The notes under the pieces were generated by a model. It was not told where the DNA came from. It saw only the letters and a list, made by a program, of their open reading frames with translations, and searched no databases. 64,000 bases of DNA from Polycyclovorans algicola TG408 (GTDB lineage Bacteria > Pseudomonadota > Gammaproteobacteria > Nevskiales > Nevskiaceae), in assembly GCF_000711245.1 (NCBI RefSeq), contig NZ_JOMH01000001.1, positions 2,164,830-2,228,829 on the forward strand. Direction: 5' to 3'. Below, in pieces: positions 1 to 64,000 of the stretch (the first letter of the stretch is position 1; every line of letters starts with the position of its first letter). The position numbers were made by a program, and so were the translations under genes.

Positions 1-1654
1 CGGCGTAGAGCCCGGCGATGGCCTTGCCCTGGGCATCGAGCACCCGGCCGCTCGGGTCGACCACCGGGCCACCTTTGGTGTCGAGCGTGCCGGCGCCCAG
101 GATCACCGCGTGATAAGGCCCCTTGTCGGCGATGGGGTGCATCATCCGGTTCGGGTAAGGGTTCTCGGCGGGCGCCGCGTTCATGAACTGGAAGGCGGTT
201 TCAATGGCGGCTTCGCCACGTGAAAAATCCTCGTCCTTGCCGCTTTTCGCGAAGCCGTTGAAGCGGGCGATGGTGGCTTCAAGGTTCTTCAGAAAGGCGT
301 CGTCTAGGGTGAATCCGCCGGTCTTGGCGGCGATGCCGGCAAGCCTTTCCTTGAGCTGCGCGGTCAGCGCTGCCAGCGAATCGGCCGAGATGATCTGCGA
401 CAGGCGTGCATTGGCGGCGGGAATCGGGTCGTAGCCGGCATAGCGCTCGGCGGTGCGCCCATCCCAGATCATGAAGCCGAGCAGGTTGGGGTATTCGGCG
501 CGGACCGCGTCCCAGTAAAAGTGGGCCTGGGTGCGCTCGTTGTACTGAATCTTTTCATTGACGAAGCGCTTTCCGTAACGGTTCACCTGAATCACGCTGT
601 CACCCGGCGTGGACCATACGGTGGCGGCCGTGCTGGGCGTCTTGAGCGCCACCTCCACCGGAATCTGCCCCCACCAGGCGTGGCTCATGTTGCCCAGCGC
701 GGCGCCGGCTCGGGTGGCGATGGGAATGAAGTCACCGGTGCTGCCGGGTGCGGCGCAACCGCCCCAGATGCGGCCGCGAAGATAGTCGCCCGCCAGCGCC
801 GCGTTGTGGGTGAAGCCGCCGCTGCCAAACACCACACCCTTGCGGGCGCGGAACCGGGCCGGGGTCTTGTCGCCGCGGTCGACGGTGAGGCCGATGATCT
901 TGCCTTGGTCGTCGCGGACCAGGTCCAGCACCTTATGGTCCAGCAGGATCTGCGCGGGTTTGTCTTTCAGGCCGTCGCTCATCAATTGCACCAGCCGGGG
1001 GCCAGCGCCGCCCTTTTTGGGCCAGACCACCGAGTCCGGATCATCGCTGCTGTCGGGCACCAGTGAGCGACCGCGATGCACCGTGTTCTCGGCGATATCG
1101 GCGTAGTAGTCGGGGTAGTCCTTCTCTTCCCAGGTGGCCCAGGGGATCGCCTTGAGGCCGCACTGGGTCTCAAGCGCCGTCACCACGCGCGCGCCGTGGT
1201 CATAGAAGGTGGCGATCAGATCGAACTCGGCCTGGGTCAGCCCCAGTCGCGCATCGCCTGCGGCATAGCGGGTCGGGTGGGCCAGACGGGCCATGTAGCG
1301 CAGCGCGTCGGGGCGTTCGTCCTTGACGCCCTTGGCCTGCAGGCCGGGGTTGTTGGGTATCCAGAACACGCCGCCAGACTTGACCGTGGTGCCGCCCTGA
1401 AACGGCATCTTGTCGAACAGGATGACGCTGGCGCCCTTGCCGACGGCGGCCAGCGCCGCCGAAAGTCCGGCGGCGCCGGTGCCCACGATCAGCACTTCGG
1501 CCTCGCCGTCCCAATGCATGTCGGCAGCGGCGTGGGCGGTGCCCATCGGCATCAGCGGTACGGCGGTTGCTGCGGCAAAGCCCTTCAGCAGATTGCGGCG
1601 CGCGAGTAACTGCGCGCTGCCGGCTTGCGGTTTATCCGATTGACCTTGGCTCAC
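1..1654 (-). CDS. Tat-type FAD-dependent oxidoreductase (KstD/fumarate reductase flavoprotein family), 3' end cut by window
   Basis: About 551 codons are visible on the minus strand and the C-terminus lies outside the window. The chosen start is GTG at 1654, behind a GGGGGAG ribosome-binding site. Residues about 19-45 form a twin-arginine type leader (RRNLLKGF then a hydrophobic stretch ending AHA), suggesting export of a folded flavoprotein. A dinucleotide-binding motif (VLIVGTGAAGLSAAL) follows at once, as in the FAD_binding_2 family of fumarate reductases, 3-ketosteroid dehydrogenases and related desaturases. The substrate cannot be read from sequence. It is the last visible gene of the left-pointing operon, 34 bases after the Rieske alpha subunit, so a dehydrogenation or reduction of a ring intermediate is a reasonable inference. 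It could equally be a periplasmic reductase. Confidence 0.8.
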   Translation of the reverse strand, partial: MSQGQSDKPQAGSAQLLARRNLLKGFAAATAVPLMPMGTAHAAADMHWDGEAEVLIVGTGAAGLSAALAAVGKGASVILFDKMPFQGGTTVKSGGVFWIPNNPGLQAKGVKDERPDALRYMARLAHPTRYAAGDARLGLTQAEFDLIATFYDHGARVVTALETQCGLKAIPWATWEEKDYPDYYADIAENTVHRGRSLVPDSSDDPDSVVWPKKGGAGPRLVQLMSDGLKDKPAQILLDHKVLDLVRDDQGKIIGLTVDRGDKTPARFRARKGVVFGSGGFTHNAALAGDYLRGRIWGGCAAPGSTGDFIPIATRAGAALGNMSHAWWGQIPVEVALKTPSTAATVWSTPGDSVIQVNRYGKRFVNEKIQYNERTQAHFYWDAVRAEYPNLLGFMIWDGRTAERYAGYDPIPAANARLSQIISADSLAALTAQLKERLAGIAAKTGGFTLDDAFLKNLEATIARFNGFAKSGKDEDFSRGEAAIETAFQFMNAAPAENPYPNRMMHPIADKGPYHAVILGAGTLDTKGGPVVDPSGRVLDAQGKAIAGLYA

Positions 1655-1688
1655 GGTGTTCTCCCCCGGTAGTGGCACGGTTTCATTG

Positions 1689-2969
1689 TTATTTCAGCGC
1701 GTCGGCGACCCGGTCGGCCTTCACCCAGTTGTCGAGCACGTGCAGGTTGTGGCGAATGAGCATTTCAGCGTCCTGCAGGTGCATCACGTCTTTGGCGCCC
1801 GACTCCAGTCCGCGCTGGATCCGTTCACAGTTGGTCACATCTTCGAGCACGACTTCGGCCCAGCGACAGGCGTAGTGCTCAAGCTGCAGGCGATGACGCA
1901 CCGATGCGGTTTTTGGAATGTAGATCCGCTGGGTCCACTTGGTGCGGTTGTAGGCCACCGGCCAGAACTCGTGGGTCCAGAAGCCACCGGTGGAGTAATC
2001 GATGTTGAAGTTGGGGAAAATCCAGGTGACGTCAGCTGACCAGTTGGGGTCCTTGGTCGGATTGATGGCCGGGTGCGACCACAGCGCGGCGGCATTGCCC
2101 TGGGCATCGCCGCCAAGTACGCCACCGGTGTCCTGGATGTACACCATCCGCTCGACTTTCGACTCTGGCGCGGGCACGTACTGCGGATTGCCATAGGCCG
2201 AAAAATGCCGGTGAATGCCGTGCGCCATCGCGCTCAGCGGCCGGGCGTACTTGTTGTCTTCAGGGTGGGCAAAACCCGGCGCCAGCGTGCCGGGGTGCAG
2301 CGAGGGCACGTGGTAAGGCTCGGCGAAGGCGTCGCAGATGAGTTTCCAGTTGGCCTGGAAATCGGCCTCAATGACGATGGTTTCATCGAGATTGAAGTAC
2401 GGGATGCCGGCGTACTTGGTGCCGAACGGCCCGAGAAACTCGGCAAGGCTGACTTCAGGTGTGGGCTGCAGGTTGATGAAAATGAAGCCTTCCCACACCT
2501 CGCAGGCGATGGGCGTCAGGCCGCAGGTCTTCTTGTCGACGTCAAAGAAATGTTTCTGGTCGGGAATGCCCATCAGCGAGCCGTCGCTCGAATAAGACCA
2601 GTTGTGATACTTGCAGACAAAGCGCTCGGCCTTGCCGCAGGCTTGGTTCACCACCAGGTTGCCGCGATGGCTGCACACGTTGTGAAAGGCCCGGATGCGT
2701 TCACCCTTGCCACGCGTCACCAGCACCGAGGCCTTGCAGACATCCAGATCCTTGATGAAGTAGCTGTGGGTCTCGGGCAACGCTTCGACCCTGCCTGCGT
2801 ACAGCCAGGCGCGACGAAACACGCGCTCGCGCTCGAGCTCGAAATACGCGGGTGAGCGGTACGGCTCCACCGACACCGGCCCGGTGCCGAGGTTGGCCGC
2901 CAGGGTGAAGCTGTGCTCGGGCGCCTTGAATCGCGGTGCGGCAGTTTTTTCGTCAAGAACGGCGCTCAT
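1689..2969 (-). CDS. Rieske non-heme iron aromatic ring-hydroxylating oxygenase, alpha subunit
   Basis: This 426-residue protein has the two-domain layout of ring-hydroxylating dioxygenase large subunits. The Rieske [2Fe-2S] ligands are Cys99, His101, Cys119 and His122. The C-terminal catalytic domain carries the mononuclear iron motif ending in His220 and His225 (DAFAEPYHVPSLHP). The length matches alpha subunits of the biphenyl/anthranilate class rather than the shorter VanA type found twice further right. No SnoaL-like beta subunit, ferredoxin or reductase lies next to it; a 122-residue protein occupies the usual small-subunit position upstream. It probably adds oxygen to an aromatic ring or carboxylate upstream of the catechol pathway, but the substrate is not readable. 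Its operon is under the first LysR control region. Confidence 0.9.
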   Translation of the reverse strand: MSAVLDEKTAAPRFKAPEHSFTLAANLGTGPVSVEPYRSPAYFELERERVFRRAWLYAGRVEALPETHSYFIKDLDVCKASVLVTRGKGERIRAFHNVCSHRGNLVVNQACGKAERFVCKYHNWSYSSDGSLMGIPDQKHFFDVDKKTCGLTPIACEVWEGFIFINLQPTPEVSLAEFLGPFGTKYAGIPYFNLDETIVIEADFQANWKLICDAFAEPYHVPSLHPGTLAPGFAHPEDNKYARPLSAMAHGIHRHFSAYGNPQYVPAPESKVERMVYIQDTGGVLGGDAQGNAAALWSHPAINPTKDPNWSADVTWIFPNFNIDYSTGGFWTHEFWPVAYNRTKWTQRIYIPKTASVRHRLQLEHYACRWAEVVLEDVTNCERIQRGLESGAKDVMHLQDAEMLIRHNLHVLDNWVKADRVADALK

Positions 2970-2981
2970 GATTGTCTCTCC

Positions 2982-3350
2982 TCAGAGTGTTCCGCCATGC
3001 GGCCAGGGCCCGCGCGAAATGCGCACGGCGCTGGGCCAGTTGGAGTCGATGGCGCGCGGCGCGCCGTGCATCTCGACGGCAATCGCCGCGTGATTCATCG
3101 CCAGCAGCAGCTTGAACAGGCGCTCGGCCTCGGCCGGCATTTGTCCCAACTCAAATTGTTCGACATGGGCGATGGCGTCCTCTGCCCGCGCGACGATGGC
3201 GTCGTAGAAGGCCTGGATTTCGGGCATCTCGGCCTGCGAACGTGCTGCGCGCCGCGCATCATTGGTGTCCAGACACCAGTACGGAACGTAGGTCTCCAAG
3301 GGCTCGAAGCCCGCCGGCAGCGAGGTGCCGCTCGATTCGGCGGCGCTCAT
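2982..3350 (-). CDS. Small hypothetical protein between tautomerase and Rieske alpha subunit
   Basis: A 122-residue soluble protein with no signal peptide or membrane segment and no motif I recognise. The middle (residues about 40-90) looks largely helical, and the C-terminal third is rich in Pro, Gly and Trp (residues NWPSAVRISRGPWPHGG). Its start overlaps the stop of the tautomerase gene (ATGA), so it is translationally coupled, and it ends 12 bases before the Rieske oxygenase start. This is where a dioxygenase beta subunit is often coded, but it does not look like the SnoaL/NTF2 beta fold. It may be an accessory or structural partner of the oxygenase; that is inference from position only. 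Confidence 0.7.
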   Translation of the reverse strand: MSAAESSGTSLPAGFEPLETYVPYWCLDTNDARRAARSQAEMPEIQAFYDAIVARAEDAIAHVEQFELGQMPAEAERLFKLLLAMNHAAIAVEMHGAPRAIDSNWPSAVRISRGPWPHGGTL

Positions 3351-3589
3351 TCGTTGGCCCCCGCGAGGGCGGACGCGCCGTTTCGGCCACGGCGCTGTGC
3401 CAACGGTTGGTCGCCTGCCGTGGTGCCGGCCAGTGCGTAGTGCTCGGCCGCCAATTCGTGAATCATGATGCGGACTGACTGTGGGTCGGCGCCCAGCGAC
3501 TCGACGACCGCATCGGTCAGCGCCGCAACCAGTGCGCGCTTCTCGGCGGTACTGCGGCCTTCAAGCATGTTGACTTGAATGATGGGCAT
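3347..3589 (-). CDS. 4-oxalocrotonate tautomerase-like enzyme (first copy)
   Basis: An 80-residue member of the tautomerase superfamily. After removal of Met1 the protein starts with the catalytic Pro (MPIIQVNMLEGRS), and the Arg of the LEGRS segment matches the conserved arginine of 4-oxalocrotonate tautomerase. The family ketonises 2-hydroxymuconate to 2-oxo-3-hexenedioate in the meta-cleavage pathway. The C-terminal ~20 residues are longer and more polar than in the classical 62-residue enzyme. It is the first gene of the left-pointing operon, with a GAGGAGG ribosome-binding site. A second copy lies in the right-pointing operon at 10979, so this one may act on a different enol acid. Confidence 0.88.
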   Translation of the reverse strand: MPIIQVNMLEGRSTAEKRALVAALTDAVVESLGADPQSVRIMIHELAAEHYALAGTTAGDQPLAQRRGRNGASALAGANE

Positions 3590-3627
3590 GCCTGCCTCCT
3601 CGCGGCTGCTCCAGTTATTGGTGCGAC

Positions 3628-3656
3628 ATTAGAAGCGTCGACGGGCAAACGTCCAA
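3628..3656 (-). promoter_or_regulatory. Predicted sigma-70 type promoter of the left-pointing catabolic operon
   Basis: On the minus strand a TTGGAC -35 element (3656-3651) is followed after 17 bases by TCTAAT (3633-3628), five of six matches to TATAAT. The predicted start is near 3621, about 30 bases before the tautomerase ATG. The -35 lies inside the 16-base element shared with the other LysR control region, as expected for an activator-dependent promoter. Confidence 0.55.
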
Positions 3657-3692
3657 TACTCTTGACGGATGGTTCGATACCCAACGAGTATC
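3650..3692 (+). promoter_or_regulatory. LysR-type operator region (copy 1)
   Basis: Two parts are visible. CGTCCAATACTCTTGA lies at 3650-3665. After ten bases comes an inverted repeat GATAC-N7-GTATC at 3676-3692, which fits the T-N11-A LysR box. The same two-part arrangement recurs at 5653-5698 in front of the second LysR gene, in the same orientation relative to that regulator and with 11 instead of 10 bases between the parts. The GATAC repeat sits about 55-70 bases upstream of the predicted start of the left operon, the usual position of a LysR recognition site. Confidence 0.7.
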
Positions 3693-3728
3693 AGGGTCGC
3701 CTCCGGTTTTCTTGCGGGTTGCCACTTT

Positions 3729-4706
3729 ATGGCTTTGAACGGGATTGAATTACGCCACCTGCGCTATTTCGTCGCAGTGGTCGAACAACGCACGTTTCGC
3801 GCGGCGGCGCTGCGGCTGCACGTCTCGCAGCCGCCGCTGACGCGGCAGATTCAGCAGCTCGAAGAGGCCCTGGGGGTGCGTCTGCTTGAGCGCAGCGCAC
3901 GCGGTGCCGAGCCCACTGAAGCCGGGCAGGTGTTTTATGCCGAAGCCTGCAACCTGCTGAGTCTTGCCGAGCAGGCGGCCGACCGAACGCGGCTGGCGGG
4001 CATGGGCGGATTGGGTCGTCTCGACATCGGTGTGTTCGGGTCTGCGGTGCTGGGTCCCATCCCGAAAATCGTGCACCGCTTTCGGCAGTCGCACCCGCAG
4101 GTGGAGCTGGTGCTGCACAGCATGGATCGCCTGGATCAGATCAAGGCGCTGCGCGAACGGCGCATCGCCGTGGGCTTCAATCGCTTTTTTGCCGAGGAGC
4201 CGGACCTGCAGTGGGAGGTCATTCTCAACGAGCAGATGGTGGTGGTGGTGCCCGAGCAGCACAGGCTGGCGAGTCGAAAGGTGCTGAGTCTTGCCGAGAT
4301 CGGCCGCGAGCCGCTGATCCTTTATCCGCGGACCCCGCGGCCCGGCTTCATCGACCGGATGATGCGGCTGTTTCACCAGCGCAAGATCACGCCCAACGTC
4401 AGCCAGGAAGTCGACGACATGGTCACTGCAGTGGGTCTGGTGGCCAGCGGCATGGGGCTGAGTCTGGTCAGCGATTCCGGTCGCAACCTGCAGGTGCCAG
4501 GCACCGTGCAGATTCCGCTGCGTGCCGAAGACAGGGCCTCGGCCGAGTTGTGCATCATCTTTCGGCGCGATGACCGCTCACCGCTGCTCGCCGAGTTTCT
4601 CAAGGAAGCCCGCGCCGAGAGCGCTGTCCAAGCCTTGGCGCCCGCCCCGGGCAAGCGGGGTGGGGGAGCACGCCGTTCGAAGCCGGCGCGACCCCGGGCT
4701 CAGTGA
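3729..4706 (+). CDS. LysR-family transcriptional regulator (copy 1)
   Basis: A 325-residue LysR-type regulator. The N-terminal winged helix-turn-helix covers about residues 5-65 (LRHLRYFVAVVEQRTFRAAA, then LHVSQPPLTRQIQQLEEALG), followed by a linker helix and a periplasmic-binding-protein-like effector domain. Family members of this type (CatR/BenM/CbnR group) bind aromatic or muconate intermediates and activate divergent catabolic operons. I chose ATG 3729 rather than an in-frame ATG at 3669, because the earlier start would place the operator inside the gene. It is divergent from the tautomerase-Rieske operon and convergent with a close paralog at 4700-5617; the two stops overlap by 7 bases. 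Confidence 0.93.
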   Translation: MALNGIELRHLRYFVAVVEQRTFRAAALRLHVSQPPLTRQIQQLEEALGVRLLERSARGAEPTEAGQVFYAEACNLLSLAEQAADRTRLAGMGGLGRLDIGVFGSAVLGPIPKIVHRFRQSHPQVELVLHSMDRLDQIKALRERRIAVGFNRFFAEEPDLQWEVILNEQMVVVVPEQHRLASRKVLSLAEIGREPLILYPRTPRPGFIDRMMRLFHQRKITPNVSQEVDDMVTAVGLVASGMGLSLVSDSGRNLQVPGTVQIPLRAEDRASAELCIIFRRDDRSPLLAEFLKEARAESAVQALAPAPGKRGGGARRSKPARPRAQ

Positions 4707-5617
4707 GGGGGTTGCAGCGCCTTGCGCATCGCTCTAACGGTGTCGACAAAGGCCTTGAGCAGGGCTGAGTGGTCATCAACGCGGTAGATCATGCACAGGT
4801 CGAAGTGGTCAGCCTCGACGGCGTGCAGCGGCCGGTAGACCAGACCCGGCAGTCGCAGGTTGCACGCCGAATCGGTCACCAGGCTCAGGCCCATGCCGCT
4901 GGAAACCAGGGCCACCGCGGTGACCACATCGTCGACCTCCTGGATCATCCGTGGCGTCAACTGCTGTTGCTGAAACAGCCGCAGGGCCTGGTCGATAAAG
5001 CTCGGTCGCGGGTGGCGCGGATACAGGATCAGGGGCTCGCCGGCAATGTCTTTCAGCCGCAAGCGGTCGCGTGACGCCAGCGGGTGGGCCGCCGGCAGGG
5101 CGATGTTGAGTCGCTCGGGGTGGACCACTTCCCAGTGCAGGTCGGGCTCGATGTCGAAGAAGCGGTTGAAGCCAACGGTGAGCCGGCGCTCGCGCAAGGC
5201 GCGAATCTGGCCGGCGCGGTCAAGGTTGTGCAGCACCACGTCCACTTTGGGGTGCTGTTGCCGGAATGCCTGAATCACCTGCGGAATGGCGCCGAACATC
5301 GCCGAGCCGAACACGCCGACGTCGAGTTGCCCCAACTGGCCCTGGCCGGCCAACTGTGCCCGACGGGCGCCCTGTGCGATCAGCGCGAGCACGTTGCGTG
5401 CCTCCTCGAAAAACACCCGTCCGGCCACGGTGGTTTCGACGCCGCGCGGTTTGCGCAGCAACAGGGTGACGCCGAGGGCTTCTTCGAGCTGTTGCACCTG
5501 CCGGGTCAGCGGCGGCTGCGAGACATGCAGGTGCAGCGCTGCGGCGCGAAAGCTGCGCTGCTCAACCACGGCGACGAAATAGCGCAGATGCCGCAATTCG
5601 AGGGTCGAAAGGTTCAT
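4700..5617 (-). CDS. LysR-family transcriptional regulator (copy 2)
   Basis: A 305-residue LysR-type regulator clearly paralogous to the neighbour at 3729-4706. The DNA-binding region is nearly identical (LRHLRYFVAVVEQRSFRAAA; SQPPLTRQ then QQLEEALGV), and the effector domain shares long blocks such as EPLILYPRHPRPSFID and the VASSGMGLSLV-like segment. ATG 5617 is preferred over a longer frame beginning at 5686, because the longer start would cover the operator. The gene points away from the ferredoxin-headed meta-cleavage operon and probably activates it. The effector is unknown; a ring-cleavage intermediate is likely from family knowledge. Confidence 0.93.
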   Translation of the reverse strand: MNLSTLELRHLRYFVAVVEQRSFRAAALHLHVSQPPLTRQVQQLEEALGVTLLLRKPRGVETTVAGRVFFEEARNVLALIAQGARRAQLAGQGQLGQLDVGVFGSAMFGAIPQVIQAFRQQHPKVDVVLHNLDRAGQIRALRERRLTVGFNRFFDIEPDLHWEVVHPERLNIALPAAHPLASRDRLRLKDIAGEPLILYPRHPRPSFIDQALRLFQQQQLTPRMIQEVDDVVTAVALVSSGMGLSLVTDSACNLRLPGLVYRPLHAVEADHFDLCMIYRVDDHSALLKAFVDTVRAMRKALQPPH

Positions 5618-5652
5618 CAACTGATAATGCAGCGACGTGAAGTTGTTGACCA

Positions 5653-5698
5653 GTGATACGTACCCGGTATCACACGCAAGGCTCAAAAGTATTGGACG
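5653..5698 (-). promoter_or_regulatory. LysR-type operator region (copy 2)
   Basis: A perfect inverted repeat GTGATAC-N7-GTATCAC lies at 5653-5673, and TCAAAAGTATTGGACG at 5683-5698. Read on the minus strand, the latter is CGTCCAATACTTTTGA, matching the 3650-3665 element at 15 of 16 positions. For the rightward operon, TTGGAC at 5692-5697 would be the -35; the candidate -10 at 5715-5720 (CTACCT) is poor, consistent with an activator-dependent promoter. Confidence 0.7.
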
Positions 5699-5789
5699 GC
5701 GATGGCAGTGGAAACTACCTTCAAGTCCATCACGAGCTTGCCATCAGAGCAGCCTGCATCACATTCCGCGCCGGAGGAGACCCCGCACC

Positions 5790-6155
5790 ATGCAGCACCG
5801 CGTCACCATCGTCGGTCCCGATCATCACTTTCTTTGCAGTGAAGATCGGTCGGTTCTGGCTGCGATGATCGACTGCGGCCGAACCTCGGTCGCTGTGGGG
5901 TGTCGCAGCGGCGGTTGTGGCGTGTGCCGGGTCGAGATCCTCGACGGTCACTACCGCACCGGTCAAATGAGCAGTGCCCAGGTGAGCCCGGCCGAGCGCC
6001 TCGAGGGCTTCGCGCTGGCCTGCCAGCTGTTTCCGGCCGGTGCCTTGGTCTTGCGTGCCGCGCCGCGCCGCAATGTCGCATCTGATGATGCGGTCTGTGA
6101 CCCCTTTGAACGCATGCGCCGTCAGTGCGCGGCGATGGCGGGAAGGGCGTCATGA
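5790..6155 (+). CDS. dmpQ: XylT/DmpQ-like [2Fe-2S] ferredoxin
   Basis: A 121-residue plant-type ferredoxin. The cluster ligands are Cys38, Cys43 and Cys46 (GCRSGGCGVC) and Cys78 (ALACQL). Ferredoxins of this type beside catechol 2,3-dioxygenase genes reduce the oxidised active-site iron of the dioxygenase and so reactivate it; a role as electron donor to the nearby Rieske oxygenases is also possible. The start is ATG 5790, preceded by GGAGGAG. It heads the right-pointing operon, and its stop overlaps the next start (ATGA). The C-terminal ~35 residues after the last Cys are Arg-rich and longer than in XylT. Confidence 0.85.
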   Translation: MQHRVTIVGPDHHFLCSEDRSVLAAMIDCGRTSVAVGCRSGGCGVCRVEILDGHYRTGQMSSAQVSPAERLEGFALACQLFPAGALVLRAAPRRNVASDDAVCDPFERMRRQCAAMAGRAS

Positions 6156-6595
6156 CCGCGACCCCGCTGAGCGTGAATCGCCCGGTGATCACGCACACTG
6201 CGGCGCTCCGTGCCATCAACGCCGCGCTGGCGCACGCCGAGTCGTTGCAGATCTCGGTCGCAGCTGCGGTCGTGAATAGCGGGGGAACGCTCACTGGTTT
6301 TAGCCGCATGCCGAACGCATTTCTGATCTCCGGCGACCTGTCGATCGGCAAGGCCCATTCAGTGGCGGCCGTTGGCCTGCCTGCCGAAGTGGTTGAGCAG
6401 GCCATGGCGCAGGAAGCCCCGCGGGTGCGCGAGGGCATTGCGCTCAGCGGCTTCAGCTTCATTCGCGGCGGGCTGCCGATCCACGAGGGCGATGCGCTGA
6501 TCGGCGCCATTGGTGTTTCAGGCGGCAGCGAGGCGCAGGACGTCGCCTGCGCCCAGGCCGGGGTCGCCGCCCTTCGTGTTTCCTCTGAGACCTGA
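6152..6595 (+). CDS. GlcG/HbpS-family protein
   Basis: A 147-residue protein of the GlcG/HbpS (DUF336) family. The pattern is typical: an N-terminal helix, then VAAAVVNSGGTLTGFSRM, a central AHSVAA segment, and a C-terminal GDALIGAIGVSGGSEAQD block. Members bind haem or small ligands, or occur as uncharacterised subunits in catabolic operons. It is translationally coupled to the ferredoxin by ATGA and ends five bases before the aldehyde dehydrogenase. A role in protecting or assembling the iron enzymes of the pathway is possible but inferred. There is no signal peptide, so it is probably cytoplasmic, unlike extracellular HbpS. Confidence 0.8.
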   Translation: MTATPLSVNRPVITHTAALRAINAALAHAESLQISVAAAVVNSGGTLTGFSRMPNAFLISGDLSIGKAHSVAAVGLPAEVVEQAMAQEAPRVREGIALSGFSFIRGGLPIHEGDALIGAIGVSGGSEAQDVACAQAGVAALRVSSET

Positions 6596-6600
6596 CTGAC

Positions 6601-8049
6601 ATGGCATCAAACCTGTTCAAGCATTTCATCAATGGCCAGTTCGTTGCCTCAGCCGACGGCCGCGACTTCGAGAAGCGCCGCCCCACCGATAACGCGGTGA
6701 TTGGCCGGGTTGCCGAAGGCCGTGCACCTGAAATTGATGCCGCGGTTACCGCCGCCAAGGCCGCGATGAAAGGTCCCTGGGGTTCCATGACCACCGAGGC
6801 GCGCACCGCGCTGCTCTACAAGGTGGCTGACGAAATCACCCGCCGTTTCGAAGACTTCGTCGAGGCCGAAATGGCCGACACCGGGCAGCCGCGCTCGGTG
6901 ATGGAGCACGCCTTCATTCCGCGCGGCGCCGCCAACTTCAAGATCTTTGCCGACGTGGTCAAGAACGTGCCCACCGAGGCCTTCCAAATGGCCACGCCGG
7001 ACGGCGCCGGGGCGCTCAACTACGCCATTCGCAAACCCAAGGGCGTCATCGGCGTGATCTGTCCGTGGAACGCGCCGCTGCTGCTGATGACCTGGAAGGT
7101 CGCGCCGGCGCTGGCCTGCGGCAACACCGTGGTGGTCAAGCCGTCGGAAGAGTCTCCCGGTACCGCGACCCTGCTCGGTGAAGTGATGAACGCGGTGGGC
7201 GTGCCGCCCGGTGTGTACAACGTGGTGCACGGCCTCGGCCCGGACTCGGCTGGTGAGGCGCTCACCCGGCACAAGGACGTGGCCGCCATCACTTTCACCG
7301 GGGAAACCCGCACCGGCGCGGCGATCATGAAAGCGGCCGCCGACGGCATTCGCGACGTGTCCTTCGAACTGGGCGGCAAGAACGCCGGCATCGTCTTCGC
7401 CGACTGTGATTTCGACGCGGCGATTGAAGGCATCAGCCGCTCGGCCTTCCTCAACTGCGGGCAGGTCTGCCTCGGCACCGAGCGGGTCTACGTGCAGCGG
7501 CCCATCTTCGAAAAATTTGTTGCCGCCCTGAAGGCCAAGGCCGAGGCCATGACGCCCGGTACGTCGCTGGGGCCGCTGATCAGCCAGGAACACCGCAGCA
7601 AGGTGCTGGGCTACTACAAACTCGCCGCCGAAGAAGGCGCGACCGTGGTCACCGGCGGTGGCGTGCCGACGCTGGAGGGCGACCTTGCCAACGGCGCCTG
7701 GGTGCAGCCCACCATCTGGACCGGGCTGCCGGAAAACGCGCGGGTGATGCGCGAAGAAATCTTCGGCCCCTGCTGCCACATCACGCCTTTCGATACCGAA
7801 GACGAGGTGGTGGCCTGGGCCAACGACACCGACTACGGCCTGTCGACGACGATCTGGACCACGAACCTGTCCTGTGCGCACCGCATGGCGGCGGCGATTG
7901 AGGTGGGCATCACCTGGATCAATTCCTGGTTTCTGCGCGACCTGCGCACGCCCTTCGGCGGGTCCAAGCAATCCGGCATCGGCCGCGAAGGCGGCGTGCA
8001 CTCGCTGGAGTTCTACACCGAGCTGCGCAACGTGTGCGTGAAGCTGTGA
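6601..8049 (+). CDS. dmpC: 2-hydroxymuconic semialdehyde dehydrogenase
   Basis: A 482-residue aldehyde dehydrogenase. The general-base Glu is at position 256 (FELGGKNAG) and the catalytic Cys at 290 (NCGQVCLGTERVYV), with the usual Rossmann cofactor domain before them. The length and the GQVCLGTERVYV and TFGGSKQSG-like blocks fit the DmpC/XylG group, which oxidises 2-hydroxymuconic semialdehyde to 2-hydroxymuconate with NAD+. Context supports this: tautomerase, decarboxylase and hydratase of the same branch follow. No 2-hydroxymuconic semialdehyde hydrolase is present, so flux should go through this dehydrogenase. Confidence 0.9.
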   Translation: MASNLFKHFINGQFVASADGRDFEKRRPTDNAVIGRVAEGRAPEIDAAVTAAKAAMKGPWGSMTTEARTALLYKVADEITRRFEDFVEAEMADTGQPRSVMEHAFIPRGAANFKIFADVVKNVPTEAFQMATPDGAGALNYAIRKPKGVIGVICPWNAPLLLMTWKVAPALACGNTVVVKPSEESPGTATLLGEVMNAVGVPPGVYNVVHGLGPDSAGEALTRHKDVAAITFTGETRTGAAIMKAAADGIRDVSFELGGKNAGIVFADCDFDAAIEGISRSAFLNCGQVCLGTERVYVQRPIFEKFVAALKAKAEAMTPGTSLGPLISQEHRSKVLGYYKLAAEEGATVVTGGGVPTLEGDLANGAWVQPTIWTGLPENARVMREEIFGPCCHITPFDTEDEVVAWANDTDYGLSTTIWTTNLSCAHRMAAAIEVGITWINSWFLRDLRTPFGGSKQSGIGREGGVHSLEFYTELRNVCVKL

Positions 8050-8091
8050 ACCCGCTAGCAACCACCAACGCCAAGGCGATTGATGCAAAGC

Positions 8092-8220
8092 CAGAAGCGT
8101 TTAACGCAAAGGCGCAAAGGATAACGATGAAGCAAAGGACGCAAAGAACAGCATTTGAAGGAAAGGATTTTTCTTTGCGTCCTTTCTTGTCCCTTCGCGC
8201 CTTTGCGTTGAACGCTTTTG
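8092..8220. repeat. Imperfect inverted repeat, about 129 bases, between two pathway genes
   Basis: The left arm reads AAGCGTTTAACGCAAAGGCG and continues with AGGACGCAAAGAA. The right arm is its imperfect reverse complement, ending CGCCTTTGCGTTGAACGCTT. Together the arms make a long hairpin with a short A/T-rich tip near 8155-8172. It is A-rich compared with the flanking genes and fills almost the whole 181-base gap between the dehydrogenase and the hydratase. It resembles a MITE-like or intergenic palindromic element; at RNA level it could also act as a processing or attenuation hairpin. Confidence 0.75.
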
Positions 8221-8230
8221 TGAGCCCCCA

Positions 8231-9025
8231 ATGACCCCCGACAAAATCCAGCACTACGGCGACGCGCTCTACGACGCGCTGATGCAGCGCCGCACCATTG
8301 CGCCCCTGGTCAGTACCGAGCCGGACATCACCATCGAAGACGCCTACCGCATCCAAAGCCGCATGGTGGCGCGGCGGGTGGCGGCGGGGGAGCGCATCGT
8401 CGGCAAGAAGATCGGCGTCACCTCCAAGGCGGTGCAGCAGATGGTGGGCGTCAACCAGCCCGACTTCGGGCAGCTCACCTCGGGCATGGCCTTTGAAGAG
8501 GGTCAGCCGCTGCCGATTGGCGGCTTGATTCAGCCCAAGGCCGAGGCCGAAGTGGCGTTCGTGCTAAAGCGCGATCTCATCGGCCCCGGCATCACTGCCA
8601 CCGACGTGATCCGCGCCACCGACTACGTGGTGCCCTGTTTCGAGATCGTCGATTCGCGCATCACCGACTGGAAAATCAAGATCCAGGACACCGTCGCCGA
8701 CAACGCCTCCTGCGGCGTCTACGTGCTGGGCCGCGCCCGCAAGAAACCCACCGAGCTCGACCTGAACCTCGCCGGCATGGTGCTGGAAATGAATGGCGAA
8801 CTGTTCTCCACCGCCGCTGGCGCGGCCGTGCAGGGCGGGCCGGTGAATGCCGTGGTGTGGCTGGCCAACACCCTGGGCCATCTGGGCATTCCGTTTCTGG
8901 CCGGGGAGGTGATTCTGTCCGGCTCGCAATCCACCTTGATTCCCGCCGTGGTGGGGGATCGTCTCAAATGCACCGTCGGCGGGCTCGGCAGTTGCGAAGT
9001 GTTGTTCAGCGGGGAGGCCGCCTGA
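8231..9025 (+). CDS. dmpE: 2-oxopent-4-enoate hydratase
   Basis: A 264-residue member of the fumarylacetoacetate-hydrolase-related hydratase/decarboxylase family. Hallmarks are GKKIGVTSKAVQQMVGV near residue 60, QPKAEAEVAFVL near 100 with the metal-binding acidic residues, and the IVDSRITDWKIKIQDTVADN block near 140-160. The enzyme hydrates 2-hydroxypenta-2,4-dienoate to 4-hydroxy-2-oxovalerate. The next gene codes the homologous decarboxylase and starts within its stop (TGATG), and the two proteins are known to form a complex in dmp/xyl systems. It lies directly after the inverted-repeat element. Confidence 0.93.
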   Translation: MTPDKIQHYGDALYDALMQRRTIAPLVSTEPDITIEDAYRIQSRMVARRVAAGERIVGKKIGVTSKAVQQMVGVNQPDFGQLTSGMAFEEGQPLPIGGLIQPKAEAEVAFVLKRDLIGPGITATDVIRATDYVVPCFEIVDSRITDWKIKIQDTVADNASCGVYVLGRARKKPTELDLNLAGMVLEMNGELFSTAAGAAVQGGPVNAVVWLANTLGHLGIPFLAGEVILSGSQSTLIPAVVGDRLKCTVGGLGSCEVLFSGEAA

Positions 9026-9810
9026 TGCTTGACGCCAAGACCCTGAAGATTCTGGCCGACCGGGTGCTGCACGCGCAGGACACGGCCACCACCATGGCCA
9101 AGCTCACCGATGAATTTCCGGACCTGAGCATCAGTGACGGCTACGACGTCCAGGACGAACTGACCCGTCGCTGGGTGGCGCGCGGCGACCGTCAGGTGGG
9201 GGTGAAGGCCGGGCTCACCTCCAAGGCCAAGATGGACCAGATGGGTGTGCACCTGCCCGGTTTCGGCGTGCTCATGGCCAGCCATGCCCGGCCCGAGAAC
9301 GGCGTCATCGCCATCGACGAACTGATTCACCCGCGCATCGAGGCCGAGATCGCCTTCGTGATGAATGCCGAACTCGGCGGTGACGACGTCACCCTGGAGC
9401 AGGTCATCGCCGCCACCGACTATGTCATTCCGGCGGTGGAAGTCATCGACTCGCGCTTCGAGAAATTCAAGTTCGACCTGCCCAGCGTGATTGCCGACAA
9501 CTGCTCGACGGCGCGCTACGTCACCGGCGGGCGGCCGCTGGACCCGCGCGGGCTCGACCTGCGCACCCTCGGCGTGGTGATCGAGGTCAACGGTGAGATT
9601 CAGGCGCTGGGCGCCAGCGCCGCCGTGCTGGGCCATCCGGCCGAGGCCATTCGCCTGTTGCTGCGCCACCTCGCGGCGCGCGGCCAGACGCTCAAGGCCG
9701 GCAGCTTCGTCATGACCGGCGGCATCACCGAAGCCATTCCCGTCGCCAGGGGCGACAACGTACTCGCGCGCTTTCAGGACATGGGCAGCGTGAGTTTCCG
9801 GATGGGATGA
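9025..9810 (+). CDS. dmpH: 4-oxalocrotonate decarboxylase
   Basis: A 261-residue paralog of the preceding hydratase with the same fold (VGVKAGLTSKAKMDQMGV; HPRIEAEIAFVM; VIDSRFEKFKFDLPSVIADN). The KFKFDLPSVIADN version is typical of the decarboxylase, which converts 2-oxo-3-hexenedioate to 2-hydroxypenta-2,4-dienoate with release of CO2. The start is ATG 9025 within the hydratase stop, which keeps the two subunits stoichiometric. An earlier in-frame start at 8857 would overlap the hydratase by 169 bases and is rejected. Confidence 0.92.
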   Translation: MLDAKTLKILADRVLHAQDTATTMAKLTDEFPDLSISDGYDVQDELTRRWVARGDRQVGVKAGLTSKAKMDQMGVHLPGFGVLMASHARPENGVIAIDELIHPRIEAEIAFVMNAELGGDDVTLEQVIAATDYVIPAVEVIDSRFEKFKFDLPSVIADNCSTARYVTGGRPLDPRGLDLRTLGVVIEVNGEIQALGASAAVLGHPAEAIRLLLRHLAARGQTLKAGSFVMTGGITEAIPVARGDNVLARFQDMGSVSFRMG

Positions 9811-9883
9811 AGCGCGTGAATCTTTCGACTGCGCTCGACCTCTTCGCGCTGTTTGGACCGGCATAGAGATCGGAGGAGATTGT

Positions 9884-10951
9884 ATGAACGCTCTGCACAA
9901 CACCTGGTATGTGGCCGCCATCGCCAACGAAGTGGCGACGGAAGGCATGTTCCATCGACGCATCCTCGATACGTCCATCCTGTTCTATCGGCTGGCCGAC
10001 GGCACGGCGGTGGCGCTGCACGATCGTTGCCCGCACCGCTTTGCGCCGCTGCACCTGGGCAAGCGGGTGGGCGATGAGGTGCAGTGCGCGTACCACGCGC
10101 TGCGCTTCAATGCCGATGGGCAGTGCACGCACAGTCCGCACGGTGACGGCACGATTCCGCCGCGCGCCTGCGTGCGCCGTTTTCCGCTGGTGGAGCGCTA
10201 CGGCTTTCTGTGGATCTGGATGGGCGATGCCCAGCGCGCCGACCCGGCGCTGATTCCCGATTACCCGCTGCTGGCCAACCCGGTGCCCACCGCCATCGGG
10301 CGCGGGTACATGCACATGGCGGCGAATTACGAGCTGATTGTCGACAACGTGATGGACCTGTCGCACGTCGATCACGTACACGGCCCGCTGCTCAACACCG
10401 CCGGCAAGCTTAGCCCGCAGAAGCCCCCGGTGACCGCCGAAGGCAACACCGTGCTGGTGCGCTGGGAATGGCAGCAGCACCCGCCCATGGGTCTGTTCGC
10501 GCCGCTGCTGCCCGACCCCGAAGGCGCCGCCGAGCAGTTCGTGCAGGTGCAGTGGACGGCGCCGTCCAACATGTTCCTCACCGTCGGTGCGGTGCAGGGT
10601 TCCAAGGACTACGAACAGGGCTTGATCTCGTGGGATTACCACCTGCTCACGCCCGAATCGGACACCAGCACGCATTACTTCTTCGGCTCGTTGCGCAATT
10701 TCATGGTCGAGAGCGAGGAATTCAACCAGATGAAGCTCAAGAACATGATCGACACCTTCATGGCCGAGGACGAGCCCCTTATCGCCGCCGTGCAGGCCGA
10801 GATGGGCGGCGCCGAGTTCTGGTCGCTCAAGCCGGCGCTGCTGTCCAGCGACCCGGCGCCGGTGAAGGCGCGGCGTCGATTACAGCAGTTGATTGATGAC
10901 GAACACGCCGGGCAGTCCGGCGCTGCGCTGGCGCGGAGTGCCGCCGCATGA
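9884..10951 (+). CDS. Rieske non-heme oxygenase, VanA/phthalate-oxygenase type (first of two)
   Basis: A 355-residue single-component-type Rieske oxygenase. Cluster ligands are Cys49, His51, Cys68 and His71. The segment after the last pair is AYHALRF instead of the usual PYHGW. The catalytic iron motif is Asp158, His161 and His166 (DNVMDLSHVDHVH). Family members (vanillate O-demethylase oxygenase, phthalate and related oxygenases) demethylate or hydroxylate substituted aromatics using an FMN/[2Fe-2S] reductase, which is not coded here. A GGAGGAG ribosome-binding site precedes ATG 9884. It is embedded among lower-pathway genes rather than in a separate upper operon. Confidence 0.88.
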   Translation: MNALHNTWYVAAIANEVATEGMFHRRILDTSILFYRLADGTAVALHDRCPHRFAPLHLGKRVGDEVQCAYHALRFNADGQCTHSPHGDGTIPPRACVRRFPLVERYGFLWIWMGDAQRADPALIPDYPLLANPVPTAIGRGYMHMAANYELIVDNVMDLSHVDHVHGPLLNTAGKLSPQKPPVTAEGNTVLVRWEWQQHPPMGLFAPLLPDPEGAAEQFVQVQWTAPSNMFLTVGAVQGSKDYEQGLISWDYHLLTPESDTSTHYFFGSLRNFMVESEEFNQMKLKNMIDTFMAEDEPLIAAVQAEMGGAEFWSLKPALLSSDPAPVKARRRLQQLIDDEHAGQSGAALARSAAA

Positions 10952-10978
10952 ACCCACCATCACTGCGAGGAGGCACGT

Positions 10979-11227
10979 ATGCCCATCGTTGAATTCCACC
11001 TCATGGAAGGTCGCTCGCCGGAACTCAAGCGTGAGCTGGCCCGGCGCGTCACCGACACCATTTGCGAGGTGCTGGGGTCGCGCCCGGAGGCGGTGCGCAT
11101 CCTCATCCACCAACTCACCGCCGATGATTTCTCGGTGGGCGGCGTCACCGTCGCCGAGCGCCAGCAACAGGGCTTCGCCGCCAATGGCCGCGCGCCGGCG
11201 TCGGTACTGCAGGGAGTCAAGGCATGA
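10979..11227 (+). CDS. dmpI: 4-oxalocrotonate tautomerase (second copy)
   Basis: An 82-residue tautomerase starting [13 protein letters not shown], giving the N-terminal catalytic Pro after Met removal and the conserved Arg of the EGRS segment. It is similar to the copy at 3347-3589 throughout the first 60 residues. A strong GAGGAGG site precedes the ATG, and the stop overlaps the next start (ATGA). Its place between decarboxylase and acetaldehyde dehydrogenase makes it the best candidate for the true 2-hydroxymuconate tautomerase of the pathway. Confidence 0.9.
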
Positions 11228-12135
11228 AGAAGATCAAATGTGCATTGATCGGCTCGGGCAACATCGGCACCGACCTGATCTACAAGATTCAGCGCAGCGC
11301 GGTGCTGGACCCGGTGTGGATGGTGGGCATCGACGCCGAATCCGAAGGTCTGAAGCGCGCCGCCGAAATGGGTTTGAAGACGACTGCGGACGGCGTCGAT
11401 GGCCTGCTGCCACACGTGCAGGCCGACGGCATCCAGATTGCCTTTGATGCCACCAGCGCCTACGTGCACGCCGAAAACGCCCGCAAGCTCAACGCCCTGG
11501 GCGTGCTGATGATCGACCTCACGCCGGCGGCCATCGGCCCGCTGTGCGTGCCGCCGGTGAACCTGCGCGCACTGGCGGCCGGCACCATGAACGTCAACAT
11601 GATTTCCTGCGCCGGGCAGGCGACCATTCCCATGGTGCATGCCGTGTCGCGCATTCAGGACGTCGACTACGCCGAGATCATCGCCACCACCGCCAGCAAG
11701 TCCATCGGCCCCGGCACGCGGGCGAATCTGGACGAGTTCACCTACACCACCTCGGGCGCCATCGAGAAGGTGGGCGGCGCCAAGCGCGGCAAGGCGCTGG
11801 TGGTGGTCAACCCGGCCGAGCCGCCGATGATCATGCGCAACACCGTGTATTGCCTGACCGAAGGCGCGCCCGACGAGGCGCGTATCACCGAGTCCATCCA
11901 CCAGATGATCAAAGAGGTGCAGACCTACGTGCCCGGCTACCGGCTGGTCAACGGCCCGGTGTTCGACGGCAACAAGGTGTCGGTCTTTCTCGAAGTGGAA
12001 GGCCTTGGCGATTACCTGCCCAAGTACGCCGGCAACCTCGACATCATGACCGCCGCCGGCACCCGCACCGCCGAAATGTTCGCCGAGGAAATTCTCGCCG
12101 GACGCTTCCAACCGCAACTCACGGAGGTGGCGTGA
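11224..12135 (+). CDS. dmpF: Acetaldehyde dehydrogenase (acylating)
   Basis: A 303-residue enzyme with an N-terminal Rossmann motif ([16 protein letters not shown]) and the catalytic cysteine segment [18 protein letters not shown] near residue 127. It converts acetaldehyde, NAD+ and CoA to acetyl-CoA. Members pair with 4-hydroxy-2-oxovalerate aldolase in a channelling complex, and the aldolase gene follows with overlapping stop and start (TGATG). Length and motifs match DmpF/BphJ/MhpF closely. Confidence 0.95.
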
Positions 12136-13190
12136 TGAGCGCTGACATCAACCTAAAAGGCCGCAAGGTCAAGCTGCACGACATGTGCCTGCGCGATGGC
12201 ATGCACGCCAAGCGCGAGCAGATTTCACTGGACGAGATGGTGCGCGTCGCCACCGCGCTGGACGACGCCGGTGTGCCCTATCTGCAGGTCAGCCACGGCG
12301 CCGGGTTGGGCGGCAATTCGCTGCAGCACGGCTTTGCGATGCACAGCAACGAGGAGTATTGGGACGCGGTGGTGCCGAAGATGAAACAGGCGGTCGTGTC
12401 GTGCCTGCTGATTCCTGGCTTGGGCACCATGAAAGAGCTGCAAAGCGCTTTTGATCATGGGGTGCGCAGCGTGCACGTCGCCACCCACTGCACCGAGGCC
12501 GACACCAGCCCGCAGCACATCGCCTACGCCCGCAAGCTGGGCATGGACACCACCGGGTTTCTGATGATGGCCCACCTCAATCCGCCCAAGGCGCTGGCCG
12601 AGCAGGGCCGGATGATGGAGTCCTATGGCGCGCAGACGGTGTACGTCACCGACTCGGCGGGCTACATGCTGCCGGCCGACGTGAAGGCCAGCGTGCGAGC
12701 CCTGCGTGACGTGCTCAAACCCGAAACCGAAATCGGCTTTCACGGCCATCACAACCTCGGCATGGGCATCGCCAACTCGATTGCCGCCATCGAGGAGGGC
12801 GCCACCCGCATCGATGCCTCGGTGGGCGGGCTCGGTGCCGGGGCCGGCAACACGCCGCTGGAAGTGTTTGCGGCCGTCGCCGAGCGCATGGGCATGGTCA
12901 CCGGCTGCGACCTGTTCAAGCTGATGGACATGGCCCAGGAGGTCATCTTCCCGATGATGGAGCACATCGTCCGGGTGGATCGCTCGTCGCTGACCATCGG
13001 CTACGCCGGGGTGTATTCCACCTTCCTGCTGCACGCCGATCGCGCCAGCCAGAAGTACGGCATTCCGGCCCGCGACATTCTCATCGAGCTGGGTCGCAAG
13101 AAGATGATCGGCGGGCAGGAAGACATGATTGAAGACACGGCCTTGTCGATGCTCAAGGCGCGGTCCGGGGGCTCGCGGGCGGCCGCTTGA
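12135..13190 (+). CDS. dmpG: 4-hydroxy-2-oxovalerate aldolase
   Basis: A 351-residue aldolase of the DmpG/MhpE family, an HMGL-like TIM barrel. It shows the catalytic LRDGMHA motif near residue 20, the HCTEAD block, and the [14 protein letters not shown] metal-binding segment with two His residues. It splits 4-hydroxy-2-oxovalerate to pyruvate and acetaldehyde, which passes to the partner dehydrogenase. One oddity is the segment after the first strand, [12 protein letters not shown], where most members I know have EVAHGDGLGGSS. The active-site His is kept. This may be a subfamily variant with altered substrate fit. Confidence 0.94.
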
Positions 13191-13238
13191 TTTCGGCCTT
13201 CAAGCGAATGAAATGGAATGCCTAGCTATCTTTTCGCT

Positions 13239-13378
13239 CCCCTCTCCCGCTTGCGGGAGAGGGGCTGGGGGAGAGGGCGGCGCCCGAAGGGGGCCGGTGG
13301 TTTTAGCCAAGTCCGCCGCGCCTATGGCGCGCCCTCTCCCGGCCTTACAGGCCACCCTCTCCCGCATGCGGGAGAGGG
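13239..13378. repeat. Nested palindromic repeat element, about 140 bases
   Basis: Two near-perfect palindromes bracket the element: CCCCTCTCCCGC-TT and its complement at 13239-13264, and CCCTCTCCCGC-AT and its complement at 13355-13378. Between them a GGGAGAGGGCG arm (about 13269-13279) can pair with CGCCCTCTCCC (about 13330-13340). The symmetric layout looks like a REP-type intergenic element. Together with about 90 unremarkable bases it fills the 279-base gap between the aldolase and the third Rieske oxygenase. Confidence 0.75.
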
Positions 13379-13469
13379 AAATCAGGACAGTTTTGGGCCA
13401 GCGTGTAATCGAGGCGATGAACAACACGCGAGCCGGTTCGGTCCGGCCGTAACTGAGGAGGAGAAACCT

Positions 13470-14567
13470 ATGTTCGTCAAAAATGCGTGGTATTGCGCGG
13501 GTTGGGATTTCATGGTCAGTCAGGGCAAGAACGCCCTGCTGGCGCGGCAGTTGGCCGGTGAGCGGGTGGTGTTGTACCGCAAGCCCGATGGCGCCGTGGT
13601 GGCACTGGAAGACCGCTGCCCGCACCGTCAGGCGGCGCTGTCGCTGGGCGCCAAGGAAGGCGACTCGCTGCGCTGCATGTACCACGGGATGAAGTTTTCG
13701 CCCGAGGGTCAGTGCACCGAGGTGCCTGGCATGACCCGTATTCCGGACCGCGCCTGCGTGCGGCCCTTTCCGGTCGTTGAGCGGGAAAACTGGATCTGGG
13801 TGTGGATGGGCGATCCGGCGTTAGCCGACCCCGGTCTGATTCCTGTCTCGGTCGGCTATTCGCATCCCGACTGGAACATGAAAACCTCACAGATGCATGT
13901 CGCCGCCAACTATCGGCTGGAGATTGCCAATCTGGCTGACCTGAGCCACCTCGCCTGGGTGCACCAGAAATCCCTGGGCGGCGACGACGCGGAAACCCGC
14001 ACCCGCTATACGAACATCAAGGCCCAGTACACCGTGCTGCCGCGTGGTCTGCGCACCGAGTACGAGGTGCGTTCGGTGCCGGCGCCCAACTTCCTGCGAC
14101 ACCTGTTCCCTGCCGAGGCGCGCTTCGACCTGAGCTTCGACATCACCCACACCGTGCCCTGCACCTGGGTGCTGCACTTCCAGGCCTTCGTGGCCGATGG
14201 CAAGGAAGAAGGCGCGCCCACCGGCGACCCGGTGGCCAACACCATGACCTGCCAGGCGGTGGTCCCCAACGATGCCGACTCAGTCGAGTATTACTTCTCG
14301 TGGGGCTCGCACAAGGACTTCGACTTCCCCGGCCTGTCCGACCTGCTGCGCGAGGTCCTCGACGTCGCCTTTCTGGAAGACGCCCACGTGCTCGAAGCCC
14401 AGCATCTGCGCGTGACCGAAAAGCCCGACCACCCGCAAGTTGCACTGGTCCACGACGTGGGCCCCACCAAGATGCTCAAGGTGCTCGACAAGCTGCTGGC
14501 TGAGGAGCAATTGGCTGCGGCTGCACCGGCGACCCCGGCGAAGCAGCGCGGCGCCGTGGCCGCCTGA
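13470..14567 (+). CDS. Rieske non-heme oxygenase, VanA/phthalate-oxygenase type (second of two)
   Basis: A 365-residue oxygenase homologous to the one at 9884-10951. Rieske ligands are Cys50, His52, Cys69 and His72 (CMYHGMKF, the standard form). The catalytic iron site is Asp157, His160 and His165 (ANLADLSHLAWVH). The start is ATG 13470 behind GAGGAGGAG; longer frames running into the palindromic repeat are not credible. The last ~15 residues are Ala-rich and low in complexity. It directly precedes catechol 2,3-dioxygenase, so it may make the catechol by hydroxylation or O-demethylation. No dedicated reductase is coded nearby. Confidence 0.9.
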   Translation: MFVKNAWYCAGWDFMVSQGKNALLARQLAGERVVLYRKPDGAVVALEDRCPHRQAALSLGAKEGDSLRCMYHGMKFSPEGQCTEVPGMTRIPDRACVRPFPVVERENWIWVWMGDPALADPGLIPVSVGYSHPDWNMKTSQMHVAANYRLEIANLADLSHLAWVHQKSLGGDDAETRTRYTNIKAQYTVLPRGLRTEYEVRSVPAPNFLRHLFPAEARFDLSFDITHTVPCTWVLHFQAFVADGKEEGAPTGDPVANTMTCQAVVPNDADSVEYYFSWGSHKDFDFPGLSDLLREVLDVAFLEDAHVLEAQHLRVTEKPDHPQVALVHDVGPTKMLKVLDKLLAEEQLAAAAPATPAKQRGAVAA

Positions 14568-14703
14568 TGTCAGACCAGATGCGGCCCCCTCACAACAAGA
14601 TGCTGGAGCTTGATATGCGCCTGTTTTTCCCCGTGACGATTGGCCTCTGCAGGCTGCATAAGGCGTCACACACCACACGTCGTACCTCAGAGGAGAGTCA
14701 ACA

Positions 14704-15636
14704 ATGGCATTAAGAGGCGTTTTGCGCGCAGGCGAGATCTGCATCCGCGTCATGGACATGGCCAAGGCCCGTCATCACTACGGGCACATCATGGGTCTGC
14801 ACGAGGTGATGGAAGACGATCAAGGCAAGGTCTACTTCAAGTGCTGGGACGAGCACGACCATCACAGCATCGTGCTCAATCCGTCGGACAAACCCGGCAT
14901 GGATTATTTCGCGTTCAAGGTCTATGACGACGCGACCCTTGACGCCCTCGAACCCAAGATCAAAGCCTTCGGGCTTGAGGTCACCCACGTCGAGGCGGGG
15001 GTGTATCCCAAGAGCGGTCGCCGCTTGCAGTTCGTACTGCCCAGCGGCCATACCATGCAGCTCTATGCCGAGAAGGCGCAGATCGGCAACACCATGCCCA
15101 CCGTCAACCCCGGCGTGACCCCCGACGATGGCGTGGTGCGCGGCCTGCACATCAATCGGCTCGATCACCTGCTGCTCGGCGGGGGCAACATCGATGAAAA
15201 CGTGAAGCTGTTCACCGAGGTGTTCGAATTCGATCTTTCGGAAAAATTGGTCGAGCACGAATCGCAGATGTCGCTGGCGGTGTTTCTCACCTGCTCGACC
15301 ACGCCGCACGACGTCGCCTTTGTCCTGCAACCGGAGCAGAACAAGTTCCACCACGCTTCGTTCTGGCTGGAGTCGGGCCACGATGTCATCAGGGCGGCCG
15401 ACCGGCTCGGCAAATACCGCGTGCCCATCGACGTGGGCCCCAACCGCCACGGTGTGACGCGGGGCATGACAATTTATTTCTTCGATCCCAGCGGCAACCG
15501 CAACGAAGTGTTTGCCGAGGGCTACGTCCACTACCCGGACACGCCGACCTTGATCTGGGACACGCGCGATCTGGGTCACGCAACGTTTTCGCAGGACAAC
15601 ACCCCGCGCCAGAGCTTTCTTGAAGTGCTGACCTGA
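14704..15636 (+). CDS. xylE: Catechol 2,3-dioxygenase
   Basis: A 310-residue two-domain extradiol dioxygenase of the vicinal-oxygen-chelate fold. The Fe(II) ligands are expected at His155 (INRLDHLLLG), His216 or His217 (NKFHHASFWLE) and Glu268 (GNRNEVFAEGY), the positions of XylE plus two or three. It opens catechol between carbons 2 and 3 to 2-hydroxymuconic semialdehyde, the substrate of the dehydrogenase at 6601. An AGAGGAGAG site precedes ATG 14704. The gap to the oxygenase upstream is 136 bases with no recognisable terminator. Confidence 0.95.
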   Translation: MALRGVLRAGEICIRVMDMAKARHHYGHIMGLHEVMEDDQGKVYFKCWDEHDHHSIVLNPSDKPGMDYFAFKVYDDATLDALEPKIKAFGLEVTHVEAGVYPKSGRRLQFVLPSGHTMQLYAEKAQIGNTMPTVNPGVTPDDGVVRGLHINRLDHLLLGGGNIDENVKLFTEVFEFDLSEKLVEHESQMSLAVFLTCSTTPHDVAFVLQPEQNKFHHASFWLESGHDVIRAADRLGKYRVPIDVGPNRHGVTRGMTIYFFDPSGNRNEVFAEGYVHYPDTPTLIWDTRDLGHATFSQDNTPRQSFLEVLT

Positions 15637-15638
15637 GC

Positions 15639-16400
15639 GTGGCGGTGGACCGGCGCGAATGTGCGGTGGTGGTCGGCGCAACCGGTGCCATGGGGCAACG
15701 GATTGCCCGACGGCTGGCCGGCGCGGGGCTGCAGGTGATTGCGGTGGCGCGTTCGGCGAATGCGCTGGCCGCGTTGTGCGACCCCTCAGAGCGGATCGAA
15801 GCCTGTGTGGCCGACATTGCGGTCGACGCGGCCAGCGAGACCATTGGCGCAGCGGTGGCCGGGCGCCGCGTGCGCATGGTCGTGCATGGCCCTGGCGTGG
15901 CCACTGCGGGCGGCGTACTGACGGCGTCCACCGAGGCCGTGGTCGACGCGGTCAACATCAAAGTGGGCGGCATGATGCGCTTGGTGCGAGCGGTCGATCC
16001 GCAGCTGCACGCCGGCGCGCGTCTGGTCGCCATTGGCGGGCACTACGGCTTCGAGCCGACGGCGTATGCCGCCACCGCCGGTGTGTGTAACGCGGCGCTG
16101 GCAAACCTGATGCGGCAGTACTCCTGGGCTTATGGCGCGCGGGGCATCACCGCCCACCTGGTGGCGCCCGGCCCGGCCGACACCGACCGACTGCGCCGCG
16201 TCGCGCAAACCCGGGCCGAGCGCGACAGCATCAGCGCGGACGCGGTGCTGCAGGCCATGAAACAGGAGTCCGCCATCGGCGCCTTCACCACCGTCGAGCA
16301 GATCGCGTGGGGCATCGAGATGCTGCTGGCACCCGAAGCCGATGCGCTCGCCGGATCGACCCTGTTCATGGATGCCGGCCGGCGGCGCGGGCTGCCCTGA
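15639..16400 (+). CDS. Short-chain dehydrogenase/reductase-like protein lacking the catalytic motif
   Basis: A 253-residue Rossmann-fold SDR with GTG start two bases after the dioxygenase stop. The nucleotide-binding glycines are present (VVVGATGAMGQRIA). The active site is not: the YxxxK motif reads YAATA (Tyr143 kept, Ala147 in place of Lys), and the preceding Ser region is IGGHYGF. It may be a non-catalytic or repurposed SDR, for example a binding partner, or may use a different mechanism. It is surrounded on both sides by apparently functional pathway genes and is not frameshifted, so it is probably maintained. Confidence 0.82.
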   Translation: MAVDRRECAVVVGATGAMGQRIARRLAGAGLQVIAVARSANALAALCDPSERIEACVADIAVDAASETIGAAVAGRRVRMVVHGPGVATAGGVLTASTEAVVDAVNIKVGGMMRLVRAVDPQLHAGARLVAIGGHYGFEPTAYAATAGVCNAALANLMRQYSWAYGARGITAHLVAPGPADTDRLRRVAQTRAERDSISADAVLQAMKQESAIGAFTTVEQIAWGIEMLLAPEADALAGSTLFMDAGRRRGLP

Positions 16401-16414
16401 CGCTCGGACAACCC

Positions 16415-16837
16415 ATGCCCATTCTCGAATATCACCTGCCGGAAGACACCTATACCGACGCGCAATGCGAGCGCCTGCTGCTGGACTCCACGCGCCTTTA
16501 CGCCGACGTGCTGAAGAGTCCGGTCAAGCGCATTCGCGTGGTCATTCACCTGCACAAGCGGTCAATGGCGGCGGTCGGCGGACAGCTGCTGACTCAGGGT
16601 GGGGTGGCCGCACCGTTCTTCCATTTTCTGGTGCTGGCGGGTCGCCAGGAGGCCGAACGGCAGGCGCTGCTTGCCGGCTTCACCGATCTGCTGGTCGATG
16701 TGCTCGGCGCCGAGCGCGCGCAAGTGCGCGGCGGCTGTTGGCCCATTCCGCCCGAAGACTGGGCGATTGGTGGCGTGCCCGCATCGGTGCTCCGGGCCCG
16801 GGAAGTCGCATCGCGCGCCGGGGCGAATCAAGCGTAG
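16415..16837 (+). CDS. Double-length tautomerase-superfamily protein (cis-CaaD/MSAD-like)
   Basis: A 140-residue protein that starts MPILEYHLPEDTYTD, so Pro is N-terminal after Met removal, as in the tautomerase superfamily. The length corresponds to two fused beta-alpha-beta units, like cis-3-chloroacrylic acid dehalogenase and malonate semialdehyde decarboxylase, not to a single 4-oxalocrotonate tautomerase unit. The end (EDWAIGGVPASVLRARE) resembles the end of the single-unit enzyme at 10979. The function in this operon is unknown; hydration or decarboxylation of an unsaturated acid is possible. The first 15 bases after the SDR stop carry only a weak ribosome-binding site. Confidence 0.7.
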   Translation: MPILEYHLPEDTYTDAQCERLLLDSTRLYADVLKSPVKRIRVVIHLHKRSMAAVGGQLLTQGGVAAPFFHFLVLAGRQEAERQALLAGFTDLLVDVLGAERAQVRGGCWPIPPEDWAIGGVPASVLRAREVASRAGANQA

Positions 16838-16883
16838 CGAAGCCTGCCAGTACGCTCGTGGTCTCTACAAAGGAATTCTGTTT

Positions 16884-17633
16884 GTGAACAGATTTGAGGG
16901 AAAAGTGGTCATCGTCACCGGCGGCGGTTCGGGCATCGGGCTCGCCACAGCGCACGCGTTTGCACACGAGGGCGCCGACGTCATCGTTGCCGATATTTCG
17001 GAGTCAACCGGGCAGGCTGCCGTGGAGGCCATCACGGCGGCAGGTCAACGCGCCCGCTTCCTGCCGGTGGACGTCAGCCAGCCCGAGAGTGTCGACCAAC
17101 TCGTCAGCGACACGGTTCAGGCCTGCGGTCGGCTGGACATATTTTTCGGCAACGCCGGAATTCTCGATGGCTTTTCCGCTTGTGCCGACACCAGCGTCGA
17201 GCTCTGGCAGCGCGTCATCGGCATCAACCTGTCGGGCTGCTTTTTCGGGGCCAAGGCGGCGTTGCCACATTTGGTCAAGACACGCGGCAACATCGTGTTC
17301 ACGGCCTCTATTGCCTCACTGGGCGCCATGGCGGGCGGCACCGCGTACACGGCGTCGAAGCATGGCGTGGCGGGACTGGTGAACCAGCTCGCCTGCGAAT
17401 TCGGGCCGCAAGGGGTGCGGGTCAACGCCGTGGCGCCCGGCGCCATCCGCACGCCGCTGGTCGATAACGTGGCCAACCCGGATCTCGAAGCCATGATCAA
17501 CGCCCGAACGCCGATGGGGCGTTTGGGTCTGCCGGAAGAAATTGCCGGTCCGGTCCTGTTTCTGGCGTCTGACGCTGCGAGCTACGTCAACGGCAGCATT
17601 CTGCGCGTTGATGGGGGTTGGCGGTCGCAGTGA
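16884..17633 (+). CDS. Short-chain dehydrogenase/reductase
   Basis: A 249-residue classical SDR. TGGGSGIG gives the cofactor site (residues about 12-19), NAG and the catalytic Ser follow, and YTASK is the Tyr-Lys motif; the C-terminus is the usual DGGW. The GTG start at 16884 is preceded by AAAGGA. It could dehydrogenate a cis-dihydrodiol produced by the Rieske dioxygenase, or an alicyclic alcohol. Family membership is certain but the substrate is not. In contrast with the SDR at 15639, all catalytic residues are kept. Confidence 0.9.
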   Translation: MNRFEGKVVIVTGGGSGIGLATAHAFAHEGADVIVADISESTGQAAVEAITAAGQRARFLPVDVSQPESVDQLVSDTVQACGRLDIFFGNAGILDGFSACADTSVELWQRVIGINLSGCFFGAKAALPHLVKTRGNIVFTASIASLGAMAGGTAYTASKHGVAGLVNQLACEFGPQGVRVNAVAPGAIRTPLVDNVANPDLEAMINARTPMGRLGLPEEIAGPVLFLASDAASYVNGSILRVDGGWRSQ

Positions 17634-17719
17634 AGGTTGCCCGGCGGGGGCATGTTGATCGCGTAGGGTCGTCGGTACGGTTGGCGCTCGACAGGGCTGA
17701 CTTTTTGAGAGATTAGCGA

Positions 17720-18511
17720 ATGGCAATCCAGACCTTGTTCCTTTCTCACGGCGGCGGTCCTATGCCGCTGCTCGGCGATCCCGGTCATGTCGAGATGGTC
17801 GCCTGCCTGCGACAGATCGCGGAAAAGATCCCGCGACCTGACGCCATCGTGGTGGTCAGCGCCCACTGGGAAGCGAGGCTCCCGACGATCACGGCCCACG
17901 CCCATCCGTCCCTGATCTATGACTACCACGGTTTTCCGGCGGAATCGTATCGCGTCAAGTACCCCTGCCCGGGCGCGCCGGCATTGGCGGGCGAGTTGCA
18001 GAGTCTGTTGCGTCACCGTGGGGTCGATGCGGCACTTGACGCGGATCGCGGCCTGGACCACGGCGTATTCGTGCCGCTGAAGATCATGTACCCGGAGGCC
18101 GATATTCCCTGCATCCAGTTGTCATTGTGCTCGGACCTCGACCCCGTCCATCACCTCGCGATGGGCGCGGCCCTGAGTCCACTGCGCCGCCAGAAGGTCT
18201 TGCTGATCGGCTCTGGGTTTTCATTTCACAACATGAAAGCGTTCTTCGCGTCAGACACGGTTGAATCCGCGGAGGCCAATCGGGCATTCGAGCGGTGGTT
18301 GCACGAGACGTGCTTGAGCCCCGAACTCTCGGAGGCCGCGCGTGCGCAAAGGTTGACCCAATGGGCCGACGCCCCCGGGGCGCGCTTCTGCCACCCGCGC
18401 GAAGAGCACCTTCTGCCGTTGCACGTTTGTTATGGCGCTGCGCAACGCCCCGCGGCCGAAGTCTTCAGCCTCAACATTCTGGGCAAGGCCGCGAGCATGG
18501 TTGTCTGGTGA
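17720..18511 (+). CDS. LigB-superfamily (DODA-type) extradiol ring-cleavage dioxygenase
   Basis: A 263-residue class III extradiol dioxygenase. Metal-binding and catalytic histidines are visible at His10 (FLSHGGGP), His49 (VVSAHWE) and His114 (GLDHGVFVPL), and a further His lies in PREEHLLPL near the C-terminus. This pattern is that of 4,5-DOPA-dioxygenase and YgiD-type enzymes. It may cleave a second catechol-type compound, distinct from the XylE substrate. It is separated from the SDR by 86 bases and may be its own unit. The stop lies three bases from that of a convergent glutathione transferase gene. Confidence 0.9.
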   Translation: MAIQTLFLSHGGGPMPLLGDPGHVEMVACLRQIAEKIPRPDAIVVVSAHWEARLPTITAHAHPSLIYDYHGFPAESYRVKYPCPGAPALAGELQSLLRHRGVDAALDADRGLDHGVFVPLKIMYPEADIPCIQLSLCSDLDPVHHLAMGAALSPLRRQKVLLIGSGFSFHNMKAFFASDTVESAEANRAFERWLHETCLSPELSEAARAQRLTQWADAPGARFCHPREEHLLPLHVCYGAAQRPAAEVFSLNILGKAASMVVW

Positions 18512-18514
18512 GCG

Positions 18515-19495
18515 TCAGTTCAGCGCCGCCCGTTCATGCGGGGCATCAAAATTGATCTGTGGCCCCGTCGGCACGATGCCGGTCGGATTGATGGTGGGAT
18601 GGCTCTCGTAATAGTGGTGCTGGGCGTGGTGGAAGTTGCAGGTGTCGGCAATGCCGGGGTGCTGGTATAGATCGCGGGTGTAGGCCCATAAATTTGGGTA
18701 GTCGACCAAGCGTTTGAGGTTGCACTTGAAGTGGCCGACATAGACCAGATCAAAGCGCAGCAGCGTCGGCAGCAGGCGCCAGTCGGCTTCGGTCGGTTGA
18801 TCGCCGCAGAGGTAGCGCTGTTTGGCGAGGCGCGCGTCCAGCCCGTCAAGGGTCTCGAATAGCGGGTGGACCGCTTCTTCGTAGGCATCCTGCGTTGTGG
18901 CAAAGCCGGCTTTGTAGACGCCGTTGTTCACGGTGTTGTAGATGCGCGCATTCAGGATGTCGATCTCGCTTCGCAGAGGAGCAGGGTAGTAGTCCCCCGG
19001 GCGCGCGCCGCAGCCGTCGAAGGCGCTGTTGAACATGCGAATGATTTCGGCGGATTCGTTGGAGACGATGGTGTCGCGCTGCCGGTCCCAGAGAATGGGC
19101 ACGGTGGAGCGGCAGGACGCTTTGGAGTCGGCCTTCACATACAGCTCGTAGAGCTTGTCGACGCCGTGCAGTGGGTCAGGAATGACGCCAGGGCCATCTT
19201 CGAACGTCCAGCCATGCTCGAGCATGCGCCAATGAGTGACCGACAGGTTGATCATCCCGGACAGCCCCTTGATCTGCCGATAGATCAGCGTGCGGTGCGC
19301 CCACGGGCAGGCGTAGGAGACGTAGAGGTGATAGCGGTTCGGCTCGGCCTTGAAGCCGCCCTCGCCACTGGGGCCGGGGGCACCGTCGGCGGTGATCCAG
19401 TTGCGGAACTGGGCCTCGGTGCGCTCGAAGCGACCGCCGCTTTTGTCCGTGTCGTACCACTGGTCATGCCATTTTCCGTCGACGAGAACGCCCAT
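18515..19495 (-). CDS. yqjG: Glutathionyl-hydroquinone reductase (Xi-class glutathione transferase)
   Basis: A 326-residue protein of the YqjG/ECM4/PcpF family. The catalytic Cys63 lies in YACPWAHRTL, the hallmark of the class. It reduces glutathionyl-hydroquinones back to hydroquinones and rescues quinone-glutathione adducts. ATG 19495 is chosen; a longer frame to 19672 would butt against ffh and adds 59 residues without family character. Its position at the end of an aromatic degradation island suggests protection against quinones formed from catechols. Confidence 0.92.
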   Translation of the reverse strand: MGVLVDGKWHDQWYDTDKSGGRFERTEAQFRNWITADGAPGPSGEGGFKAEPNRYHLYVSYACPWAHRTLIYRQIKGLSGMINLSVTHWRMLEHGWTFEDGPGVIPDPLHGVDKLYELYVKADSKASCRSTVPILWDRQRDTIVSNESAEIIRMFNSAFDGCGARPGDYYPAPLRSEIDILNARIYNTVNNGVYKAGFATTQDAYEEAVHPLFETLDGLDARLAKQRYLCGDQPTEADWRLLPTLLRFDLVYVGHFKCNLKRLVDYPNLWAYTRDLYQHPGIADTCNFHHAQHHYYESHPTINPTGIVPTGPQINFDAPHERAALN

Positions 19496-19672
19496 CTGAG
19501 TTGGCCTGTGCTTGAAGTAGAAGTGCAGGCTAACGTGCAAAGTCGCCAGCGAAATGCAGCGAGTCGCGCAAAGTTTCTGGCCGAGTCGGATGGGCGGGAC
19601 GGGGTGAGGCAAGCGCGCTGCGATGGGACGCACTGTTAAACTTTTCGCCTTGACCCCACCCAGGCGGCACAC

Positions 19673-21037
19673 GTGTTCGACTCCTTAAGCCAGCGCCTTG
19701 CCGGCGTCCTCGACAGCATTCGCGGCCAGGGCCGTTTGACCGAAGATCAGGTCGCGACCGCCAGCCGTGAACTGCGCATGGCGCTGCTGGAAGCCGACGT
19801 GGCGCTGCCGGTGGTGCGGGACTTCATCACCCGCGTGAAGGCGCGCGCCTTGGGCACTGAGGTCACCAAGAGCCTCACGCCCGGCCAGCAGTTTCTCAAG
19901 GTGGTGCAGCAGGAACTCACCGCTACACTGGGCGGTGAGTCATCCCCGCTGAACCTGCGCGCGCAGCCGCCGGTGGTCATTCTCATGGCGGGCCTGCAGG
20001 GCTCGGGCAAGACCACCACCACCGGCAAGCTGGCGCGTCGCCTCAAAGAGACCGACAAGAAGAAGGTGATGGTGGTGTCGTGTGACGTTTACCGGCCGGC
20101 GGCGATCGAGCAGTTGCGGGTGGTGGCCGGGCAGGTGGGCGTGACCTGCTTCCCGTCCAGCGTGGGCCAGAAGCCCGGCGCGATTGCCGATGCCGCGCTG
20201 GCCGAAGCGCGCAAGCAGTTCATGGATGTGCTGATCGTCGACACCGCGGGCCGGACCACCATCGACGCCGAGATGATGGCCGAGATTGCGGCGCTGCACA
20301 CCCAGCTCAACCCCGCCGAAACCCTGTTCGTCGTCGACAGCATGACCGGTCAGGACGCCGCCAATACCGCCAAGGCGTTTGCCGACACCGTGCCACTGAC
20401 CGGTGTGGTGTTGACCAAGGTCGACGGCGACGCGCGTGGCGGCGCGGCACTGTCGGTGCGCCAGGTGACCGGCAAACCGATCAAGTTTCTGGGGGTCGGC
20501 GAGAAGTCCGACAAATTGGAAGTGTTCCACCCCGACCGGATTGCCAACCGCATTCTCGGCCAGGGCGACGTGCTGTCGCTGATCGAGGAAACCACCCGCA
20601 AGGTCGACGCTGACAAGGCCGCCAAGCTGGTCGACAAGCTGAAGAAGAACAAGCGTTTCGACCTTGATGATTTCCGCGACCAGATGGCACAGATGCAGGA
20701 CATGGGCTCGATGTCGTCGCTGCTCGACAAATTGCCGGGTGGCGCACAGATGCAGGCGCAACTGAAGAACGTCGATGCCGACAAGCAGGTCAAGCGCACG
20801 GTCGCCATTCTCAACTCCATGACCCCGCAGGAGCGTCGCTTTCCTGACCTGCTCAAGGCATCGCGCAAGCGTCGCATTGCCAAGGGCTCCGGCGTCGAAG
20901 TGCAACAGGTGAACCAGTTGCTGCGCCAGTTCGAGACGACGCGCGACATGATGAAAAAGTTTGCAGGCGGCGGAATGGCCAAATTGATGCGCGGCCTGGG
21001 CGGGCGCATGCCCAAAGGCGGCATGCCGCCGCGCTGA
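19673..21037 (+). CDS. ffh: Signal recognition particle GTPase
   Basis: A 454-residue Ffh/SRP54. It has an N-domain (residues 1-90), a G-domain with GLQGSGKTTTTGKLA, DTAGRTTIDAEMM and TKVDGDARGG, and a Met-rich M-domain from about 300 that ends KFAGGGMAKLMRGLGGRMP. It binds signal peptides at the ribosome and delivers nascent membrane proteins with SRP RNA and FtsY. The start is GTG 19673. The usual rpsP-rimM-trmD-rplS neighbours are not downstream; phoBR follows instead after 200 bases. Confidence 0.98.
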   Translation: MFDSLSQRLAGVLDSIRGQGRLTEDQVATASRELRMALLEADVALPVVRDFITRVKARALGTEVTKSLTPGQQFLKVVQQELTATLGGESSPLNLRAQPPVVILMAGLQGSGKTTTTGKLARRLKETDKKKVMVVSCDVYRPAAIEQLRVVAGQVGVTCFPSSVGQKPGAIADAALAEARKQFMDVLIVDTAGRTTIDAEMMAEIAALHTQLNPAETLFVVDSMTGQDAANTAKAFADTVPLTGVVLTKVDGDARGGAALSVRQVTGKPIKFLGVGEKSDKLEVFHPDRIANRILGQGDVLSLIEETTRKVDADKAAKLVDKLKKNKRFDLDDFRDQMAQMQDMGSMSSLLDKLPGGAQMQAQLKNVDADKQVKRTVAILNSMTPQERRFPDLLKASRKRRIAKGSGVEVQQVNQLLRQFETTRDMMKKFAGGGMAKLMRGLGGRMPKGGMPPR

Positions 21038-21064
21038 AGCACCCATGCGCGGTTTATGACAGAA

Positions 21065-21082
21065 CGGTCATGAAACTGTCAT
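21065..21082 (+). promoter_or_regulatory. Pho box upstream of phoB
   Basis: CGGTCATGAAACTGTCAT consists of two seven-base half-sites separated by four bases; the second is a perfect CTGTCAT and the first differs at one base. An additional inverted half-site (ATGACAG) lies just before it. The position, about 160 bases ahead of phoB, fits PhoB autoregulation. A -10 hexamer at about 21091 is weak. Confidence 0.75.
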
Positions 21083-21239
21083 CTGTTGCCCATAGCCTTC
21101 GCGCTGCCGCTTCAATAACGAAGTCAACAGTGCTTTTTGTTGATGCGGAACCGGGTCCTTCTGTCAGATGCACGACTCTCGCAAAAGGGACACACGTGAA
21201 GGTTGATTGAGTGCCGCATTATTAAATCGGGCCACGGGC

Positions 21240-21932
21240 ATGCAAAACAAACTGATTCTGGTGGTTGAAGACGAGCCGGCAATTCGCGAGATGTTGCGCT
21301 TCGCGCTGACCCGCGCCGAGTTTCGAATCGCCGAGGCCGGGTCAGCGCAGGACGCGCGACTGCAGATCGCCGATGATCGTCCGGACCTGATCCTGATGGA
21401 CTGGATGATGCCCGGTGTCAGCGGGGTCGAACTCACCCGTGAACTCAAGGGCGCGGCACAAACCCGCGACGTGCCGATCATCATGGTCACCGCACGTGCC
21501 GAAGAAGAAGACCGGGTTCGAGGGCTCAACATCGGCTGTGACGATTACGTGTCCAAGCCATTTTCGTTTCCGGAGTTGATCGCCCGCATTCAGGCAGTGC
21601 TGCGGCGGAGCACGCCCGGCGGCGAAGACGAGCGACTGGCGGTCAGTGGCCTCGAAGTCGACGTGGCCAGCCAGCGGGTCACCGCCCAGGGTGTGCCGGT
21701 CAAACTGGGGCCCACCGAGTACCGGCTGCTGCATTTTTTTGTCAGCCACCCCGAGCGGGTGTATACCCGGGAGCAGGTACTTGACCGGGTGTGGGGGCAA
21801 AATGTCTACGTGGAAGAGCGCACCGTTGATGTGCACATTCGCCGCCTGCGCAAGGCCCTGGAACCGCATGGCTTCGCCGACATGATCCAGACCGTGCGTG
21901 GCACCGGCTACCGTTTCTCTGAAAAACTTTGA
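21240..21932 (+). CDS. phoB: Phosphate regulon response regulator
   Basis: A 230-residue OmpR/PhoB-type response regulator. The receiver domain has the acidic pair Glu10-Asp11, the phosphoacceptor Asp54 (LILMDWMMPG), and the Thr and Lys of MVTAR and VSKPFS. The C-terminal winged-helix DNA-binding domain (RTVDVHIRRLRKAL; QTVRGTGYRFS) occupies residues about 130-228. It activates phosphate-starvation genes once phosphorylated by PhoR. ATG 21240 is chosen; an in-frame GTG at 21207 would add 11 residues not seen in the family. The stop overlaps the phoR start. Confidence 0.95.
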   Translation: MQNKLILVVEDEPAIREMLRFALTRAEFRIAEAGSAQDARLQIADDRPDLILMDWMMPGVSGVELTRELKGAAQTRDVPIIMVTARAEEEDRVRGLNIGCDDYVSKPFSFPELIARIQAVLRRSTPGGEDERLAVSGLEVDVASQRVTAQGVPVKLGPTEYRLLHFFVSHPERVYTREQVLDRVWGQNVYVEERTVDVHIRRLRKALEPHGFADMIQTVRGTGYRFSEKL

Positions 21933-23308
21933 GTATCTTCCGGCGGCGCCCGGTGTCGCTGGAGCACACTCGCATGCTGGCGGTGTGGCGCCAGGAACTG
22001 GTCAAGCTGCTGCTGCTCTGCGGGCTCGGCGCGCTGGTCGGGGCGCTGTTCTCCGGTGCCATCTGGGGCTTTCTGGTGGTGCTGTTTTTCCTCACGGCGC
22101 TGCAGTACCGCTACCTCGCTGCGCTGCTGCAATGGCTGCGGCAGCCCAAGCAGAACGAGCTGCCCGATCCCGGCGGCGTCTGGGGCGAGGTCTACGACCG
22201 TCTCGTTGACCTTCAGCGGCGCAACAAGAAGAAGAAAAAGCGCCTTGCGGCGATGCTTGCCGACTTTCAGGCATCCACGGCGGCGTTGCCCGACGGCGCG
22301 GTGGTGCTCTCGCCACGCGGTGAGATCGTGCGCGCCAACCATGCGGCACAGACGCTGCTCGGTTTGCGCGCGCAGGACTCGGGTATCCGCATCACCCTGC
22401 TGGTGCGCCATCCCCGCTTCGTCGAAATGTTCGAGGCCGGCGTGCAGGGCCGCGAGGTGGAGATTCCCTCGCCGGTCAATCGCGGCAAGCAGCTCAACGT
22501 GCGGGTGATTAACTACGGTGAATCGCAGGGCCTGATGATTGTTCGCGATGTGTCGGAGCTGCGACGGCTGGAGCACGCGCGACGCGATTTCGTGGCCAAC
22601 GCGTCGCACGAACTGCGTACGCCGCTGACGGTGCTCAAGGGCTATCTCGAGATGATGGAAACCGAGTCCCGCGACGGCGAGCTCAAGCCTTGGGCAACGC
22701 CCCTGCAAGAGATGTACAAGCAGACCAACCGCATGGAATCACTGGTCGGCGACATGCTCAAGCTGGCGCGGCTGGAATCGGACATCGCCGCGCGTCACGA
22801 CTGGATTCGCGCCTCGACCCTGCTGCGCCAGGCGCTGGCCGAGGCCCAAAGCGTTGCCGACCCACAGCACCAGTTCGTCACCGAGATGGACGACCGAATC
22901 GAAATCTTCGGCGGCGAAACCGAGCTGACCAGCCTGTTCACCAACCTGGTCGGCAATGCCGTGCGTTACACGCCGCCGCCCGGCGTGATCACCGTCAAGC
23001 TCTTCGCGATGGCGGGCGGGCGTGCGGGTTATTCGGTGCAGGATTCGGGCATTGGCATTGCCGAGGATGATATTCCGCGCCTGACCGAGCGCTTTTACCG
23101 CGTTGATGTCGGTCGCTCGCGCGCCAGTGGCGGGACGGGGCTGGGACTGTCGATCGTCAAACACGCGGTTGAGCGTCACGATGCCCAGCTCAAGATCGAG
23201 AGCAAAGTGGGCGAGGGCAGTTGCTTCACCTGCGAGTTTCCGGTTCACCGGGTCAGGCTCGCGCAAAGCACCTTGGATTTGACACAGCCGGGTCAGGCCG
23301 TGGGCTGA
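21929..23308 (+). CDS. phoR: Phosphate regulon sensor histidine kinase
   Basis: A 459-residue sensor kinase. Two hydrophobic helices at about residues 25-65 anchor it in the inner membrane without a large periplasmic loop, as in PhoR. A PAS domain follows, then the dimerisation/phosphoacceptor helix with His227 ([15 protein letters not shown]) and the ATPase domain ([28 protein letters not shown]). The start is TTG 21929, which overlaps the phoB stop; an ATG at 21974 is an alternative. Its 3' end overlaps the convergent folD gene by 16 bases. Confidence 0.94.
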
Positions 23309-24159
23309 CCGCGCTCGCGGCGTTCTTGTGCGGTCAGGGTGTTGCGCATCAGCATCGCCACGGTCATTGGGCCGACGCCGCCCGGCACCGGGGTGATCCA
23401 CGACGCCCGGTCGCGCGCGGCCTCGGTGATGTCGCCCACCAATCGGCCGTCGGGCAGGCGGTTGATGCCGATGTCGATGACGATGGCACCCGGTCTGACC
23501 CACTCGCCGTTGACCAGCCCCGGCTTGCCAACGGCGGCAACCAGGATTTCGGCATCGGCGACTTCTTGGTCGAGGTCGCGGGTAAAGCGGTGTGCGGTGG
23601 TGGTGGTGACGCCGGCCAGCAAAAGCTCCAACGCCATCGGGCGGCCAACATGATTGCTCGCACCGACCACCAGTGCGCGCTTGCCCTTGATCGCCACGCC
23701 GGTGTGCGCTAACAGTGCCATCACGCCGTAGGGCGTGCACGGTCGCAGCACCGGCTTGCGTTGCGCCAGCCGCCCGAGGTTGTAGGGATGAAAACCGTCA
23801 ACATCCTTGGTCGGCAGAATGCGTTCAATCACTTCGGTGGTGTCGAAGTGTGCGGGCAGCGGCAACTGCACGAGGATGCCGTCAATGGCGTCATCGGCAT
23901 TCAGCTCGTCAATACGCGACAGCAGTTCGGCGTGCGTCAGCTCGGCCGGTAATGGCGCATGGTTTGAGGTGATGCCGACCTGTTGGCAGGCCCGAATCTT
24001 GTTGCGTACGTAGACGTGTGACGCCGGGTCGTCGCCGACCAGCAAGGTGGCCAGACACGGCGCACGGAGACCGGCGGCGCGGCGAGTTGCGATCTGCGCC
24101 TGCACGTCGGCGAGGGTTTGGGCGGCGACGGTTTTTCCGTCGATCAGCTGGGCAGGCAT
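23293..24159 (-). CDS. folD: Bifunctional methylenetetrahydrofolate dehydrogenase/cyclohydrolase
   Basis: A 288-residue FolD. The family signatures are present: [20 protein letters not shown] with the catalytic Lys, [13 protein letters not shown], and [16 protein letters not shown] at the C-terminus. It interconverts 5,10-methylene- and 10-formyl-tetrahydrofolate with NADP+. The gene stands alone, convergent with phoR and divergent from the ccm operon. The 88-base divergent region contains a short palindrome, CGCGTATTTTACGCG, at about 24182. Confidence 0.97.
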
Positions 24160-24247
24160 GGTGGCAACGGCTGGCGTAAAGCGCGTATTTTACGCGCCGC
24201 CGTGTGGTTTCGACGGGCCGGTGACGGCAATCCCGTAAAATCGCTTC

Positions 24248-24835
24248 ATGGCTCTACTCGACTTGGCCGACATCAGTTTTGGACGCGGCCTGCGAACCCT
24301 GGCGGAGGGACTGTCGCTGTCGGTCGCGCCCGGCTCGGTGGTGCACCTGACCGGGCCCAATGGCGCGGGCAAGACCACTTTGTTGGAAATTGCCGCCGGC
24401 CTTCGGCGGCCGTGGCAGGGTCAGCGTCGCTGCGAGGTGCCGCTGCATTGGCTCGGCCATCGCAACGCACTCGCGGCCTCGTTGAGCGCGGCGCAGAACC
24501 TCCAGGCGTGGGCTGATCTGCAGCCTGATGCGCCCGGCAGCGTGCGTGAAGCCCTGCACGCGCTGGGCGTGGACCGAGTGCGTCACCGGCCGACGCGTGA
24601 TCTGTCTGCCGGGCAGAAGCGGCGCGCGGCGCTCGCACGATTGCTGATGGCGAAGCGACCCCTGTGGATACTCGATGAGCCGTTTGACGGGCTTGACCAC
24701 GCCGGACTGGCCGACCTGGCGGCATTGTTCAACGACCAGACCGCGCGGCAGGGTGCCATTCTGGTGACCAGCCATCAGCCCCTGCCGGCGCGGGTCAGAT
24801 GCCAAGTCGTGATGCCGCTGGCGGTGTTGCCATGA
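24248..24835 (+). CDS. ccmA: Haem exporter ATP-binding subunit CcmA
   Basis: A 195-residue ABC ATPase. It shows Walker A GPNGAGKTTL (near residue 37), signature LSAGQKRRAALARL, and Walker B with LWILDEPFDGLD. CcmA works with CcmB, CcmC and CcmD to release holo-CcmE loaded with haem during cytochrome c maturation. It is the first gene of a complete ccm operon. A TAAAAT hexamer lies only seven bases ahead of the ATG, and no clear ribosome-binding site is visible. The stop overlaps ccmB (ATGA). Confidence 0.95.
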   Translation: MALLDLADISFGRGLRTLAEGLSLSVAPGSVVHLTGPNGAGKTTLLEIAAGLRRPWQGQRRCEVPLHWLGHRNALAASLSAAQNLQAWADLQPDAPGSVREALHALGVDRVRHRPTRDLSAGQKRRAALARLLMAKRPLWILDEPFDGLDHAGLADLAALFNDQTARQGAILVTSHQPLPARVRCQVVMPLAVLP

Positions 24836-25497
24836 AGGCGCTGCGCGGCATTTTCAGTCGCGAGATTGCACTGCTGCGCATGCAGATACTCGATGCGGTG
24901 CTGCCGCTGGCGTTCTATCTGTTGGTGGTGTTGATGTTTGCCTTTGGCACCCGCGCCAATGACCCAACGTTGGCCGGGTTGGCGGTCTCCATTCTTTGGG
25001 TGGGGGCGCTGTTGTCGGCGCTGCTGCCGTTGCCGAGATTGTTCGCCAGCGAGTTTGAAGACGGCACGCTGGAGCAATGGTGTCTGGCGGGCACGCCGCT
25101 GGTGCTGATCGTGGCCCTGAAGCTTTTCGCGCACTGGTGCCTCAATGGCCTGCCGCTGGCGGTGATGGCGCTGCCGCTGGCGGTGATGCTGGGGCTCGAA
25201 AGCGCCGGGCTGGGGTATCTGGCGCTCGGCTTGATGATGGGCACCGCCATCCTCACCCTGCTGGGTGGACTGTCGGCCAGTTTGCTGGTCGGTATTCCGC
25301 GCGCCGGCAGCGTGTTGCCCTTGCTGGTTCTGCCGCTGATGGTGCCGGTGGTCATCTTTGGCAGTGGCGCCGTTCGTGCCTGGCAGGTGGGGGGCGACCC
25401 CGCGGCTCCGTTATACTTTTTGGGTTCAATTTTCGCCCTTGCCGTCACTGCGCTGCCGTGGGCTTGCGCGTCGGCTTTGCGCAACGCTTACGACTGA
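24832..25497 (+). CDS. ccmB: Haem exporter membrane subunit CcmB
   Basis: A 221-residue inner-membrane protein with about six hydrophobic segments. The typical CcmB start (IFSREIALLRMQ) is followed by the first helix (LPLAFYLLVVLMFAFG). The segment ASEFEDGTLEQWCLAG near residue 68 is a family hallmark. It forms the membrane part of the CcmAB transporter. ATG 24832 overlaps the ccmA stop; a frame extending to 24799 is not credible. Confidence 0.94.
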   Translation: MKALRGIFSREIALLRMQILDAVLPLAFYLLVVLMFAFGTRANDPTLAGLAVSILWVGALLSALLPLPRLFASEFEDGTLEQWCLAGTPLVLIVALKLFAHWCLNGLPLAVMALPLAVMLGLESAGLGYLALGLMMGTAILTLLGGLSASLLVGIPRAGSVLPLLVLPLMVPVVIFGSGAVRAWQVGGDPAAPLYFLGSIFALAVTALPWACASALRNAYD

Positions 25498-25572
25498 GTC
25501 TCCCGCGCTTCGAAAAAATCGACTGATCCCCTTGATGTCCCGCCCCCCAATGCTCATTGAAGGCCCGTAACG

Positions 25573-26325
25573 ATGTGGACATGGTTTCACCGGCTGGCGT
25601 CACCGCCGAGTTTCTTCCGCTTCGCCGACCGGCTCGCGCCGTGGCTGGGGTGGATGGGCTTTGTGCTGCTGGCGGTCGGCTGGGTGTGGGGCCTGGGGTT
25701 CGCGCCGCCGGATTACCAGCAGGGCGACGCCTTTCGCATCATCTATGTGCATGTGCCGGCTGCCGCGCTGTCGCTGGGGCTTTATACGGGTATGGCCATT
25801 GCTGGCGCCTGCGCGCTGATCTGGCGGATGAAGCTCGCCGAGGTGGTGATGCTGGCCATGGCACCTGTCGGCCTGGTGATGACCGCCATCACGCTGTTGA
25901 CCGGCATGCTGTGGGGCAAGCCGATGTGGGGCGCGTGGTGGGTGTGGGACGCGCGCCTGACGGCCGAGCTGGTGCTGCTGTTTCTGTTTCTGGGCGTGAT
26001 CGTGCTGGGTGACGCCATCGAAGACCCGCGGCGCAGTGCGCGCGCCGCCGCATGGATCGCCGTGGTGGGTGTCGTGAACGTGCCGATCGTCAAATTTTCG
26101 GTCGACTGGTGGAACAGCCTTCACCAGGGCGCGACCATTCTCAGTTTTGGCAAACCGGCGATCACCCTGGACATGGCGATTCCGCTCTACGTTTCTTTGC
26201 TGGCGATGGCGCTCGTGGCGGCGCATGCCGTGCTGCGCCGGGCCCAGGTGCGTTTATTGCAGCGTGAAGCGCGAACCCAGTGGGTCAAGGCGCTGCGCGC
26301 GCAGGAACCGGAGGCGCAATCGTGA
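25573..26325 (+). CDS. ccmC: Haem lyase/delivery protein CcmC
   Basis: A 250-residue inner-membrane protein with six predicted helices. The periplasmic Trp-rich haem-binding motif WGAWWVWDARLT lies near residue 118, flanked by the conserved His ligands (YVHVPAA near 58; and one near 178 in WNSLHQG). CcmC attaches haem to CcmE. A 75-base gap separates it from ccmB, the only gap of note within this operon. The stop overlaps ccmD (GTGA). Confidence 0.95.
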   Translation: MWTWFHRLASPPSFFRFADRLAPWLGWMGFVLLAVGWVWGLGFAPPDYQQGDAFRIIYVHVPAAALSLGLYTGMAIAGACALIWRMKLAEVVMLAMAPVGLVMTAITLLTGMLWGKPMWGAWWVWDARLTAELVLLFLFLGVIVLGDAIEDPRRSARAAAWIAVVGVVNVPIVKFSVDWWNSLHQGATILSFGKPAITLDMAIPLYVSLLAMALVAAHAVLRRAQVRLLQREARTQWVKALRAQEPEAQS

Positions 26326-26465
26326 GTCAATGGCTGGCGATGGGCGGTTACGGTGCCTACGTATGGACGAGCTTTGCCCTTGCGGCAGTGGGCGTGGCGT
26401 GGATGTCGTTGGCTGCGTCGCGTGCGCGCCGCAACTGGTTTCGCAACGAGGATGAAGACGAATGA
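26322..26465 (+). CDS. ccmD: Haem exporter protein CcmD
   Basis: A 47-residue protein with one membrane helix (residues about 14-31) and a charged cytoplasmic tail (ARRNWFRNEDEDE). The N-terminus MGGYGAYVWTSF is typical of CcmD, a small subunit of the CcmABCD complex needed for release of holo-CcmE. The start is GTG 26322 within the ccmC stop; the gene ends within the ccmE start (ATGA). Confidence 0.92.
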   Translation: MSQWLAMGGYGAYVWTSFALAAVGVAWMSLAASRARRNWFRNEDEDE

Positions 26466-26962
26466 CCCGGGTGCAGCGTTACCGTTTGATCGGGGTGGTG
26501 TGCGTCGTCGCCGGTCTTGGCGTTGCGGCGCTGCTGGCGTCCCAGGCCTTCCGCGAAAACCTGATGTATTTCTACACGCCCAGTGATTTGCTGGCCGCCG
26601 AAACGGTGCCTGACCGCCGTCTGCGCCTCGGCGGCATGGTCGAAACCGGCAGCGTGCAGCGCGGCGAAGGCTTGGTCGTCGGGTTCGTGGTGGCCGATTG
26701 TGCCCAGGCGGTGCGGGTGGAGTACGAGGGCATTCTTCCCGATCTGTTCCGCGAGGGGCAGGGCATCGTCGCGATGGGACGTTGGGATGCGGGCGGCCGC
26801 TTCGTGGCCGACGAGGTGCTGGCCAAGCACGACGAAAACTACATGCCGCCGGATTTGGCCGAGGCGATGATGTCCGAGACCGGACACGCCTGCGAGCCTT
26901 TCAAGTCGGCGATGGAAGTCAGCGCGACGTCGCCCACCGCTGGCGTCGACCATGATCGCTGA
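26462..26962 (+). CDS. ccmE: Periplasmic haem chaperone CcmE
   Basis: A 166-residue protein with an N-terminal membrane anchor (residues about 8-27) and a periplasmic OB-fold domain. The covalent haem ligand is His123 in AKHDENYMPP, the family signature; GGMVETGSVQRGEG near residue 58 is also typical. It carries haem from CcmC to CcmF. The 3' end overlaps ccmF by 11 bases. The tail after residue 130 is longer and poorly conserved, as usual. Confidence 0.96.
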   Translation: MTRVQRYRLIGVVCVVAGLGVAALLASQAFRENLMYFYTPSDLLAAETVPDRRLRLGGMVETGSVQRGEGLVVGFVVADCAQAVRVEYEGILPDLFREGQGIVAMGRWDAGGRFVADEVLAKHDENYMPPDLAEAMMSETGHACEPFKSAMEVSATSPTAGVDHDR

Positions 26963-28895
26963 ACTCGGGCATTTTGCCCTGCTCATTTCGCTGGGAATCG
27001 CGGCCTTGCTGGCGGTGGTGCCCGCGGTCGGCGTATGGCGCAATGACCCGGTGGCGATGCGTTTCGGGCGCCCGGCGGCGTTCATGCTGCTGGCCGTGCT
27101 GTTCGTGTCCTACCTGTGCCTGACCGACCGCTTCATCAACCACGATTTTTCGGTCGCTTATGTGGCGGGTCATTCCCATTCCGAGTTGCCCCTGATTTAC
27201 CGCATCTCGGCGGTCTGGGGCGGGCATGAAGGCTCACTGTTGCTGTGGGTGCTGATGCTGGCGGGCTGGAGTGCGGCAGTGGCCTTTTTCAACCGTAACC
27301 TGCCGCTCAATGTGGGCGCGCTGGTGCTGTCGACACTGGGCGTGATCTCGGTCGGGTTCCTGTTGTTCACGATCATGACCAGCAATCCCTTTGATCGACT
27401 GGTGCCGATACCGGAGGACGGTCGCGACCTGAATCCGCTGTTACAAGACCCCGGGCTGATCATTCATCCGCCGTTGCTCTACATGGGCTACGTCGGGTTT
27501 TCGGTGGCGTTTGCCTTCGCCATTGCAGCCCTGGTCACCGGCAAGCTGGACGCTGCCTGGGCACGCTGGACACGCCCCTGGACCACGACTGCCTGGCTGT
27601 TCCTGACCTTGGGCATCATGCTCGGCTCGTGGTGGGCGTATCACGAGCTCGGTTGGGGCGGCTGGTGGTTCTGGGATCCGGTCGAAAATGCCAGTTTCAT
27701 GCCGTGGCTGATTGGCACCGCGCTGATCCATTCTCTGGCGGTCACCGAAAAACGCGGCCTGCTGAAAAGCTGGACGGTGCTGCTGGCGATCATGGCGTTT
27801 TCGCTGTCCCTGCTCGGCACATTTCTGGTGCGCTCCGGCGTTTTGGTCAGCGTGCACGCGTTTGCCACCGATCCGGCGCGGGGTGTGTTCATTCTCGGGT
27901 TCCTGATCGTGGTCCTGGGCAGCGCCTTCTCGCTATATGCGTGGCGCGCGCCGCGGCTGGTGTCGGACGGCGAGTTCCCGCTGTTTTCCCGCGAAGGCTT
28001 TCTGTTGCTCAACAACGTCTTCCTGTCGGTGTCGGCGGCGGCGGTGCTGCTCGGGACGCTGTATCCGCTGTTTGCTGACGCGGTGGGGCTGGGCAAGATT
28101 TCAGTGGGACCGCCTTACTTCAATGCCGTGTTCGTGCCGGTGACGGCGCCGTTGGCGCTGTTGGTCGGCCTGGCGGCCGCCGTCAACTGGAAGCGCGCCA
28201 GGTTGGGCGAGGTGCTCCGCCGACTGCGCGTGCCGTTGCTACTGTCGGTGGTGGTGACGGCGGTGCTGATCTGGCAATGGGCGACCGAACTGGGCATTGC
28301 CGTGCTGGTCGGCGGCTGGCTGGGCTGCTGGACGCTGGTTGCCGCGCTGGCCGAGCCGACCCGGCGTCTGCGTCAGACCGGGCGTCTGCCGCGCGGCGTT
28401 GCCGGCATGGCATTGGCGCACGTCGGCTTCGGTGCCATGGTGTTGGGCATCACCTTCGTCTCGCTGTTCAGCGTCGAGCGCGACGTGCGTCTGGCACCTG
28501 GCCAGTCGGCTGAGGTCGCCGACTTCCGCTTCGAGTTCGAAGGCACCGAGGCGGTTGAAGGACCGAATTATGATGCGGATCGCGGCACGATTCGGGTGTA
28601 CCGTGATGATGCGCTGGTGACCACCCTGCAGCCTGAAAAACGCTTCTACCGCGGCGCCGAGCAACTGATGACCGACGCGGCCGTGCGTCACCACCTGGCC
28701 CGCGATCTTTACGCCTCGCTGGGCGAACCGATCGGCGACAGCGGTGAATGGGCGATCCGCCTTTACGTCAAGCCGATGATGATCTGGGTGTGGCTGGGCG
28801 CCACAATCATGGCCCTGGGCGGCGCGCTGGCCGCCAGCGACCGCCGTTATCGCCCCAAGAGCACCGTTGCGCGAGTCGCCGAGGCATCGGTCTGA
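26952..28895 (+). CDS. ccmF: Cytochrome c haem lyase subunit CcmF
   Basis: A 647-residue polytopic membrane protein. The Trp-rich haem-handling motif WGGWWFWDPVENASFMPWL lies near residue 235, and conserved His residues occur in the flanking helices. CcmF ligates haem from holo-CcmE to apocytochrome c together with CcmH and CcmI. Length and motif are standard. ATG 26952 lies within ccmE, and the stop is directly followed by the ccmG start. Confidence 0.96.
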   Translation: MIAELGHFALLISLGIAALLAVVPAVGVWRNDPVAMRFGRPAAFMLLAVLFVSYLCLTDRFINHDFSVAYVAGHSHSELPLIYRISAVWGGHEGSLLLWVLMLAGWSAAVAFFNRNLPLNVGALVLSTLGVISVGFLLFTIMTSNPFDRLVPIPEDGRDLNPLLQDPGLIIHPPLLYMGYVGFSVAFAFAIAALVTGKLDAAWARWTRPWTTTAWLFLTLGIMLGSWWAYHELGWGGWWFWDPVENASFMPWLIGTALIHSLAVTEKRGLLKSWTVLLAIMAFSLSLLGTFLVRSGVLVSVHAFATDPARGVFILGFLIVVLGSAFSLYAWRAPRLVSDGEFPLFSREGFLLLNNVFLSVSAAAVLLGTLYPLFADAVGLGKISVGPPYFNAVFVPVTAPLALLVGLAAAVNWKRARLGEVLRRLRVPLLLSVVVTAVLIWQWATELGIAVLVGGWLGCWTLVAALAEPTRRLRQTGRLPRGVAGMALAHVGFGAMVLGITFVSLFSVERDVRLAPGQSAEVADFRFEFEGTEAVEGPNYDADRGTIRVYRDDALVTTLQPEKRFYRGAEQLMTDAAVRHHLARDLYASLGEPIGDSGEWAIRLYVKPMMIWVWLGATIMALGGALAASDRRYRPKSTVARVAEASV

Positions 28896-29423
28896 ATGCG
28901 CTTCATGCTGCCCGCGCTGCTGATTGTCGCCTTGCTGGTGCTTCTGGGGCTGGGCTTGCGCCTCGATCCAACTGAAGTGCCCAGCCCACTGATCGGCAAG
29001 CCCGCCCCCGCCTTTGATCTGCCGACACTTGAGGACGAGGGCCGCCTGACGTCGGACGTGTTGTTGGGGCAGCCGACGGTGGTGAATTACTTTGCGAGCT
29101 GGTGCACGCCGTGTCTCGCCGAGCATCCGCTCTTCATGCGTTTGGCCCGTGCCGGCGAAGTGAGAATTATCGGCATCAGTTACAAGGATCGTCCCGAGGA
29201 CACCTCACGCTGGCTGGCGCGGTTTGGCAATCCGTACGCGCAGGTGGCGCGTGACGCGGTGGGCGCGACCGCGATTGACTGGGGGGTTTACGGGGTGCCC
29301 GAAACCTACCTGCTTGATGCCGACGGCAAGATTCTGCACAAGCATGTGGGCCCACTCAGCGAATCCGACTGGCAGGCCGCGTTTGCCCCAAAGTTGCGCG
29401 CATTGGCGCAGGTGACCCCATGA
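28896..29423 (+). CDS. ccmG: Thiol:disulfide interchange protein DsbE/CcmG
   Basis: A 175-residue membrane-anchored thioredoxin-like protein. A hydrophobic helix covers residues about 4-20, and the redox motif is Cys70-Thr-Pro-Cys73 (FASWCTPCLAEHP). It keeps apocytochrome c haem-binding cysteines or CcmH reduced. The GVPETYLLDADGKI segment with the cis-Pro is standard. ATGA coupling to ccmH. Confidence 0.96.
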   Translation: MRFMLPALLIVALLVLLGLGLRLDPTEVPSPLIGKPAPAFDLPTLEDEGRLTSDVLLGQPTVVNYFASWCTPCLAEHPLFMRLARAGEVRIIGISYKDRPEDTSRWLARFGNPYAQVARDAVGATAIDWGVYGVPETYLLDADGKILHKHVGPLSESDWQAAFAPKLRALAQVTP

Positions 29424-29887
29424 GGACGGTGCTTTCGTTTCTGGTAATGGTGATGCTGGCCAGCGTGTGCGCGGCGAACCCGGTCATCGAAGTCGAGGAG
29501 ACTGAACGCCAGCGCTACCAGAACCTTTTGCATGAACTTCGCTGTGTGGTCTGCCAGAACCAGAGCATCTCCGAGTCCAATGCGCCGCTGGCCAAGGACC
29601 TGCGCGAGCAGGTTGCCTCGCAGATTAACCAGGGTCGCAGCGACGCCGACATTCGCGGCTACCTGACCGACCGGTATGGCGATTTCGTGTTGTACAAGCC
29701 GCCTCTGAAAGGCACTACGGTGGCGTTGTGGGTGGGGCCGTTCGTCCTGCTCGCGGTTGCCCTGTTGGCGGCCTGGCGGCTCACGACCCGTAAAACGAAA
29801 GCGGCGCTGAAATCATCAGACGCGCCATCGGTTGATCGCGCCGCCGTACAGGTTTTGCTGGATCGTCACGGTGAGGGCGGGCCATGA
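29420..29887 (+). CDS. ccmH: Cytochrome c maturation thioredoxin-like protein CcmH
   Basis: A 155-residue protein with a signal peptide (cleavage likely after Ala19), the redox motif LRCVVCQNQS with Cys42 and Cys45, and a C-terminal membrane helix near 100-120. It reduces the cysteines of apocytochrome c and forms the haem lyase complex with CcmF. In some gammaproteobacteria CcmH is fused to the TPR part; here the TPR part is the separate next gene, coupled by ATGA. Confidence 0.95.
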   Translation: MRTVLSFLVMVMLASVCAANPVIEVEETERQRYQNLLHELRCVVCQNQSISESNAPLAKDLREQVASQINQGRSDADIRGYLTDRYGDFVLYKPPLKGTTVALWVGPFVLLAVALLAAWRLTTRKTKAALKSSDAPSVDRAAVQVLLDRHGEGGP

Positions 29888-31128
29888 ACTCGTTGGGTGT
29901 ATTGGCCTCGATGGCCGTCTTGCTGGTCGTGGTGACGTTGCTGCTCAGTCGCCCCTGGTGGCCACGGTCGAAGTCGGACGGTCGGCCGTTGCGGGCAGCG
30001 GCCAACGTGGCGGTTTACCGCCAGCGTTTACTCGAAATTGATGCGGATGAGGCGGCAGGGTTGCTGGACGAGGCCACCGCCCGGCAACTGCGTGACGAGC
30101 ACGCCGCTCGGCTGCTGCAGGATGCCGACGATGTGGCTCCTGGCGTTACGCCCGTGCAGACGGGTCGGACCTGGGCGTTGCTCATCCTGTTGCCCATTTT
30201 TGCGGTTGGCACCTATGCGGCGTCCGGGCGCTGGCCGATGGCGGAAAAGATTGAGCAGGCGCGGGTTGATCCCGACGTGGCATCAGAATTGGCCCTTGAA
30301 CACGGGCTCGAACAGTTGGTGCAACATCTGGAAGCGCAGCCCGACGATGCCGAAGCCTGGGCCAGACTGGGCGAAATCGAGTTGTCCCGAGGTCGTTCAG
30401 ACGCGGCAGCCAGCGCTTACGCCAAGGCCACCGCTTTGGTCCCCGACCGGGGCGATTGGTGGGCGGCCGAGGGCGAGGCCTTGGCCATGGCGCAGTCCCA
30501 AGATCTGCGCGGTGCCCCGGCTGGTCGCTTTGAGCGGGCCCTGGTGCTGTCCCCCGACAACAGTAAGGCCTTGTTCTACGGCGGAATGGTGGCGGCGCAG
30601 TCGGGTGATTTTGCCCTGGCGTCGCAACGCTGGCGTCGGTTGAAGCAGCAGGGGGGGCTTCCCGAGGGACTGGCGAACTTCATCGACTCAAGCCTGGCGC
30701 AGTGGGGCCAGCCGGTCGTTGCGCCGGGGCAATCGCCGGGTCAAGGGCCGTCGCCTGCCGAGAATCAAAAGGCACCGGGCGTTTTGTCGGTCACACTGGC
30801 AACGGCGTCGGACCGGGGTGCGCCGCCGTCTGTACTGGACACGTTGACCGTGTTCGCCCGGCCGGTCGGCGGACGCATGCCGATTGCGGTGCGCCGCCAG
30901 GTCGTTGGGCCGGACGCATTCCCCCTGACCGTCACGCTTAGCGATGCCGACGCCATGACGCCCGATGCGCTGCTCAGCGAGGCCGGCACGTTTGAATTGG
31001 TTGCACGGCTGTCGCGCGGCGAAGGCGTGGCCGCCCAGCCTGAAGATTGGGAAGGTCAGATCACCGTTGACGACGACACGGACCGGTCGTCGTTACAGTT
31101 GCGTCTGGCGCCTCGGCAATTGCCCTGA
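29884..31128 (+). CDS. ccmI: Cytochrome c maturation TPR protein CcmI
   Basis: A 414-residue protein with two N-terminal membrane helices (about residues 5-22 and 95-115) that enclose a cytoplasmic segment. TPR repeats follow (DAEAWARLGEIELSRGRSDAA and later copies), and a C-terminal beta-rich periplasmic domain covers residues about 295-414. CcmI presents the C-terminus of apocytochrome c to the lyase. A Pro/Gln/Gly-rich linker near residues 285-300 separates TPR and terminal domain. It ends the ccm operon. Confidence 0.92.
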   Translation: MNSLGVLASMAVLLVVVTLLLSRPWWPRSKSDGRPLRAAANVAVYRQRLLEIDADEAAGLLDEATARQLRDEHAARLLQDADDVAPGVTPVQTGRTWALLILLPIFAVGTYAASGRWPMAEKIEQARVDPDVASELALEHGLEQLVQHLEAQPDDAEAWARLGEIELSRGRSDAAASAYAKATALVPDRGDWWAAEGEALAMAQSQDLRGAPAGRFERALVLSPDNSKALFYGGMVAAQSGDFALASQRWRRLKQQGGLPEGLANFIDSSLAQWGQPVVAPGQSPGQGPSPAENQKAPGVLSVTLATASDRGAPPSVLDTLTVFARPVGGRMPIAVRRQVVGPDAFPLTVTLSDADAMTPDALLSEAGTFELVARLSRGEGVAAQPEDWEGQITVDDDTDRSSLQLRLAPRQLP

Positions 31129-31186
31129 AGCGCTGGATTCGGATGATGGCGACCCGCCCATCCTGACGCTTTCTGTGAGCCCCGCC

Positions 31187-32047
31187 ATGACCGCGACCCT
31201 GACGCAACTGCCCCACGCCCCGCAGCTTTACTGGAATGCCGCGCTGAGCGCGATGCGCCGCCCCGGTGCCCTGAAGACCTTGCCGCCACTGTCGCTGCGG
31301 CTCTCGGGCGTGCGCACCGAGGCGACGCGACTTGCCGACTACTGTGCGCTGTGTGGCCTGACGCCCGGCGCGGTGCTGCCGATTACCTTCCCGCAGGTGG
31401 CGGTCAGCGGCCTGCACATGGCCTTGATGACGCGGCCGAAATTCCCGCTGCCGTTGCTCGGGTTGGTGCACGTCAGCAATCGCATCACCCAGGTTCGGCC
31501 GATTCCGGTCGAAGCGGTCTACGATGCCGAGGTGCGTATCGGCGAATGCCGCGAGGTGCGCGCCGGACTGGAATTTGACCTGCTCACCGACATTGAGGTC
31601 GATGGCGAATTGGCCTGGTCGGCCGTGACCACCATCATTCACCGTCGACCCAGCAGCCCAACACGGGCGGGCGCGAAACGCGGCGAGCAGGCCATTCCGC
31701 CCAGCCTCGCGCAATACGAGCACTTTGTTGCCGCGGCCGACACCGGGCGTCGCTACGCCGCGGTCTCGGGCGACTACAACCCGATCCACTTGCACGCATG
31801 GTCGGCACGGCTGTTTGGCTTCCCTCGCGCCATCGCCCACGGCATGTGGAGCGTCGCGCGCTGCTTGGGCGCGCTGGAGGCGCAGCACCCGGCGCCGGCG
31901 CAAACCCTAGACGTGCAGTTCAAGCAGCCGCTGTTGCTGCCCGGTCGCGTGACCCTGAAGTGGGTAGCGGTTTCTGACCACCGGCTGGCGTTCACCTTGA
32001 TGTCTCCGGGCAACGGAAAAGTCCATCTGACAGGGACGCTGCGATAG
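31187..32047 (+). CDS. MaoC-like enoyl-CoA hydratase-family protein
   Basis: A 286-residue double hot-dog protein. The second half carries the R-hydratase signature SGDYNPIHLHAWSARLFGF with the catalytic Asp and His, followed by IAHGMWSVARCLGAL. The N-terminal half lacks the signature, as in degenerate repeats of the 2-enoyl-CoA hydratase 2 type. The start is ATG 31187; upstream in-frame sequence overlaps ccmI and is rejected. It probably hydrates a trans-2-enoyl-CoA in fatty acid or polyhydroxyalkanoate metabolism. It is not obviously part of the ccm operon. Confidence 0.85.
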   Translation: MTATLTQLPHAPQLYWNAALSAMRRPGALKTLPPLSLRLSGVRTEATRLADYCALCGLTPGAVLPITFPQVAVSGLHMALMTRPKFPLPLLGLVHVSNRITQVRPIPVEAVYDAEVRIGECREVRAGLEFDLLTDIEVDGELAWSAVTTIIHRRPSSPTRAGAKRGEQAIPPSLAQYEHFVAAADTGRRYAAVSGDYNPIHLHAWSARLFGFPRAIAHGMWSVARCLGALEAQHPAPAQTLDVQFKQPLLLPGRVTLKWVAVSDHRLAFTLMSPGNGKVHLTGTLR

Positions 32048-32106
32048 ACTCTCGGGATGCGCCGGTCTGATGGCGGAGCCCCACATTTGAAAACCACGGA
32101 GTCGAA

Positions 32107-32991
32107 ATGCGTATTCGCAAAGCGGTATTCCCTGTCGCGGGTCTTGGAACACGGTTTCTGCCGGCCACCAAGGCAAGTGCCAAGGAAATGCTGCCCATCG
32201 TCGACAAGCCGCTGATTCAGTACGCGGTGCAAGAGGCGATCAGTGCGGGTGCTGAAGAACTGATTTTTGTCACCGGCCGCTCGAAGAACTCGATCATGGA
32301 TCACTTCGACAAGGCCTATGAGCTGGAGGCCGAGCTGGAGCAGCGCGGCAAAACCAAGCTGCTGGAAACCGTGCAGGAAATTCTGCCGCCTGGCATTACC
32401 TGCATTTTCATTCGTCAGGCCGAGGCTTTGGGCCTGGGCCACGCCGTGCTGTGCGCGTGGCCTGCGGTCGGCGATGAAGACTTCTCGGTGATCCTCGCTG
32501 ATGACTTGATCGACGGCAAACTTCGGCCCTGTCTTGCGCAGATGCAGCGGGTCTACCAGGAGTACGGCACCTCGGTGATCGCGACGCAGCGGGTGCCCAA
32601 GTCCGAGATTTCCAGCTACGGCGTCGTGGAAACCACGCCGGTGGGGCCGGGACTGGGCGAGATCAAGCGCATTGTCGAAAAGCCCAAGCCCGAGGACGCC
32701 CCATCAAATCTTGCGGTGGTGGGTCGCTACATTCTGACACCGCGAATCTTCAAGCTTTTGGAGCGCACGCCGCGCGGTGCCGGGGGTGAGATTCAGCTCA
32801 CCGACGCGATCAGCATGATGATCCAGGAGCAGACCGTGCTGGCCTACGAGTTCGAGGGCAAGCGCTTCGATTGCGGGTCAAAGCTCGGTTATCTCGAAGC
32901 CAACGTCGAATATGGCCTCAAACATCCCGAATTGGCCGACGACTTCCGCGTATATCTGCAAAAATTGACGGCGGACTGGCACAAGAAATAA
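32107..32991 (+). CDS. galU: UTP-glucose-1-phosphate uridylyltransferase
   Basis: A 294-residue nucleotidyltransferase. The N-terminal signature FPVAGLGTRFLPATKASAKE, the active-site EKP of IVEKPKPEDAPSN, and AVVGRYILTPRIF are all present. It makes UDP-glucose for lipopolysaccharide and other glycans. Length matches GalU of gammaproteobacteria. A GGAG site lies ahead of ATG 32107. It is 47 bases upstream of sucA, with no terminator seen between. Confidence 0.97.
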   Translation: MRIRKAVFPVAGLGTRFLPATKASAKEMLPIVDKPLIQYAVQEAISAGAEELIFVTGRSKNSIMDHFDKAYELEAELEQRGKTKLLETVQEILPPGITCIFIRQAEALGLGHAVLCAWPAVGDEDFSVILADDLIDGKLRPCLAQMQRVYQEYGTSVIATQRVPKSEISSYGVVETTPVGPGLGEIKRIVEKPKPEDAPSNLAVVGRYILTPRIFKLLERTPRGAGGEIQLTDAISMMIQEQTVLAYEFEGKRFDCGSKLGYLEANVEYGLKHPELADDFRVYLQKLTADWHKK

Positions 32992-33038
32992 GCGGCGCCG
33001 TCCACCGCCTCGATATTGATTGGAAGGGAGTGTTGGCA

Positions 33039-35885
33039 ATGAGCGGAACCCGGTACCGGAGTTTTCTTGAATCGTCATCGATTCAGGGTGCCAACGCGAG
33101 TTACATCGAGTCCTATTACGAGCAGTTTCTGGATGATCCGGATTCGGTCGACGACCAGTGGCGCGCGTATTTTCGCTCGCTGGCGCAGGGGCGGGGCGGC
33201 AGCGAAGTGGCCCACAGTGAGGTGGTTGACCGGCTGACCCGGCTGGCGCGCGAGCCGCGACGGATGAAGGCGGCGCAAAGCGGCTTTGACGCCGTGGCCG
33301 CCGAGAAACAGGCCGGCGTGCTGCGACTGATCAATTACTACCGGGTGCGCGGTCACCAGGCGGCGCGGCTCGATCCGCTCAACCTTCAGGTGCCGACCCT
33401 GGTGCCCGACCTTGACCCCGCCTTTCACGGCCTGACGCCCGACGATCTCGACACGGTGTTCAACACCGGTTCAATGGTGGCCGAAGACCGGTTGCCGCTG
33501 AAAGACATCATTCGCGCCCTAAGGGCGGTGTACACGGACACCCTGGGCGCCGAGTACATGTACCTGACCGAAACGGCCGAGAAGCGCTGGATTCAGCAGC
33601 GTCTTGAAGCACAGCCGTTCGCGCCGAAACTCAGCGACAAGCGAAAAAAAGATGTCTTGATGCAGTTGGTCGCCGCCGAAGGACTTGAGCGCTACCTGCA
33701 CACCCGTTACGTCGGCCAAAAGCGCTTTTCGCTGGAGGGCGGCGAAGCGCTGGTGCCTTCGATGGACGAGATTCTGCGCGGTTGTGCGGCGCGTAACGTC
33801 GAAGAAGTCGTGGTCGGCATGGCGCATCGTGGCCGCCTCAACGTGTTGATCAACGTGCTCGGCAAGTCGCCCAGCGACCTGTTCGCAGAATTTGAAGGCA
33901 AGTATTCCGCCGAGTCGCTGGCCCGCGCCGGTGACGTGAAGTACCACATGGGCTTCTCAACCGACATCGAAGTCGAGGGCAAGCGCCTGCACATGGTGTT
34001 GGCTTTCAACCCGTCGCACCTTGAAATCGTCAATCCGGTGGTCGAGGGCAGCGTCAAGGCGCGGCAGGTGCGTCGTGGCGACACGGCGGGCGACCTGGTG
34101 ATGCCCATCCTGATTCACGGCGATGCGGCATTTGCCGGCCAGGGCGTGGTGATGGAAACCCTGCAGTTGTCGCAGGCGGCGGGTTACGCCACCGGCGGTA
34201 CGGTGCACCTGATCGTCAACAACCAGATCGGCTTCACCACCGCCAATCCGATTGAAGCAAAACTGGGCCAGGACGCGCGCACCAGCCGTTACTGCACCGA
34301 CCTGGCGAAGATGCTCGAATCACCGGTGTTTCACGTCAACGGCGACGACCCCGAGGCGGTGGTGTTTGCCACGCGGCTGGCGGTGGACTTCCGCAATGAA
34401 TTCCACAAGGACGTGATCATCGACATCTGCTGCTACCGGCGTTTGGGTCACAACGAGGCCGATGAGCCGTCGGTCACCAACCCGGCCATGTACGAGGTGA
34501 TCAAGAAGCACCCGACCACGATGAACCTGTTTGCGCAGCGGCTCATCGAAGAAAAAGTGATCTCCGAAGACGCGTTCAAGGACGCCCAGCAGGCTTATCG
34601 CGACGGTCTCGACAAAGGCGAGAACACCATTCGCAAAACCCTGGGCCTGGTCGGCAACAAGTACACGGTCAACTGGAGTAAGTACGGCAAGGACACCTGG
34701 GATGCCAAGGTCGACACTGCGGTCAGCAAGCGCATGTTGCAGAGCCTCGCCAAGCAGGTGTCGGCGCTGCCCGACGATTTCTCGCTGCACAACCGTGTGG
34801 CCAAGATCTACGGTGACCGGGTGAAGATGGCGGCCGGCAAGCTGCCCATGGACTGGGGGTTTGCCGAGACCATGGCCTATGCGTCGCTGGTCAGCGAAGG
34901 GTTTGCGGTGCGGCTGTGCGGTCAGGATACGCGGCGCGGCACCTTCTTTCACCGTCACGCCAGCGTTTACGACGGCAAGACCGGTCAGCGCGTGACGCCA
35001 CTGGCCAACATCAGTGGCCAAGAGGGCCGCTTCGAGGTCCACGACACGCTGCTGTCCGAGGTTGGGGTTTTGGGTTTTGAGTACGGGTACTCCACCACCG
35101 ACCCGACCACCCTGGTCATTTGGGAGGCCCAGTTCGGCGACTTTGCCAACGGGGCGCAAGTGCTGTTCGATCAGTTCATCGCCAGCGGTTCCGCCAAATG
35201 GGGCCGGCTCTGCGGCCTGACGGTGTTCCTGCCGCACGGTTACGAAGGGCAGGGACCGGAGCACTCCTCTGCGCGTCTCGAGCGTTTCCTGCAGCTTTGC
35301 GCCGCCGACAACCAACAGGTTTGCGTGCCGTCGACGCCTGCGCAGATGTTTCACATGCTGCGCCGGCAGATGAAGCGCAACAACCGCATGCCGCTGGTGG
35401 TGATGACGCCCAAAAGCCTGCTGCGGCACCCGCAATCGGTGTCGAGTCTGGATGAGCTCACCCACGGTCGCTTCCAGCCGGTCATTGACGACGCCACCGC
35501 CGACCCGAAAAAGGTCAAGCGCGTGGTGCTGTGCTCCGGCAAGGTCTACTTTGATCTGCTGAAGACACGTGACGAGACCGATCTGGCATCGGTGGCGCTA
35601 GTGCGTGTCGAGCAGCTTTACCCGTTCCCGCGGGAAGACTATGAGGCGATTCTCAAGCGCTACAGCGGCGCCAAGGAGATCGTGTGGTGCCAAGAAGAGC
35701 CCGAGAACCAGGGCGCGTGGTACCAGATCAAGCATCGGCTGAGTTATTACCTCAGCAGCGGTCACCGCTTGCTCTACGCGACCCGCAAGGGCAGCGCCAG
35801 CACCGCAGTCGGCTACCTGAAGATTCACAACCAGGAGCAGCAGGCCGTCGTTGACGCCGGGCTGACGGGCGGGGAGTCGGTCTGA
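33039..35885 (+). CDS. sucA: 2-oxoglutarate dehydrogenase E1 component
   Basis: A 948-residue thiamine-diphosphate enzyme of the TCA cycle that decarboxylates 2-oxoglutarate and passes succinyl to E2. Family blocks include the N-terminal E2-binding segment (SYIESYYEQFLDDPDSV), VVGMAHRGRLNVL, the ThDP segment with GDD, GHNEADEPSVTNP, and the C-terminal GYEGQGPEHSSARLERFLQL. The start is ATG 33039 behind GGAAGGGAG; an upstream in-frame start would overlap galU. It forms a unit with sucB 55 bases downstream. Confidence 0.98.
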   Translation: MSGTRYRSFLESSSIQGANASYIESYYEQFLDDPDSVDDQWRAYFRSLAQGRGGSEVAHSEVVDRLTRLAREPRRMKAAQSGFDAVAAEKQAGVLRLINYYRVRGHQAARLDPLNLQVPTLVPDLDPAFHGLTPDDLDTVFNTGSMVAEDRLPLKDIIRALRAVYTDTLGAEYMYLTETAEKRWIQQRLEAQPFAPKLSDKRKKDVLMQLVAAEGLERYLHTRYVGQKRFSLEGGEALVPSMDEILRGCAARNVEEVVVGMAHRGRLNVLINVLGKSPSDLFAEFEGKYSAESLARAGDVKYHMGFSTDIEVEGKRLHMVLAFNPSHLEIVNPVVEGSVKARQVRRGDTAGDLVMPILIHGDAAFAGQGVVMETLQLSQAAGYATGGTVHLIVNNQIGFTTANPIEAKLGQDARTSRYCTDLAKMLESPVFHVNGDDPEAVVFATRLAVDFRNEFHKDVIIDICCYRRLGHNEADEPSVTNPAMYEVIKKHPTTMNLFAQRLIEEKVISEDAFKDAQQAYRDGLDKGENTIRKTLGLVGNKYTVNWSKYGKDTWDAKVDTAVSKRMLQSLAKQVSALPDDFSLHNRVAKIYGDRVKMAAGKLPMDWGFAETMAYASLVSEGFAVRLCGQDTRRGTFFHRHASVYDGKTGQRVTPLANISGQEGRFEVHDTLLSEVGVLGFEYGYSTTDPTTLVIWEAQFGDFANGAQVLFDQFIASGSAKWGRLCGLTVFLPHGYEGQGPEHSSARLERFLQLCAADNQQVCVPSTPAQMFHMLRRQMKRNNRMPLVVMTPKSLLRHPQSVSSLDELTHGRFQPVIDDATADPKKVKRVVLCSGKVYFDLLKTRDETDLASVALVRVEQLYPFPREDYEAILKRYSGAKEIVWCQEEPENQGAWYQIKHRLSYYLSSGHRLLYATRKGSASTAVGYLKIHNQEQQAVVDAGLTGGESV

Positions 35886-35940
35886 TGCGCAAGAATAACT
35901 GTATTAATTGTCAGTCTCTCAACCAGAACAAGGAAATTTA

Positions 35941-37179
35941 ATGAGCATCGAGATCAAGGTGCCTCAGCTGCCCGAGTCCGTTTCGTCGGCCACCGTTGGG
36001 GCTTGGACGGTCGCCGAGGGCGACAGCATCAGCCGCGACCAGAACGTACTCGAACTGGAAACTGACAAGGTCATGCTCGATGTGCCGGCGACCGAAGCCG
36101 GTGTGCTCAAAGAGATCCGCATCAAGGCCGGCGAGTCGGTCAAGGCGGGCGACGTGCTCGGCATCATCGAGGCCGGTAAGGGCGGCGGCGACAGCGCGCC
36201 CGCCAAGAAATCTGACGAGGACGACAAGGGCGCCAAAAAAGAATCGGCGAAGGCCGAGTCGACGCCCAGCAAGTCCTCTTCGGCTGACGAATCCGATCAC
36301 GACGGCCAGTTGCCGGCAGTGCGTAAAAAGCTTGCCGAGTTGGGGTTGAAGGCGGCCGACATCAAAGGCTCCGGCAAGGGCGGTCGCCTGACCCTGGAAG
36401 ACGTTGAGTCGCACACGGCCAAGCCCAAGTCCGGCGGTGAGCCCAAGGCGCCGGCCAGTGCGCCGGTCGTCAGCGGCGATCGTGAAGAACAGCGCGTGCC
36501 CATGACCCGCATCCGCCAGCGGATTGCCGAGCGGCTGGTCGAGGCGCAGCAGACCGCCGCCATGCTGACCACCTTCAACGAGGTCGACCTCAAAGCGGTC
36601 ATGGACCTGCGCGCCCGACACAAGGACGCTTTTGAGAAAGCCCACGGCGTGAAGCTGGGTTTCATGAGCTTCTTCGTCAAGGCCGCCATCGAAGCCCTGA
36701 AGAAATTCCCGGTGGTCAACGCGTCAATTGACGGCACCGACGTGCTTTATCACAACTACTTCGACATCGGCATTGCCGTGTCGGGCCCGCGGGGGTTGGT
36801 GGTGCCCGTGCTGCGTGATGCCGACCAGATGAGCTTTGCCGACGTCGAGAAAGCCATTGCCGCCTACGGGGCCAAAGCGCGCGACAACAAGTTGGCGATG
36901 GACGATCTCACCGGGGGCACCTTCAGCATCACCAACGGCGGCATTTTCGGCTCGATGATGTCGACCCCGATTCTCAACCCGCCGCAGAGCGCGATTCTCG
37001 GGATGCACGGCATCACCGAGCGGCCCGTGGTGGTTGATGGTGAGATTGTCGTTCGACCGATGATGTATCTGGCCATGAGCTATGACCACCGCATCATCGA
37101 TGGCCGCGAGGCGGTGCTGTCGTTGCGCGCCATCAAGGAAGGCCTCGAAGATCCGGCCAAGCTGCTGCTGCAGCTGTAA
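35941..37179 (+). CDS. sucB: Dihydrolipoamide succinyltransferase (E2 of 2-oxoglutarate dehydrogenase)
   Basis: A 412-residue E2. A single lipoyl domain (residues 1-78) has Lys43 for lipoylation ([11 protein letters not shown]). A Ser/Lys-rich linker follows, then a peripheral-subunit-binding domain near 118-155 ([20 protein letters not shown]). The catalytic domain contains the [13 protein letters not shown] motif with catalytic His and Asp. An AAGGAA site precedes ATG 35941. A terminator-like hairpin lies downstream. Confidence 0.98.
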
Positions 37180-37207
37180 GCGGGCGGTTTGGGCATGTCT
37201 GGACGAG

Positions 37208-37235
37208 GGCGGGGCGACCCGCCTTTGTCATTTTT
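37208..37235 (+). terminator. Terminator-like hairpin after sucB
   Basis: GGCGGG (37208-37213), loop GCGA, CCCGCC (37218-37223), then a T-rich run (TTTGTCATTTTT). The stem is short but all G-C. It would end the sucAB transcript and leave lpd with its own control region. Confidence 0.5.
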
Positions 37236-37263
37236 ATCACCCCATTGCGCCACCGTTTCCGGC

Positions 37264-37282
37264 GACAATGATAATTGTTATC
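37264..37282 (+). promoter_or_regulatory. Putative Fur box upstream of lpd
   Basis: GACAATGATAATTGTTATC matches the 19-base Fur consensus GATAATGATAATCATTATC at 16 positions and is itself nearly palindromic. It lies 27 bases before the GTG start of lpd and stands out as A/T-rich in a G+C-rich genome. It contains a possible -10 hexamer (GATAAT), but no good -35 at the right spacing. Confidence 0.6.
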
Positions 37283-37308
37283 CCATGCAAGAACAGGAGT
37301 AAACCGTC

Positions 37309-38748
37309 GTGAGTGAGCGCTATGACGTGATTGTGATCGGGGGCGGCACCGGGGGTTATCCTGCGGCCATCCGCGCTGGGCAACTGGGTCAGAAGGTGGC
37401 CTGCATCAATGCCTGGCTCAATCGCGACGGCAAGCCCGCGTTTGGTGGCACCTGCCTCAATGCCGGGTGCATCCCGTCCAAGGCGCTGCTCGAAAGCTCG
37501 GAGATGCTGCACAAGGCGCAGCACGAATTGACCTTGCACGGTATCAGCACCGGCAAAGTGGCCTTTGACCTCGCCGCCATGCAAGCGCGTAAAGACAAGA
37601 TCAGCAGCGGGTTGACCGGCGGCATTGGTGCGCTGTTCAAGGCCAACGGCGTCACCGGCATCGAAGGCTGGGCCAAGCTTCTGGGCGACGGCAAGGTGGA
37701 GGTCACGCCGCACAAGGGTGACAAGCAGGTGCTCGAGGCCGAGCACATCATCGTTGCCACCGGCTCCGAGCCAGTTCAGTTAAAAATTGCCCCGCACGAT
37801 GGTGAGTTCATCGTCGACTCGTGGGACGCGCTCGACTTCACCGCCGTGCCCAAGCGGCTCGGCATCATCGGGGCCGGCGTCATCGGCGTTGAGTTGGGCA
37901 GCGTCTGGTCGCGCCTGGGCGCGCAGACCGTGTTGCTCGAAGCCGTTGATACCTTCCTGCCCATGGTTGATGCCGCCATCAGCAAAGAAGCGCTGCGTCA
38001 TTACGGCAAACAGGGGCTCGACATCCGCCTCGGTGCCAAGGTCATCAAGGCCGAGAAGAAGGGCAAGGGCGTTCAGGTCAGCTTCGAGTTCAAGGGCAAG
38101 ACCGAAACCGAGACCTTTGACAAGCTCATCGTTGCGGTCGGTCGCCGGCCCTTCACCGACAAACTGGGCGCAAAGGACGTCGGGCTTGAACTTGACGAGC
38201 GCGGCTTCATCAAGGTCGACAAAGGCTATCGCACCAACCTGAAAAATGTCTATGCCACGGGCGACGTCATCGGCGGCGCCATGCTGGCGCACAAGGCCAT
38301 TGAAGAAGGCGTGGCCCTGGTCGAGCAACTGGCCGGGCACCACACCCAGGTCAATTACAAGGCGGTGCCCAGTGTCATTTATACCTCGCCCGAAGTGGCG
38401 TGGGTGGGTCTGTCTGAGGCCGAAGCCAAAGCGGCGGGCCATGAGGTGAAGACCGGCGCCACCTCGTTTGCCGGCAATGGCCGCGCCAAGGCGCTGGAAG
38501 CGGCGGTGGGGCAGATCAAGGTCATTGCCGACGCCAAGACCGACCGGATTCTTGGGGTGCACATGGTGGGGCCGTACGTCTCCGAGCTGCTCGCCGAAGC
38601 CGTGCTGGCGCTGGAGTTTGCCGCCACCTGCGAAGACATTGCGCTGACCATGCACGGCCACCCGACGCTGTCAGAGAATTTCCACGAGGCGGTACTGTCG
38701 GTTGATGGCCGTGCCATACACGCCATCAACAAGAAGAAAGCGGCCTGA
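37309..38748 (+). CDS. lpd: Dihydrolipoyl dehydrogenase (E3)
   Basis: A 479-residue flavoprotein disulfide reductase. FAD site VIVIGGGTGGYPAAIRAGQL, redox-active Cys49 and Cys54 (GGTCLNAGCIPSKALL), second nucleotide site LGIIGAGVIGVELGSVW, and catalytic His-Glu in MHGHPTLSENFHEAV. It reoxidises dihydrolipoamide of E2 complexes. The start is GTG 37309 behind CAGGAG. A terminator-like hairpin and a Fur-box match separate it from sucB, so expression may be partly independent. Confidence 0.97.
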   Translation: MSERYDVIVIGGGTGGYPAAIRAGQLGQKVACINAWLNRDGKPAFGGTCLNAGCIPSKALLESSEMLHKAQHELTLHGISTGKVAFDLAAMQARKDKISSGLTGGIGALFKANGVTGIEGWAKLLGDGKVEVTPHKGDKQVLEAEHIIVATGSEPVQLKIAPHDGEFIVDSWDALDFTAVPKRLGIIGAGVIGVELGSVWSRLGAQTVLLEAVDTFLPMVDAAISKEALRHYGKQGLDIRLGAKVIKAEKKGKGVQVSFEFKGKTETETFDKLIVAVGRRPFTDKLGAKDVGLELDERGFIKVDKGYRTNLKNVYATGDVIGGAMLAHKAIEEGVALVEQLAGHHTQVNYKAVPSVIYTSPEVAWVGLSEAEAKAAGHEVKTGATSFAGNGRAKALEAAVGQIKVIADAKTDRILGVHMVGPYVSELLAEAVLALEFAATCEDIALTMHGHPTLSENFHEAVLSVDGRAIHAINKKKAA

Positions 38749-38765
38749 GCCGCAGGAGTCAACGG

Positions 38766-39362
38766 ATGCAAGGTTTTTTTAATCGCCCCGGTGTCATCGT
38801 CGCCCTCAGCCTGGCGCTGGGATCTGTCCTGCCACTGACGGCACAGGCCGCCGAGTTGGACCTGAATGTCGGTGACAAGAGTTTCAGTGGCCATTTCACC
38901 GGTGATGCGCCCAACCTGCGCAGCAGCACGGCGAGCTACCAGTTCGGGTTTCTGACCCGGCCTGACGATGAGCCCACGCTGCGGCAGTTTCACGCCCAGT
39001 TTTTGGTCACTGGTGACGCGGGTGCGCGCGAGTTCGATCTGACCGCCGGTCTTGGTGCCCGCCTGCTTTACCTCGACAAGGGTGCGCGTGACGGCTTCAC
39101 CGTCGCGTTTGGCGGCGAAGCGCGCGCCAAGCTGCCGACGGCTGACCGCTTCTCGCTGGGGGCCTACGGCTACATCGCGCCCAGCGTCACCTCGTTCAGT
39201 GACGTCGAGGGCTACACCCAGATCGGTGTCGACGCCGCTTACGAGATCATCCGCGGCGGCGCCATTTACGTCGGCGCTCGCCACGTTCGTTACAAGTTTG
39301 AAAATGTCGGCCGTTTCACCGTCGACAACGGCATGCACATCGGGCTGCGGCTCACGTTTTAG
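38766..39362 (+). CDS. YfaZ-like outer-membrane beta-barrel protein
   Basis: A 198-residue protein with a signal peptide (cleavage likely after AQA at about residue 28). Alternating short amphipathic strands and a final aromatic residue (GLRLTF) are typical of outer-membrane barrels. Segments such as YIAPSVTSFSDVEGYTQIGVDAAYEI and GGAIYVGARHVRYKFE resemble the YfaZ family, whose function is poorly known. It follows lpd by 17 bases and precedes yebC by 16 bases. Confidence 0.75.
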   Translation: MQGFFNRPGVIVALSLALGSVLPLTAQAAELDLNVGDKSFSGHFTGDAPNLRSSTASYQFGFLTRPDDEPTLRQFHAQFLVTGDAGAREFDLTAGLGARLLYLDKGARDGFTVAFGGEARAKLPTADRFSLGAYGYIAPSVTSFSDVEGYTQIGVDAAYEIIRGGAIYVGARHVRYKFENVGRFTVDNGMHIGLRLTF

Positions 39363-39378
39363 GGTTTGAGGAACACCA

Positions 39379-40095
39379 ATGGGACGTGGCCCGAGTATTG
39401 CCAACCGCAAGGGCGCATCCGACGCCCAGCGCGGGCGTTTGTTCACAAAGCTGATTCGTGAAATCAGCATGGCGGCGCGTCAAGGCGGCGCCGACCCTGA
39501 CAACAACGGTCGCTTAAGTCTCGCCATCAGCCGGGCGTTGGCGCAGAACATGCCGAAGGACACCATCGAGCGCGCCACCAAGCGCGCCGCCGGTGAGGGC
39601 GCTGACGCCACTCAGGAAATCCGCTACGAGGGCTATGCACCCGGCGGCGTCGCGGTGATGGTCGACTGCATGACCGACAACCCGACACGCACCGTGGCTG
39701 AGGTACGCCACGCGTTCTCGAAAATGGGCGGCAGCCTCGGCACCAGTGGCTCAGTGGCGTACATGTTCACTGAGCAGGGCCAGCTGCTGCTCGAGCTCGA
39801 CGATCCGGCCGTTGAGGAAAAGCTGCTCGAATTGGCGCTGGAGGCCGGCGCCGACGATGTGATCAGCGACGGCGGCATCGTCGAGGTTGTGGCCGCGCCG
39901 GCCCAGTTTGCGGCAGTCAAGGCGGCCGTCGATACCCTGGGTCTGCCGTATCTCGAAGCCGCCGTTGTGCAACGCCCGGCGACCACCGTGGCGGTACAGG
40001 GTGAAGACGCCGAGCGGGTGGCCAAGCTGGTGGAGCGACTCGAAGAGTTGGACGACGTGCAGAGCGTCTACGCCAACGCTGACTGGCCCGGCTGA
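39379..40095 (+). CDS. yebC: YebC/PmpR-family protein
   Basis: A 238-residue protein of the YebC/TACO1 family. The N-terminus GRGPSIANRKGASDAQRGR and the IRYEGYAPGGVAVMVDCMTD segment are family hallmarks. Members act as DNA-binding regulators, or assist ribosomes at difficult sequences such as polyproline. The gene sits directly before ruvC, the usual gammaproteobacterial order. Confidence 0.96.
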   Translation: MGRGPSIANRKGASDAQRGRLFTKLIREISMAARQGGADPDNNGRLSLAISRALAQNMPKDTIERATKRAAGEGADATQEIRYEGYAPGGVAVMVDCMTDNPTRTVAEVRHAFSKMGGSLGTSGSVAYMFTEQGQLLLELDDPAVEEKLLELALEAGADDVISDGGIVEVVAAPAQFAAVKAAVDTLGLPYLEAAVVQRPATTVAVQGEDAERVAKLVERLEELDDVQSVYANADWPG

Positions 40096-40097
40096 GT

Positions 40098-40610
40098 GTG
40101 ACCCGCATTCTCGGTATCGATCCCGGCTCGCGTCACACCGGATTCGGTGTGATTGACGTGGTCGGACGCGCCGAACATTACGTCGCCTGCGGCCGCATCA
40201 ACAGTGTCGACGGGTCGATGGCCGAGCGGCTAAACCTCATTTTTCGGCGCCTCTGCGAAGTGATCGACGAACATCGGCCTGACGAAGCGGCGCTGGAAGA
40301 AACCTTCGTCAATCGTGTCAATGCCGCCAGCGCCCTGGTGCTCGGCCAGGCGCGCGGCGTGGCCTTTTGTGCGCTGGGGTTGCGCGGGCTCACGGTCGCC
40401 GAATACAGCGCCTCACAGGTCAAGCAGGCGGTGACCGGGTCGGGCCGCGCCGACAAAACGCAGATTCAGCAGATGGTGCGCATGTTGCTGAAGCTCGATG
40501 TCGCGCCGGTCAGTGATGCGGCCGACGCCCTGGGCGTGGCGCTGACACACGCCCGGGTACGCGCCACACGGCTGGCCACCGGGCAAACCTTTGTGGGATC
40601 CTGGAAATGA
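40098..40610 (+). CDS. ruvC: Holliday junction resolvase RuvC
   Basis: A 170-residue endonuclease. The first acidic active-site residue is Asp8 (ILGIDPGSRHTGFGVID); the others lie in ALEETFVN and near the C-terminus (SDAADALGVALTHA). It cleaves Holliday junctions after branch migration by RuvAB. The start is GTG 40098, two bases after the yebC stop. Coupled to ruvA by ATGA. Confidence 0.97.
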   Translation: MTRILGIDPGSRHTGFGVIDVVGRAEHYVACGRINSVDGSMAERLNLIFRRLCEVIDEHRPDEAALEETFVNRVNAASALVLGQARGVAFCALGLRGLTVAEYSASQVKQAVTGSGRADKTQIQQMVRMLLKLDVAPVSDAADALGVALTHARVRATRLATGQTFVGSWK

Positions 40611-41200
40611 TCGGACGCCTCTACGGCAAGCTGGTCCTCAAGGCGCCGCCGTCGTTGATGGTCGATGTCGGCGGTGTCGGCTACGAAGTCGAAGCCCCGA
40701 TGTCGACGTTCTACAAACTGCCGGCGCTGGGTGAGGCCGTGACCCTGCACACGCATCTGGTGGTGCGTGAGGACGCGCACCTGCTGTTCGGCTTCGGCTC
40801 GCTGACCGAGCGCAAGTTGTTCCGCGACCTGATTCGCGTGTCGGCCATTGGCCCAAAATTAGCGCTGGCGATTCTCTCCGGCATGCAGGTCGACGAATTC
40901 TGGAACTCGGTGCGTGCCGGCGATGTAGCGCGCTTTTCAAAGTTACCGGGTATCGGCAAGAAAACCGCTGAGCGCTTGATCATGGAGCTGCGCGACAAAG
41001 CCGGCGCGACCCAGGCCGAGGGGCTCTCGGCGGGCTATGGTGGCGCGGCGCCGGTCGGCGCCTTGCAGGAAGCCCGTGCGGCGCTGGCCTCGCTGGGCTA
41101 CAAGCCGGCCGAAGTCGAGCGCCTCAGTCAGGCCGTGTTTGAAGAGGGCCTCGACACCGAGACGCTGATTCAGCGTGCGCTGAAGCGGGCGATTCGATGA
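40607..41200 (+). CDS. ruvA: Holliday junction branch-migration protein RuvA
   Basis: A 197-residue protein with the N-terminal OB-fold ([20 protein letters not shown]), two helix-hairpin-helix DNA-binding motifs (ALAILSGM region; [19 protein letters not shown]), and a C-terminal domain that contacts RuvB ([19 protein letters not shown]). It binds four-way junctions as a tetramer. Overlaps both ruvC and ruvB by ATGA. Confidence 0.97.
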
Positions 41201-42228
41201 GTGACGAACGGCTGGTCTCGGGTCAGCGAGCCGAGGAGGAGCTGCGGATCGAGCGCGCCATTCGGCCGCAGACCTTGCAGGATTATGTCGGCCAGCCCCG
41301 CGTGTCCGAGCAAATGGGCATCGCCATCGAAGCGGCGCGGCGCCGCGCTGAAGCCCTTGACCATGTGTTGATCTTCGGTCCGCCGGGTCTTGGCAAAACC
41401 ACACTGGCGCACATTCTGGCGGCCGAGATGGGCGTCAACCTGAGGCAGACCTCGGGCCCGGTCCTCGAGCGGGCGGGCGACCTTGCGGCGCTGCTGACCA
41501 ACCTCGAGCCCCACGATCTGCTGTTCGTCGACGAGATTCACCGCCTGTCGCCAGTGGTTGAAGAAGTGCTGTACCCGGCCATGGAGGACTATCAGCTCGA
41601 CATCATGATCGGCGAAGGGCCGGCCGCCCGGTCGATTCGCATCGACCTGCCGCCGTTCACCCTGGTCGGCGCCACCACGCGCGCCGGCAGCCTGACCAGT
41701 CCGCTTCGGGACCGCTTCGGCATCGTTCAGCGGCTGGAGTTTTACTCGGTGCCCGATCTGGCCTCCATCGTTGCCCGCTCGGCCACCATTCTGAAAGTGA
41801 CGCTCGAACCTGAAGGCGCGCTGGAAATCGCCCGCCGCGCGCGCGGCACGCCGCGCATTGCCAACCGACTGTTGCGGCGCGTGCGGGACTATGCCGAGGT
41901 TCGCGCCAGCGGCATCATCACGGCGGCCATTGCCGGCGAGGCGCTGCAGATGCTCGAAGTCGACACCAATGGTTTTGACCTGATGGACCGGCGATTGCTG
42001 TTGATGCTCATCGAGCGATTCGATGGCGGACCCGCCGGACTCGACAATCTGGCAGCGGCCATCGGTGAAGCCCGCGAGACCATCGAAGACGTCATTGAGC
42101 CTTACCTGATTCAGCAGGGCTACCTGATGCGCACCCCGCGTGGCCGTGTCGCCGGGCGCCTGGCCTATCAGCACTACGGCCTGCGCGTGCCCGAGTCCTT
42201 GACAAAGCCGGACCTGTTTGAGGAATGA
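41197..42228 (+). CDS. ruvB: Holliday junction helicase RuvB
   Basis: A 343-residue AAA+ motor. Walker [17 protein letters not shown], Walker [11 protein letters not shown], sensor [17 protein letters not shown], and a C-terminal winged helix ([15 protein letters not shown]). It drives branch migration with RuvA. Coupled to ruvA and ybgC by ATGA on each side. Confidence 0.98.
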
Positions 42229-42632
42229 GGCCACCGCACGAACTCAGCCTTCGGGTCTACTGGGAAGACACAGACGCCAGCGGCGTGGTCTACCACGCCA
42301 ACTACCTCAAGTGGGCCGAACGCGGCCGTAGCGATTGGTTGCGCGCACTGGGCGGCGCGCAGCAACACTGGATCGTCGAGACCGGCATCGCCTTCACCGT
42401 GGCCGAGTTGACGGTGCAGTACCGTCGCCCGGCGCGACTCGAAGACACCGTCCGTGTGCTCACCGAACTGGCGACCCAGCGACGCGCGAGTCTGGTGTTC
42501 GAACAGAACATCGTTAACGCCGAAAGCGGCGATTTGCTCGCCAGGTTGTCGGTCAAAGTCGGCTGCGTCGACGTGACGACCTTCCGGCCCAAGCCCCTGC
42601 CGGATTGGTTTTTCAGTCAGAATAGGGATTGA
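42225..42632 (+). CDS. ybgC: Tol-Pal-associated acyl-CoA thioesterase
   Basis: A 135-residue hot-dog thioesterase. The active-site Asp17 lies in [19 protein letters not shown]. YbgC is the standard first gene of tol-pal clusters and hydrolyses short acyl-CoA or acyl-ACP. It overlaps ruvB by ATGA, joining the recombination and envelope genes in one apparent transcript. Confidence 0.95.
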
Positions 42633-42663
42633 TTGTTTCCCCCATATTTCTTGAGGATTTGGC

Positions 42664-43347
42664 ATGCCGTCGGATATGTCGTTTACCCACCTGATCGCCA
42701 GTGCCAGTTTGTTCGCACAGTTTGTTTTGGTTGCGCTGGTTCTCGCATCGATCCTGTCGTGGGCCCTGATCTTCTCCAAGCGCAGCCTGCTGCGTCGGCT
42801 GGACAATGATGCCAACGACTTTGACGAGCAGTTTTGGAGTGGCGGCAACCTCGCCGATTTGCACGAGCAGACCCGCCGAGATGAAGATTTACACGGCATC
42901 GCGTCAATCTTCAATGCCGGTTATGAGGAATACACGCGCCAGCAAACCGGGGGTCGACTCGATGCCGATGACGCGGTTGCGTCAATTCAGCGTCAAATGC
43001 GCGTCTCGCAGGTTCGCGAGGTGGAGCGGGCCGAAAATGGCCTGTCGATGCTTGCGACCATCGGCTCGGTCAGTCCGTACGTCGGTCTGTTGGGCACCGT
43101 GTGGGGCATCATGAACGCCTTCATTGGCATCGGGCAGATGCAGAATGCGTCGCTGGCCGCCGTGGCCCCCGGTATTGCCGAAGCGCTGATCGCCACCGCC
43201 ATGGGTCTGATCGCCGCCATCCCGGCTTACATCGCTTACAACATCTACAGCCGGCGTATTGAGCGGCTCGAGAACCGTTACACGACGTTCTCTGACGAGA
43301 TGATCGGCATTGTCGAACGCAGCCTGCGCAGCAGCCAGCGCGGTTAA
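42664..43347 (+). CDS. tolQ: Tol-Pal system proton-channel subunit TolQ
   Basis: A 227-residue inner-membrane protein of the MotA/TolQ/ExbB family with three membrane helices (about residues 15-37, 135-158 and 167-190). The block GLLGTVWGIMNAFIGIG is characteristic. With TolR it converts proton motive force into TolA movement during cell constriction. A GAGGA site lies ahead of ATG 42664. Confidence 0.96.
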   Translation: MPSDMSFTHLIASASLFAQFVLVALVLASILSWALIFSKRSLLRRLDNDANDFDEQFWSGGNLADLHEQTRRDEDLHGIASIFNAGYEEYTRQQTGGRLDADDAVASIQRQMRVSQVREVERAENGLSMLATIGSVSPYVGLLGTVWGIMNAFIGIGQMQNASLAAVAPGIAEALIATAMGLIAAIPAYIAYNIYSRRIERLENRYTTFSDEMIGIVERSLRSSQRG

Positions 43348-43375
43348 GCCGAAGTCCACGAGTCAGGAGCCTTAC

Positions 43376-43801
43376 ATGGCGCGTCGCAAGCTTTCATCCG
43401 AAATCAACGTGGTGCCCTACATCGATGTGATGCTGGTGTTGCTGGTCATTTTTATGATCACTGCACCGTTGATGACCCAGGGCATCGAAGTGGACCTGCC
43501 GCAAACCGAAGCCCAGACCATCTCGACCGATGACGAACCGACCATCGTGTCCGTTGACGACCGTGGCCAGTATTTTCTCAACCGCGGTGAACGTCCTGAT
43601 GAGCCGATGGACCTGACGCTGCTGGCCGAGCAGGTCAACATCCTGGTCGAGGCCAACCCTGACCAGTTGATCCTGCTCGAAGGCGATGGCGCCGCGCAGT
43701 ACGCCGCCGTGGCGCAGGCCATGTCGACCTTGCAGGGCATCGGTGTGAAGAAGCTCGGGTTCATCACCAAGCCGACCGAATCTGTCAGGACGGGCCGTTG
43801 A
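43376..43801 (+). CDS. tolR: Tol-Pal system protein TolR
   Basis: A 141-residue ExbD/TolR protein. The single membrane helix (VPYIDVMLVLLVIFMITAPL) carries the proton-carrying Asp. The periplasmic domain follows (EGDGAAQYAAVAQAMSTLQG). The start is ATG 43376 with a CAGGAG site; earlier in-frame codons overlap tolQ and are rejected. Confidence 0.96.
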   Translation: MARRKLSSEINVVPYIDVMLVLLVIFMITAPLMTQGIEVDLPQTEAQTISTDDEPTIVSVDDRGQYFLNRGERPDEPMDLTLLAEQVNILVEANPDQLILLEGDGAAQYAAVAQAMSTLQGIGVKKLGFITKPTESVRTGR

Positions 43802-43805
43802 GCCG

Positions 43806-44831
43806 ATGGGCGTTCGTCGAATCCACCTTGCGCTGGCGGCTCTGGCGCATTTGCTGTTCGTGCTCCTACTGATCCTGCTGCCGGAGTTGTTCAAGCGCGA
43901 CCCTGAAGTCATCGAATACATGGAGGTCTCACTGGTCGAGCCGTTGCCCGATGCAACACCGCCGCCGCGACCGACCCCCCAGCCGACTGTCGAGCCAACG
44001 CCGCCGCCGACCCCGCCGCCGACGGCCAAGCCAACACCGCCACCAACGCCTGCCCCCACGGCCAAGCCGACCGAGGACCCGGCGGTTGCGGTCAAGAAAT
44101 TCACCGATGCGATCGCCCTGAAGCTGGACTGCGACAACATCGGTGCAATGCGTGACGAGGCGCGGCGCGGCAATGCTGCCCAGCGTGAGGCGGCACTGCG
44201 GCTGATCGCGGAACGGCAGCGTGCCTGCGAGCGCGAGGCCAAAGAGAAGAAGGAAAAGCAGGAGCAGGAGCAGCGCAAGATCGAAGAGCAGGTCGCCGCC
44301 GCCAAAGCAGCGGCGGTCGAGGCTGAACGCAAGCGTGAAGAAGAGGCCGAACGCCAGCGCGAGCTCGAAGAACAGCGCAAGCGTGAGGAAGAAGAACGCG
44401 AACGTCGTGAAGAACAGCGCAAGCGTGAAGAAGCCGAGGCCCAGCGACTGGCGGACGAACAGGCGGCACGCGAAGCGGCCATCCAGGCGCAAATCGAGGC
44501 TGAACAGCAGGCGATTCGCCAAGCGCGCATTGGGCGGGCGCTCAGCCAATGGGAGCGTGACGTGATTCGCGTGCTGCGCAACAACATCCGGCTGCCACCC
44601 GGCGTGCCGGAGGACATTGTGGCGCGCGTTATCATCCAGGTGCTGGAAGACGGTACGGTCATGAGCACGCAACTCGCCGACCGTTCAGGTAATGCGACTT
44701 ACGATCAGGAGGTCGTGCGGGCCATCGAACGCAGCAACCCGCTGCCGCCGATTCGCGAACCGCTGTTGATGGATGAAATTCGCAAGCAGGGCGGGGTAGC
44801 CCTTCGCTTCACACCGGCACAACTACGGTAA
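43806..44831 (+). CDS. tolA: Tol-Pal system protein TolA
   Basis: A 341-residue periplasm-spanning protein. One N-terminal membrane helix (residues about 9-27) is followed by a Pro/Thr-rich stretch at residues about 55-95 built from PTPP-like units. A long Glu/Arg/Lys-rich coiled coil covers about 135-235, and the C-terminal TonB-like domain begins near 250 (LRNNIRLPPGV). TolA links TolQR to Pal and TolB. The Pro/Thr spacer before the coiled coil is more marked than in well-studied TolA proteins. Confidence 0.93.
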   Translation: MGVRRIHLALAALAHLLFVLLLILLPELFKRDPEVIEYMEVSLVEPLPDATPPPRPTPQPTVEPTPPPTPPPTAKPTPPPTPAPTAKPTEDPAVAVKKFTDAIALKLDCDNIGAMRDEARRGNAAQREAALRLIAERQRACEREAKEKKEKQEQEQRKIEEQVAAAKAAAVEAERKREEEAERQRELEEQRKREEEERERREEQRKREEAEAQRLADEQAAREAAIQAQIEAEQQAIRQARIGRALSQWERDVIRVLRNNIRLPPGVPEDIVARVIIQVLEDGTVMSTQLADRSGNATYDQEVVRAIERSNPLPPIREPLLMDEIRKQGGVALRFTPAQLR

Positions 44832-46144
44832 TGACGATGATGTTCGAACGATCAAACAAAATAACGTTGTGGCTGACTGGGCTATTGATGCTCGGCGCAG
44901 TTTCCTCTGCGTCTGCCCAGCTCGAGATCACGGTGTCCGGGGGGCAGGAGTCGGCGCGTCCCATTGCGGTGGTGCCTTTCGAAACGCCGGACAGCATCGA
45001 AACCGATGTTGCCAGCATCATTGAGGCCAACCTCAGCCGCACCGGTTTGTTCGACGCCATGTCGCGCGACAACATGCTCGAGCGCCCCACCGACATTGCC
45101 AACTTCAACAGTTCCAATTGGCGTGCGGTGCGCATGGAGAACGTGGTCATCGGCCAGCTTCGCCTCGATCCGGCCTCCGGTAATGTCGGGGCCCGTTTCT
45201 GGCTGGTCGACACGCTGCTCAATGAGCAGTTGCTCGGGTTTGACATGCCACCGGTGCCACCCTCGCAGGTGCGGTATCTGGCGCACCAGATTTCTGACCT
45301 GATCTTTGAAAAGCTTACCGGCATTCCGGGCGCGTTCAACACCCGCATTGCCTACGTCGCGGCGCAGGGCCTCGGCTTTGAGCGGCGTTTCCAACTGATC
45401 GTGGCCGATGCCGACGGCTACAACCCCCGCACCATCGCCACCTCGCGTGAACCGATCATGTCGCCGTCGTGGTCGCCCGACCGGTCACGACTGGCCTACG
45501 TCGGCTACGAGCGCGGTCGCTCGGCCATTTACCTGCACGAGTTGAGAACCGGGCAGGTGAAAACGCTGGTGTCAGAGCGCGGTATCAACGGCTCGCCTGC
45601 CTGGTCGCCGGACGGCACCAAAATCGCCTTGACGCTGTCGTTCGAGACCAACCCCGACATTTACATCATCGACACCGCCACCGGGCGGCGCAACCGATTG
45701 ACCACCCATTTCGGCATTGACACCGAACCAGCCTGGTCACCCGATGGGCGCCAGATCGTCTTCACCTCGGATCGCGGCGGGAACCCGCACATCTATCGGG
45801 TGCCGGTCGAGGGCGGTGAGCCCGAGCGACTGACCTTCGATGGCCGCCAGAATCTTCGTGCCAGCTATTCGCCCGACGGCCGCGATCTGGTGTTGATCAA
45901 CCTCGATCAGGGCGCCTATCGGGTTGCAACGCTCAATCTCGACTCCAAGCGCATGACCCTGTTGACCGAGGGGCGCCTGGATGAGAGCCCCAGCTATGCG
46001 CCCAACGGCGCGGTCATCATTTACGCCACACAGCGGGGCAATTCCGCTGAGTTGGGCACTGTTTCGACAGACGGCCGTATCAAGAGCCGCCTGCGTCAGA
46101 CCGGCGATGTTCGCGAGCCGGCGTGGTCCCCGTTGTCCCCATAA
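44831..46144 (+). CDS. tolB: Tol-Pal system beta-propeller protein TolB
   Basis: A 437-residue periplasmic protein. A signal peptide ends at about residue 33 (SSASAQ). The N-terminal domain spans about 35-165, followed by a six-bladed propeller with repeated WSPDG or YSPDG signatures (SPSWSPDRSRLAYVG, GSPAWSPDGTKIAL, EPAWSPDGRQIVF, and so on). It binds Pal and the TolA C-terminus. The start shares one base with the tolA stop (TAATG). Confidence 0.97.
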   Translation: MTMMFERSNKITLWLTGLLMLGAVSSASAQLEITVSGGQESARPIAVVPFETPDSIETDVASIIEANLSRTGLFDAMSRDNMLERPTDIANFNSSNWRAVRMENVVIGQLRLDPASGNVGARFWLVDTLLNEQLLGFDMPPVPPSQVRYLAHQISDLIFEKLTGIPGAFNTRIAYVAAQGLGFERRFQLIVADADGYNPRTIATSREPIMSPSWSPDRSRLAYVGYERGRSAIYLHELRTGQVKTLVSERGINGSPAWSPDGTKIALTLSFETNPDIYIIDTATGRRNRLTTHFGIDTEPAWSPDGRQIVFTSDRGGNPHIYRVPVEGGEPERLTFDGRQNLRASYSPDGRDLVLINLDQGAYRVATLNLDSKRMTLLTEGRLDESPSYAPNGAVIIYATQRGNSAELGTVSTDGRIKSRLRQTGDVREPAWSPLSP

Positions 46145-46179
46145 GCCTCGTTATTGCTGTTCACCCATTAGGATTTGCC

Positions 46180-46722
46180 ATGAAACTTTCAACGCTTCGT
46201 CTGTGTGCCGTAATGTTGGTCGTTGGTGGCCTGAGTGCTTGCGCCTCAGGCGGATCGAAAGATGCCATTGAAGGATCATCCCAATCCGGTTCCACCGAAC
46301 GCCCTGCCACCCGTCCGATGCAGGACTTCTCGGGTGATAGCGGCAGCAGCCTGTCGGACGCCGACAAAGCCCGCGCGGAAGCCGAAGCCGCCCTGGCCAA
46401 GAACGTCGTTTACTTTGAGTACGATCAGGACACCCTGACCTCCGAGGGCACCGCCACCGTTCGCGCCTATGCGGAATACCTGCTGGGCAACCCCGCGGCT
46501 CGCGTCCGCCTTGAAGGTCACACCGACGAACGCGGGACGCGCGAGTACAACCTGGCCCTTGGCGAGCGTCGCAGTCGCGCGGTTGAAGCCGCACTGAGTC
46601 GCGCCGGTGTCAGTTCGGCGCAGATCACCTCGTTGAGCTACGGCGAAGAACGTCCCACCTGCATTGAGAGCACCGAATCCTGCTGGGGTCAGAACCGCCG
46701 CGTGGAGATCATCCGACTGTGA
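46180..46722 (+). CDS. pal: Peptidoglycan-associated lipoprotein
   Basis: A 180-residue outer-membrane lipoprotein. The lipobox is LSAC with lipidated Cys21. A Ser/Gly-rich linker follows, then an OmpA-like peptidoglycan-binding domain (VYFEYDQDTLTSEG; EGHTDERGTREYNLALGERR; QNRRVEI). It anchors the outer membrane to the wall and binds TolB. The start is ATG 46180 behind AGGA. The Pal stop overlaps the next start. Confidence 0.97.
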   Translation: MKLSTLRLCAVMLVVGGLSACASGGSKDAIEGSSQSGSTERPATRPMQDFSGDSGSSLSDADKARAEAEAALAKNVVYFEYDQDTLTSEGTATVRAYAEYLLGNPAARVRLEGHTDERGTREYNLALGERRSRAVEAALSRAGVSSAQITSLSYGEERPTCIESTESCWGQNRRVEIIRL

Positions 46723-47594
46723 TCAGAATGCCGCCCCTCATGAATCAGCGGCTCCGGCCGCACGTGCTCACCGGCATGCTCGCACTGGGCGTGGTGGGCT
46801 TGTCCGGATGCGCCGTGCCGGGATCGCCGATTTCAGGGGGAGGCGGCGAGCTGAGCCCGCAAGAGCGGCGGTTGCAGGACACCGAGAACGCATTGGTCGT
46901 CATCAAGCGCCGGCTCGACGGTATCGATTCGGCGCTCGATGACAGCGGCAGCAACGTCGCCGGTGAGGTCCGCGACCTTCGCGGTCAGGTCGAAGAACTC
47001 ACCAACGCCGTGCGGCAGCAGGAAGAGCGTGGCAAGCAGATATTTGTCGAACTCGAACAGCGAATTCGTCGACTCGAAGGTGGCAGCGGGACACTCAACG
47101 GCGGCGGTGCCATGCCGCCACTGGTGGGGCTCGGCGGCTCAGCGGGGGGCGCCAATGTCGGCACCAGCCCCGAGCCGGCAGGATCCCAGTCACAGGCGCG
47201 TGGCGCGGCACCGTTTGATGCCGATGAAGAGGCCAGCTATCTGGCCACCTTCGAACTGCTCAAGAACGGCAAGTACGACGAGGCCATCAAGGGTTTTCGC
47301 AGCCATCTGGCCCAGTATCCCGATGGCCAGTATTCCGACAACGCCGCCTACTGGATGGCCGAGGCCAGCTTCGTCAAACGCGATTTTCAGACGGCGCGCT
47401 CGGGCTTCAAGCAGGTCGTGGATTCGCATCCCGACTCGCCGCGCGCGCCCGACGCCATGTTCAAGCTCGCACTGGCCCAAGAAGAGTTGAAGCAGGGCAG
47501 TGATGCCCGCAGCACGCTGCAACAGGTGGTGTCGCGTTATCCGACCAGCAATGCGGCGCGGCTTGCCCAGCAGCGCCTCGACGCTGGGCGGTGA
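46719..47594 (+). CDS. cpoB: Cell division coordinator CpoB, apparently a lipoprotein
   Basis: Up to 291 residues; the listed GTG overlaps the pal stop, and ATG 46740 is an alternative start. CpoB coordinates peptidoglycan synthesis with Tol-driven outer-membrane constriction. A coiled-coil trimerisation region covers about residues 45-120, followed by a Gly/Ser-rich linker and TPR repeats (ATFELLKNGKYDEAIKGF, YWMAEASFVKRDFQTA, and a third). Unlike the soluble periplasmic E. coli protein, the signal sequence ends in a perfect lipobox LSGC (VVGLSGCAVPG), so the protein should be lipidated. Confidence 0.92.
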   Translation: MIRMPPLMNQRLRPHVLTGMLALGVVGLSGCAVPGSPISGGGGELSPQERRLQDTENALVVIKRRLDGIDSALDDSGSNVAGEVRDLRGQVEELTNAVRQQEERGKQIFVELEQRIRRLEGGSGTLNGGGAMPPLVGLGGSAGGANVGTSPEPAGSQSQARGAAPFDADEEASYLATFELLKNGKYDEAIKGFRSHLAQYPDGQYSDNAAYWMAEASFVKRDFQTARSGFKQVVDSHPDSPRAPDAMFKLALAQEELKQGSDARSTLQQVVSRYPTSNAARLAQQRLDAGR

Positions 47595-48295
47595 GTGGCA
47601 CCATGTCCGGTTCGATCCGGGCTGAAGACCAACCCCCGGCTGCTGAAGTGGACGGGGGAAGGCTCAAAATCACCGAAATATTTCGCTCGCTGCAAGGCGA
47701 GTCCGACAGCGTCGGCTGGCCCACGGTTTTCGTACGACTGACGGGCTGTCCGTTGCGCTGCCAATACTGCGACACCGCCTATGCGTTTCACGGTGGGCAG
47801 TGGCAAACCGTCGACACGGTCGTCGCGACGGTTGCCGATTACGCCACACGTCGCGTGTGTATCACCGGCGGTGAACCGCTGGCGCAACGCGCCGTGCTCG
47901 GGCTGATGCGTCGCCTCTGCGACGGCGGACACGCGGTGTCCATCGAAACCAGTGGCGCCCTGGACATCAGCGGCATTGATCGCCGAGTGCGACGGGTGAT
48001 GGACCTGAAGACGCCCGACTCCGGTGAGCAGGCGCGCAACCGCTGGGAAAACCTCAGCGATCTCCGTGCCGATGACGAGGTCAAGTTCGTGATTTGTTCG
48101 CGCGCCGACTACGACTGGGCCAACGCGATGGTTGACCAACACGCGCTATTGACGCGGACCCGCGTGCTCTATTCCCCCAGTGCCGATCAGTTGCCCGCGC
48201 GCGACCTTGCGGACTGGATACTCGAAGACCGTCGCGAGGTGCGCTTTCAAACCCAGTTACACAAGGCGCTGTGGGGCGCCACGCCGGGGCGATGA
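47591..48295 (+). CDS. queE: 7-carboxy-7-deazaguanine synthase
   Basis: A radical SAM enzyme of up to 234 residues. The [4Fe-4S] ligands form a CxxxCxxC motif ([11 protein letters not shown]), and the SAM-binding GGEP motif follows ([10 protein letters not shown]). It converts 6-carboxytetrahydropterin to 7-carboxy-7-deazaguanine in queuosine synthesis. The listed GTG start overlaps the cpoB stop; ATG 47603 is an equally good start. Coupled to queC by ATGA. Confidence 0.94.
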
Positions 48296-49014
48296 TGACC
48301 TCGGTGGCCACTGAGCGTCGCGCCGTGGTGCTGCTGTCCGGCGGGTTGGATTCGGCCACCGTGCTCGCCGAAGTGGTCGACCAGGGCTATGCCGCGTATG
48401 CCTTATCGGTGGCCTATGGTCAGCGCCACTCAGCCGAGCTTGCCGCGTCCGAGGCCATTGCCGCGCACTTCAAGGCTGCGGCGCATCAGGTCCTGACGGT
48501 GGATGTCGGTCGGTTTGGCGGATCGGCGTTGACCGATCAACGTATCGCCGTGCCCGAAGATGCCAGCGACGGCATTCCGGTGACCTACGTACCGGCGCGG
48601 AATACGTTGTTTCTGTCGCTGGCGCTTGGCTGGGCCGAGGTGCTCGATGCCGAGGCGATTTTTATCGGTGTTAACGCCGTGGATTACTCGGGCTATCCCG
48701 ATTGCCGCCCTGCGTTCATCGACGCCTTTTCGGCGCTTGCTGCGGTGGCGACCAAGTCGGGCGTCGAAGGCCACGGGCCGCGCATCGAGGCACCGCTGAT
48801 GACGCTTGGCAAGGCCGACATCATCGCCCGCGGCACCGCTCTTGGCGTGCCGTGGTCCCTGACCGTGTCGTGTTACCAGGCTGATTCGCGCGGCCGCGCC
48901 TGCGGTCGTTGCGACAGTTGTCGGCTGCGCCGCGAAGGCTTTGCCGCCGCCGGCCTGGCCGACCCCACCCGCTATCAACCCGGAAGTCCTCACCATGGCA
49001 ACACTGACCGCTGA
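48292..49014 (+). CDS. queC: 7-cyano-7-deazaguanine synthase
   Basis: A 240-residue PP-loop ATPase. [13 protein letters not shown] is the ATP-binding loop, and a four-Cys zinc site lies near the C-terminus ([17 protein letters not shown]). It converts 7-carboxy-7-deazaguanine to preQ0. The start is ATG 48292 within the queE stop. The 3' end overlaps msrA by 20 bases. Confidence 0.96.
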
Positions 49015-49597
49015 GCAACTCCCCGATTTGGCCGATTCACTTGCCGCTGCGGGTGGCGGCCGTCTGGTGCTGGGCGGCGGCTGCTTCTGGTGCACCGAGG
49101 CGGTCTTCGTGCTCGTCGATGGCGTTACCGAAGTGACGCCGGGTTATGCCGGCGGTGCAGCGGCAACGGCGCACTACGCCGATGTGTGTTCGGGGCAGAC
49201 CGGTCATGCCGAGGTGATTGACGTGCGCTTCGACCCTTCGAAAGTCAGCGCCGAAACCTTGCTAAAAATCTTCTTCGCCGTGGCCCACGACCCGACCCAG
49301 GTCAATCGCCAGGGTCACGATGTCGGCACCCAATACCGCTCGGCGGTGTTTGCGGTGGACGCGGCGCAGGCCGCAGGGGTGCGCGATTACATCGAAACGC
49401 TGAACGCGGCGGGTGTGTTCAGTGCACCCGTCGCCACTGAAGTCACGGCGCTGGAGGCCTTTTATCCTGCCGAGGCGGCGCATCACGACTACGCGCGGCG
49501 TCATCCGGGGCAGCCCTATATCCAGGGTGTCGCGGCACCGAAGGTCGAGAAGCTCAACCGTCAGTGGGGCGGTTTCTGCCGCCGCGCGCCCGGTTGA
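48995..49597 (+). CDS. msrA: Peptide-methionine (S)-S-oxide reductase
   Basis: A 200-residue MsrA. The catalytic Cys30 lies in [18 protein letters not shown] and the GYAGG block are standard. It repairs oxidised methionine. The resolving cysteine is probably the one in GGFCRRAPG near the C-terminus. It begins inside queC and ends inside the convergent hypothetical gene by about 37 bases. Confidence 0.96.
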
Positions 49598-50043
49598 TCG
49601 GCGTGGGTTGTCGGTCCGGCGACTTCGGCTGAAGTCTCGCTGTCGCGCAAGCCGATGCCACGACGCACACCGCGTCCCACCAGACGATTGATGGCGTTGA
49701 TGCCCTCGTAGACCGCTTCGGCGGTTTCGTCGTGCGCGGCCTGGGCTTTCAGCACCTTCTCCTTGGCCCCCGGCTTGTTGGCGAGAATGGCAAAGGGAAT
49801 CGAGGCGATGCCCCGGTGAACGGCACGGACCGTCGCACTGGTCAGTCCAACGGCGCTTTCGGTGAACTGCTGCGCACGGGCAAGGCGCGCCTGCGCATCG
49901 AGTCGCAACTGGGTATCGAGTGCGCGCAACGCGACGCGTCGCAGGCTGTCGGCCAGCGCGCGCGCGTCACGCTCCAGTCGCCACCAGGTGACCACACCCC
50001 AGGCGACGAGTACCGCCAGCAACAATGCGGCACTAAGCGCCAC
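49561..50043 (-). CDS. Hypothetical membrane-anchored protein
   Basis: A 160-residue protein I do not recognise. An N-terminal membrane helix (about residues 3-20) is followed by a long amphipathic, probably coiled-coil region rich in Arg and Ala (residues 22-75) and a helical segment ending near 135. The tail is disordered. The start overlaps the end of a second small membrane protein by 11 bases on the same strand, so the two are probably expressed together. The 3' end overlaps convergent msrA. Confidence 0.7.
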   Translation of the reverse strand: MALSAALLLAVLVAWGVVTWWRLERDARALADSLRRVALRALDTQLRLDAQARLARAQQFTESAVGLTSATVRAVHRGIASIPFAILANKPGAKEKVLKAQAAHDETAEAVYEGINAINRLVGRGVRRGIGLRDSETSAEVAGPTTHADQPGARRQKPPH

Positions 50044-50395
50044 GAACGACCCTGACCTCGGCCTTGACGCCTTGCTTGACCAACTCTTCGCGCACCCGCT
50101 GCAGCGCCTGCCGGGTGACTTCCTGGCGTAGCAGGTCTGGGGCCACCGCAGCGGCCGGCCCGGCGAAGCGGTTTTCTTTCATCGCGAGTTCGAAGGGATT
50201 GAGAATCTCGATGGTGATCAGCGTGGGCCGCGGGCTGCCGATCAGCGCTGCAGCGTCGGGCGCCTGCAGCACGGCGGCGTCGGTCAGGCCAGCCAGCTCG
50301 GTGCGCATGTGTGTGACCAGGCGTTGCAAGTGCCCAATGCGCCAGACCAGCAAGGCCGTAATGATGGCCAGCGGGATGATCAGTACCCAAGTCAT
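50033..50395 (-). CDS. Hypothetical membrane-anchored protein
   Basis: A 120-residue protein of unknown family. ATG 50395 places a hydrophobic helix at the N-terminus (MTWVLIIPLAIITALLVW). A soluble region follows with a predicted beta segment (TLITIEILNPFELAMKENRF) and a C-terminal helix rich in Arg and Glu ending KAEVRVVRGA. A longer frame to 50437 is less likely. It is the first gene of a two-gene unit with 49561-50043 and diverges from the MATE transporter. Confidence 0.7.
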   Translation of the reverse strand: MTWVLIIPLAIITALLVWRIGHLQRLVTHMRTELAGLTDAAVLQAPDAAALIGSPRPTLITIEILNPFELAMKENRFAGPAAAVAPDLLRQEVTRQALQRVREELVKQGVKAEVRVVRGA

Positions 50396-50513
50396 GATGT
50401 TCCTCGTGCTCCGGTGCAATAGACTGCGCGCCGCCAACGCGGTGCGTCAGCAGCTGCAAGCTTAGACGCGGCGCATTCAATCAGCATCCGCCCTGCCGCC
50501 GACCTCGCCGGTC

Positions 50514-51905
50514 ATGGCAGCCAAAGGCGCCTCGAACCCAAGCCACACCGTGCAACTTCTGACCCTCGAACTGAAACGAACCCTGCGACTGGCGCTGCCC
50601 ATTGTCGGTTCGCAGCTGTTGTTCATGAGCATGGGCACGGTCGACACCATCTTTGCCGGTCATCACGGGCCGGAAACCTTGGCGGCAGTGGCCCTGGGCA
50701 CCAACATTTTCTTTCTGGGTCTGGTGACGCTCTCCGGGTTGTTTTTGGCGCTGGCGGCACGGTTGGCGGCGCTGCGCGGTGCCGGCGCGCGCCCGGACGT
50801 GCTGGGTCAGCAACTCTGCGGCGCACTGGGTCTGGCGACCGTGCTGGGCCTGGTTTGGATGGCCGCGAGTCTGCTCAGCGCCCGGCTGATCGTCAGCCGG
50901 CTGGGGGTGTCCGAGGCGGTGCAGGCCGGTGCGGCCGATTATCTGTTCATCGTCAGCTTTGCCTGCGTGCCGCTGTGCTGGTGCTTTGCGCTGCGCAACA
51001 TGACCGAAGCGCTGCAGCGGCCGCGCATTCCGCTGCTGATCGGGCTGATCGGGCTAGGCGTCAACGTGCTCGCCGACGCCGTGCTGATTTACGGTCGCTG
51101 GGGGCTGCCCGAGATGGCCTCCGATGGTGCCGCCTGGGCCAGCGTGCTGTCGGTGATGGTGATGCTGCTGGCCTATGCAGGCGCCTACTGGCGGCTGCCG
51201 GTGTTGCGCGCGCTGCAGCTGACCTCGCAGCTACGCCGTCATGCCTGGACCGGTAGCGTGGCCTTGCTCAAGCTGGGCGTTCCGGTCGCGCTGATTCTCA
51301 CGGCCGAAGCGTGGCTGTTTCAGGTGGGCGCCCTGTTCATTGCCCAGTTCGGTGACATCGCCATCGGCGCGCATCAAATCGCGATCAACTTTGCGGCCAT
51401 GGCCTTCATGGTGCCGTTGTCGATTGGCATGGCGGCCACGGTGCGGGTCGGTGATGCCTTGGGGCGGGGCGATCTGCCGGCGGCGGCGCGCGCCGGGAAT
51501 GCCGGCATCGTCATCGCCATTGGCTTTGCGCTTTTGTCGGCGTTACTGATGTGGACCGCACCCGGTGCCATCATCCGTCTGTACACCACCGACCCGGCCG
51601 TGTCGGCACTGGCAGTGAGTTTTCTCGGCTTTGCTGCGCTGTTTCAACTGTTCGACGGCATCCAGGCTTCGGCCAACGGCGCCCTGCGCGGCCGTCAGGA
51701 CACCCGCACGCCGATGATCATCACCGTGATCGCCTACTGGGCGGTGGCGATGCCGGTCGCGGTGTGGCTGGCCTTCGCGCAAGGGATGGGTCCGACCGGG
51801 ATCTGGATCGGGTTCATCCTCGGCCTGGCGCTTGCCGCCGCCGGTCTGACCTGGCGCTGGTGGGTTCTGCGGCATCGCCCGGTCGAGCTCCCGGCAACGG
51901 GCTGA
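50514..51905 (+). CDS. MATE-family multidrug efflux transporter
   Basis: A 463-residue polytopic membrane protein with about twelve hydrophobic helices. The N-terminal signature LALPIVGSQLLFMSMGTVDTIFAG and the internal repeat LGVPVALILTAEAWLFQVGA mark the two halves of MATE (NorM-like) sodium or proton/drug antiporters. It probably exports cationic or aromatic compounds. It ends ten bases from the stop of the convergent reductase gene. Confidence 0.93.
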   Translation: MAAKGASNPSHTVQLLTLELKRTLRLALPIVGSQLLFMSMGTVDTIFAGHHGPETLAAVALGTNIFFLGLVTLSGLFLALAARLAALRGAGARPDVLGQQLCGALGLATVLGLVWMAASLLSARLIVSRLGVSEAVQAGAADYLFIVSFACVPLCWCFALRNMTEALQRPRIPLLIGLIGLGVNVLADAVLIYGRWGLPEMASDGAAWASVLSVMVMLLAYAGAYWRLPVLRALQLTSQLRRHAWTGSVALLKLGVPVALILTAEAWLFQVGALFIAQFGDIAIGAHQIAINFAAMAFMVPLSIGMAATVRVGDALGRGDLPAAARAGNAGIVIAIGFALLSALLMWTAPGAIIRLYTTDPAVSALAVSFLGFAALFQLFDGIQASANGALRGRQDTRTPMIITVIAYWAVAMPVAVWLAFAQGMGPTGIWIGFILGLALAAAGLTWRWWVLRHRPVELPATG

Positions 51906-51915
51906 CCGCGCAAGC

Positions 51916-54530
<2,615 letters not shown>

Positions 54531-54645
54531 GCGCCATCGCTTGACGCAGTAAGGCTTATTTGTCTCCCGATTGGCAGCGCTAGCTCGCATAATCACGGCA
54601 ACGAGATCCGCGATCTCAACCGATTACTTACTCTGGAGCTTGACC

Positions 54646-56433
54646 ATGGGCCAATACACCGCCCCCCTGCGTGACATGCAGTTTGTCCTTCACGAAGTGC
54701 TGAATGTGGAGGCCGAACTCAAGGCCATTCCCAAGCACGCCGAGATGGACGCCGACACCATCAACTCGATTGCCGAAGAAGCGGGCAAGTTCGCCTCTGA
54801 AGTGATCTTCCCGCTGAACCAGTCGGGCGATGAAGAAGGCTGCACCCTCGACAAGGCCACCGGCGAGGTCAAAGCCCCTGCCGGGTTTGCGGCGGCCTAC
54901 GCGCAATATGTGGAAGCGGGCTGGCCGGCGCTGGCGTGCAGCAGCGACTTCGGTGGCCAGGACCTGCCCGAAGTCGTCAACAACGTGCTTTATGAAATGC
55001 TCAACAGCGCCAACCAGTCGTGGACCATGTACCCCGGCCTGACCCACGGCGCCTATGCGGCGCTGGTGGCGCATGGCACACCGGAGCAAAAAGCCGCTTA
55101 CCTGCCCAAGCTGGTGTCGGGCCACTGGACCGGCACCATGTGCCTCACCGAAAGCCATTGCGGCACCGACCTGGGTATGTTGCGCAGCAAGGCCGAAGAC
55201 AACGGTGACGGCAGCTACGCCATCACTGGCCAGAAGATTTTCATCAGCTCAGGCGAGCACGACCTGGCCGAAAACATCATTCACCTGGTGCTGGCGCGCC
55301 TGCCGGATGCCCCAGCCGGCACCAAGGGCATCTCGCTGTTCATCGTGCCCAAGTTCATCCCCACCGCCGACGGCGGGCTGGGCAAGCGCAACACCATCAA
55401 GTGCGGCGCGCTGGAACACAAGATGGGTATTCACGGCAACGCCACCTGCGTGATGAACCTCGACGGCGCCACCGGCTGGCTGGTCGGTGAGCCGCACAAG
55501 GGCCTCAACGCCATGTTCGTGATGATGAACGGCGCGCGTCTGGGCGTGGGCATGCAGTCGTTGGGCCTGGCCGAAACCGCCTACCAAAACTCCGTTGCTT
55601 ATGCCAAGGACCGCCTGCAAATGCGTTCTCTGACCGGCAAGAAGGCGCCCGACAAGCCCGCCGATCCGATCATCGTCCACCCCGACGTGCGCCGCATGCT
55701 GCTCACCCAGAAGGCCCACGTTGAAGGCGCCCGTGCCTTCACCTACTGGACTGGCCTGATGATCGACAAGGAGCACGGTCATCCCGACGAGAAAGTCCGC
55801 AACGAAATGGGCGATCTGGTCGCGTTGCTCACGCCCATCGTCAAGGGCTTCATCACCGAGCAGAGCTATGTGTCCACGACCCTCGGCATGCAAGTGTTCG
55901 GCGGCCACGGCTACATCAAGGAATGGGGCATGGAGCAGTACGTGCGCGATGCCCGCATCAACATGATCTATGAAGGCACCAACGGTATCCAGGCGCTGGA
56001 CCTGCTGGGCCGCAAGGTGCTCTCGGACATGGGCGCCAAGCTCACAAAATTCGGCAAGCTCGTCACCGAGTTGGTCAAGGCAGAAAGCGGCAACGAGGCG
56101 ATGAAGGAATTCCTCGGCCCGCTGGCGGCACTGGGCACCGAGGTGCAGAAAGTGACCATGGAAATCGGCCAGAAGGCGATGAAAAATCCGGATGAAGTCG
56201 GCGCGGCTTCGGTGCCCTACATGCACCTGCTGGGCCACTTCGTTTATGCCTACTTCTGGGCGCGTATGGCCAAGGTGGCGTTGGAAAAGCAGGGTGAGGG
56301 CGAGTTTTACGCCACCAAACTGACCACCGCACGCTTCTACTTCGCCAAGATGCTGCCGGAAACGGCGATGAACCTGCAGCAGATTCGCGCCGGGGCTGAC
56401 AGCCTGATGGCCTTGGATGCCGCGAGCTTTTAA
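54646..56433 (+). CDS. Acyl-CoA dehydrogenase with C-terminal extension (DmdC-like)
   Basis: A 595-residue acyl-CoA dehydrogenase. The N-terminal block GQYTAPLRDMQFVLHEVLN, the CLTESHCGTDLG flavin segment, and the catalytic Glu443 in MIYEGTNGIQ are clear. About 120 extra residues at the C-terminus are typical of the long group that includes 3-methylmercaptopropionyl-CoA dehydrogenase DmdC. It oxidises an acyl-CoA to enoyl-CoA and passes electrons to ETF; the chain type is not readable. ATG 54646 has a TGGAG site. It is followed by a strong terminator. Confidence 0.93.
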   Translation: MGQYTAPLRDMQFVLHEVLNVEAELKAIPKHAEMDADTINSIAEEAGKFASEVIFPLNQSGDEEGCTLDKATGEVKAPAGFAAAYAQYVEAGWPALACSSDFGGQDLPEVVNNVLYEMLNSANQSWTMYPGLTHGAYAALVAHGTPEQKAAYLPKLVSGHWTGTMCLTESHCGTDLGMLRSKAEDNGDGSYAITGQKIFISSGEHDLAENIIHLVLARLPDAPAGTKGISLFIVPKFIPTADGGLGKRNTIKCGALEHKMGIHGNATCVMNLDGATGWLVGEPHKGLNAMFVMMNGARLGVGMQSLGLAETAYQNSVAYAKDRLQMRSLTGKKAPDKPADPIIVHPDVRRMLLTQKAHVEGARAFTYWTGLMIDKEHGHPDEKVRNEMGDLVALLTPIVKGFITEQSYVSTTLGMQVFGGHGYIKEWGMEQYVRDARINMIYEGTNGIQALDLLGRKVLSDMGAKLTKFGKLVTELVKAESGNEAMKEFLGPLAALGTEVQKVTMEIGQKAMKNPDEVGAASVPYMHLLGHFVYAYFWARMAKVALEKQGEGEFYATKLTTARFYFAKMLPETAMNLQQIRAGADSLMALDAASF

Positions 56434-56453
56434 AGGCACCGGGACGTCTCACG

Positions 56454-56480
56454 AGGCCGGGCATCTGCCCGGCCTTTTTT
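56454..56480 (+). terminator. Rho-independent terminator after acyl-CoA dehydrogenase
   Basis: AGGCCGGGC (56454-56462), loop ATCT, GCCCGGCCT (56467-56475), then five further T. A nine-base perfect stem and short loop make this the clearest terminator in the window. Confidence 0.9.
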
Positions 56481-56592
56481 GTGTCCGCTGCCCCGTTTCC
56501 TGCCCCGCAATCGCGGGACCATTTCGCCAATAGGTTGACCCGCTCGCCAACCTCAGGCACACCCTGTAGCCGGTTTATTCAGGCAGGTGCAG

Positions 56593-57186
56593 ATGAAACG
56601 GCTGGTGATCGTGCTTTGGCTCCTCTCGGGGGTGTGGGCGGCGCCCGTTGTCGCCAGTGACGTGCTGCGCTGCGGTTCACGTCTGGTGCAGACCGGCGCA
56701 ACACCGGCCGAGGTTCAGGCCCTGTGCGGTGAACCGGTGTTTCGTGACGACTGGGGGGTTGCGCCCACCGGCGGCTTCGGCCCGACGCGGAGCGTTGAGC
56801 AGTGGACCTATGACTTTGGCCCCAGCCAACTGCTTCAGGTGCTGCTGTTTCGTGACCAGCAGTTGCAGTCGATCACCGCAGACGGGTACGGCCTGTCGCG
56901 GCGACCCGGCGGTGGCTGCCGCCACACCGACATCGTGCCGGGCCTTTCGAAATACCGGCTGCTGGCGCGCTGCGGCGAGCCGACCAGCGCCGAAGCCTTT
57001 CACGTGCTGGCGCCGCCACGCCACCCGCGGCATGGCCCCTTCGACCGGTACGGTTACCCGCCGCAGGTGATCGAGGTCTTCCGCGAAAACTGGGTCTACA
57101 ACTTTGGCCCCGGTACCCTGCAGCGGTTGCTGACCCTGGAAAACGGTCGCGTGGTGACGGTCGACAACGGCAAGCGCGGATTCTGA
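56593..57186 (+). CDS. DUF2845-family exported protein
   Basis: A 197-residue protein with a signal peptide (cleavage likely after VVAS near residue 21). Two similar halves follow, each with a Cys-Gly-Glu-Pro signature (VQALCGEPVFRDDW and LLARCGEPTSAEAF), plus TYDFGPSQLLQVLLF and VYNFGPGTLQRLLTL near each end. The four cysteines may form disulfides. This matches the DUF2845 family, of unknown function. A GTG six bases upstream is also possible. It stands alone after the terminator. Confidence 0.85.
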   Translation: MKRLVIVLWLLSGVWAAPVVASDVLRCGSRLVQTGATPAEVQALCGEPVFRDDWGVAPTGGFGPTRSVEQWTYDFGPSQLLQVLLFRDQQLQSITADGYGLSRRPGGGCRHTDIVPGLSKYRLLARCGEPTSAEAFHVLAPPRHPRHGPFDRYGYPPQVIEVFRENWVYNFGPGTLQRLLTLENGRVVTVDNGKRGF

Positions 57187-57301
57187 CCCACCCGCTGTAA
57201 CGCGTGCGCCGGTGGGCCCGTTGCCCGGGCGCTGCGGCCAATCCGGGCGCGATCCTGCGGTTCATACTCGTTATCCCGTTCATCGCACTCCGGAGCTGAC
57301 A

Positions 57302-58606
57302 ATGGCCAAACGTGACCTCACGGGCAGCGGCCTGGCGTTGGTCAACCGCCTCGCCAAACTGCCGTTCATGCAACGGCCCGGCGTCAAGGTTTTTTCCGAA
57401 AAGGCGCTGGCGGTCGGGACCCGCGGCGGCTTTCAGGCCATCAGGGCGGCGCAACAATCGTTCAAGGCGGTCAAGGGACTGGGCCAGCCCGCACGAATGG
57501 CCACAGCACCGTCGGCTGAGTTGTTCGACCTGACCCCCAGCGACGAGCAACAGATGCTCATTGATGCGGCGCGCAGCTTTGCCGATGGCGAATTGCGACC
57601 CGCTGCAGGCCCGGCCAACGAGGCGTTGGCGGCGCCGGACGCCCTGCTTGCCGCCGCCGATGGCCTGGGCTTCGCCCTGCTCAACATCCCCGAAGCCCTG
57701 GGCGGCGCGGGGCAGACGCGCGAGGCCGTCACCAACGTGCTGACCACCGAAGCGCTGGCCTACGGTGATCTCAGCCTCGCCGTGGCCTGTCTGGCCCCCG
57801 TCTCGGTGGCCACGGTGCTCGCCGATCTCGGCAGTGGCGAGCAGCAGGCGACCTATCTGTCGGCGTTCACCGGCGAGCGGCTGCCGAGTGCCGCGCTGGC
57901 CTTGATGGAACCGCAGCCGCTGGCCGATCCGATACAGCCACAAACCACGGCCATCGCCACCACCGGCGGCTACCGGCTGACCGGCGAGAAATCGCTGGTG
58001 GTGCGCGGCGCCGACGCCGAGTTACTGATCGTCAGTGCCATGCTCAAGGACCGACCCCATCTGTTCATCGTCGAAGGCGGCAGCGCCGGGCTGAGCGTGG
58101 CGCCCGAACCGGCGATGGGCCTGCGTGCCGCCAGCACGGTGCGCCTGAAGCTGGACGACGTGGCCGTGCCGGCGCGTGCCCTGTTGGGCGATGCCGACAG
58201 TCTCGAAGGCGTGGTGCTGCGCTCACGGCTGGCGTGGCGCGCCCTGGGCTGTGGCACCGGCCGGGCGGTGCTGGATTTCGTGATGCCCTATGTCAACGAG
58301 CGTCAGGCCTTCGGTGAGCCCATCAGCCACCGCCAGTCGGTCGCCTTCGCAATCAGCGACATGGCCATCGAACTGGAAGGCCTGCGGCTGCTCACGCTGT
58401 GCGCCGCCAGCCGGCTCGATGCCGGCCAACCCGCTGCCCGCGCGCTGGCGTTGGCGCGGCAATTCACCCAGCACAAGCTGGCGAAGATCGGTTCGGACGG
58501 CGTGCAACTGCTCGGCGGCCACGGCTTCACCAAGGAATATCCCGTCGAGCGCTGGTACCGCGATCTGCGGGCCTGCGCGGTGATGGACGGCGTGCTCGTC
58601 GTTTGA
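57302..58606 (+). CDS. Acyl-CoA dehydrogenase-fold protein lacking the catalytic Glu motif
   Basis: A 434-residue protein with an acyl-CoA dehydrogenase fold from about residue 75 (LTPSDEQQMLIDAARSFADG) and a ~70-residue N-terminal extension rich in basic residues. The usual EGT motif is replaced: the chain ends RACAVMDGVLVV, with Asp429 at the Glu position, and stops there. The C-terminal flavin-binding HGFTKEYPVERWYRD block is kept. It is immediately upstream of a complete acyl-CoA dehydrogenase (10 bases), so a heteromeric enzyme of the alpha-beta type known from steroid side-chain oxidation is likely. Confidence 0.87.
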   Translation: MAKRDLTGSGLALVNRLAKLPFMQRPGVKVFSEKALAVGTRGGFQAIRAAQQSFKAVKGLGQPARMATAPSAELFDLTPSDEQQMLIDAARSFADGELRPAAGPANEALAAPDALLAAADGLGFALLNIPEALGGAGQTREAVTNVLTTEALAYGDLSLAVACLAPVSVATVLADLGSGEQQATYLSAFTGERLPSAALALMEPQPLADPIQPQTTAIATTGGYRLTGEKSLVVRGADAELLIVSAMLKDRPHLFIVEGGSAGLSVAPEPAMGLRAASTVRLKLDDVAVPARALLGDADSLEGVVLRSRLAWRALGCGTGRAVLDFVMPYVNERQAFGEPISHRQSVAFAISDMAIELEGLRLLTLCAASRLDAGQPAARALALARQFTQHKLAKIGSDGVQLLGGHGFTKEYPVERWYRDLRACAVMDGVLVV

Positions 58607-58616
58607 GGAGAACAAC

Positions 58617-59825
58617 ATGATTCATCTCGAAACCCCGAAAAAATTCAGGCCGCTGGTCAAGCAGGCGCAGCAGGTCGCGCAGGAAATCTTCCGCCCCAAC
58701 TCGCGTCATTACGACCGCGCCGAACACGAGGCGCCTCAAGAGCTGGAACTGCTTGCCGCGCTGCTCGATGGCCTGAATGCTGCCGGCGGCACCAGCGGTG
58801 CGGGCGCGGCCGGCGTGCGGCGCGACGACACCGGCGACGCAAACAACCGCAACGGCGCCAATCTGAGCACCGTGCTGGGCGTGATGGAATTGTGCTGGGG
58901 CGACGTCGGGCTGCTGCTGGCCATGCCGCGACAGGGCCTCGGCAACTCGGCCATCGCCTCGGTGGCCACGCCCGAGCAACTCGAGCGCTTCGCCGGCCGC
59001 TGGGCCGCGATGGCGATCACCGAGCCGCACTGCGGCAGCGACTCGGCGGCGATCCGCACCACCGCCAGGCTAGACGGCGATCACTACGTTCTGAACGGCG
59101 AAAAGATCTACGTCACCAGCGGTGAGCGCGCCGATCTGGTGGTCGTCTGGGCGACCCTGGACAAGGACGTGGGCCGCGCGGCGATCAAGAGCTTCGTGGT
59201 CGAAAAAGGCATCCCCGGCTTCGAACTGGTGCGGCTGGAACACAAGCTCGGCATCAAGGCCTCCGACACCGCCGCGTTCGTGCTGAAAGACGTGCGGGTC
59301 CCTAAGGAAAACCTGCTGGGCTCGCCCGACATCGACGTGGGCAAGGGGTTTGCCGGGGTCATGCAAACCTTTGACAACACCCGGCCGCTGGTGGCCGGCA
59401 TGGCGGTGGGGCTGATGCGCGCCTGCCTCGATGAAACCCGCGCGCAGCTTGAGGTCGCCGGCATCGAGATCGACTACGGCGCTCAGCCGTCCCGCATGTC
59501 ATCGGCCGCCGCGCAGTTCATCGCCCTGGAAGCCGACTATGAGGCAGCCCGCCTGCTGACCCTGCAGGCCGCGTGGATGGCCGACAACCGCAGGCCGAAC
59601 TCGCTGCAGGCGTCCATCGCCAAGGCCAAGGCCGGGCGGGGTGCCGTCGACGTGGCGCTGGGCTGCATTGCGCTGCTCGGTGGCGCCGGCTTTAGCGAGC
59701 ACCACTTGCTGGAAAAATGGGCGCGCGACGCCAAGATTCTCGATATCTTCGAGGGCACCCAGCAGATTCAGTTGCTGATTATCGCCCGTCGATTACTGAA
59801 CAAGTCATCTGCTGAACTCAAATAA
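58617..59825 (+). CDS. Acyl-CoA dehydrogenase (catalytic partner)
   Basis: A 402-residue acyl-CoA dehydrogenase. AITEPHCGSDSAAI binds flavin and substrate; the catalytic base Glu379 lies in IFEGTQQIQLLI. It is complete at both ends. A GAGGAG site overlaps the stop of the upstream gene. Together with the shorter, Glu-less partner it probably forms one heteromeric enzyme. The acyl substrate is unknown; the nearby FATP-like ligase suggests a bulky or long-chain CoA ester. Confidence 0.93.
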   Translation: MIHLETPKKFRPLVKQAQQVAQEIFRPNSRHYDRAEHEAPQELELLAALLDGLNAAGGTSGAGAAGVRRDDTGDANNRNGANLSTVLGVMELCWGDVGLLLAMPRQGLGNSAIASVATPEQLERFAGRWAAMAITEPHCGSDSAAIRTTARLDGDHYVLNGEKIYVTSGERADLVVVWATLDKDVGRAAIKSFVVEKGIPGFELVRLEHKLGIKASDTAAFVLKDVRVPKENLLGSPDIDVGKGFAGVMQTFDNTRPLVAGMAVGLMRACLDETRAQLEVAGIEIDYGAQPSRMSSAAAQFIALEADYEAARLLTLQAAWMADNRRPNSLQASIAKAKAGRGAVDVALGCIALLGGAGFSEHHLLEKWARDAKILDIFEGTQQIQLLIIARRLLNKSSAELK

Positions 59826-59838
59826 GGATTGACCTCGC

Positions 59839-60696
59839 ATGGCCGAACTGGCTGCCGTCACCACCGGGCGCTTCTGGCTCGACGATTCGCAGATTGCCTA
59901 CGAACGCTGGGGCCGCGCCGGTGACCCGCCACTGATCCTGCTGCACGGCATCCTGCTGGACTCGGGCATCAATCGCGGGCTGGCGCGCAAGATGGTCCGC
60001 GAGGGCTACGAGGTGGTGTTGCTCGACTTTTTCGGCCACGGCCGCAGCGACCGCAGCAGTGATCCCAAGGACCACCGCGCCGACTTTTACGCCGAACAGG
60101 TGCTGGCCGTGATGGACCATCTGGGCTTCAACAAGGCGGTCATCGGCGGCGTTTCGCTGGGCTGCATCGTGTCGCTGCACGTCGCCCACAAGGCACCCGA
60201 GCGGGTGCAGGCGATGCTCCTCGAAATGCCGGTGATGGAATGGTCGGCGCCGTGGGCCATCATCATGCTCGGACCGCTGCTGGTCAGCTCGCGCTATCTG
60301 CCGTTTCTGCAAGGGCCGTTCGCCCGCTGGCTGGCCAAACGTCCGCGCCCGCGCAACGAAGTCGCAGCGTCAGTGATTAACACCCTGTCGATGACGCCGA
60401 GTCATATGGCCGCGGTGCTGCACGGCGTCCTCGTGGGTTCGATCGTGCCGACCGAGCAGCAGCGCCAGAAACTGACCATGCCCACGCTGATCATTGCCCA
60501 CGCCCGCGACCGGCTCCACGAGTTTCAGGACGCTTACGTGCTCCACCAGGAGCTGTCGCAGTCGCGTCTGCTCAAGGCCAACAGCATTCTTGAATTGCGC
60601 CTCAAACCGCAGCGACTGTGGCCGCAGATCAGCCAGTTTTTGCAGGATGTGAAGCCCGGCAAGAAGCGGACGGCCGGGCGACGCAAATCGGTGTGA
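59839..60696 (+). CDS. Alpha/beta-hydrolase-fold protein, catalytic His not evident
   Basis: A 285-residue protein with the oxyanion segment LLHGILLDSG near residue 35, nucleophile elbow GGVSLGC with Ser106, and a likely acid Asp224 in AHARDRLHEF. Where the catalytic His is expected, before the last helix, the sequence reads ILELRLKPQRLW without His. It may be inactive or use another residue such as His227. It follows the acyl-CoA dehydrogenase pair by 13 bases and probably belongs to the same transcript. The last ~15 residues are strongly basic. Confidence 0.85.
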   Translation: MAELAAVTTGRFWLDDSQIAYERWGRAGDPPLILLHGILLDSGINRGLARKMVREGYEVVLLDFFGHGRSDRSSDPKDHRADFYAEQVLAVMDHLGFNKAVIGGVSLGCIVSLHVAHKAPERVQAMLLEMPVMEWSAPWAIIMLGPLLVSSRYLPFLQGPFARWLAKRPRPRNEVAASVINTLSMTPSHMAAVLHGVLVGSIVPTEQQRQKLTMPTLIIAHARDRLHEFQDAYVLHQELSQSRLLKANSILELRLKPQRLWPQISQFLQDVKPGKKRTAGRRKSV

Positions 60697-60774
60697 GCGG
60701 CGCCTGCATCACATTGCGGAAGCGGATGAATGCGAGTGCTATTCTTCGAACATCACTCGTCGCGGGGAGCTCGG

Positions 60775-61251
60775 ATGGACGTTGCGAAGGCCTTGGGTTC
60801 AACGCTGCTGTTCCAGGATTTCTCACCTGAGGAACTCGCATTACTGGCGAGTACGACCGTCGAGGAAACACTCCCGGCCGGCGAGACCCTGTTTCGCGAA
60901 GGTGACATCGGCAATTCGATGTTCGTGATCATGCTCGGCGGCGTGAAAGTCATGAAGCGCAACGAACACGGTGACGACGAGGAGCTGGCACGGCTCGGCA
61001 GTGGTGACTGCTTTGGAGAGATGGCCGTGCTGGATTCCGGTCACGCCCGCATCAGCACGATCTCGGCGCTCGAGCAGACCACCCTGCTGGTGATTTCGCA
61101 GCCGCAGGTCGAAGCTCTTTGCGCGCGGCACAGTGGCTTTGGCCGCAGTTTTTATCGCGAAATTGCCCGCAGACTTTCTCGTCGCCTGAGCATAACGTCC
61201 AGTGATGTGACGCACTACCGAGCGCTGTGGCGCAGCCTCCGCCGTCACTGA
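60775..61251 (+). CDS. Stand-alone cyclic nucleotide-binding-domain protein
   Basis: A 158-residue protein that is mostly one cNMP-binding domain: LPAGETLFREGDIGNSMFVI, then GDCFGEMAVLDSGHARISTI, which is the phosphate-binding cassette with Glu and Arg. No DNA-binding domain or enzyme domain follows; the C-terminal helix is Arg-rich (IARRLSRRLSI). It could sense cAMP or cGMP and regulate a partner. ATG 60775 has a GGGGAG site; an upstream ATG at 60730 is possible. Confidence 0.88.
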   Translation: MDVAKALGSTLLFQDFSPEELALLASTTVEETLPAGETLFREGDIGNSMFVIMLGGVKVMKRNEHGDDEELARLGSGDCFGEMAVLDSGHARISTISALEQTTLLVISQPQVEALCARHSGFGRSFYREIARRLSRRLSITSSDVTHYRALWRSLRRH

Positions 61252-61315
61252 GACCAGGGCTGGCAAGCGCCTGGTGCTGCCACTGCCACTGCCAGCCGTG
61301 CCACGGCGCAGTCAG

Positions 61316-62080
61316 TCAACTCAGAAACCCGCCATCCACGGTCAATGTCGTGCCCGTGACATAGCTCGCCGCATCCGACACCAGATACAGCACGGCCGGC
61401 GCGATCTCGTTCGGTTGGGCGACCCGGCCCAGCGGAATGCTGGGCAGAAAGTGATCGAGCATCTCCTGGTTGGTGGTGAGGGCCGACGCGAATTTGGTGT
61501 CGGTCAGGCCGGGCAGCACGGCGTTGACCCTGATGCCCCACGGCGCGCATTCGCGGGCAAAGGCCTTGGTCATGTTGATGACCGCTGCCTTGGTGATCGA
61601 ATAGATCCCCTGCATCGGGCCCGGCGTCACACCATTGATGCTGGCGATGTTGACGATGGCGCCCTCGCCGTTGCGCTGCATCAGTTTCGAGGCTAATGCG
61701 GCCAACTCGAAATAGCCCTTGACGTTGACCTGCAGGGTTTTGTCGACCATGCCCATCGGCGTGTCGCTGATGTGGCCGAAGTAAGGATTGGCAGCGGCGT
61801 TATTGACCAGAATGTCGAGCCGCCCGAAGCGTTGGTCGATTTCGGTCACCAAGCGCGCCAGCGCCTCGGAATCACCCTGGTGCGCGGCGATGGCTGAGGC
61901 CTTGCCGCCGCCGGCGATGATGGAGGCGGCCACGGCGTCAAGGTCGGCCTGCTTGCGCGATGACAGCACCACGTGGGCGCCCTGTTCGGCCAGCAGTCGG
62001 GCGGTGGCTTCGCCGATGCCGCGCGAGGCGCCGGTGACCAGTGCGATTCGGTCTTTCAGGTCAAAAAGCTGGGTCGGCAT
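61316..62080 (-). CDS. Short-chain dehydrogenase/reductase
   Basis: A 254-residue classical SDR with TGASRGIG (near residue 17), NNAA, catalytic Ser in NIASINGV, and YSITK; it ends GGFLS. Such enzymes oxidise hydroxy-acyl or alcohol groups or act as 3-oxoacyl reductases. It is downstream of the symporter gene on the same strand (9 bases between), so uptake and oxidation of the same compound is a plausible link. Confidence 0.92.
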   Translation of the reverse strand: MPTQLFDLKDRIALVTGASRGIGEATARLLAEQGAHVVLSSRKQADLDAVAASIIAGGGKASAIAAHQGDSEALARLVTEIDQRFGRLDILVNNAAANPYFGHISDTPMGMVDKTLQVNVKGYFELAALASKLMQRNGEGAIVNIASINGVTPGPMQGIYSITKAAVINMTKAFARECAPWGIRVNAVLPGLTDTKFASALTTNQEMLDHFLPSIPLGRVAQPNEIAPAVLYLVSDAASYVTGTTLTVDGGFLS

Positions 62081-62089
62081 CTCGGGTTC

Positions 62090-62965
62090 TCAGGGTTGCG
62101 GAGCGGGGATCTTTTGTCGGCCAATGGCGATCAGCAGTGCACCGAAGCCGTACATCATGATGCTGTATACCGCCGCTGGCACCGCCATCTCGCTGTTGTC
62201 GAGGATCGACAGCGCCACCAGCAGGCCCACCGTGCCGTTCTTGATGCCCAGCTCGGCCGACAGGGTTACGCAGTCGCGCCAGCTCAATCCGCTGAGGCGC
62301 CCCGCGAAAAAGCCCAGGCCAAAACCGATGACATTCAGTGCCGCGCACGCGGGGCCGGCCTGAACCAGTAGACCCAGCAGATTCTCGCGATTGGTGTAGG
62401 CCAGCCCCACCACCAGCAGCACCAGCACCAGCGCGCCGAACAGGCTCACGCCGCGCTCGGCCAGCGCCGCGAGGTTGGCATTGCGGGCGCGAATGAGCAT
62501 GCCGATGGCCACCGGGATGAGCGTGATGACCGACAGCATGATCACCGTCTGCAGGAACGGCAGCGTCAGTGGCACCTCGGTTTCGGCACCGAGGCGGGCC
62601 ATCGCCAGATTCACCCAGAGCGGCAGCGTGACGATGGTGGCGAGGCTGGCAATGACCGTCAGCACGATCGACAGCGCCACATTGCCGCGACCGAGAAAGG
62701 TGATCAGGTTCGACGTGGTGCCGCCAGGACAGGCGGCCAGAATCACCACGCCGATGGCCACCGCCGCGCTCAAGCCCGGCAAGCCCGCCAGCAACAGGCC
62801 GACCAGCGGCATCACCAGCAACTGCAACACGGTGCCGATGACCGCACCGCGCGGCGCTCTGGCCTCCCGGGTGAAGTCGTGCAGGGTCAGCGTCAGCCCC
62901 ATGCCGATCATGATGATGAACAGGGCAATGGGCAGCCCTATGGCGATCAGCGGACTCTGTTCCAT
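62090..62965 (-). CDS. Bile acid:sodium symporter-family transporter
   Basis: A 291-residue membrane protein with about nine to ten hydrophobic segments. The CPGGTTSNLITFLGRGNVALS block near residue 80 and the SAELGIKNGTVGLLVALSIL segment near 235 are hallmarks of the BASS family, where they form the crossing helices of the sodium sites. Family members carry bile acids, pantoate, pyruvate or other organic anions, so the substrate is open. It is divergent from the acyl-CoA ligase gene. Confidence 0.9.
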   Translation of the reverse strand: MEQSPLIAIGLPIALFIIMIGMGLTLTLHDFTREARAPRGAVIGTVLQLLVMPLVGLLLAGLPGLSAAVAIGVVILAACPGGTTSNLITFLGRGNVALSIVLTVIASLATIVTLPLWVNLAMARLGAETEVPLTLPFLQTVIMLSVITLIPVAIGMLIRARNANLAALAERGVSLFGALVLVLLVVGLAYTNRENLLGLLVQAGPACAALNVIGFGLGFFAGRLSGLSWRDCVTLSAELGIKNGTVGLLVALSILDNSEMAVPAAVYSIMMYGFGALLIAIGRQKIPAPQP

Positions 62966-63084
62966 CGAAGCTCCCCGGGGTTGGCTTTTGTCGCCGTTAT
63001 GGTTGTCGGATTAGCCTACCGCCTCGGCGATCTGCAGTGGCATCATCATTGACCACTACGATAACAACGACGAGGACATCCGCC

Positions 63085-64000
63085 ATGGCTGCAAACTCCG
63101 ACCCCGCTGGCGATCGCGTCACGCTTCGCGCGCTGGTGCGCGGCGCCATTGCCGGTGCCGGCACCACGCCGAGGTTGGCCAAAGGCCTGTGGAACCTGGC
63201 AACCCTACGCCCGACCTCGAAAAAGTCGATAGGTCTGTTGCTGCAACAGCAAGCCGCCAAAACGCCCGAGGCGGTGGCATTGGTCTTCGAAGGACAGGCG
63301 TGGACTTATGCCGAGCTCAACGCCTGGGCCAACCGGTTTGCGCAGGTGCTGCAGCAGCGCGGAATCGGCGCCGGTGACACGGTCGGCATCTTGGTTGAGA
63401 ACCGGCCGCTGGTCCTTGCCGCGGCGCTGGGTACCGTCAAGCTCGGCGCGGTGGCCGCAATGCTCAATCATCAGCAGCGCGGTGAAGTGCTGGCGCACTC
63501 ACTGAGCCTGACCGGGCCCAAACTGATGCTGGTGGGCGAGGAGTGCGCCGCGGCGTGGAAGTCGGTGACCGCCCTCAAGCAACCCGCCAAGCCGGCGGTG
63601 CTGTGGGATGGCGAGAAAGCGCCGCGTGGTGCAGATCTGCTGGCCCCGCTGATGACCGAGGCCCCGGCCGACAACCTGCGCGTGACCGCCACCCTCACCG
63701 CGTCGAGCACCTGTTTTTACATCTTCACCAGCGGCACCACCGGCCTGCCCAAGGCCTCAAAAATGACCCACTACCGCTGGCTGCGTGGCATGGCGGGGCT
63801 CGGGCAAATGGGCCTGCGGCTGACCGCCGATGACCGACTCTATTGCTGCCTGCCGCTTTATCACAACAACGCACTCACGGTGAGCCTGGGCGCGGTGTTG
63901 GGCTCAGGTGCCAGCCTGGCACTGGCCCGCAAATTCAGCGCCACGCGATTCTGGGATGACGTGCGCAAGGCCGACGCCACGGCGTTCTGCTATATCGGCG
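63085..64000 (+). CDS. FATP-like very-long-chain acyl-CoA synthetase, 3' end cut by window
   Basis: About 305 codons of an AMP-forming ligase are visible. The ATP-binding P-loop FIFTSGTTGLPKASKMTH lies near residue 215, and the segment LYCCLPLYHNNALT follows. The order and spelling fit the FATP/very-long-chain acyl-CoA synthetase group, which also activates bile acids and steroid acids. The start is ATG 63085 behind GAGGA. It probably activates a carboxylic acid brought in by the adjacent divergent symporter and oxidised by the acyl-CoA dehydrogenases to the left. Confidence 0.9.
   Translation, partial: MAANSDPAGDRVTLRALVRGAIAGAGTTPRLAKGLWNLATLRPTSKKSIGLLLQQQAAKTPEAVALVFEGQAWTYAELNAWANRFAQVLQQRGIGAGDTVGILVENRPLVLAAALGTVKLGAVAAMLNHQQRGEVLAHSLSLTGPKLMLVGEECAAAWKSVTALKQPAKPAVLWDGEKAPRGADLLAPLMTEAPADNLRVTATLTASSTCFYIFTSGTTGLPKASKMTHYRWLRGMAGLGQMGLRLTADDRLYCCLPLYHNNALTVSLGAVLGSGASLALARKFSATRFWDDVRKADATAFCYIG

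Follow-up and report, generated by a model that had tools for sequence, protein, structure and literature searches.

The 122-residue protein encoded next to a Rieske oxygenase α subunit in Polycyclovorans algicola TG408 probably belongs to the oxygenase as a dedicated subunit, which takes the role of the classical β subunit but has an unrelated four-helix fold. For the assembled enzyme, we infer that the α subunits presumably assemble into the usual three-membered ring, that each α would carry one small subunit, held through its helical body and a C-terminal tail folding onto α as a short strand, and that the small subunit would stabilize this ring and give the docking site of the electron donor its shape, as β does. 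A wider proposal, to which we give slightly less than even weight, is that α plus helical subunit (likely 3+3) forms a separate architectural class, represented in Pseudomonadota, Actinomycetota and Myxococcota, and that in this class β would have given way to an unrelated fold in both its stabilizing and its donor-docking roles.

Structurally characterized Rieske oxygenases are most commonly α3, α3β3, α3α′3 or α3α3 assemblies in the section of PMC12445004 used here. The α3β3 enzymes (naphthalene, biphenyl and cumene dioxygenase) resemble the present pair in having adjacent genes for a catalytic α and a small protein without conserved metal ligands, but the classical partner is a β subunit of the Ring_hydroxyl_B/SnoaL fold, whereas the present small protein does not match PF00866 and is modelled as entirely helical. 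The relevant part of PMC9361823 describes β in these enzymes as lacking a cofactor and an arginine at its stem as needed for reduction by the ferredoxin; a study cited there found the α subunit of toluene dioxygenase to be inactive without β. In NdmA/NdmB and phthalate dioxygenase (α3α′3 and α3α3) a second layer is likewise added to the α ring (PMC12445004, same section), but it consists of a Rieske α chain rather than an unrelated small helical protein. Searches of open-licence PMC papers gave no description of a helical partner, and α with a helical partner is best read as a Rieske oxygenase composition not listed so far.

The window, i.e. the whole stretch of DNA analysed, is 64,000 nucleotides long; the features of the operon are given in Table 1. 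On the minus strand the order is tautomerase, small protein, Rieske α and, at the left edge, the flavoprotein, the 3′ end of which lies outside the window (full span L111:9718-11508). The tautomerase and small genes overlap by 4 nt (ATGA, 3347-3350). The small and α genes do not overlap; 12 nt separate the stop codon of the former from the start of the latter. The small gene had been described as translationally coupled, which is a fair term because of this 12-nt spacing with GAGGAG across the stop codon. The order LysR regulator, tautomerase, small gene, α, flavoprotein was kept in seven of 15 larger related loci, and the flavoprotein was a conserved neighbour in eight of the 15 larger loci examined. 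Beyond the left edge of the window, past the flavoprotein, are genes for a diiron (phenol/toluene-type) monooxygenase and an XylR-type regulator; the setting is therefore aromatic breakdown. Two related LysR regulators in the window, at 3669-4706 (+) and 4700-5686 (-), converge and overlap by 7 nt.

Table 1. Features of the Rieske oxygenase operon and its immediate surroundings (window positions).
Feature	Position	Strand	Basis
Flavoprotein (FAD_binding_2), twin-arginine-like N-terminus; downstream, same direction	1..1678	(-)	PF00890
Rieske oxygenase α subunit, 426 aa, with Rieske and mononuclear-iron ligands	1689..2969	(-)	PF00355, PF00848, Foldseek
GAGGAG, likely ribosome-binding site of α, across the stop codon of the small gene	2978..2983	(-)	Read from sequence
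Small helical partner protein, 122 aa (proposed β-analogous subunit)	2982..3350	(-)	ORF; without Pfam/NCBIfam match; A1 alignment; AF2 model
4-Oxalocrotonate-tautomerase-family protein, 80 aa, first gene of the operon	3347..3589	(-)	PF01361, TIGR00013
LysR-type regulator, divergent from the operon	3669..4706	(+)	PF00126, PF03466; conserved in related loci

The α subunit matched PF00355 and PF00848 (the latter at 92.9 bits versus 24.9), and its iron ligands are complete, as had been claimed from the sequence. The four Rieske Cys/His residues (Cys-x-His/Cys-x2-His) were kept in 81 of 81 small-linked α subunits, as were the two histidines and the aspartate of the iron site (2-His-1-carboxylate); the bridging aspartate is Asp in 75, Asn in four and Glu in two. 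Foldseek matched the α subunit to Stc2, BphA1 and CntA, and its sequence and fold together are intermediate between those of CntA/Stc2 and those of the classical dioxygenases. The α3 enzymes of the CntA/GbcA/Stc2 type are nearest by α sequence (CntA, Stc2) and among the nearest by fold. They differ in that the window α falls far under the cut-off of GbcA, its best NCBIfam model (122.1 bits against 670), and has a linked partner gene, whereas no partner is known to us for the CntA/GbcA/Stc2-type enzymes. CntA and Stc2 are tabulated as α3 in the section of PMC12445004 cited above.

The small protein had been taken to be of an unrecognized family, and neither Pfam nor NCBIfam returned a match to it at E ≤ 1. 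None of 36 family members matched PF00866 at E ≤ 0.1, and Pfam and NCBIfam scans of these members returned single-member matches only (best E 0.0029). Searches of PDB sequences gave best E values of 0.074 and 0.076. Across 22 plasmid records, the gene product was annotated as `hypothetical protein' in 18 and was unannotated in four. A chance ORF was ruled out, because the homologues retain frame and pattern at 23-75% identity (36 members). The family was aligned with 36 members (A1) and with 41 (A3). Arginines R33 and R37 are invariant in 36 of 36 members of A1, in which Leu-Pro, Phe, Trp, Tyr, Leu, Val and Glu positions are nearly invariant. No Cys or His occurs among the invariant or nearly invariant columns of A1 and A3, so a ferredoxin or another metal or Fe-S carrier was ruled out. 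No relative was found in phage records or among eight pattern matches in viral contigs. Three of 398 genomes of a phylum sample matched, namely the genome of the window itself and two with partial matches (E 1e-4) within ORFs of about 700 aa, which were taken as chance. A natural α-small fusion was also rejected: long open frames proved to be out of frame with α, and the sole in-frame candidate (L027, G150:C17:24481-24663), in which a Rieske fragment continues the frame of the first half of the small protein, is a decayed copy.

Homologues occurring mostly without the oxygenase would have spoken against the original prediction; the opposite was found. When 84,980 species genomes were scanned with the small-family alignment A2, 36 loci were obtained; they span Pseudomonadota, Actinomycetota and Myxococcota. 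A Rieske α adjoins the small gene in all 36, and seven hold a second pair. Thirteen genomes chosen for holding the small gene contain 49 copies, 47 of which have a listed α within 1500 nt on the same strand, mostly directly adjacent; about 1.1-1.2 kb separates the two genes in three of the α-linked copies. The α of one further copy is cut by a contig end, bringing the α-linked copies to 48 of 49, and the 49th (G150) is a decayed fragment. Among 22 plasmid records with the small gene, 13 have a full α beside it, one a split α, one an α remnant only and seven none; the seven without a full α beside the gene are hexachlorocyclohexane plasmids.

The converse was examined with searches by α. The window α was run against 85 genomes of the order (E ≤ 1e-40) in a search blind to the small protein, which returned 25 α subunits in 12 genomes, 16 of them in genomes already known for the small gene and nine in five new genomes. 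A small gene lies on the same strand for 25 of 25, the matched α and small stretches being no more than 154 nt apart. A distant family in seven genomes gave 55 α matches, with a small gene on the same strand in 30 of the 30 that were fetched. On plasmids, 20 records had an α match: all 15 near-full α subunits have the small gene, and the other five are shortened, lie on lindane-type plasmids and have it adjacent in no case (three fetched, two judged by coordinates). Both gene orders occur (26 pairs α-first, 15 small-first), and a 4-nt overlap in 20 of the 26 α-first pairs suggests that the small protein and α may be made in equal amounts.

The small protein and the classical β subunit exclude one another among the α subunits classified. 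The genome of the window holds 12 α subunits and ten PF00866 β subunits. Ten of the α subunits have a β within 630 nt, and the other two (2166548 and 854702) are precisely those that have a small gene. The nearest PF00866 gene to the window α is 480 kb away, in agreement with the earlier remark that no SnoaL-fold β is adjacent. In the 13 genomes, 154 of 250 α subunits were classified (including four from the genome of the window added from a separate search): 47 have the small gene only, 65 β only, 42 neither and none both. One small gene stands beside each α in the checked loci, as for classical β subunits. That the two were never found beside one α among these 154 suggests that the small protein occupies the niche of β. 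In a quick tree with long-branch warnings (111 of 133 rows distinct; α subunits with fewer than 330 matched residues left out), all 79 small-linked α subunits fell on one side of a branch with an SH-aLRT of 99, and none of 500 shuffles was as low. The small-linked clade included none of the `neither' rows (27 of the 30 fetched, out of 42) and none of the five β-linked rows. Trees of α and small protein correlated with r = 0.79 over 81 pairs (permutation maximum 0.11). This may reflect mostly shared ancestry, because co-divergence inside six genomes was only borderline (99, 94, 344, 150, 988 and 669 of 1999 permutations as high).

The small protein was modelled alone with AF2 (41 sequences; pLDDT 88.5). 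The model has helices at residues 16-25, 30-39, 42-63 and 73-95 and no strand, its tail is loose from about residue 100, and it does not show the SnoaL α+β cone fold. A Foldseek search of the PDB with this model gave no match at E ≤ 0.001, and the best VIA Z of 5.3 is within the chance range for helical bundles. The small-family profile did not match the ten β subunits of the genome of the window (hhalign probability of about 0.1%). The structure prediction of the complex that had been suggested as a check was performed on an artificial read-through chain: the small and α genes of the window share a frame with a single TGA between them, giving a chain of 553 residues. This single AF2 run on the cognate pair, judged from pLDDT and pTM, gave a pLDDT of 90.3 and a pTM of 0.89. 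The small part seems to be confidently placed, because pTM would have a ceiling of about 0.75-0.80 if it were unplaced, even with a perfect α. The pLDDT of the tail rose from 73 in the lone model to 91 for residues 101-110 and from 63 to 86 for residues 111-120, and a strand appeared at 109-113.

Replacement of β fits the exclusion of β, the 4-nt overlaps with α and the predicted grip on α. The original prediction had left the choice between a new type of small subunit and an accessory protein, and linkage in both directions together with the exclusion of β supports it as either. The subunit reading is put no higher than probable because nearly identical traces would be expected from an assembly factor. 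In this main rival, which we consider rather unlikely, the small protein would be an assembly or maturation factor (loading iron or the cluster, or assisting folding) that binds α in passing and is absent from the finished enzyme. The strict linkage and the predicted docking fit a dedicated chaperone equally well, and the protein is small, helical and without conserved metal ligands. Against this, the lack of any α with both partners (0 of 154) suggests takeover of the place of β, and the overlaps in 20 of 26 α-first pairs suggest equal amounts, but each of these is compatible with a chaperone too. Rieske oxygenases that consist of α3 only exist; a partner is therefore not required in principle, which counts against the subunit reading, as do the seven hexachlorocyclohexane plasmids that have the small gene but lack a full α next to it.

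It is improbable that the small protein serves the electron donor or the substrate as an adaptor or regulator that sits reversibly on a conventional α3 oxygenase. The invariant R33 and R37 parallel the classical β arginine needed for reduction (PMC9361823, in the part noted above), which is a lead only. Donor genes near the pairs vary, however, and no electron-donor gene lies beside α in the window operon. In a clustering of neighbours from 44 loci (rough gene caller; family labels from annotated members or sequence appearance), a PDR/VanB-type reductase was present in six loci. Separate ferredoxins were seen near other pairs. We give very little credence to the idea that the operon encodes its true β at another place, as a SnoaL-fold protein, the small protein being an addition. 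SnoaL_4 or SnoaL proteins are indeed found in the operon at L049, L050, L187, L191 and L192, and a SnoaL_2 gene (L111:8845-9288) lies 2.2 kb from the window α, just left of the window and beyond the flavoprotein gene. The latter is on the opposite strand and adjoins the diiron monooxygenase genes, and its relatives in L054 and L058 are also opposite to α. BLAST matches were obtained in only eight of 55 large loci, one of them not SnoaL by Pfam and two on the opposite strand. The 89 same-strand neighbouring ORFs at 32 of the 36 named loci included three SnoaL_2 and two SnoaL_4 proteins, and Ring_hydroxyl_B was absent from the matches listed for these ORFs (25 of 32 families). Least credible of all is the view that the small protein catalyses a pathway step of its own and is linked to α by location only. 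Pathway enzymes are often encoded nearby in such clusters (14 of the 44 clustered loci have an SDR), but the small protein stays with α in widely differing operons in which every other neighbour varies, and, the two arginines and aromatic residues aside, its conservation shows no catalytic-looking pattern.

The degradation of many aromatic pollutants begins with Rieske oxygenases, which also serve as biocatalysts. If this clade needs the helical subunit, expression of its α subunits by themselves may have failed or given misleading results, and automatic annotation misses half of each enzyme. Two unrelated folds for one job, if the subunit reading is true, would show the real purpose of the second subunit.

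Pairs also occur in other operons. On an Acinetobacter plasmid from pig manure (L049:4772-10753) the pair heads an indole-type operon and is followed by a SnoaL_4 protein, a styrene/indole monooxygenase, a flavin reductase, an SDR, a ferredoxin and a reductase. The SnoaL-type protein of this operon may be the cofactor-independent oxygenase IifA. In A. piscicola p38, genes 1684 (α), 1687 (styrene monooxygenase) and 1690 (ferredoxin) were raised on skatole, and 1684 also on indole, according to the part of PMC11434297 used here. We infer that the gene numbering given there fits the order in L049; the case concerns a distant family member. In Azospirillum and Paroceanicella plasmids (L187:5266-6911 and L192:5284-6854) two cupins and a SnoaL_4 protein come next after the pair, and ferredoxin and asparaginase-type genes lie at a greater distance. 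Ten of the 12 Ring_hydroxyl_A α subunits of the genome of the window lie within about 84 kb (G000:C1:800860-884008, L105-L109), nine with β and one with the small gene. Three genomes of about 3.1-3.2 Mb each (G209, G320 and G414) have 48 to 65 Ring_hydroxyl_A matches per genome. In hexachlorocyclohexane plasmids (L046, L189 and L197), one side of an IS6100 copy carries linC, an EthD protein and the small gene. The α of the same plasmids lacks its N-terminus, has its own SDR and EthD, and adjoins IS6100 elsewhere (in pISP4, on the other side of one IS6100). Judged from these arrangements, LinC may have descended from a pathway with such an oxygenase.
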